From Chloroflexota bacterium (GTDB lineage Bacteria; Chloroflexota; Dormibacteria; Dormibacterales; Dormibacteraceae): 33,331 nt of DNA. Location of the stretch: contig VBII01000044.1 of assembly GCA_005887735.1 (NCBI GenBank), forward strand, positions 1-33,331, given 5' to 3'. Of the stretch, positions 1 through 33,331 are shown piece by piece. Every line of letters begins with the position of its first letter. Positions within the stretch are counted from its first letter, which is position 1. The notes below the pieces were generated by a model. That model made no database searches. It saw nothing but the letters and a program-made list of their open reading frames with translations, and was not told the origin of the DNA. The translations under genes were made by a program, and so were the position numbers.

Positions 1-2141
1 CAGTCGAAACGTCGCGCCCACTCAAACGCGTGCTCGCCTGTCGTCTGGTTTTCCGCCGGCCGGTCGAGCAGCCTGGTGATCCCGGCGGCGTAATCGGCGA
101 CGTCGAGCGGCTCGGCGAGATGCCCGGTCCCGGGCGCCACGGTGACCGTTGGACCGGCCTGGTTCCACGCGACCACCGGCACCCCTTTGGCCATCGCTTC
201 GATCACGCCCATTCCGAAGTCTTCCTCCGGTGCGGGGTAGACGTACACCGCGGCGCCCGCGTAAAGCGACTGCAGCTCGTCCTCGCTGATCGGACCCAGG
301 AAGAGAACTGCGTCGTCCATGCCGAGCTCAGCCACGAGCGAGTTCAAAGAAGCGGTGTGCGAGGTGGCCGGCCCTGGGACCACGAGCTGCGCCCGAGGAT
401 GCTTCTTGCGGACCTCGGCCATCGCCCTGATCGCCAGGTCGAAACGTTTCTGCGGGTAGTGCCGGTTGGTCAGCAGAACGTACGGGCGCCGGATTGGATA
501 TCCGTTGATGGTCAGGCCTCCGCTGAAACGCGACTCAACCGGCAGCGGAAATCCAGAGCTCGCAACGTGGCATCCCGCCGGGCAATCCACCGCGGCCTTG
601 CGGTAGGTCTTGCGGATGATGTCGCCGATGTAGTTGCCGTTGACCAGCAGCAGGTCGGCCTCCTGGATCGAACGCAGATCCGCCCACGCTACGAATCGCG
701 TGGCGCGGAGAACGACCGCGGCCAGCAGGCGATAGTCGGCGTTCGAGATCCATCCAGTCTGGCGGTCGATGTTGCGCGGGTAGACCAGGCGGTTGGGCTG
801 GTTGAGGTACACGACGTAGGGCACATCCATGAGCCGCGCCGCCCACCACGCGATCCAGGCGCTCGGCTGATTGCAGCCGACGATCGCGTCGACTCCACGG
901 AAGCGCCAGGCATAGAGCGGCATCAGCAGCGAGGTGGCGGCCATCTGCACCGCCTCTCGAAAAGGGAACCAGCGCGGCAGCTGGGGCAGGAAAGTCTTGA
1001 CCCGGACCTGGCCGATGAGGTCCGGATAGCAGCGCGACGCGTCGACGGTCGGTGCGTAGCACTCGACTTCATAGCCGCGACGGCGCAGCCCGAGCACCTC
1101 CTCGATCACCAACCGCTCGCCACCGCCGGCGTATGTGAAACCGCAATGGAACACCGCGATGCGCCGAGGCCCTCCCGCCTTAGCGCGCCGCTTTCCGCCG
1201 ACGAGAAGCAGGCCCAGCAGCCCGAGCACCAATGAGTACCCGGCGGTGATCGCGTGATACAGCACGATCGCCCCGGCTGCTACCGATGAGCCCAGGCCCA
1301 GCCCTCCGCCGAGCACCAGCGAACCCGCCACCTCGAGGCTGCCGACGTAACCAGGGCCTGCCGGGACGGCGAACGCGAGGAGCAACGCCGGGTACGCGGC
1401 CATCGCCTTCAGAGTCGGCACGGAAACGCCGAGCGCCCAGAAGAGCAGGCTGAAGTTGAACGCGTCGATCACCAGCGCGATCCCAGTCAGCACCGCCAGG
1501 CGACCGACGACCCGCGGCGTCCACAATCCCCTGGCCACGGCCCGGAAGGCGAACGCCTGGCCGGCCATGCCTGCGGCAACTGATGGCGGCAACCGGCGCC
1601 GAATTCGCGCGGAGCCGGCGATGCGCGGGCCCAGGACCGCCGTCCCGAACACAGCCGCCAGCAACAAGATGGCGAGGGCCGCCGCGCCAAAGAGTCCGCG
1701 CGGGGCGCTCACGACTCCGGTCGACGCGACGACCGAAAGCCCGCCGAGGACGATCGCGACTCCAGCGAGGTCGCACGACTTGTCGATGACGATCGTCGCC
1801 AGGGCCGAACCCGAGGGCACGCGATGCCGGCGCCACAGCCACCAGTACCGCGCGGCGTCCCCGGAGCGGATCGGAAGGACATAGTTGAGAAGGCTGGCGC
1901 CCGCGTTCATCGCGAACGCCCTCACCATGCCCACCGGAGCAAGCGGCCGCAGCAGGATGAGCCAGCGCCGGGCGCGGATCACGCTCGTCGTCAGCGCGAG
2001 CAGGAGCATCACCGCGATCACCCACCAGCTGTGCACCCGGGCGTGGCTGAGGATCTCAGGCAGCGACACCGTGCGCAGCCACAGCCAGAGCAGGGCAAGC
2101 CCGAAGCCGGTCTGCAGGCCGAGCCGGAGCCAGCGGTTCAA
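1..2141 (-). CDS. Flippase-like (UPF0104/COG0392) membrane domain fused in frame to group-1 glycosyltransferase; C-terminus truncated by window edge
   Basis: Hand translation of the minus strand from a TTG at 2141 is open to the window edge: LNRWLRLGLQTGFGLALLWLWLRTVSLPEIL...AFAMNAGASLLNYVLPIRSGDAARYWWLWRR...AVPAGPGYVGSLEVAGSLVLGGG...LLLVGGKRRAKAGGPRRIAVFHCGFTYAGGGERLVIEEVLGLRRRGYEVECYAP...VLLTNRHYPQKRFDLAIRAMAEVRKKHP...YVYPAPEEDFGMGVIEAMAKGVPVVAW. TTG overlaps the upstream stop (TTGA). Absent from the ORF track, probably because it runs off the window. Confidence 0.85.
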   Translation of the reverse strand, partial: MNRWLRLGLQTGFGLALLWLWLRTVSLPEILSHARVHSWWVIAVMLLLALTTSVIRARRWLILLRPLAPVGMVRAFAMNAGASLLNYVLPIRSGDAARYWWLWRRHRVPSGSALATIVIDKSCDLAGVAIVLGGLSVVASTGVVSAPRGLFGAAALAILLLAAVFGTAVLGPRIAGSARIRRRLPPSVAAGMAGQAFAFRAVARGLWTPRVVGRLAVLTGIALVIDAFNFSLLFWALGVSVPTLKAMAAYPALLLAFAVPAGPGYVGSLEVAGSLVLGGGLGLGSSVAAGAIVLYHAITAGYSLVLGLLGLLLVGGKRRAKAGGPRRIAVFHCGFTYAGGGERLVIEEVLGLRRRGYEVECYAPTVDASRCYPDLIGQVRVKTFLPQLPRWFPFREAVQMAATSLLMPLYAWRFRGVDAIVGCNQPSAWIAWWAARLMDVPYVVYLNQPNRLVYPRNIDRQTGWISNADYRLLAAVVLRATRFVAWADLRSIQEADLLLVNGNYIGDIIRKTYRKAAVDCPAGCHVASSGFPLPVESRFSGGLTINGYPIRRPYVLLTNRHYPQKRFDLAIRAMAEVRKKHPRAQLVVPGPATSHTASLNSLVAELGMDDAVLFLGPISEDELQSLYAGAAVYVYPAPEEDFGMGVIEAMAKGVPVVAWNQAGPTVTVAPGTGHLAEPLDVADYAAGITRLLDRPAENQTTGEHAFEWARRFD

Positions 2142-2722
2142 GCGGTCATCTCTTGCGGAGACGACGCCGGCGAATCGAGAATCCAGCGCTGCGCGAAGGC
2201 CCAGAAGGCGAAGAGAAATCCCACGAACAGGATGGTGCCGCCGTAGTCGTGGAAGAGGATGGCCGGTGTCACGCCCACGGTCGCGGCGATTGCTGCCACC
2301 GCAGACACGCGGACCAGGTTGAGCAGCATCGTGCCCGCGAGTCCGATGCAGATGACCTGCACGCGCGACTCCAGAGACTGCGCACGTCGCAGGCCCGAGA
2401 CCAGGCTGACTCCAAACAGGATCAGGCTCTGCCAGCCGATGCAGTTCCAGGAGATGAACAGCGTGTGCATGGTGCCGGAGCCGTCCCACACGACGAGATG
2501 GCTGCCTGAGGCGGCCGCGTGGATGCCGGCCAGGCCGAGCAGGCTCACGACCATCCTCGATTCCGCAGGCACGATTGCCTGCAGCGGATTGTTCGCGCCC
2601 AGCTGCATCGCCCACGCGGTCAGCAGGTCGTCGAAGGTGGTAACGAGCGGGAGCAACATCAGCATCGCGCACGTGAGCGCGATGAGCGTGAGGTTGATGT
2701 TGTCGCGTTCGCTCGTTTTCAT
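2138..2722 (-). CDS. Exosortase/archaeosortase family transpeptidase-like membrane protein
   Basis: 194 aa, multiple TM segments, with ordered Cys (SWNCIGWQSLILF), Arg (LLNLVRVSAVA) and His (ILFHDYGGTILFVGFLFAFWAF) matching the Cys-Arg-His pattern of the family. ATG overlaps the upstream stop (ATGA). Lies next to an ORF with a CTERM-like C-terminus. Confidence 0.85.
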   Translation of the reverse strand: MKTSERDNINLTLIALTCAMLMLLPLVTTFDDLLTAWAMQLGANNPLQAIVPAESRMVVSLLGLAGIHAAASGSHLVVWDGSGTMHTLFISWNCIGWQSLILFGVSLVSGLRRAQSLESRVQVICIGLAGTMLLNLVRVSAVAAIAATVGVTPAILFHDYGGTILFVGFLFAFWAFAQRWILDSPASSPQEMTA

Positions 2723-2826
2723 CGGCGCCTCCGGATCAGCCGCGATGCAAGGATCGGAATGACCGCGGCGAAACCGATGAAACCGAGCAGTGATTCGGGC
2801 ACGATGATGCTCGGCGCCACGATGTT
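2719..2826 (-). other. CTERM-like sorting signal: VPES motif, TM helix, basic tail
   Basis: C-terminus VAPSIIVPESLLGFIGFAAVIPILASRLIRRRR: short Pro-Glu motif, about 20 hydrophobic residues, then Arg cluster, ending directly at the exosortase-like gene. Confidence 0.75.
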
Positions 2827-5317
2827 CGTGTCTCCGGAACCGGCGGGGCCGTCATAGACGAGCGACGGCTTGCCGCCGGTGTTGTGTGTCAGCGTCACCT
2901 GGACGCACAGCGATCCGCCGGCCGTGACCACCATCGGCAGCTGGCTTGCACTGGTGCTGAACGTGAATGGGCTCGTCGTGTTGGCGCCGCTCGATCCGTA
3001 GCTTGCGGACCAGGTCGAACCAACGTTGGGAATCAGCGGCACGAAGGCCGCGCAGCTCGACGTCGCCGAGACTCCCACCGCGATGCTCACCACGTCGTTG
3101 GTGTTGCCGCTGCCTCCGGTCCAGTACATCTTGAAACTCCACACGCCGGCGGCCACCGTCTGCGCCGGCAGGTTGCTGAACGACCAGGTGGTCACTGCGC
3201 CGCCGGACTGGATCTCGCAGGCGGGGCTCTGCGTGCCGGCGGTCTGGTCGAGCGTGCTGGCCGTGCACGCCGGAGCCGTCCCCGTCCCATGCAGGTAGAG
3301 CGGGTTGCCCGCGGCTCTGACCACAGGCGCTCGACCGGACGCGATGGCAAGACCGCTGAACAACAGCGCCAGCACGCCGACCACCACCCATCCGAGCCAG
3401 CGTCGATGGGGCCGCGACCGGCGCACCGGGGACGCCGCCAACGGCGCGGCCGGCGGCCTCCATCGCACGTCTGCCTGGCCGCGTCCGCGCAGCCAGCGGC
3501 CGAGGAGGTGGAGCCGCCGCAGGTGGTGGACCTCGTCGGTGACGCGTCCGGTCTTCGGCGTGCGAAACCACGGCCCTTCGTCTTTGCCGATCAGGCCTTT
3601 GAAGGCGGCCCACCCCTGGAAGGGCACGAGGGCAAACGACAAGACCAGCGCCCCGAACACGCCTTGCACGTCTCGTGCCGGCGCCTCTTCGAGGATCAAC
3701 CCACCCAGGTTCATCAGTGGAAGCGCGAAGACGTTGGAGAAGAGGAGCGACCATCCGAGAAGCGCCGTCCATCCAGGCACGTGCGTGCGGAACACGACCT
3801 CGGAGACGAGCCAGCACACAGAGCCGAGCACGAACAAACCCGCCTGCAGGTAGTAGGTCGAGTCGTACAGGAACTCGAGCTTCTCGATCGGGGTGACCAG
3901 AGGCGAGCGCAGGATCGGCAGGAACCACTTGCGGACGTTGTGCGTATGCCCCTCCGCCCATCGCATGCGCTGGCGCGCCAGGCGCGCGAAGGTGCTGACC
4001 CCAGCCGACATTGCGCAGTACGTCGGCGCGGATCATGTAGGCCGTGCCCGCGATCATCTTCAGCGACCCGACCGCGTCCTGGAATGGACGCTCGATCATG
4101 TAGCTGCCTGCGTACTCCGCGCGCACCGCTTCGGTGAGCCAGCTTTCGGATTTGTTCAGGACGTGCCACTGGTAGCTCTGCACCGCGGCGACCTCGGGCC
4201 GGCGCTTGACCCGTCCGGGATCTGAGGGCGGCTCCGTCCGACCGAACGCCGCCTCGAAGCGCAGGCTGGACGTGCCGTCGCTGACGCGATAGAAGAGCGG
4301 CAGCAGGCGCTCGATCGAGTCGGGAAATGGGACCGAGTCGGCGTCGAAGACGACGACATACTCGGTGCGGGGGTCCATGACCTTCAGCGCTTCGCGCAGC
4401 GCGCCACCCTTGTATCCCGAGCGGCTTGTCCGATGCAGGATCTTGAAACGCGGCCGCCCGACCCACTGCTGCAGGATCTGCACCGATTCGTCGGTCGAAT
4501 CGTCGACGACGACGACCTCGTACTCCGGATACTCCAGCTGCGACAGGGCGTTCAGCAAGCGTTCGATGACGCGCTTCTCGTTGTAGGCCGCGACATGCAC
4601 CGAGACGAACGGGTGGTAGCCGAGGTCGACGTGATAGCCGTTGCCGTTTCCGTTGATGCGGCTCAGCCCGTTGCCGTTCGTCTTCGAGCCATTCCCGTTC
4701 CCATTCCGGGCGCCCCCGACCAGCGTGGTCAGCAGGACCATCACGGTGCTGAGGTAGTACTTGATCGCGTATGCGAAGAAGATCGCGCCGAGAAAGAGCC
4801 CGGTGAAGGCAAAGCCGTATGCGGCCCAGTCGGCTCCGCTGCGGATCTTCGATTGCTGGACGAGGTCGATGAAGCCGTGGACGATGGCGACGATCGGGAT
4901 GAAGCCCACGACGAAGGCTGCGATGAGGACGCCGTTCAGGAGGATGCTCCAGGCGAGGTGGCCGCGCTCCGGACGCGGCCCCAATAGCCTGCCGGGATCT
5001 TCTCCTTGCAAGCGCCGGTGTCCGCCCGGGGTCGTCAGGGTGGGACGGAGGCGCCCGTTCCGGACCGCGCGGTTGATTGTCGGCTGGCTGACCCCGAGCA
5101 ACCTGGCGGCTTCCCCGGTGGAGACGAGTCGCGCGCCGTCAGGCTCGTCCTGGAGGCCAGCCGCAAAAGCCTCGACGTCCCGGTCGCTGAAGCGGCGATG
5201 CCCGCCTGGCGTGACCAGCGCGGGGTGGAGCAGTCCTCTCGCGACCGCGCGCAAAACAGTCGCCTGGCTCACGCCGAGGCGAGCTGCCACATCCTTCGAA
5301 CTGATCAATCTGTGCAA
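2719..5317 (-). pseudogene. Tandem HTH + TM + GT2 glycosyltransferase + extracytoplasmic CTERM-like domain; disrupted by internal deletion/frameshift near 3991-4006 (or assembly error)
   Basis: The frame starting at TTG 5317 encodes two HTH units (SSKDVAARLGVSQATVLRAVARG..TPGGHRRFSDRDVEAF; STGEAARLLGVSQPTINRAVRNG..TPGGHRRL), TM segments, and GT2 motifs (VAAYNEKRVIERLL, VVVDDSTD, VFDADSVP, AGTAYMIRADVLRNVGWG). The other frame (2719..4011) resumes GT2 at VSTFARLARQRMRWAEGHTHNVRK, then TM helices and the CTERM domain. The segment expected between them, containing TED, is absent. Confidence 0.75.
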
Positions 5318-5595
5318 GACGTTTGCTGGAGCAACGCAGCTTAAGCATTTGGGAGTCCCCTTTCATCATTTAAGGGCTTTGGATTCCAAGAGTGCCGCAG
5401 GCATTTCGTCGTTGAAAATGTGCAAAGATCGACCGGCCCGTTCTTGGATTTCGTGCCAAGATTTTCACTGCGCAACCGTGCGTGCGGACCTTCAGAAAGG
5501 GAATCCACGACCTCATTCTTAGTTAGAACCTCACCCCCCGCAGCCAAGCTCGGAGCCGGTGTCGAGAAATCGCCCGGCCCGAGCCTTTTTTTAGG

Positions 5596-5640
5596 CTCCT
5601 CCCCATTCATGGGGAGGTGGCGCGAAGCGCCGGAGGGGCT
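5596..5640. repeat. Intergenic palindromic repeat (two stacked hairpins), copy 1
   Basis: cctccccattcatggggagg (7-bp arms 5598-5604/5611-5617) followed by ggcgc-gaa-gcgcc (5619-5631) and ggagggg. Confidence 0.7.
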
Positions 5641-5650
5641 GGAACAAACC

Positions 5651-6397
5651 CTATTTGAGCCCCAACGCCCACTCGTGAAGCGCCTCCCTCCACGGCCTGA
5701 GCGCCCGGTACCGAGTCGTCGCCAGGCAGCCGTTGAGCGGGCGTTGCGCGGCGGACGGATAGGCCCCACTCCGTACGGACTCGACGGGTTCCGAGAGGCC
5801 GAGCTCCTCCAGCGCAGCGCGTGCAAAGTCGTCCCAGCCGGCGCAACCCTCGGCGACCACATGGACGATGCCGGCCGTGCCGCCCTCGACGAGCTCCACC
5901 GCCGCCGCGGCGAGGTCTTTGGCGTAGGTCGGGTTGACACGCTGGTCGGACACGACCCGCAGCTTCTCGCCCGACCGGGCCCGGTCGACAATGCGCTGAG
6001 GAAAGCTTCGCGGGCCGCCGAAGACCGCCGCGGTCCTGATCAGCAGCACCTGGGCACCGGTCTCGAGCACCCTCCGCTCGCCCTCGAGCTTAGAGCGGCC
6101 GTAGACGGAAATTGGCGATGCCTCGTCGGCTTCGATATACGGCTCGTGGTGCGCTCCGTCGAAAACAAAGTTGGTGGAAAAGTGGACCAGCGCCGCACCG
6201 TGACGCCGGCAGGCGGCCGCCACGATGCCTGGACCTTCCCCGTTGACTGCGCGCGCAAGCGTCGGCTCTTTCTCGGCGAGATCCACCGCGTTGTACGCGG
6301 CGCAGTTGTAGACGAGGTCCGGTTTTTGATCCGCGATCAGCAGCTCGACGAGCTCTGAGCCCAGCTGCCCCCCGGCGCCGAGAACGAGTGCTCTCAG
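5651..6397 (-). CDS. rfbD: dTDP-4-dehydrorhamnose reductase-like SDR, apparently shortened near the N-terminus
   Basis: RALVLGAGGQLGSELVELLIADQKPDLVYNCAAYNAVDLAEKEP...VHFSTNFVFDG...SVYGRSKLEGERRV...LIRTAAVFG. Minus strand in frame of ORF 5651..6979; likely begins near a CTG at 6397 overlapping the upstream stop. Confidence 0.75.
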   Translation of the reverse strand: MRALVLGAGGQLGSELVELLIADQKPDLVYNCAAYNAVDLAEKEPTLARAVNGEGPGIVAAACRRHGAALVHFSTNFVFDGAHHEPYIEADEASPISVYGRSKLEGERRVLETGAQVLLIRTAAVFGGPRSFPQRIVDRARSGEKLRVVSDQRVNPTYAKDLAAAAVELVEGGTAGIVHVVAEGCAGWDDFARAALEELGLSEPVESVRSGAYPSAAQRPLNGCLATTRYRALRPWREALHEWALGLK

Positions 6398-9300
6398 AGC
6401 GAAGCTTGATCGGCCTGTGGAGCGAGGCCGGATTGTGTCGTGAGGAGAGCTGTGATCTCGATTGCCTCGACCGGACGGCCAATGAGGAATCCCTGCGCGG
6501 CGTCGCATCCGGCCTCGACCAACACCGCCTCCGCCATCCGGTCCTGCAGGCCTTCCGCGACGACACGCAGGCCGAGGTTGTGGCCTAGGCCGACCGCCGA
6601 TCGCACGATCGCGCCCGAGTCGGGGTCGGTGGCCAACGCGGAGACGAAGGAGCGATCGATCTTGATCTCGTTGACGGGCAGCCGCATCAGATAAAGGAGC
6701 GAGGAGTACCCGGTGCCGAAGTCGTCGAGCGCGAGGCGCACGCCGATCTCGTGCAGCCGGTGCAGGGCCTTCGCAGCCGCGGCCGCCATCGCGACTCCCT
6801 CGGTGATCTCCAGCGTCAGGCGGTTCGGCTCGACTTTGAAGTTGCCGAGAGCGCGAGCGACCATCTCCTCGAGCGAGTGATCCTCGATGTTGCGCGGCGA
6901 TACATTCAGGGACACCGATACATCGAGCCCATCGTTCAGCCACTTGCACAGCTGCTCCAGCGCCGAGTCGATGACCCACGCCGTGAGCGGATGGATGATT
7001 CCTGTTTCCTCGGCCATCGGGATGAAGCGGTCCGGCGGCATCAAGCCTTCGCGCGGATGGTTCCAGCGGACGAGCGCTTCCACGGTGTGCACGGCGCCCG
7101 TCGCGAGCGTGACCTGCGGCTGATAGTGGAGAACCAGCTCGCCCTGCGGAATGGATCGCCGCAGCTCGCCCGCGAGCCCGGAACGGCGCAGCGTCTGGGC
7201 CTCCTGCTCCGGCTGGTACATCGCGTAACCGCCACCTGAACGTTTGGCGACGTACATCGCCACGTCCGCTCGCCGCAGCAGAGTTCCTGGATCGTCGCCG
7301 TGCACCGGGTACATCGCAATCCCGATCGACGCGCCGGTCTCAACCATCTGGTCGGCGATCGCGAACGGACCTTCCAGCGAGGCGAGGATCTTGCGCGCGG
7401 AGGCGACGACGTCTTCGGGATGCTTGGCGTCGGTCGTGAGCACAGCGAACTCGTCCCCGCCGAGCCTGGCGATGGTGTCGGTCGCACGCAGCACGCCGCG
7501 CAGGCGAGCCGTGACTTCCTGGAGCAGGCTGTCGCCGCGGTCATGTCCGAGCGCGTCGTTGATGTCTTTGAACCGGTCGAGGTCGAGCAACAGCACGCCG
7601 AACATCTTCTGGTTGCGCCGCGCCGCAAGAAGCGCCTGGCGCAGCCGGTCACCGAACAGGCTTCGGTTGGGCAACCCCGTCAGCGCGTCGTGAAGCGCCT
7701 GGTACTCGAGCGCGTCCGTGTGCGCCTTGCGTTCCGAGATGTCGCGCAACGTGGCGATGAACAGGTGACGCAAGCCCACCTGCATGGAGCTGACGACGAA
7801 CTCGAGGGGAAACAGGCTGCCGTTCTTTCGCTTGCCCATCGTCTCGTGGGCGCCGCTCACCGGGATGTCGAGGTTCAGCCGCCGCTGGAGGTAGTTGTCA
7901 AACGCGGCGCGATGAGTGGTCGCGATGAGGACGTCGGATTGCTGGTTGATCAATTCCTCTTCCGAATAGCCGAACAGCTTCGTGACGGCGGGGTTGGCCG
8001 ACTCGATGATCCCGGCCGGGTCGATGGTGGCAAGGCCGTCGGAAACGTTGTCGAGGACCGAGCGCATGCGCTTCTCGCTGTCCTGCAGAGCGACTTCAGC
8101 GCGCTTGCGCTCGACAAACTCTCCGATCTGGGAGCCGACGTCGTTCATGACAGCGATGAGCCCGTCGTCGAGACCTCGCGCTGCCCAGGTGTGCAGCGAG
8201 ATCATGCCGACCACGCGACGGCCGCTGCGGACGGGAAAACCGACGATCCCATGAAGTCCGACCGCAAGCGCCGCGCCAGACCGGACGGATGTGTCGCCCG
8301 CCAGGTCCGGCATCGCGACTGGCGCGCCGGCTTCCCAAACGCGGCCGGCCAAACCCTCGCCGCGCCGATAGGCCACCTGCGATGCGGTTGCTTCATACGC
8401 GGTGGTGTCACGGCCAGGCCGCTTCCAGGAGCCGACGAAATGCATTGCCTCGCGGTTGAAGTCGACCTCCCAGTACTCCGCAAGCTCCCAATCGAGGGTC
8501 CGGCACAGGCCTTCGAGGACCCCGGGCGCGGCCTTGTCCCAGCCCGGAGACGTGACGAGCGCCTGCGTGACGGCGAACCGCGCCGCCTGGAGGACCTCCG
8601 CGCGCTTGCGATCGCGGATGTCGACCGCGACCGTCTGGAAATACATCGGCTTGCCGGCCGTGCTTCGGACCAGGCGCATCGTGAGGTCGACCCACACGTG
8701 CTCGCCGTTCTTGCGCGTGTAGCGCTTCTCGATGCGGCGACCTTCCTCGTCGCCCGCGAGCATCGCGTGCATCGCGTCCTGCAGCGCCGCGACGTCGTCG
8801 GGATGGGTGATATCCAGAAGTGAGAGCGTGCGAAGCTCAGCCTCGCTGTAGCCGACGAGCTCACAGAAGGCAGGGTTCACCGTAGTGATGTGGCCGTCGA
8901 GGCTCGTGAAGGCCATGCCTGCCTGCGCCTGCTCGAAGAGGATCCGGAAGCGGGTCTCGGTGTCGCGCTCGCCCGCTTCGGCGCGCCGTCGCTCACTGAT
9001 GTCGCTGACGAGGGTCAGCAGCTGGTTGCGCTTGGTTGTCACGCGATGGATGGCGACCTCGACCTCGACCCGTCCCCCAGATTTGGTGATGATGCCCGAG
9101 GTGTATCTCGCAGGTGCATCGCCGCCCGCCAGCCGTTTCGTGAGGTTGGTGGAAAGCCGTTCACGATCCTCAGGGGGCGCCAGGTCGATCATCGTCGGCA
9201 TCGCAGCCAATTGCTCGCGCGTGTAACCGGTGAGGTTCACATAGGCGTCGTTGCCGGCGACGAACCTGCCGTTCTCTGTGATCACCAGGCCTTCGCCCAG

Positions 9301-9948
9301 GTCACTGAGCGTCGCGAGCAGCGAACTCTGCCGCTCGACCTGCAGGCCGAGGTCGCGTTCGACCGCGCGGCTGGTCAGCATCGCAAGGATGCCGAGGCCG
9401 AGCAACACCAGAGTCCAGATCAGGACGGTGCTCAGCGAGACCATGAGCTGGCTGACGGCGTAGACCCACAGCACACCCAGGCCGAGGATGGCGATGGCGA
9501 AGACGTAGCCGAACTGGCGTGTGTGCAGGCCCACTTCGAAGTGGAGAAACACCGTGGCAAAGCTCACCGCCGCCAGGGGAGGCAGGTCGTCGCCCAGCCA
9601 TCGCCCGGCCGTCCCCATCACGAGGACGGTGAGGACGGTCGCGATCGCCATCACGGGCAGCTGGATGAGCAGGCTCGAGCCGCGTGGCGAGAGCTTTGCC
9701 CACACCGCGACGACGGCAAAGACCACGCCTATGCCGATCAGGATCGCCTCTTCGCGCAGAACGGCAGCCGGCGGACGGGCTTCCCAGATCCGGTAGGCGA
9801 CGGCGCCGATGATCGCCGCGACGGCGGCTCCGTTGACCAGGGGCAAGGTCCACGGCCGGGTCGGCCGCGGAAGCCCGATCGCGGCCCACGCCGCCCCGAA
9901 CAGAGGATCGGCGGCGGGCGCCGGGGACATGCTCAGCTCTCTAGCCAA
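6394..9948 (-). CDS. Membrane PAS/GAF-GGDEF-EAL signalling protein (diguanylate cyclase/phosphodiesterase)
   Basis: 1184 aa. N-terminal TM segments, repeated PAS-like regions, a GAF-like region, ARLGGDEFAVL, VEALVRWNHP and DDFGTGYSSL motifs. Confidence 0.95.
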   Translation of the reverse strand: MARELSMSPAPAADPLFGAAWAAIGLPRPTRPWTLPLVNGAAVAAIIGAVAYRIWEARPPAAVLREEAILIGIGVVFAVVAVWAKLSPRGSSLLIQLPVMAIATVLTVLVMGTAGRWLGDDLPPLAAVSFATVFLHFEVGLHTRQFGYVFAIAILGLGVLWVYAVSQLMVSLSTVLIWTLVLLGLGILAMLTSRAVERDLGLQVERQSSLLATLSDLGEGLVITENGRFVAGNDAYVNLTGYTREQLAAMPTMIDLAPPEDRERLSTNLTKRLAGGDAPARYTSGIITKSGGRVEVEVAIHRVTTKRNQLLTLVSDISERRRAEAGERDTETRFRILFEQAQAGMAFTSLDGHITTVNPAFCELVGYSEAELRTLSLLDITHPDDVAALQDAMHAMLAGDEEGRRIEKRYTRKNGEHVWVDLTMRLVRSTAGKPMYFQTVAVDIRDRKRAEVLQAARFAVTQALVTSPGWDKAAPGVLEGLCRTLDWELAEYWEVDFNREAMHFVGSWKRPGRDTTAYEATASQVAYRRGEGLAGRVWEAGAPVAMPDLAGDTSVRSGAALAVGLHGIVGFPVRSGRRVVGMISLHTWAARGLDDGLIAVMNDVGSQIGEFVERKRAEVALQDSEKRMRSVLDNVSDGLATIDPAGIIESANPAVTKLFGYSEEELINQQSDVLIATTHRAAFDNYLQRRLNLDIPVSGAHETMGKRKNGSLFPLEFVVSSMQVGLRHLFIATLRDISERKAHTDALEYQALHDALTGLPNRSLFGDRLRQALLAARRNQKMFGVLLLDLDRFKDINDALGHDRGDSLLQEVTARLRGVLRATDTIARLGGDEFAVLTTDAKHPEDVVASARKILASLEGPFAIADQMVETGASIGIAMYPVHGDDPGTLLRRADVAMYVAKRSGGGYAMYQPEQEAQTLRRSGLAGELRRSIPQGELVLHYQPQVTLATGAVHTVEALVRWNHPREGLMPPDRFIPMAEETGIIHPLTAWVIDSALEQLCKWLNDGLDVSVSLNVSPRNIEDHSLEEMVARALGNFKVEPNRLTLEITEGVAMAAAAAKALHRLHEIGVRLALDDFGTGYSSLLYLMRLPVNEIKIDRSFVSALATDPDSGAIVRSAVGLGHNLGLRVVAEGLQDRMAEAVLVEAGCDAAQGFLIGRPVEAIEITALLTTQSGLAPQADQASL

Positions 9949-10011
9949 CTCGCAGAAAGATAACGGTCGGACCCCAAATTTGAGTTCACGGGAGATTAGA
10001 GGGAGGCTTCA

Positions 10012-10059
10012 CCTCCCCGCTTGCCGGCGAGGTCGGTGCCGAAGGCGCCGGGTGGGGAG
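10012..10059. repeat. Intergenic palindromic repeat, copy 2 (same family as 5596-5640)
   Basis: cctccccgcttgccggcgaggtcggtgccgaaggcgccgggtgggga: same layout, G/C-rich hairpin then a gaa-loop hairpin (ggtgcc-gaa-ggcgcc). Confidence 0.6.
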
Positions 10060-10095
10060 CCCGAAACCAACTTTTGACGAGGAGGCTGGAGCGGC

Positions 10096-10392
10096 TTACT
10101 TGCCGCTCTTGGTCTGGGGTCTCTGGGGCACCGTCCGCTTCAGGGGCGGCCGGCGGCCGGCGTGGAGCGGATTCACCTTCTCCCCGTCGCCGTCCTTGCG
10201 GCTGGCGCGGCCGGCGGTGGCATGGAGGGTCCGCAGCTTCGCCAGACGCTCCTTCTTGGCCGCCAGCGCGGTCTTCAGGGCGTCGGAAAGCTGGGTGTCG
10301 TTCATGGGCACGACCCGGAGCCGAGCTTCCAGCTCCAGGACCTCAACTTCGGCCCGGGTGAGTTCGAGATCGATCGTTTTAGACACTGTCAT
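10096..10392 (-). CDS. Hypothetical basic protein, 98 aa
   Basis: Complete ORF MTVSKTIDLELTRAEVEVLELEARLRVVPMNDTQ...; coiled-coil-like N-half and basic C-terminal tail; fits the gap between neighbouring genes. Confidence 0.5.
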   Translation of the reverse strand: MTVSKTIDLELTRAEVEVLELEARLRVVPMNDTQLSDALKTALAAKKERLAKLRTLHATAGRASRKDGDGEKVNPLHAGRRPPLKRTVPQRPQTKSGK

Positions 10393-10456
10393 CCTCTTCT
10401 ATACGGATCAAAGCTACTGAACCTGATAACTACCCCGCAAGTACCGAAGTTATGCC

Positions 10457-11461
10457 TTAGCCGACAACGCTGACCGCCGCGCTCGAGGAGCAATGCACTC
10501 CGGAGGCGCAGAGGTTGCCCTCCGTGATCTGCACCGTGAGTGTTCCAAAAGTCGCCGGGTAATTGGCCTGATAGGTGAGCACAACCATGACCAAACCTGG
10601 CTGGTAGGTCACAGCGAAGCCGGGCTGCGGACACGGCAATGGCGCCACGGACCCGCAGCTGTTCGAACCAACCCAACCGATGGGCGCCGCCGAGGGCTGA
10701 GGACCCGGCGTCCCCCCGGTATAGGCGAGCGTCACCTTGCAGCCTGCCCTTCCCGTGCAAGTGTTGCCCGCGAGAGATATGCGCTGGTACATCCAGAAGG
10801 TCGGCGAAATGGTGGCTCTGGCGCCCATGGCGTCGGTGACCTGGACGGTGAACTTGAGATAGCCCGACAGGCCGCCGAAGGTCCCGGAGAGCGACAGACC
10901 CGAGAGCGATGTCCCGGCCGGCAGCGGTCCCTGTGTCAGGTTGTAGCTGTACGGACCGACCCCGCCGCTCTGCTGCCCGAACCCACCACACACGCTCACG
11001 CATCCAAGCTCGACCCTGCAGTACTGGGCGCAGCCCGGGATCAGGCCGGCGGACAGCGGCGCGGCGACGCCGATCACTGCCGGCAGGCTCGCCGTGCTGC
11101 TGCCCGCGTCGGCGACCTGAATCGTGAATGAGAACGATCCGGCACCGGTCGGGTTGCCCGAGACGGAGCCGTCGGGCCCGAGCATCAATCCCGGCGGGAG
11201 CGCCCCGGTGCTGACAGTCCAGGCGTAGGGCGCCACGCCGCCAGTCGCGGCAAGGGCGACCGTCGCGTAAGCGACTCCGACCTCGCCGCCGTGGAACGGC
11301 GTGCTGGAGGCTTGCAAGGGCGCGGTCGGGGTCGGCGACGGCGAGGGGGTCGGGGAGGAGAGGTTAGCCACGGTCTTGGGGGGAGGCGCGCAGGCGAACA
11401 CAATGACGAAAGCAGCCGCCATCGCAGCTGCCCACCTTCCTCTCTTGGCTTCAGAACGCAC
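10457..11461 (-). CDS. Secreted lipoprotein with putative Ig-like (He_PIG-type) repeats
   Basis: N-terminal hydrophobic segment with a candidate lipobox Cys (FVIVFAC), Pro/Ser/Thr linker PTPSPSPTPTAP, and repeats of the type GVAPYAWTVSTGALPPGLMLGPDGSVSGNPTGAGSFSFTIQVADA. Confidence 0.75.
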   Translation of the reverse strand: MRSEAKRGRWAAAMAAAFVIVFACAPPPKTVANLSSPTPSPSPTPTAPLQASSTPFHGGEVGVAYATVALAATGGVAPYAWTVSTGALPPGLMLGPDGSVSGNPTGAGSFSFTIQVADAGSSTASLPAVIGVAAPLSAGLIPGCAQYCRVELGCVSVCGGFGQQSGGVGPYSYNLTQGPLPAGTSLSGLSLSGTFGGLSGYLKFTVQVTDAMGARATISPTFWMYQRISLAGNTCTGRAGCKVTLAYTGGTPGPQPSAAPIGWVGSNSCGSVAPLPCPQPGFAVTYQPGLVMVVLTYQANYPATFGTLTVQITEGNLCASGVHCSSSAAVSVVG

Positions 11462-11494
11462 GGAACGCGACGCGAATCTTAAGTCGCTACCGGG

Positions 11495-12613
11495 TCAATC
11501 GAGACTGATAGCGTCGCGCAGCTTGTCGAAAAAGCCCCGGGCGACCTTCTCCGGCTTGCCGGTCAGCCCCCCCACCTTTCGCAGAAGCGCCTTCTGCTCG
11601 GGGTTCAGGTCCTTGGGGATGACGACCTGCACCACCACGTACTGGTCGCCGCGCCGGCCGCCGCGCACGTCGGGCATGCCCCGGCCCTGGAGGCGGAACG
11701 ACTGCCCGTTTTGAGTGCCCGGGGGGATCGCGATCTCCACCGCGCCTTGCAGCGTGGGGATCTCGATCCGGTCCCCGAGCGCGGCCTGGACCATGTTGAC
11801 GCGGAGCTCGAAGACGATGTCCTGCTCGTGACGCGCCAGCTCCGGGTGCGCCTTCACGCGCAGCACCACATAGAGGTCGCCCGGCGGGCCGCCGCGCAGT
11901 CCGGCTTCCCCTTCGCCGCTGATCCGGATCTGCGAGCCGGTGTCCACGCCGGCCGGGATCTTCACCGCTAGCCGCGCCGCCTTCTGGACCCGCCCCTGGC
12001 CCCGGCACTGGTGGCACGGGTCCCGCAGGATGCGACCGGCGCCGCCGCACGTCGGGCACGTCGCGGTCGTGATCACCTGCCCGAAGAACGATTGGGCGGC
12101 GCGGCGGATCTGGCCCGAGCCGCCGCACCCTGGACAGTTGTCCTGCCCGGTTCCAGGCTCGGCCCCGCTGCCCGTGCACCGCTCGCACGTCGCGAGTCGC
12201 GAGACCTCGACCTGCTTCTCGACCCCCGTGAACGACTCTTCGAACGTGATCGTCATGTCGAAGCGAAGGTCGTCGCCTCGGTTGGAGCGCTCGCGGCGCG
12301 CACGGCCCCCGAATCCGCCGCCGAAAAATGTGTCGAAGATGTCCGCGAAGGGCATGTCCGAGAAATCGACGGCGGGTCCCCCCGCTCCCACCGCTGCGTG
12401 CCCGAACATGTCATAGCTGCGGCGGCGGTCAGGATCTGACAGGACCCCATAGGCCTCGCTTGCTTCCTTGAATCGAGCATGAGCCACCGCGTCGTCCGGG
12501 TTGCGGTCGGGATGCGAGTCCATCGCGATCTTGCGAAATGCCCGCTTCAGCTCGTCCGGCGAAGCCTGCCTGCCGACGCCGAGCACCTCGTAGTAGTCGC
12601 GCTTGACCGCCAC
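11495..12613 (-). CDS. dnaJ: Chaperone protein DnaJ
   Basis: J-domain with HPD (SHPDRNPDD), Gly/Phe region, CxxCxGxG-type zinc motifs (CERCTGSG, CPGCGGSG, CPTCGGAG, CHQCRGQG). Confidence 0.97.
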   Translation of the reverse strand: MAVKRDYYEVLGVGRQASPDELKRAFRKIAMDSHPDRNPDDAVAHARFKEASEAYGVLSDPDRRRSYDMFGHAAVGAGGPAVDFSDMPFADIFDTFFGGGFGGRARRERSNRGDDLRFDMTITFEESFTGVEKQVEVSRLATCERCTGSGAEPGTGQDNCPGCGGSGQIRRAAQSFFGQVITTATCPTCGGAGRILRDPCHQCRGQGRVQKAARLAVKIPAGVDTGSQIRISGEGEAGLRGGPPGDLYVVLRVKAHPELARHEQDIVFELRVNMVQAALGDRIEIPTLQGAVEIAIPPGTQNGQSFRLQGRGMPDVRGGRRGDQYVVVQVVIPKDLNPEQKALLRKVGGLTGKPEKVARGFFDKLRDAISLD

Positions 12614-12622
12614 AGGCGCCTG

Positions 12623-13171
12623 TTAGGCGGAGTCGCTGTCAGCAGGAAGCGCGGGCGGCCGGGCGACCTTGACGAGCGCCGGCCTCACCACACGATCGCG
12701 GACGCGGTAGCCGCGACGGAGCTCGGAGACAACCGTGTCTTCGGGATGCTCCGTGGACTCCTCATGCCCCACTGCCTCGTGAACCTTGGGGTCGAAGCGC
12801 TCGCCGACCGAGTCGATCGGCTGCAGACCATGGGCGCCCAGCGCCTCCTCGAGCTTGCGGACGCTGAGCTCCAGGCCTTTGACCCACGACTCATCGATGC
12901 CCTCGGGCTTGTGTTCGAGGACGTTCCTGAGGTCGTCGAGGACCGGCAGCAGGCGCCCGATCAGGTCGGCCGATGCATGCTGCATGGTCTCCAGCTGCTC
13001 CTGGCGCATGCGCTTTTTGTAGTTGTCGAAGTCGGCAGCAAGGCGAAGGTGGCGGTCACGGGCCTCAGCGTGCGCCGCCTCGAGCTCCGCGACCTTGCCT
13101 TCGAGCGGGGCTGTGGCCGGCTCGGGCTGGTCGTCGTGACGCGGGTCGTGCGGATGCTTGCGAGTCGTCAT
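12623..13171 (-). CDS. grpE: Nucleotide exchange factor GrpE
   Basis: Coiled-coil N-half, LAADFDNYKKRMRQEQ, LLPVLDDLRNVLE, and C-terminal RGYRVRDRVVRPALVKVA. Confidence 0.95.
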   Translation of the reverse strand: MTTRKHPHDPRHDDQPEPATAPLEGKVAELEAAHAEARDRHLRLAADFDNYKKRMRQEQLETMQHASADLIGRLLPVLDDLRNVLEHKPEGIDESWVKGLELSVRKLEEALGAHGLQPIDSVGERFDPKVHEAVGHEESTEHPEDTVVSELRRGYRVRDRVVRPALVKVARPPALPADSDSA

Positions 13172-13202
13172 CGATATGTAGATACCGCGCGAGCCGTCGA
13201 GC

Positions 13203-14219
13203 TCAAACTCCGACTTCCGCCATGCGGTCGCTGGCGCCTCGAGCCACCGCCTGCAGCCGGGCGACCGTCTGGCTGTAGGCCATGCGGGTCGGGCCGATCA
13301 CGCCCAGCACCCCTTTCAATCGTTCCGAAGGACCGTACGTCGTCAGCACGACCGCGCATCCCTGGAGCTGGCTCGTCATGTTTTCCGACCCGATCACGAT
13401 CTGCAGGTCCGATTCGCCTATCAGCTGGCGCAGCAGGATGGTCAGGTAACGCGTCTCCTCCAGCACCTCGAGCACCTGCGTCACGCGCGAGGATTCCGCG
13501 AACTCCGGGTGGCGCAAGAGATTGCGCACGCCGTCATGGACGACCAGGCTTTCGGATCCCTTTTCGTAGATGTCCAGGACGGCGATCACGCGCCCCAGCA
13601 GCTCCTTCTCCAGTCCGAGCGGCGCCGCGTCGTAGTGGCGGCGGGCCTCGTCGCTGGCCCGGCCACCCAGCGAGGCGTTGAGCCGGGCGGTCAGCCGGGT
13701 CAGCTGCGTCTGCGTGGCGGGCTCGGTCGTCGGGATCACCTGCTGGCGAAGCAAGTTGCCCTCGAGGAGCAGGATCAACAGAACCTCTTTTGGTTCCAGC
13801 GAGACCAGGTCGAGGTGCTTGATCCTGGCCATCGAGCCCTGGGGCGCGCTGGCGACGGATGCGTTCTGAGTCACGGCGGCGACCGTCATGGCCACGCGCT
13901 CGACCATCCCCTGAACGTCCGCGGGCGCAGTTCGCAGCTCGTCCGCGATGAAGCCCTTGATCCGGTCAGGGATCGGTTCGAGGTCCATGAGGAAATCGAC
14001 GAAGTAGCGGTAGCCGGAGTCGGTCGGCATGCGGCCGGCCGAGGTGTGGGGCTGGGTGAGATACCCGAGATCGGACAGCTCCGCGAGCTCGCTGCGGATC
14101 GTGGCCGATGACAGGTTTACGAAGTAGCGGCTCTGCAGCGCCTGCGAGCCGACCGGAACCGCATTCGTCGTGAACTCGTGCACGACCGCCCGCAAGATCG
14201 CCTGTTTTCTGTCTTCCAA
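13203..14219 (-). CDS. hrcA: Heat-inducible transcription repressor HrcA
   Basis: N-terminal ILRAVVHEFTTNAVPVGSQAL...LSSATIRSELAELSDLGYLTQPHTSAGRMPTDSGYRYFVD; C-terminal GVLGVIGPTRMAYSQTVARL. Confidence 0.97.
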   Translation of the reverse strand: MEDRKQAILRAVVHEFTTNAVPVGSQALQSRYFVNLSSATIRSELAELSDLGYLTQPHTSAGRMPTDSGYRYFVDFLMDLEPIPDRIKGFIADELRTAPADVQGMVERVAMTVAAVTQNASVASAPQGSMARIKHLDLVSLEPKEVLLILLLEGNLLRQQVIPTTEPATQTQLTRLTARLNASLGGRASDEARRHYDAAPLGLEKELLGRVIAVLDIYEKGSESLVVHDGVRNLLRHPEFAESSRVTQVLEVLEETRYLTILLRQLIGESDLQIVIGSENMTSQLQGCAVVLTTYGPSERLKGVLGVIGPTRMAYSQTVARLQAVARGASDRMAEVGV

Positions 14220-14228
14220 TTCGGTTTC

Positions 14229-14251
14229 AGCACTCTCCCGGGGAGAGTGCT
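14229..14251. promoter_or_regulatory. CIRCE element (HrcA operator)
   Basis: AGCACTC-TCCCGGGGA-GAGTGCT, the 7-bp core arms with 9-nt spacer of CIRCE, 9 nt upstream of the hrcA start. Confidence 0.95.
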
Positions 14252-14271
14252 AGATCAGGTTACAGGAGACT

Positions 14272-14604
14272 CTAGCCGTCCGAACCGTCGTCCGAGCTGT
14301 GGGAAGCGGCCGGCGCGGTGGCCGGCAGCGGTGCGGTGCATTTGCCGTCCTTGCCGCCGTTGCTCTGGGCGATCCCGCTCACGTAACGTCCGCCCTTTTT
14401 CGAGTGCGCCGCCTGCGAGACGTAATAGCCGTGGTTGCAGGGATGGTCGGTCGTGGCCTGGTGGCTGGAGCTGGATATGGGCGAGCTCGATCGCGTGGCG
14501 ACGAGGCGGGCGGCGATCGCCGCGTCGACGAGCACGAGCAAAATCACGATTACGGCGAGCACCGTCATGGCCGGGGCGAGTCGCGGCCAACCTCGCTGCA
14601 ACAT
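14272..14604 (-). CDS. Small single-pass membrane protein, unknown function
   Basis: 110 aa with one N-terminal TM (MTVLAVIVILLVLVDAAIAARLV) followed by a Ser/Thr/His-rich tail. Confidence 0.5.
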   Translation of the reverse strand: MLQRGWPRLAPAMTVLAVIVILLVLVDAAIAARLVATRSSSPISSSSHQATTDHPCNHGYYVSQAAHSKKGGRYVSGIAQSNGGKDGKCTAPLPATAPAASHSSDDGSDG

Positions 14605-14651
14605 GCCTGTGACTCATCAACGCCCGCGAATCGCGGAGCGGTCGCGCCCGA

Positions 14652-15761
14652 TCAAAGTACCGCGAGCGCGATCTGGTTGTGCAGGTCGAGGCCGCGGCGC
14701 GTGGGAACGATCCGGCCATCCACGCGCCGGACCAGGCCCTGGCGCTTCAGGCGATTGAGCTCGCGGTCGAAGCCCGCCGGCGCGGCCATGCCCTCCGCGG
14801 TGCGCAGGCCCAGCATCAGCGACTCGGCTGCCGCCTTGCGCGGATCGAGCTCCTCGCCGTCGGCTTTGGGGACCGGCGCCGCGGCGATGTAGTCACGAGG
14901 CCGCACGATGTTCCACCATCGCCACGCGTTCGCGCCGTCGGTGGCGTAGGAATGCGCGCCCGCGCCGGCGCCGTAGACCGGCCGGCAGCGCCAGTAAGCC
15001 TGGTTGTGGCGCGACTCGAAACCCCCGCCGCGAGCCCAGTTGGAGACCTCGTAGCGGTGATAGCCGGCGGCTTCCATCTCGGCACACGCCGCGTCGAGCT
15101 GGTCCCACTGCAGGTCGGTCTCGACCTCCGGCAGCGTGCCCTCCGCGCGGCGGCGATGAAGCAGGGTTCCTTCCTCGAACGAAAGGCAGTAGGTCGACAC
15201 ATGATCGGGACCCAGGGCGATGGCCCGTCGCAGCGTGTCGAGCCATGTTGGGAGGCTCTGGTATGGCACCGCGTAGATCAGGTCGATGCTGATGTTTGCC
15301 ATGCCTCCCTCACGGGCGAGACCGAACGCATGGGTGGCCTGAGCGGCGTCGGTCCTGCGCTCCAGCACCGCCAGCGCGCGCCGGTCGAATCCCTGCACGC
15401 CAAGGCTCAACCGGTTGACCCCACCTTCCTGCCAGGCGGCGATCTTGGACTCGTCCGTGCTGGCGGGATTTGCCTCCAGGGTCACCTCGGCGTCGGGCGC
15501 CACGTTGAAATTCGCCCGGATGAAATGCAGCAGCCTCGTTGCCAGCGGGGCCGGCAGCAGGCTTGGCGTCCCGCCGCCGAGGTAGACCGTCTCGAGCTGC
15601 TGGAAGGGATACCGCTCGCGAGCGAAGATCAGCTCGCGCTCCAGCGCGTCGACATAGTCCGGCATAAGGCGATCCATCCCGGCGTAGGCGTTGAAATCGC
15701 AATAGCCGCACTTGTGCTTACAAAAAGGAATGTGGATATAGAGGTGCCGGAAAGCCTGCAA
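14652..15761 (-). CDS. hemW: HemW-like radical SAM protein
   Basis: YIHIPFCKHKCGYCDFNAY, VYLGGGTPSLL, EANPAS, RLSLGVQGF. The track ORF begins at 15818, but the extra N-terminus (HAPLPSPLPYGERG) is encoded by a palindromic repeat; an in-frame TTG at 15761 gives a more typical start. Confidence 0.9.
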   Translation of the reverse strand: MQAFRHLYIHIPFCKHKCGYCDFNAYAGMDRLMPDYVDALERELIFARERYPFQQLETVYLGGGTPSLLPAPLATRLLHFIRANFNVAPDAEVTLEANPASTDESKIAAWQEGGVNRLSLGVQGFDRRALAVLERRTDAAQATHAFGLAREGGMANISIDLIYAVPYQSLPTWLDTLRRAIALGPDHVSTYCLSFEEGTLLHRRRAEGTLPEVETDLQWDQLDAACAEMEAAGYHRYEVSNWARGGGFESRHNQAYWRCRPVYGAGAGAHSYATDGANAWRWWNIVRPRDYIAAAPVPKADGEELDPRKAAAESLMLGLRTAEGMAAPAGFDRELNRLKRQGLVRRVDGRIVPTRRGLDLHNQIALAVL

Positions 15762-15763
15762 TC

Positions 15764-15786
15764 CCCTCTCCCCATAGGGGAGAGGG
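15764..15786. repeat. Perfect inverted repeat (10-bp arms, 3-nt loop) at the hemW start
   Basis: ccctctcccc-ata-ggggagaggg. Confidence 0.85.
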
Positions 15787-15814
15787 CTAGGGAGAGGGGC
15801 GTGCAAAGAAGTAG

Positions 15815-16138
15815 TCATACGCCCTTGATGGTGTACCGCTGCCCGCGCGCCGCCTCCAGCTCACGTTTCAGGTGATCGACCGCCTCCCGATCATTGGGCA
15901 CCAACTCCTTGATCCGCTGAGCGATGCGGTCCTCGGTTCGCGCGATCTGCCTGCCGATCTGCTCCACGTTCGCGTTCTGCGACCGGTAGCGCTCGCGCTT
16001 GCGCCAGAGGCGCGCGTGCTCCTCGCGCAGGTCGGCGACCGACCGCCGCACCTGGCAGTCCAGGCACCGCCCATCCCTGGTCTGCGTGCTCGCCACCTGC
16101 TTCCCGCAGTCGCGGCAGAAGACAAGAATCCCGGTCAC
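15815..16138 (-). CDS. Zinc-ribbon / coiled-coil small protein
   Basis: 107 aa with CRDCGKQ...CLDCQ, followed by a long charged helix. Confidence 0.65.
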   Translation of the reverse strand: MTGILVFCRDCGKQVASTQTRDGRCLDCQVRRSVADLREEHARLWRKRERYRSQNANVEQIGRQIARTEDRIAQRIKELVPNDREAVDHLKRELEAARGQRYTIKGV

Positions 16139-16584
16139 TTGAGGTCCACCACCATCGCCTTACTAAGTTCCCGCAGGCGCTCGGGTTGAATCTCGAACAC
16201 CGAGTCTGGCCGCCCGGCGGCCGCCCAGACCACCCCGTAACCGAACAGGTCGCGGTCCATGTACACGGGCACGTCGGTGGCGTGGCCGAAAGGCGGGACT
16301 CCGCCGATCGCGTAGCCGGTGGCCGTGCGGGCAGTGTCCGCGTCCGCCTTGGCCACCGGTTCCCCGGCGACCGCCGCAAGGCGGCCCTCATCGAGCCGGT
16401 TGGCTCCGCTGACCAGCGCGACCACCGGCCTGCCGGCTGCGATGAAGACAAGCGACTTCACGATCTGACCCACGTCGCACCCGACCGCGCCCGCGGCGTC
16501 CACCGCGGTGCGCGTGCCCTGGGGAAACTCCCGCACCGTCACCCCGAAGTCCGTGCTCGCCAGCCACGACTCGAATCGGTTCAC
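16135..16584 (-). CDS. YbaK/EbsC family aminoacyl-tRNA deacylase-like protein
   Basis: GCDVGQIVKSLVF...RPVVALVSGANRLD...TGYAIGGVPPFGH...YMDRDLF. Confidence 0.92.
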   Translation of the reverse strand: MNRFESWLASTDFGVTVREFPQGTRTAVDAAGAVGCDVGQIVKSLVFIAAGRPVVALVSGANRLDEGRLAAVAGEPVAKADADTARTATGYAIGGVPPFGHATDVPVYMDRDLFGYGVVWAAAGRPDSVFEIQPERLRELSKAMVVDLK

Positions 16585-16643
16585 GGATATAAAAGATAGG
16601 TCGCGGTTGCAAAACCCCGGTCACGGGCCACACTCTTGTCCGA

Positions 16644-17624
16644 ATGCTCAGCGCGCCAACGCGGGTCGTCGTCACCGGAGCCGCCGGCTTCATCGGCTCG
16701 CACCTCTGTGAGCGATTGCTCTTGGCGGGCCATGAGGTGGTCGGGATCGACAGCTTCAGCGACTACTACGAACGCGAACGCAAGGAGCAAAACCTCGGCG
16801 TCGCCCGCGCGCACGACAACTTCACCCTCGAGGAGACCGACCTCGTCGAGGCGGACCTGAAACGGATCCTGAACGGGGCGACCGTCGTCTTCCACCTCGC
16901 GGGCCAGCCAGGAGTGCGGCCTAGCTGGGGAGGCCACTTCGACCGCTACGTGCACGACAACATCGTCGCCACGCAGAGGCTTTTGGAATCGCTGCGCGAC
17001 ACGCACGTCGACAGGCTGGTGTTCGCGTCGAGCTCCTCTGTCTACGGCGACGCCGAGATGTTTCCCACCAAGGAGACCGCGCTTCCGCGACCAGTCTCGC
17101 CGTACGGCATGACCAAGCTGGCGGCCGAGCACCTCACCTTCGTCTATATGCGCAACTTCGGCATCCCCGCGATCTCGCTGCGCTATTTCACGGTGTACGG
17201 CCCGCGCCAGCGCCCTGACATGGCGTTCTGCCGATTCATGGAGGCGCTGGTCGAGGAGCAGGAGATCGAGGTGTTCGGCGACGGCGAGCAAACCCGCGAG
17301 TTCACCTACGTGTCAGACGCCGTGGACGGAACCGTGAAGGCGGCGTCGGCCGACGTCGTCGGCCACATCATCAACCTCGGCGGTGGCAGCCGCGTCACGG
17401 TAAACCGCGTGCTGGACACTTTGGAAGACATCAGCCGGATCAAGGTCAGGCGCCGGCAGCTGCCGGCTGCGCCGGGTGACCCGCGTCACACCGGCGCGTC
17501 GATCAATCTTGCCCGCGAGAAGCTGGGCTGGGAACCGCGCGTGTCGCTGCGCGAAGGCCTGGCGAAGCAGTGGGAATGGTTCCTGGCGATGTCGCCGGAG
17601 AGCCCCAGGGTCTCCCGTACCTAG
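16644..17624 (+). CDS. NAD-dependent epimerase/dehydratase (UDP-sugar epimerase-like)
   Basis: VVVTGAAGFIGSHLCERLL, FHLAGQPGVRPSW, FASSSSVYGDAE, YGMTKLAAEHL, RYFTVYGPRQRPDMAF. Confidence 0.93.
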   Translation: MLSAPTRVVVTGAAGFIGSHLCERLLLAGHEVVGIDSFSDYYERERKEQNLGVARAHDNFTLEETDLVEADLKRILNGATVVFHLAGQPGVRPSWGGHFDRYVHDNIVATQRLLESLRDTHVDRLVFASSSSVYGDAEMFPTKETALPRPVSPYGMTKLAAEHLTFVYMRNFGIPAISLRYFTVYGPRQRPDMAFCRFMEALVEEQEIEVFGDGEQTREFTYVSDAVDGTVKAASADVVGHIINLGGGSRVTVNRVLDTLEDISRIKVRRRQLPAAPGDPRHTGASINLAREKLGWEPRVSLREGLAKQWEWFLAMSPESPRVSRT

Positions 17625-18682
17625 CGCAGCCCGCCCAGGGCAAGCTTCCAGGCCAGAGCCGTCGACTTCATCGGGTCCTCACACTCTCTCGACGCGGCTT
17701 CGCCGTCGGTGCTCGACTTGCACACCACCAGTGCGCCATATTTCCCCGACGCAAAGACGTAGTGGTACACACCTGCGGCAGGTGATCCTCCGATGGAGAG
17801 ATAGGCGCCACCGATGCCATTTGAATCTGGCGTGCCGGGGCTGAACGCTTTGGCCCAATCAGCTGCATCGGCACTGGTGGGAAACGTGAGGAGGCCGGTC
17901 TGCACCTCCATGTGCGTGTCGTTGTTCAACGCATAGTCGCCGTACGCGAAGTCGTTGATGCCGCCGCCGCGCATCAACGCCAGGATGGGGTCGGGTATAG
18001 CGGCCAGGATCATGACGACAAACGATTCGACGGGAAGTTGTGTCGACCCCAGCAAGGTTATGTCCAGCCCGGGAGGCGGGAGCAGGTTCGGGTCGACGGA
18101 AGTGGACTTGGCGTGTAGCTTGCTCAGGTCTTTCAGTCCCGCTACGAACTTGCTCGCGTTCTTGCCCAGCTGCGTCACAGTCGGAATCGCGTCCTTACGT
18201 GTCCAGACGATCTGAACCACGACCTGGCCGACGCGGACAAAGGTCCGGGTTGCGAACGGCGCGGCACTGCTTCCTTGCAGGCCGTAGTAGAGGACCTGAT
18301 CGCCGACCTTCGGACTCGTTGGTGAAGTGCCGTAGGCGTTCTGGTACTCGGTCATTGCAGACGTCGCCGAAGACGTCTTGTCGTACACCGTGTAGCGCGC
18401 CAGCATCTGCTCGGCGGTGCCCAGGTGGACGTAGGGCTGGCTGACCCAGAATCGAACGGTGGTCGGGGTGCTCATCGAATCGAGCGGCAACACCCCGAAG
18501 GTGGGTGTGCCGACCCACCAGTCGTTGTCCCCCAGCAGCTTCCGCACGTCGGCCTGGTTCGGGACGACCGAGTAGATGTCGGCCGGCTTGCCGTTGAAGC
18601 CTCCCGCAACGAGCGACGCGCAGGATGCACCGACCATCGCGAGGGCGAGCAGAACCGCGAATCGCGGCGCGCTCCTAGTCAA
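17621..18682 (-). CDS. Putative lipoprotein, unknown function
   Basis: TTG start; signal peptide with lipobox VGASC; 353 aa without other recognised motifs. Confidence 0.7.
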
Positions 18683-20456
18683 GCTTGAGCACCGCCATGA
18701 ACGCCTCTTGCGGAATCTCGACTGCGCCGACTCTTTTCATTCGCCGCTTGCCTTCCTTCTGCTTTTCCAACAGTTTGCGTTTGCGGGTGATGTCTCCGCC
18801 ATAGCATTTCGCGAGAACGTCCTTCCGGATCGCGGAAATGGTCTCCCGAGCGACCACCTTGCCGCCGATCGCCGCCTGGATCGGCACCTCGTACATCTGG
18901 CGCGGAATGATCGACTTCAGCTTCTCCACCAGGCGGCGCCCCTGCGCCTGGGCCTTGCTGCGGTGGGTGATCAGGGAAAGCGCATCGACCGGCTCGCCGG
19001 CCACCAGCACGTCCAGCTTGACCAGGTCACCCTCGCGGAAGCCGATCATCTCGTAATCCATCGATGCGTAACCCTTGGAGCGTGACTTCAGCTGGTCGTA
19101 GAAGTCGTGGATGATCTCGCCAAGCGGGATCTCGTACTCGAGGACGACGCGGTCACCGGGCCGGTGCTCGAGATGCTTGAAGGCGCCGCGCCGCTCCTGA
19201 CAGAGCTCCATCATCGGGCCCACATAAGTGGACGGGACGATGATCGACAGCTTCACAAACGGCTCGGAGATGGACTCGATCAACGTCGGGTCCGGCAGCA
19301 GGGCGGGGTTGTCGACCTCGATCACCTCACCGCGCTTCAGCAGTACCTGGTACTCGACCGTCGGCGCGGTCGTGATCAGGTCGAGCTCGAACTCGCGCTC
19401 CAGTCGCTCCTGGACGATCTCGAGGTGGAGAAGGCCCAGGAATCCGCATCGAAATCCAAACCCCAGCGCGGCCGAGTTCTCGGGCTCGTAGGACAGCGCC
19501 GCGTCGTTGAGCTGCAGCTTCTCCAGCGCCTCTTTCAGGTCGGAGAACTGGTCGGACTCGGTCGGAAAGAGACCGGCGAAAACCATCGGCTTGACCTGCC
19601 GGTAGCCGGGCAGCGCGATGGTCGCGCCGTGCTCGGCGGCGGTGATGGTGTCGCCCACGCGAGCGTCGACGACGTTTTTGATCGCCGCGATCACGTAGCC
19701 GACTTCGCCTGCGGTCAGCTTCTCGGCTGGCCGCGGTCGAGGCGCAAACCAGCCTACTTCGTCGACGTCGTGGATCTTGCCCGTGTTCATCATCCGGATC
19801 CGTGACTTCGGAACGATCTCGCCGTCGACGACGCGCACGTACGTGATGACGCCCCGGTACGCGTCGTAATGCGAGTCGAAGATCAGCGCGCGCAGCGGCT
19901 TGGACGGATCGCCACGCGGCGGCGGCACGCGCGTCACCACGGCCTCGAGGATCTCCTCGGTGCCGATGCCCAGCTTGGCCGAGGCGAAGATGACCTGCTC
20001 GCGCGGGATTCCCGTCACATCCGAGATCTCCTCGGCAACCATCTCCGGCTGCGCGGCGTCGAGGTCGATCTTGTTGACGACCGGCACGATGGTCAGCCCG
20101 GCTTCGACGGCCTGGTACAGATTGGCGAGCGTCTGGGCCTCGATGCCCTGCGCCGCGTCAACGACCAGGATCGCCCCCTCGCACGCCGCTAGGGACCGCG
20201 AGACCTCGTATGCGAAGTCGACGTGGCCGGGGGTGTCGATGAGATTGAGCTCGTAACTCTGCCCGTCATGAGCCGGGTAGGTCATGCGGACCGCCTGCAG
20301 CTTGATCGTGATCCCGCGCTCGCGTTCCAGGTCCATCGTGTCGAGGACCTGGTCCTGCATCTCCCGCTGGCTGATCGACCCGGTGTGCTCGAGCAGCCGG
20401 TCCGCCAGCGTCGATTTGCCGTGATCGATGTGGGCGATGATGCAGAAGTTCCGCAC
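18675..20456 (-). CDS. lepA: Elongation factor 4 (LepA)
   Basis: [55 protein letters not shown], and a C-terminal region characteristic of LepA. Confidence 0.97.
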
Positions 20457-20465
20457 CAGCGCCTG

Positions 20466-20792
20466 GTGCTGCTTGCGATCGGAGTGCTGCTTTGCGCTGC
20501 CGGGCTGGCGCTTCTGGTGAACCTCTTGGGGGCCGGCGATTACGTCATGCGGAGGGTCACATCCAGGTATCTCGGCAGCCTGCCGCCCGGCTTCGCCGCG
20601 TCCAAACGGGGCTTTCGGATCTACGCCACCCTTGTGCTGGCGGTCGGCCTGATGTGCGTCGGATTGAGCCTTGTCGAGCGGGCGCTGCCCCTGGCGGCCG
20701 GGCTGATCGTGCTGGGCGCCGTGGTTTTCGGCATCGCCTCGGTGGTCGCCATCGCCGGCGAGGTCGAAACGGCTCGCCGGCCCAAGAGTTGA
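20466..20792 (+). CDS. Small multi-TM protein, unknown function
   Basis: Distal part of ORF 20223..20792, from a GTG at 20466: [21 protein letters not shown]...[49 protein letters not shown]. Divergent from lepA. Confidence 0.6.
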
Positions 20793-20819
20793 GCCGCATC
20801 AAAAGTCCGCATGGTCTGA

Positions 20820-21491
20820 CTAGCCGCCGCGGGAGGCCAGGGCGATCGACAGCCCAACCAGCGCCGCGGTGTCCGCGCGCAGGTTGCGCGAGCCCAAAGA
20901 CGCAGTAGTCATCCCGAGCTGAAGCTCCCGCTCCGTCCATCCCCCCTCGGGACCGATGAAGAGCGCGAGGTCGCGTGGGGTCGTCAGGTCGGCCAGCCTC
21001 TGCGGCGATTCTCGCGCCAGCAGCACCGGAAAGTCCTCAGCGCCGATCGCAGCGTCCGCCGACGACGCCGTAAGAACCTCGGGGACCCGAAGACGCGCGG
21101 CCAGCATCGCCGCCTCGCGGCAGATCGTGTTCCATCGCTCCAGCTTCTCGCCGCGGCCGACGCTGCGGTCGGCCTGGAAAATGACGAACGCGTAGGCGCC
21201 GGCCTCGGTGCAGCGCGAAAGGACCAGCTCGAGCGCAGGGGCCGGCAGGTTGGCGATCGCGATCGTGATGCGCGCCGCCGGCTCCGGCTGATGAGGTCGC
21301 TCCGCCACGACGACGCCCTCGACTCGCGTCGTCGAGACCGAATCCAACTGCACGGTCAGCATGAAACCGTCGGGATCGATCACTTCGATCTCCTCCCCGG
21401 GCCGCGCGCGCAGCGAACGGGCGAGGTGTCGCGCGTCGGCGCCTTCGATCACGGCCCGGCCACGCTCGCGCCTGGCAAAGAACGCAGGCAA
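20820..21491 (-). CDS. rsmE: 16S rRNA (uracil-1498-N3)-methyltransferase RsmE
   Basis: N-terminal PUA-like region; FIGPEGGWTERELQL and LGSRNLRADTAALVGLSIALA motifs. Confidence 0.9.
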   Translation of the reverse strand: MPAFFARRERGRAVIEGADARHLARSLRARPGEEIEVIDPDGFMLTVQLDSVSTTRVEGVVVAERPHQPEPAARITIAIANLPAPALELVLSRCTEAGAYAFVIFQADRSVGRGEKLERWNTICREAAMLAARLRVPEVLTASSADAAIGAEDFPVLLARESPQRLADLTTPRDLALFIGPEGGWTERELQLGMTTASLGSRNLRADTAALVGLSIALASRGG

Positions 21492-21498
21492 GCTTCGG

Positions 21499-21816
21499 CT
21501 ACATCACGTTGAAGGTTTCGTAGACCGCGACCTGCGCGCCGCCCTTGATCACAGGGCAGCCCTTCGCCATCTTCGTCGCGGCATCGATCGACGGCGCCTC
21601 GACGATGCTGTAGCCAGACGCGCGCTGGCCGACCGGTCCCTTCGCGACCGTGCCGTCAGGCTTGATCTTGTTCACCGAACCCGAAAATGGGTTGCCGGGG
21701 TCGACGATGGCCGGGCCCAGCTTGGTAAACCATGTCGTCCACTGCTTCATCACGCGAGCCTGCTGCGCCGGCGTTTCTGGCATCGAGCCACCGTAATAGA
21801 CCAACAGATATTTCAT
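21499..21816 (-). CDS. YCII-related domain protein
   Basis: MKYLLVYYGGSMPE...GYSIVEAPSIDAATKMAKGCPVIKGGAQVAVYE. Confidence 0.85.
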   Translation of the reverse strand: MKYLLVYYGGSMPETPAQQARVMKQWTTWFTKLGPAIVDPGNPFSGSVNKIKPDGTVAKGPVGQRASGYSIVEAPSIDAATKMAKGCPVIKGGAQVAVYETFNVM

Positions 21817-22444
21817 TGCTTCGCCCTCCGTGTTCTCTTCGTGGTGGCGACATTCGAACGCAACTCGCTGATCAACGCAAGTGCTGCGTTCAGCCGCTCG
21901 CGGTTCGCCGGCGTGTTGAGCCAGCGGTTCTGTCCGGATGGATGGGGCAGCGGAACGATGACCGGCCGCTCACCGAACCTCTTGCCGATTCGCTCTTCGA
22001 GCGAGCCTGGCCCAATGAAACGGGCGATCGCCATCTGTCCGACGGGGATCAGCACCTTGGGCTGGAGCAGCTTCAGCTCGGCGTCCAGCCAGTGCGCGCA
22101 GTTGGCGACTGCGGCGGGTGGCGGCCGCAGGTCTCCAGTGTTCTGGCGATTGCGCCCGGGGAAGCAGCGCATCAGCGCCGCGATGTAGGTCAGCCGGCGG
22201 AACTCTTCGGCGTCGCGAAACCCTGCGCGCAGCATCCAGCGGTCGAGCTCCTTGCCCGCGCGTCCCGAAAACGGCCGTCGCGACTCACGTTCCATGGGAC
22301 CCGGCGCCTGTCCGACGAGAAGAAACGGCGCTCCCCACTCGCCCTCGAAAGTCGGATTGGCTTCGGGGATGACGCCCTGGTCGGCGCAGACGTGGCAAGC
22401 CCGGCAGGCTGCCTGATGGGCAAGCAGGGCGGTGCGAGATCGAA
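21813..22444 (-). CDS. Uracil-DNA glycosylase superfamily protein (start uncertain)
   Basis: CRACHVC, LLVGQAPGPMERESRRPFSGRAGKELDRWML, LIPVGQMAIARF, PLPHPSGQNRW. The track ORF extends to 22601, but the first ~50 aa overlap the neighbouring gene and look non-native. Confidence 0.8.
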
Positions 22445-23455
22445 TCAGATCACGCGAGCCAGGCGGGGGTTCGGCGCAGCGCCGGGAATGCGGCCCCGTT
22501 TGGTCATGGGTTTGCCCGCGATCTCCTTGATATCCGCCGTGAAGGCGATCGGCGGGGCGGAGCTGATCGCCATCCCGACGCCGTACGAGTGAATCGGACA
22601 CTTCGCCGACTCGAACTGGCGAATCCGTTCGGCGTCCAGGCCTCCCGAGACGAAGATGCCGACGTCCGAATGGCCGGCCCCATCGAGCCGCGCGCGGACC
22701 TCCTTCACCAGGTCGACGGTGACTCCCCCTCGCTCGCCCGGCGTGTCAAGGCGGACTCCCCGCAGGCGCTTGCCCAGCGCCTCCGCGACGCGAAGCGATT
22801 CCTCCGCCTCGTCCTTGAACGTGTCGACCAGCACGATGCGCAGCACGTCGTCTCCCATGTTCTTGTCGAACGCCAGCGCCGCTTTCACGGTGTCGCCGAA
22901 CAGAAGGATCATCGAGTGCGGCATGGTCCCCGACGCACCCTCCAGCCCGGCGAGCTGCGCCCCAAGGGGTGTTGCGCAGCCGGCGCACCCGCCGACGACG
23001 GCCGAATACTCCATGGTCGGACCGATGAGCGGGTGGACATGCCGGGCGCCGAAGCTGATCACGCGCTTTCCGTTCGCGGCGTCCACGACCTCGCGCGCGG
23101 CGGTCGCCCAGCCGGTGCAGCTCGAAAGCATGCCGAGCAGCGCCGTCTCATAGACACCGAATCTCGAGTAAGGTGCGCGCACGCGCAGCGCCGTCTCCTT
23201 AGCGCCGATGGCCGCGCCCTCGGCGATCGCGTACGCCTCGTCGCCTTCCTGCAGCACTTCCGTGAGCAACCGCACTGCCTCGGCCACTCCGCACAGCACA
23301 CCCGGGCGGCCGGCGAAGAAATCCATTGCGACGACCGCATCGACGTGTGCGCCGGCGAGGGTTCTCTGCGCGCGCTGGAAGTAGACGTCGGAGGCCGCGG
23401 TGGAGTAATAGGTGAGCAGGTGGCTGCCCGGAGCGAGCGCCGTCACCTGCTTCAT
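22445..23455 (-). CDS. Nicotinate phosphoribosyltransferase-like protein
   Basis: STAASDVYFQRAQ, SFGARHVHP, GTMPHSMI, VDTFKDEAEE, VGIFVSGGLDAERI, YGVGMAISSAPP. Confidence 0.88.
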   Translation of the reverse strand: MKQVTALAPGSHLLTYYSTAASDVYFQRAQRTLAGAHVDAVVAMDFFAGRPGVLCGVAEAVRLLTEVLQEGDEAYAIAEGAAIGAKETALRVRAPYSRFGVYETALLGMLSSCTGWATAAREVVDAANGKRVISFGARHVHPLIGPTMEYSAVVGGCAGCATPLGAQLAGLEGASGTMPHSMILLFGDTVKAALAFDKNMGDDVLRIVLVDTFKDEAEESLRVAEALGKRLRGVRLDTPGERGGVTVDLVKEVRARLDGAGHSDVGIFVSGGLDAERIRQFESAKCPIHSYGVGMAISSAPPIAFTADIKEIAGKPMTKRGRIPGAAPNPRLARVI

Positions 23456-23489
23456 GCCGCATTGAACTTAGCAGCCCCGGTAACATCCC

Positions 23490-24575
23490 GTGCCGATGGC
23501 CACGCCTTCGTCGCAACAGGTGCTAGAGGTTCTCGGCCGGATCAAAGACCCTGACCTCGGCCGCGACGTCGTGAGCCTGGGGATGATCAAGGAGCTCGAC
23601 GTCAGCCCGCAGGGCAAGGTCAGCTTCACGTTTGAGCTCACGACTCCCGCGTGCCCGGTGCGCGACCGGTTCAAGTCGCAAGCCGAGGATGCGATCAACG
23701 AGCTTCCTGGCGTGACCGGGGTCGAGGTGCGGATGACAGCCAACGTGCGGCCCGCTTTCCTGCGGCCGAAGCCCTCCGAGATCCTGCCGGGCGTGAAGCA
23801 GACGATCGCGGTCGCTTCCGGCAAGGGCGGGGTCGGCAAGTCGACGGTCGCGGTGAATCTCGCGGCCGCTTTGCGCAAGAGCGGCGCTTCGGTTGGGCTG
23901 CTCGACGCCGACATCTACGGGCCGTCGATTCCCGCGATGACCGGCTCTCGCGTCGTCCCTCAGCAGGTCAACGGCCACCTCCTCCCCATCGACGCGCACG
24001 GCATGAAGCTGATGTCCTTCGGCCACATCAATCCCGGCGACCAGCCGACGATTTACCGCGGCCCCATGGTGGGCAAGGCGATCGAGGCGATGATGGTGCA
24101 GGTCGACTGGGGCCAGCTCGACTACCTGGTCATCGACCTGCCGCCGGGCACGGGCGACGCATCACTGACCCTGGCGCAGGCTGTGCCCCTGACCGGAGTG
24201 GCCATCGTGTGCACACCACAAGACGTCGCCACCGACATCGCGGTCAAGGCCCTGCAGATGTTCCGCAAGCTCAACGTGACACCGCTCGGGCTGATCGAGA
24301 ACATGAGCTGGTACGTCTGCCCCGATTGCGGCCATCGCCACGAGATCTTCAGCCACGGCGGGGCCGAGGCCGCGGCCAAGCGCCTGGGGGTTCCCTTCCT
24401 CGGAGCGATCCCTCTGGAGGAAGGCATCCGTCAGGATGCGGACACGGGAACCCCAGTCGTCATCTCGCGACCGGAATCGGCGGGCGCGAAGGCGTTTGTC
24501 GAGATCGCGTCGCAGGTCGCGGCCCGCACTTCGATCCAATCGTTTCGCCAGCTTCCCGTCATCAACGTGCACTAG
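23490..24575 (+). CDS. Mrp/ApbC-type iron-sulfur cluster carrier P-loop ATPase with N-terminal DUF59
   Basis: DUF59-like N-terminus; VASGKGGVGKSTVAVNLAAAL; DADIYGPSIPAM; IENMSWYVCPDCGHRHEIF. Confidence 0.95.
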   Translation: MPMATPSSQQVLEVLGRIKDPDLGRDVVSLGMIKELDVSPQGKVSFTFELTTPACPVRDRFKSQAEDAINELPGVTGVEVRMTANVRPAFLRPKPSEILPGVKQTIAVASGKGGVGKSTVAVNLAAALRKSGASVGLLDADIYGPSIPAMTGSRVVPQQVNGHLLPIDAHGMKLMSFGHINPGDQPTIYRGPMVGKAIEAMMVQVDWGQLDYLVIDLPPGTGDASLTLAQAVPLTGVAIVCTPQDVATDIAVKALQMFRKLNVTPLGLIENMSWYVCPDCGHRHEIFSHGGAEAAAKRLGVPFLGAIPLEEGIRQDADTGTPVVISRPESAGAKAFVEIASQVAARTSIQSFRQLPVINVH

Positions 24576-24584
24576 GCAAAGCCG

Positions 24585-24896
24585 CTGCAAGACCCGGATC
24601 CGTTTCCGACCAACGTCGACGTCGACCGCGCGCGCCAGGTGATGGAGATCACGTGGGAAGACGGAACGCGATCGACTTATTCAGGTGAGCAGCTGCGATG
24701 GGCTTGCCCGTGCGCCGAGTGTCGAGGCGAGGCCGGCATGGCAGGCCGGTTGTCACGTGTGAAGTCGCTCAGCGATGCGGAGCTGAAGATTCGCGATGTG
24801 ACGCTGGTCGGTCAGTACGCGCTGCAGATTGCGTTCGAGAGCGGTCACGCGACGGGGATCTATACGTTTTCCCTCCTCCGGCACCTCATGACATAA
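24585..24896 (+). CDS. DUF971 domain protein (start uncertain)
   Basis: MEITWEDGTRSTYSGEQLRWACPCAECR...YALQIAFESGHATGIYTFSLLRHL; track ORF begins at 24639, reading frame open back to about 24585. Confidence 0.8.
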   Translation: MQDPDPFPTNVDVDRARQVMEITWEDGTRSTYSGEQLRWACPCAECRGEAGMAGRLSRVKSLSDAELKIRDVTLVGQYALQIAFESGHATGIYTFSLLRHLMT

Positions 24897-24909
24897 TTCC
24901 CGCGGCCCG

Positions 24910-26499
24910 TTGTCGATATCTACGTCACTCCCCGAGCTCGAGCCTACGTCTCCCGCGGCCCCGCCTCTAAGGCGACCAGCGCGCCGCCGCAAGCGATTCG
25001 GCCGTCGTGGCTGGGTCGCGGCCGGCATGGTCGTCCTGGTCGTGGTCATCGGCATGGGCGCGTTCCTCGCGTACGAGAACACCCTGCCCACAACCGTTGC
25101 CACCAACGTCAAGAGTGGCCAGCGGGACGTTCCGACCGATGGCAACTTCGTCTTCAACTTCTCGCGCTCGGTGTCGATCGAAGCGGTGCGCTCCGCCTTC
25201 TCCATCACTCCTGCGACCGACGGATCGATCAGTGCAGTCACCGGTCAGTCGACCTACGCGTGGACTCCGAACAAGCCACTCCAGGAGCTGACCAGCTACA
25301 GCGTCAACTTGAGAGCGACCTCCGACACGAGCCGGCACCACGTCAATGGCGGCCAGTGGACATTCACGACGCTCATCATTCCGCGCGTCCTCGCGATCAC
25401 GGCCGGAAACGGCAGCCCTCTGAAGGACGGAACGGAGATCGATCCCGGCTCGACGATGAAGCTCACGTTCAACGACACGATGGAGCCGGTGACGATCAAG
25501 GTGAGTGTGGGAACCCAGATCGCGGCTTTGAAGTGGGCGGCGGACTACAAGAGCGCAACGTTCGTCACCGCGGGATTGCCGTCCGGGCCTCTGACGGTGC
25601 AGATCGCGCCCGGCGGCCGCGACCAGACGGGTCATCTCGTGGCGGCGGCCTTCTCATTGAAGACCGGCGTGTACTGGCACGACCACGAGCACACCGTCTC
25701 GCTGCGCTATCCCGCGCTGATCCAGATCCCCAACGACGAATTTGCGCGCGACCAGAACGGGTTGCAGGCCGCGGACATCGTCTACGAGTACCTCGCGGAA
25801 GGCGGCATCACCCGGCTGACCGCGATCTACCAGAACGCGCCCGATGTGATCGGTCCGATGCGGTCCGCGCCATTCATCTCCCCAAAGTTGGCGCGTCATT
25901 ACAAAGGCTTGTTGTTCCAATCAGGCGAGTCGCAGGCCACTCGCAATCGGGCCGCCTCCGATCCCACGCCACAGTTCTTTGACCAGGTCGGGTTTCAGTA
26001 CCGCACCGGTTCCCGCGATGCGCCGGACAACCTGCTGATCAACGGCGACCGTGTGCTGGCTGCGGAGGAGCTCTTCAACATCTCGGGATATGTCTTCCCG
26101 AAGGCCCGCCCGGCTCTATCGGGTGGTACTGCCATAAACAGCTTCACCGTTGACGAGCACTACTCCGTTTACTCATATGACGCCGCGACCGGCACATACA
26201 CCAAGACGGAAGAAGGCCATCCGTACCAGGACGTCAGCCTGCACCAGCCGCTCCGCATCGAGATGTTGATCCAGCTGCACACGCGGGAGCAGCTGCTCGA
26301 TGTGGGCGACGGCCATGGCGCGCACATCCACGACTTCGACATGGACACCAACGGCCGGATCGAGGTCTTCTACAAGGGCCAGCACTACACGGGCAACTGG
26401 GCTTCGACGGACAGCCACGGACCCCTGGCCTTCACGCTGGACAACGGCAACCCGCTGACGCTGCCCCCGGGCCTGGTCTGGATCGACGTAACGCAGTAG
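24910..26499 (+). CDS. Membrane-anchored protein with Ig-like domains and DUF3048
   Basis: N-terminal TM after an Arg-rich stretch; Ig-like region (VPTDGNFVFNFSRSVS); DUF3048-like VYEYLAEGGITRLTAIYQNAPDVIGPMRSAPFIS and C-terminal region. Confidence 0.85.
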   Translation: MSISTSLPELEPTSPAAPPLRRPARRRKRFGRRGWVAAGMVVLVVVIGMGAFLAYENTLPTTVATNVKSGQRDVPTDGNFVFNFSRSVSIEAVRSAFSITPATDGSISAVTGQSTYAWTPNKPLQELTSYSVNLRATSDTSRHHVNGGQWTFTTLIIPRVLAITAGNGSPLKDGTEIDPGSTMKLTFNDTMEPVTIKVSVGTQIAALKWAADYKSATFVTAGLPSGPLTVQIAPGGRDQTGHLVAAAFSLKTGVYWHDHEHTVSLRYPALIQIPNDEFARDQNGLQAADIVYEYLAEGGITRLTAIYQNAPDVIGPMRSAPFISPKLARHYKGLLFQSGESQATRNRAASDPTPQFFDQVGFQYRTGSRDAPDNLLINGDRVLAAEELFNISGYVFPKARPALSGGTAINSFTVDEHYSVYSYDAATGTYTKTEEGHPYQDVSLHQPLRIEMLIQLHTREQLLDVGDGHGAHIHDFDMDTNGRIEVFYKGQHYTGNWASTDSHGPLAFTLDNGNPLTLPPGLVWIDVTQ

Positions 26500-26611
26500 G
26501 CGACCATGGGTGTCACCCGAGCTGGGCATTTCCGCTCACCGACGGGTGCGAGCCAACTTCCTAATTGTTGCCGCCGTATACGGGCCTTGAAGGATGTAGT
26601 CTCTTTCGACC

Positions 26612-27490
26612 GTGAGACCGCCACCTGACGGGCCGATTCAGAACGCCGGCCGTCGCCGCTCGAACGACCTGGACACCAGTTTTGCCGCCGATTCGCGTCG
26701 GCGGCTGGGCGGTCATGGCCGGGCGAGACGGTTCCTGGTCTCAGATCATGGCGCCTCGGCGGCCGCCGAGGGTGTTTGGCGCGGGCTCGTGTCTGCTCTT
26801 CAGCGACATTCCGTCCAGAACGCGCTTGGCGAGATGAGTCCCGAGGACCGGGAGGTCCTCACTCTGGCCTACCTGCAGGGCTATACGAACAGCGAGATAG
26901 CGGCGAGGTTGAAAGTGTCGGCGAGCACCGTCAGGCGCCGCCTGACCGTGGCGTTGGCGCGCCTCGAGGAAGATGCTCGCCGCTCTGGAACATGGATCTC
27001 TTCAATTGCGACCGCGGTTCTTCTAAAGCTCGTCGAACCAGGCGCAAGACTCGGCCGGATGGCAGGTGGTATCCGGCACCCGGACTGGTCAGCGGGATTA
27101 GCTGCTGCAGTGGCCATCGGCGCAATGGGCGCGGTAGGAGTCGGCGTGTTCGTTGCCGATCAGCACCCCGGGATGGTCAACCGCGCCGGCGCTCCGGCCA
27201 CTGTACACATCGCCGGATTGCCGTTTGTCACAACAGCGGCTCCCCAGGCGCTCGACGAAGGTTTGCCCGCGGATCCAGCCAATATCGGTGAGGCGGGACG
27301 CCCGCCGGCCACCAGCGACAAGTCGAGCGGCGTGACGGTGGCCTCCGCGAACAAGGCTGGCGATTCCAAGGAGGGTTGCGGTGGCAACCCGACGAACGCT
27401 CCGCCGGCCGTTCCCGTCGGACCACGCGCAGGTCATCCGTCTGGTGCCCCCGTGACACATCCTTCAGCGGGAGGCTGCGACAAAGACTAA
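26612..27490 (+). CDS. Sigma-70 region-4-like HTH protein with C-terminal TM and extracytoplasmic tail
   Basis: LGEMSPEDREVLTLAYLQGYTNSEIAARLKVSASTVRRRLTVALARLEE, then a TM (GLAAAVAIGAMGAVGVGVFV) and a Pro/Gly/Ser-rich tail. No region 2 recognised. Confidence 0.65.
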   Translation: MRPPPDGPIQNAGRRRSNDLDTSFAADSRRRLGGHGRARRFLVSDHGASAAAEGVWRGLVSALQRHSVQNALGEMSPEDREVLTLAYLQGYTNSEIAARLKVSASTVRRRLTVALARLEEDARRSGTWISSIATAVLLKLVEPGARLGRMAGGIRHPDWSAGLAAAVAIGAMGAVGVGVFVADQHPGMVNRAGAPATVHIAGLPFVTTAAPQALDEGLPADPANIGEAGRPPATSDKSSGVTVASANKAGDSKEGCGGNPTNAPPAVPVGPRAGHPSGAPVTHPSAGGCDKD

Positions 27491-27592
27491 GGCGGGCATC
27501 CTCGCTGCATCAGACAGGCGGGCAATCGCGTTGTCGTTTCGCCGGCCCACGATGCAAGTTCGCTGAGACTGGCTCGTTCACACAGTTAGGGG

Positions 27593-29272
27593 TTGGCTGC
27601 GCAGTTGAAGACGGTGTTGGCGGTAGCAGCCCGGCATCGTGACGGTGTCCAAACCGTCAAGTACCTGGGGCGTCTCGCAGGCGTCGCCCTCGCCTACTGG
27701 GTGGCCGCGCGTCTCAGCTTGAACCTGGCCCTGGTTCACGGACAGGTAACGCCGATCTGGCCGCCAACCGGAATCGCCCTGGTGACTTTCCTCTTGCTCG
27801 GCCGTCGGATGTGGCCCGCCATCGCTCTCGGCGCCCTCGCGGTCAACCTCCCCCTCGGCCCTTCACCGCTTGGAGCCGCCTTCATCGCCTGCGGGAATAC
27901 GCTCGCGCCGCTGGTTTCGGCAGAGCTGCTCCGGCGTGCTGGTTTCCGCCGGCAGCTGGATCGCATGCGCGACGCTGTCGCGATCGTGGTGTTGGGGGCT
28001 CTATTCGGCATGACGGTCAGCGCCACTATTGGTAGTTCGGTGCTGACTCTCTCCGGGGTGGTGCCGATGAATAACTTCGCCTCAACCTGGGCTGTGTGGT
28101 GGGCGGGAGACGCGATGGGTGTCCTGCTGGTCGCCCCCATGCTCTTGAGTCTCGCCCCGCGGCCCGGGCTTCGTCATATGGGTTGGCGGCGGAGCGCTGA
28201 GCTGACGGCCCTGCTGGCCGGCATCGGTGTTGTGACCTACTTTCTGTTCGAAAACCAGTTTCGGATCGAGTACCTCGTCCTTCCCCTTATCGCGGTCGCG
28301 GCCTGGCGGTTTCGACTTGCGGGAGCCGCGCCCGCCGCCCTGATCGCATCGGTGATTGCGGCGTGGGCGGCGGTCAACGCCGTGGGCCCGTTTGCCTCCG
28401 AGAGCCTGCTGGAAAAGATGGTCACTCTACAAGCGTTCAACGTCAGCCTCAGCCTCGCTTCGTTCCTGCTCGCGTCGTTTGCCGACGCCCGACTACAGAG
28501 AGAGGAGATGACGCGCCTGTACGCGTCCGCGAGCCTGGCCATCGCTGCCAAGACCGGCGCCATCGATGCCGCGGCCCACGAGCTCGGTCCGCCGGTAGCC
28601 GTGCTGACCAGCTATCTGGCGATCTTGTCTAACGGCAACCTCGGGCCACCTCCGCCCAAATGGAGAGCGAGCCTGAATGTGATGGCGGACAAGGCCTGGC
28701 AGGTGAACCAGGTCATGAACGAATTGGTCGAAGCCGCCCGGATCGAATCGAAGACTCAGCCAACAAATCGTGCCTACCTGGATCTTCGAGATGCCGTCCA
28801 AAAGGCGGTCGAAAGGGCAGGGCCTCGAGTCGAGGTGAGCGGGGCGCGGATCGCGACGACTCTGGGACCCGAAGCCGTGCCAGTTGATGCCGATGCGCGC
28901 CAGATCGGTCGCATCCTCGACAACCTGATCAACAACAGCCTGACCTATGCCGCTCGTCCTCCGCGCCTCAAATTGGATGCAGTCGCCGAAAGAGGTCGAG
29001 CCGTCGTCCATGTCATCGACAACGGCGTCGGGATGTCCCCATTGGAGCGTGCCCGCGTCTTTCAGCCGTTTCATCGCACCCAGGACCCGGCATTCAGCAG
29101 CGTCCCGGGTGCGGGTCTTGGTCTCTATACGAGCCGAAAGCTTGCCGAGGTCAATCAGGGCAGGCTGTCCCTGGAGAGATCCGAGCCTGGCGTTGGGACC
29201 TGCTTCGCTCTCGAACTGCCGCTGGCTAAATCGAAACCTGTCGCGCCGTCGGCGAACGGCGGCCGGCCGTAG
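27593..29272 (+). CDS. MASE1-domain sensor histidine kinase
   Basis: Multi-TM N-terminus (TPIWPPTGIALVTFLLLGRRMWPAIALGALAVNLPLG), DAAAHELGPPVAVLTSYL, ILDNLINNSLTYA, VHVIDNGVGM, GAGLGLYTSRKLAEV. Confidence 0.9.
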   Translation: MAAQLKTVLAVAARHRDGVQTVKYLGRLAGVALAYWVAARLSLNLALVHGQVTPIWPPTGIALVTFLLLGRRMWPAIALGALAVNLPLGPSPLGAAFIACGNTLAPLVSAELLRRAGFRRQLDRMRDAVAIVVLGALFGMTVSATIGSSVLTLSGVVPMNNFASTWAVWWAGDAMGVLLVAPMLLSLAPRPGLRHMGWRRSAELTALLAGIGVVTYFLFENQFRIEYLVLPLIAVAAWRFRLAGAAPAALIASVIAAWAAVNAVGPFASESLLEKMVTLQAFNVSLSLASFLLASFADARLQREEMTRLYASASLAIAAKTGAIDAAAHELGPPVAVLTSYLAILSNGNLGPPPPKWRASLNVMADKAWQVNQVMNELVEAARIESKTQPTNRAYLDLRDAVQKAVERAGPRVEVSGARIATTLGPEAVPVDADARQIGRILDNLINNSLTYAARPPRLKLDAVAERGRAVVHVIDNGVGMSPLERARVFQPFHRTQDPAFSSVPGAGLGLYTSRKLAEVNQGRLSLERSEPGVGTCFALELPLAKSKPVAPSANGGRP

Positions 29273-29370
29273 CGCCTGGCAGAGTCGAGGCCACGCCTCT
29301 ACAGTTACTGTGCGGCCGGGTCGCTGAGGCGACGTGCTTCGATGGTGCGGGGGCAGGAGGGCGATCAATC

Positions 29371-30279
29371 GTGATTCCCAGGAGTCGCGTCCATTTCTCC
29401 CACTTGGGAACGCGTCCGCGCGTCCTGGCGCCGGTCCTGTTGGGCCAGATGGCGCGACCGGCGATCAGCATCGGTGACGCACTCGCCTCATCCGCGGGCG
29501 GCTCGGGTAATTTGCTCGCGCTCGTAGAGATCCGTGCCGGCCGCGACAACGAAGTCTTCGCCCAGGAACAACGCCGACGCGACATGCTCCGGTGGGTCGC
29601 AGGGCTGGAGTACGGCAGTGATGTCCGCCGTCGCTTGAGCGTCACTCTGCGGATGACCGCAAACGTGGCGAGCAGCATTCGCGATGCTATCGCCGAAACC
29701 GAGGCTACAAGCCTCGTGCTGGAGTGGCCAACGGTGGCAAGTCCACGCCGTCACGGATTGAGCGACTTGACCCGCCATCTTTTGTCTGACAGGGCAATAG
29801 ACATCGCATTTGTCCGCTCCAACGCTCCAACTCATGCGATTGCGCCTCGGTCGATCATGGCGTCGATTCGCGGGGGTCCGAGCGCTCGAGTCGTCGCCTC
29901 CACCGCAGCGGCTCTTGCGGATGCCTATGGCAGTGCATTGACCCTGGTTCACATCAGGACAGATTCCCAGCACCCGGACCGCTCCCGCAGGGAATGGGAG
30001 TCTTTCGAGCAGATCGTCCAGGAGATGCAGCGTCCTTCGACCGTCGTCCGACTGCATCACCACGACGATCCGGCGACAGGCATCCTCGAGGAGGCGAGCG
30101 GTCATGACCTTATCATCATCGGATCGCGCCTCAGCCCTCAGAACCCCAATGCTCTGGTGGGCCGGCAGTTTCTGCGGGTAGTCCGGCAGCTCCAGTGCCC
30201 AGTGGTGATGGTGAGGCCAAAGACCGTCGCTTTGCGAGACTCCCCGCGACCGATTGAAGCGAACGGTCACCGGGCGTGA
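29371..30279 (+). CDS. Universal stress protein-like protein, probably two USP-like halves
   Basis: C-terminal half HDLIIIGSRLSPQNPNALVGRQFLRVVRQLQCPVVMVRP; N-terminal half is weaker. Confidence 0.65.
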   Translation: MIPRSRVHFSHLGTRPRVLAPVLLGQMARPAISIGDALASSAGGSGNLLALVEIRAGRDNEVFAQEQRRRDMLRWVAGLEYGSDVRRRLSVTLRMTANVASSIRDAIAETEATSLVLEWPTVASPRRHGLSDLTRHLLSDRAIDIAFVRSNAPTHAIAPRSIMASIRGGPSARVVASTAAALADAYGSALTLVHIRTDSQHPDRSRREWESFEQIVQEMQRPSTVVRLHHHDDPATGILEEASGHDLIIIGSRLSPQNPNALVGRQFLRVVRQLQCPVVMVRPKTVALRDSPRPIEANGHRA

Positions 30280-31922
30280 GTCCGACGGAGCAGAGTCCTG
30301 CCCTAAAGGCGATCGGCCGCGACGCGGCCAGGCTGCTTGGCGAGTTCTCGCCGATCATCCTTAGCAACCGCGCTCCATTCGAGCCAACGTCAACGGGCCA
30401 GCTGGTAGCGGGGGCTGGTGGTCTAGTCAAGGCCCTCACCTCTCTTGCGACTGCCACGAAAGCCATCTGGGTATCCGCTGCGCGAACTGAGATCGAGCGT
30501 GGGTTAGCGACGTCCGGCGGACCACTCAATTCGGACAGCAACGCCGACCAATCGTTTCCGATCTTCTTCGCGCACACCGATCCGGATGCTTATCAACTTC
30601 ATTACGCGGTGATCAGCAATCCACTGCTCTGGTTCGCGCACCACTACCTGTGGAACATCGCAATCGAGCCGGTCGTGGACCAGAGCATTTACAAGGCGTG
30701 GTTCGATGGCTACCGCGTCGTCAACGCCGCGATCGCCGACCGTGGTGTAGCCCTGGGTCGCGAGTTGCCTCGCCGCCCGCTGTTCCTGACTCAGGACTAT
30801 CAGCTCTACCTCGCTCCAGAGCTCATCCGATCAGCTCTACCCGACGCCGCGATGCAGCACTTCATTCATGTTCCGTGGCCTGAGCCGAGATATATGAAGG
30901 TGCTGCCTGCAGCGATGCGTGAAGCAATTTTCAAAGGCCTCCTTGCCAACGAAATCATCGGTTTGCAAACCAGCCTGGACGTGCACAACTTCCTTCGATG
31001 CTGCGTCGAGTTGATGGGGCTGCGGGTTGCAGAAGCCGAGGGCGCGGTCTTCTTCGGCGGTCGATTGGTGTGGGTGCGCGCGTACCCGGTCTCCATTGAC
31101 GTCGATGCGATGAGGCTGCTCGGCGAATCACCAGCAGTTCGCGAGCTTGAAGCAGAGGTCGCCACGTGGCGTCCGGAGATGCTGATCGTCCGGGTGGACC
31201 GCACCGATCCATCAAAGAACTTGATCCGAGGGTTTCTGGCGTTTGAGCGGCTGCTGGAAGACCACCGCGAATTCCACGGTCGCGTCACGCTATGGGCTTT
31301 TCTACAGCCCTCACGCCAGGACGTCGACGCCTACCGGCAGTATCTCGATCTTGTCCAGTCCACGGTTGCCCGGATCAATTCGCGATTCCAGCAGGGCGCC
31401 TGGGAGCCCACCCGGCTCGAGCTTGGAGAGGACATTCATCGCGCGATGGCCGCTTATCGGTCGTACGACGTGCTCCTCGTGAATCCCATTCTCGACGGCA
31501 TGAACCTGGTGGCGAAAGAGGGCCCGGTTGTCAACCAACGTTCGGGTGTGCTGGTGCTGTCGGAGTCGGCCGGCGCCCATGAGGAGCTGGGCGGGCACGC
31601 GCTGACCATCAATCCCTTCGATGTCGAGATAACCGCGCGAGCCCTACATCGGGCACTACAGATGAGTCGCGCTGAACGAGACGAGCGATCGAAGGCGGTC
31701 AACCAGATAGTCGCAACGAATGATGTCGCCCGCTGGATTCGGTATCAGCTCGAGGACATCCGGTCGGTGACGCCGCCTGTGCGCAGGCTGTCGGGGACGG
31801 CCGAAGGGCAGCCAACGGGATCCGCGAAGGCCCTCCAGGACGAGCCACCCGGAAATGCGCCGGAAAGGCCGCCCCGCGAGTCGGTCGTCGATCTGTACAG
31901 CAACGCCGATGGGGAGCGATGA
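30276..31922 (+). CDS. otsA: Trehalose-6-phosphate synthase (GT20)
   Basis: SNRAPFE, TQDYQLYLAPELIR, FIHVPWPEPRYMKVLP, RVDRTDPSKNLIRGFLAFERLL, VNPILDGMNLVAKEGPVVN, VLSESAGAHEELG. Confidence 0.92.
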   Translation: MSPTEQSPALKAIGRDAARLLGEFSPIILSNRAPFEPTSTGQLVAGAGGLVKALTSLATATKAIWVSAARTEIERGLATSGGPLNSDSNADQSFPIFFAHTDPDAYQLHYAVISNPLLWFAHHYLWNIAIEPVVDQSIYKAWFDGYRVVNAAIADRGVALGRELPRRPLFLTQDYQLYLAPELIRSALPDAAMQHFIHVPWPEPRYMKVLPAAMREAIFKGLLANEIIGLQTSLDVHNFLRCCVELMGLRVAEAEGAVFFGGRLVWVRAYPVSIDVDAMRLLGESPAVRELEAEVATWRPEMLIVRVDRTDPSKNLIRGFLAFERLLEDHREFHGRVTLWAFLQPSRQDVDAYRQYLDLVQSTVARINSRFQQGAWEPTRLELGEDIHRAMAAYRSYDVLLVNPILDGMNLVAKEGPVVNQRSGVLVLSESAGAHEELGGHALTINPFDVEITARALHRALQMSRAERDERSKAVNQIVATNDVARWIRYQLEDIRSVTPPVRRLSGTAEGQPTGSAKALQDEPPGNAPERPPRESVVDLYSNADGER

Positions 31923-31989
31923 TATTTCGCGATAGACAACGGCGGACGCAGATTCGAGCCGCCATTTCTCAACGGGCGGCAGCGATCTG

Positions 31990-32169
31990 TTAACCCTGAG
32001 GTTCAGGGTTCCAGGCCACCATCGCGATCTCGATGTTGGAGAACACGTTTTGGATCTGCTGACCCATGGTCAGGAGAATCACGATGACCACGATCGAGAC
32101 GAGAACCAAGATCAACGCGTATTCGACCATGCCTTGGCCGCGCTCACGGGCAGTGTTGCTACGACGCAT
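31990..32169 (-). CDS. Flp-type (type IVb) pilin
   Basis: MRRSNTARERGQGMVEYALILVLVSIVVIVILLTMGQQIQNVFSNI; Shine-Dalgarno GGAGGTGA upstream of ATG 32169. Confidence 0.9.
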   Translation of the reverse strand: MRRSNTARERGQGMVEYALILVLVSIVVIVILLTMGQQIQNVFSNIEIAMVAWNPEPQG

Positions 32170-32207
32170 CGTCCGCTCACCTCCAGATTTTTTTCTCCGA
32201 TCGTCGG

Positions 32208-32411
32208 TCATCCGAGTAAGTGGCGGCGCTCGTTCAGCCTGCGTCGAAGCTCGGCGCGGCGTTCGACAAACCGCCGGTCCTCCACCCTCCGCTCGACCTC
32301 GACTGCGACCACCGTTACGCGTCGGTCGCTGGTCGAGCGCCGCTCGGCCTGACGGTGATCCACCTCACTGCGGCGTGAAGCCGCCCTCTTTTCCTCCAGC
32401 GTGCTACTCAT
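32208..32411 (-). CDS. Small Arg/Glu-rich protein in the pilus cluster
   Basis: MSSTLEEKRAASRRSEVDHRQAERRSTSDRRVTVVAVEVERRVEDRRFVERRAELRRRLNERRHLLG; strong purine-rich SD (GGAGGAGGAAGGAG) abutting the start. Confidence 0.65.
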   Translation of the reverse strand: MSSTLEEKRAASRRSEVDHRQAERRSTSDRRVTVVAVEVERRVEDRRFVERRAELRRRLNERRHLLG

Positions 32412-32426
32412 CTCCTTCCTCCTCCT

Positions 32427-33331
32427 TCAATTTGTTGATGGCGCGGTGTGTACGAAATCGGGAAACAACAGCTCGATCTCAGGCGGCATCTCATGGCCAA
32501 GCTCGTCGAGGCGCTCCAGGATGCGTGGACGGATGCCCGTCGGTGCAAAACGCCCGATCACGCGGCCTTGACCATCGACGCCGCTGCGTATGAACTTGAA
32601 AACGTCTTGCATGGTGATCACGTCTTCCTCCATGCCACTCACCTCGCTGATCTGCACCACCTTGCGGGTCCCGTCGCGCAGCCTTTCGAGATGCACGACC
32701 ACGTTGATCGCACTGGTGATCTGCGCACGGATTGCGCGGAGCGGCAGGTCATAACCCGCCATCATCACGAGAGTCTCGATCCTGGACAGGGCGTCGCGCG
32801 GCTTGTTCGCGTGCAGCGTGGTCAGCGATCCGTCGTGCCCGGTGTTCATCGCCTGAAGCATGTCCAGGGCCTCCGGGCCACGGACCTCTCCCACGATCAG
32901 CCTGTCGGGGCGCATGCGGAGCGACGAGATGACGAGGTCACGGATCGTGATTTCTTTTCCATCGAGGCCGGCGGGACGGGCTTCGAGGCGCGCCACGTGG
33001 CGCTGGCGCAGCTGAAGCTCCGCGGCGTCCTCGATGGTGACGATCCGCTCCTCCGCCGGGATGTAACCCGACAGGACGTTGAGGAGAGTCGTCTTGCCGC
33101 TGCCCGTGCCACCGCTGACGACGATGTTCGCCCTCGCCATGACACAGGCCTTCAGGAAGCCGAAAGCGCTCTCGCTGCAGCTGCCGAGGCGGACCAGGTC
33201 ACCCATGTCGAGGGGACCTCGGACGAACCTGCGTATGTTCACCAGGGGGCCGTCGACCGCAATCGGTGGGATCGCCACGTGCACGCGAGATCCGTCGGCG
33301 AGGCGAGCATCGCATATGGGGTTATCGGCAT
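32427..33331 (-). CDS. cpaF: CpaF/TadA-type secretion ATPase (N-terminus beyond window)
   Basis: NIVVSGGTGSGKTTLLNVLSGYIPAEERIVTIEDAAELQLRQRHVARLEARP, SSLRMRPDRLIVGEVRGPEALDMLQAMNTGHDGSLTTLHAN. Frame stays open to the window edge (ADNPICDARLADGSRVHVAIPP). Confidence 0.95.
   Translation of the reverse strand, partial: ADNPICDARLADGSRVHVAIPPIAVDGPLVNIRRFVRGPLDMGDLVRLGSCSESAFGFLKACVMARANIVVSGGTGSGKTTLLNVLSGYIPAEERIVTIEDAAELQLRQRHVARLEARPAGLDGKEITIRDLVISSLRMRPDRLIVGEVRGPEALDMLQAMNTGHDGSLTTLHANKPRDALSRIETLVMMAGYDLPLRAIRAQITSAINVVVHLERLRDGTRKVVQISEVSGMEEDVITMQDVFKFIRSGVDGQGRVIGRFAPTGIRPRILERLDELGHEMPPEIELLFPDFVHTAPSTN

Follow-up and report, generated by a model that had tools for sequence, protein, structure and literature searches.

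Exosortases have long been seen beside exopolysaccharide genes, for reasons that are unclear. In the PEP-CTERM/EpsH (XrtA) system, proteins that end in a short motif, a transmembrane (TM) helix and a basic tail occur with a Cys/Arg/His membrane enzyme, and the genes are linked to exopolysaccharide genes (PMC1569441). Cleavage coupled to lipid anchoring has a precedent in ArtA (PMC7157517), while in the L. plantarum XrtG cluster a small dedicated exosortase is accompanied by one CTERM protein and by two glycosyltransferases (PMC12854382). The locus described here lies in a 33,331-nucleotide stretch of Chloroflexota DNA (contig VBII01000044.1), hereafter the window, and all features given below are encoded on its minus strand. 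XrtG/Firmicu-CTERM (TIGR03110; TIGR03111), with its two glycosyltransferases, is the closest known system, since both sets contain a dedicated exosortase, one CTERM protein and a GT2; however, the CTERM protein is separate from the glycosyltransferases there and fused to the GT2 here. The separate substrate gene of the XrtG type was indeed not found, except as an additional one in locus L151. With PEP-CTERM/EpsH the locus shares the tail layout, the Cys/Arg/His membrane enzyme and the exopolysaccharide linkage, but the free proteins sorted by that system number several to many in each genome, as opposed to one synthase-fused substrate per enzyme here.

The putative exosortase gene (2138..2722) encodes 194 amino acids with six hydrophobic stretches in the hydropathy profile, indicative of a polytopic membrane protein. 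Its assignment to the exosortase/archaeosortase family, made earlier in a sequence-only reading, was put to an HMM search and upheld, with a TIGR04178 score of 34.3 bits against a cut-off of 23. The predicted catalytic residues, Cys94, Arg138 and His158, were invariant in 11 diverse members, and the C, NxxR and HD elements showed no variation in either of two classes or on the one archaeal contig. On these grounds the product is a genuine exosortase homologue, in which the catalytic role of the three residues is predicted. It scored under the cut-off of every named exosortase subfamily, among them ArtC (35.7 bits; cut-off 100), thaumarchaeosortase (32.5; 250), XrtX (30.3; 170), CrtC (22.3; 225), XrtG (TIGR03110; 19.7; 102.75) and XrtR (13.4; 150); ArtC and thaumarchaeosortase were thus among its best subfamily matches, but at scores far under their cut-offs. 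Among the papers searched, none connected exosortases with names in Dormibacter-.

The same reading had described an overlapped operon of glycan enzymes, and these junctions were confirmed. The stop of the upstream ORF (4011->2719) and the start of the exosortase ORF (2722->2138) overlap as ATGA, and the exosortase stop overlaps, as TTGA, the TTG start at 2141 of the next ORF. The latter (3..2141) runs off the window end and encodes a fusion of a flippase-like LPG_synthase_TM domain (PF03706) with a GT4 (PF00534), as had been proposed; its product scored 44.6 bits against TIGR00374 (cut-off, 43.2), and the complete protein in relatives has 742 amino acids. The fusion is a common partner but not an obligatory one, since it does not adjoin the exosortase in L017 or L018; in another class, the GT4 is encoded as a separate gene.

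The C-terminus of ORF 4011->2719 reads ...APSIIVPESLLGFIGFAAVIPILASRLIRRRR, and contains a CTERM-type sorting tail (2722..2829) composed of VPES (2791-2802), a hydrophobic segment predicted to be helical (2734-2790) and RRRR (2722-2733). Motif, TM helix, basic C-terminal cluster and exosortase linkage were all found, as is characteristic of CTERM-type signals. A tail HMM (A1) detected it in the genome of the window with E=3e-18, and alignment over 20 relatives showed that P11, E12, G19 and P25 of the tail were invariant. The residue following [VI]PE varied among the relatives (S, G, A, H, L, Y or K), and in two outliers [VI]PE itself is replaced by VPD and VDE; the tail of L114, with EVDERS, reached only E=0.002 in the tail HMM. 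The notion that VPES defines a sorting subclass was therefore abandoned, since the Ser is not conserved and the motif is [VI]PE. The NCBIfam CTERM models did not match protein P0002, and the tail is not of the PEP-CTERM (TIGR02595) type; across 19 genomes, TIGR02595 gave matches at noise level only, i.e., no PEP-CTERM cohort. That the genome encodes further substrates was likewise considered and rejected, as neither the tail HMM nor TIGR02595 revealed one, although very divergent tails could escape both.

The ORF that bears this tail (2719..4011) had been taken for a separate small substrate, a view that comparison with relatives did not sustain. In the relatives, a single protein of ~770-860 amino acids consists of a GT2, a signal-peptide-like helix, a beta-sandwich ectodomain and the [VI]PE-TM-basic tail, and the GT2 and the tail share one reading frame in every relative of sufficient length. 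The product of 2719..4011 aligns to the unbroken L016 protein over residues 369-797; it opens with ~150 residues from the end of the GT2, beginning at the QRMRW motif, and continues with the ectodomain and the tail. The N-terminal half of the GT2, with two TM helices and the DD and D motifs (PF13641/PF00535), is encoded by 3999..5008. Three stretches present in L005 and L016 are missing from the window: one of 98 nt at ~3999, whose loss removes the TED motif and breaks the frame; one of 53 nt at ~5009, whose loss joins the GT2 to the helix-turn-helix gene upstream; and one of 66 nt at ~6341, inside the rmlD gene. These deletions, all within 2.4 kb, are probably artefacts of assembly, and because deletions break its gene, the GT2 of the window would be inactive as read in the present assembly. 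It is conceivable that the GT2 was naturally split in this lineage, such that the short ORF is a real separate gene, and the two frames are indeed separate in the assembly as given. Nonetheless, this ORF begins within the GT2 catalytic region at a start conserved in no relative, two of the three clustered deletions disrupt frames, and the GT2 gene of the close relative L005 is intact, so that we regard a natural split as highly improbable.

The DNA-binding region joined to the GT2 in the window (5012..5317) comprises tandem HTH_17/MerR/BldC-like domains (PF12728). We also considered it as part of a natural regulator-synthase fusion, which was dropped because the junction results from the 53-nt deletion and the ORFs are separate in relatives; in most close relatives it is a gene of its own, with overlapping stop and start (L003-L012, L014, L016). 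A natural fusion of this kind seems to be present in L114.

Throughout alignments A2 and A4, the D, D, TED and Q/RxxRW (QRMRW) motifs were invariant; TM helices flank them, and PF13641 matched. The GT2 is thus of the processive polysaccharide synthase type, similar to PgaC and BcsA, with its activity predicted from these motifs. It shares the processive GT2 motifs and membrane layout with PgaC/IcaA, BcsA and the XrtP-associated glycosyltransferase (NF053846), but the extra ectodomain and sorting tail were found only in the present family. The intact GT2 had low scores against PgaC/IcaA PNAG synthase (TIGR03937; 85.7 bits, cut-off 422.3), TIGR03111 (25 bits; 364) and NF053846 (56 bits; 520).

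The ectodomain (2830..3315; alignment A3) was modeled by AlphaFold2 on the L016 homologue as a confident beta sandwich (mean pLDDT 85.4), whereas the full-length GT2 protein gave a poor model (mean pLDDT 51) that was set aside. The nearest PDB fold was cocaine esterase (TM 0.54). A jelly-roll ectodomain on a BcsA/PgaC-like synthase could lead the nascent polymer in cis, as BcsB does for BcsA, with the tail a mere anchor left uncut by the exosortase; a chain of the cellulose synthase complex, 5eiy_B, does appear low in the fold list, although its E=0.026 is not significant. Such a guiding role as the whole explanation appears rather unlikely, since [VI]PE is invariant, yet would be unneeded in an anchor, and tail-bearing GT2 and exosortase are strictly paired and jointly absent.

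This pairing was evident at several levels. The [VI]PE-TM-basic tail precedes the exosortase in 31/31 distinct exosortase loci, a count in which many of the tails had also gone into building the tail HMM, and each of the 27 loci with enough sequence has the GT2 in frame with the tail. The exosortase is the gene that follows directly, in most cases with its start codon overlapping. When 17 genomes were searched, all 20 convincing tails (E<=0.0023) directly adjoined an exosortase, the remaining matches being partial with E>=0.017. Where a genome has two systems, tails and exosortases pair one-to-one. Conversely, 22 of the 23 genomes that lack the exosortase also lack this GT2, and the remaining one was unscorable owing to a contig edge; in genome G019, only an exosortase stub lies between rmlD and LPG-GT4, and the GT2 is absent. 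Judged from these gene contents, the dedicated pair of one exosortase and one tail-bearing protein holds. The earlier proposal of a one-substrate pairing thus stands, amended in that the substrate forms the C-terminal part of a synthase; no neighbour homologue with an intact C-terminus lacks the tail.

Between the GT2 and the ectodomain lies a signal-peptide-like TM segment (3316..3408; alignment A2, hydropathy) that ends at a conserved V-x-A|A, reading APVVRAAG in the window; in A2, A594, P595, A599 and A600 are invariant and V597 nearly so. This site, behind a basic-hydrophobic segment, opens a different reading, in which the fusion is a polyprotein: signal peptidase I would free the ectodomain with its tail, the exosortase would sort this free CTERM protein, and the GT2, unprocessed by the exosortase, would be fused for co-expression. 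In L151, a stand-alone second protein with a like leader, ectodomain and tail is found directly after the GT2 fusion, and because it bears the same tail, the tail is a portable signal; a leader and an ectodomain of a similar kind occur in L120, where the contig ends before the C-terminus. The CTERM protein and glycosyltransferases of the XrtG system are, likewise, separate genes (PMC12854382). We consider the polyprotein a real possibility, if short of probable, as the GT2-tail fusion persists despite large divergence in all relatives whose C-terminus is intact, a sign that the linkage is of some importance.

The interpretation that we favor, and consider reasonably probable from the sequence comparisons, is a dedicated exosortase system with a single substrate, the C-terminal extension of a processive GT2, i.e., of an exopolysaccharide synthase. 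In this scheme, the GT2 would make and extrude a polymer, and the last helix ahead of the ectodomain would be an internal signal peptide, with V-x-A|A as a possible cut site of signal peptidase. Through Cys94/Arg138/His158, the exosortase would cleave at the [VI]PE tail, and the C-terminus thus created on the ectodomain would be transferred to an acceptor; the jelly-roll protein would thereby be held on the outer face, at the point of polymer exit. In loci that have it, the LPG_TM-GT4 protein may make or flip a lipid-linked glycan acceptor. Counting against this scheme, polytopic substrates are unusual for exosortases, the full-length model was poor, the GT2 of the window itself is broken, and the gene of the LPG_TM-GT4 glycan partner is not universal.

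The system may be switched on by cyclic di-GMP or by promoter control, as suggested by its GGDEF-EAL and HTH neighbours here and by REC and MshEN domains in relatives. Upstream in the window are an RmlD-like dTDP-sugar reductase (5651..6400; PF04321, E=6e-69), with its syntenic counterpart at 4148-4966 of L016, and a PAS-GAF-GGDEF-EAL cyclic-di-GMP protein (6394..9948; PF00990, PF00563), with syntenic counterparts in L016 (591-4151) and L113. A second class has the GT2-ectodomain-tail arrangement as well, there accompanied by REC and MshEN domains in ORFs of up to ~1800 amino acids. The GT2-tail and exosortase also occur in an archaeal MAG, although on a single 4.9-kb contig, which has a frame break and could be misbinned. 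A bolder proposal, which we consider unlikely, is that the exosortase couples the synthase ectodomain to the polymer or glycolipid of its own operon, so that making the polysaccharide and capping it with protein, or anchoring it to the cell, would be a single coupled step in Chloroflexota and in one archaeon or more.

Overall, the sorting tail is part of what is predicted to be a sugar-polymer synthase, and each tail has its own exosortase. Their pairing in every relative examined points to cleavage and re-anchoring, by the cell, of the outer portion of a sugar-making enzyme. Polytopic exosortase substrates, as proposed here, can be overlooked when the search is confined to small secreted proteins. 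A compact system of one enzyme and one substrate would allow direct tests of cleavage, of the acceptor and of how the two are linked to polysaccharide export.

All genes of the finding lie on the minus strand of the window, which is contig C233 of a 2.7-Mb genome (343 contigs, 78% complete) whose nearest relatives are soil genomes labelled Candidatus Dormiibacterota or Chloroflexi. In transcription order, they encode a PAS-GAF-GGDEF-EAL protein, an RmlD-like reductase, a tandem HTH_17 protein, a GT2, the exosortase, and an LPG_synthase_TM-GT4 fusion that is incomplete, as it runs past the window end. A sequence-only reading had taken the ORF at 4011-2719, which ends in VPES, a helix and RRRR, for the exosortase substrate, within a series of ATGA and TTGA overlaps. 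The overlaps and the terminus are indeed present and the tail is real, but the ORF is not a separate protein; it starts just ahead of the QRMRW motif of a GT2, and is the C-terminal part of that GT2 in relatives, where GT2, membrane helices, ectodomain and [VI]PE tail form one unbroken protein of ~770-860 aa. Compared with L005, an intact relative, the window has gaps of 98 nt at ~3999 (breaking the GT2 frame, with loss of the TED motif), 53 nt at ~5009 (by which the HTH and GT2 genes become fused) and, in rmlD, 66 nt at ~6341, and the same was found against L016, a second intact relative; further gaps relative to L005 are 47 nt at ~5614 and 41 nt at ~10073. Since the first three fall within 2.4 kb, they look like assembly loss, and the short losses at all five positions suggest artefacts in the window MAG; genuine decay of the locus is also possible. 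A similar stretch appears to be missing, in frame, from another relative, L009.

In HMM searches, the exosortase (2722-2138) scored 34.3 bits against TIGR04178 (cut-off 23), bearing out its initial assignment, and remained far under the cut-offs of ArtC, thaumarchaeosortase, XrtX, CrtC, XrtG and XrtR. On these scores, it is placed in the exosortase family but in no named subfamily. Its Cys94, Arg138 (NxxR) and His158 (HD) are conserved in relatives, including those of another Chloroflexota class and an archaeal contig. An adjacent ORF ending in [VI]PE, a helix and basic residues was found at all 31 distinct exosortase loci, a count that is descriptive only, because some of these tails built the tail HMM; the GT2 was in frame with the tail at 27, the other four being cut at <=170 residues. 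The independent result is the lack of further tails genome-wide: in 17 whole genomes, all 20 matches with E<=0.0023 were beside an exosortase (G016, G017 and G024 contributing two each), and the weaker ones (E>=0.017) were all partial. A PEP-CTERM cohort was searched for and none was found. This GT2 was absent from 22 of the 23 genomes without a detected exosortase, the last (G031) being unscorable, as its GT2 runs into a contig edge; G019 retains LPG-GT4 and rmlD with only an exosortase stub between them. The dedicated one-substrate pairing proposed earlier thus agrees with co-occurrence, and an exosortase dedicated to the C-terminal tail of the GT2 synthase is the best supported reading.

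Two additional exosortases, of other kinds, are present in G024 and G025. That of G025 is near a small 248-aa protein with a VPEAP tail ending VPEAPIAALLPLTGFALLGLVFFVVARRRGNASELSE (L111, 5698-6444(-) and 3926-5860(-)), a conventional-looking stand-alone substrate pair. In a G024 paralogue (L114, 3467-6094(+)), the GT2 continues in frame from HTH domains, the tail has diverged (EVDERS in place of VPES), and the adjoining exosortase is divergent too. A second GT2 of the family, cut by the contig end (L109, G000:C279, 3722-4567), may mark a second GT2-exosortase system in the window's own genome.

The GT2 belongs to the processive class, with PgaC-, BcsA- and NodC-like matches and invariant TED and QRMRW motifs. 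Its helices are followed by a basic-hydrophobic segment and a conserved AP-V-x-A|A site, which would fit the -3/-1 rule of signal peptidase I. The ectodomain has no Pfam match, varies more between lineages than the GT2, and is larger in genus g10; that of L016 is confidently predicted as a beta sandwich (mean pLDDT 85.4), and among solved structures it comes closest to enzymes of the cocaine-esterase family (TM 0.54, 13% identity), a likeness taken as one of fold and not of function. By analogy with the family, the exosortase would cleave the fused protein at [VI]PE and pass the ectodomain on to an acceptor, either a lipid or a glycan; substrates of the archaeosortase ArtA are known to become lipid-anchored (PMC7157517), and a link to exopolysaccharide was proposed for EpsH (PMC1569441). 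Signal peptidase may also cut the ectodomain loose from the GT2, as in a rival polyprotein reading. This rival overlaps the dedicated-exosortase reading, and confidences in the two are not exclusive, because the exosortase acts on the tail in both.

A GT2-domain HMM found this GT2 in 20 of 400 genomes of the phylum, belonging to the window's class and, for G325, G204 and G169, to another class, of which more members were found later. There, the fused protein is 1184 to ~1820 aa, begins with a response-regulator domain, and ends in IVPEG, IVPEK or TVPDA. Two of three proteins tested also have MshEN, a cyclic-di-GMP-binding module, N-terminal with the response regulator in single GT2-ectodomain-tail polypeptides of ~1560 aa (L156, 9695-10594(-); L151, 1392-6068(+)); L152 has the response regulator only. 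The exosortase adjoins the fused protein in L152 and L156, and is followed by a GT4 relative in L119; in L151, a second protein comes after the fusion, which stands alone and has leader helices, an AAA|V site and a tail reading VPEG. A 4.9-kb archaeal MAG contig of Candidatus Terraquivivens tikiterensis (L020) encodes an archaeosortase (35% identical), a GT2 (51% identical in the catalytic region) and, past what looks like a single frame break, an ectodomain with the terminus VIPENILAFLPFALSLLAIRLRREGRRK, the gene order being reversed; misbinning and cross-domain transfer are both possible.

The nearest described system is that of XrtG, which is reported to combine an exosortase with two glycosyltransferases and a Firmicu-CTERM protein (PMC12854382). 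The ingredients are the same, but here substrate and synthase are one polypeptide, and the exosortase is not XrtG by HMM score. Our literature search found no paper on such a fusion, although the main family review was outside it and an earlier description is possible. The PAS-GAF-GGDEF-EAL gene (6394-9948(-)) immediately precedes rmlD and the synthase operon, an order also seen in L016 and L113, and its conserved position hints at cyclic-di-GMP control. Together with MshEN in the relatives, this GGDEF-EAL neighbor supports a regulated exopolysaccharide synthase.
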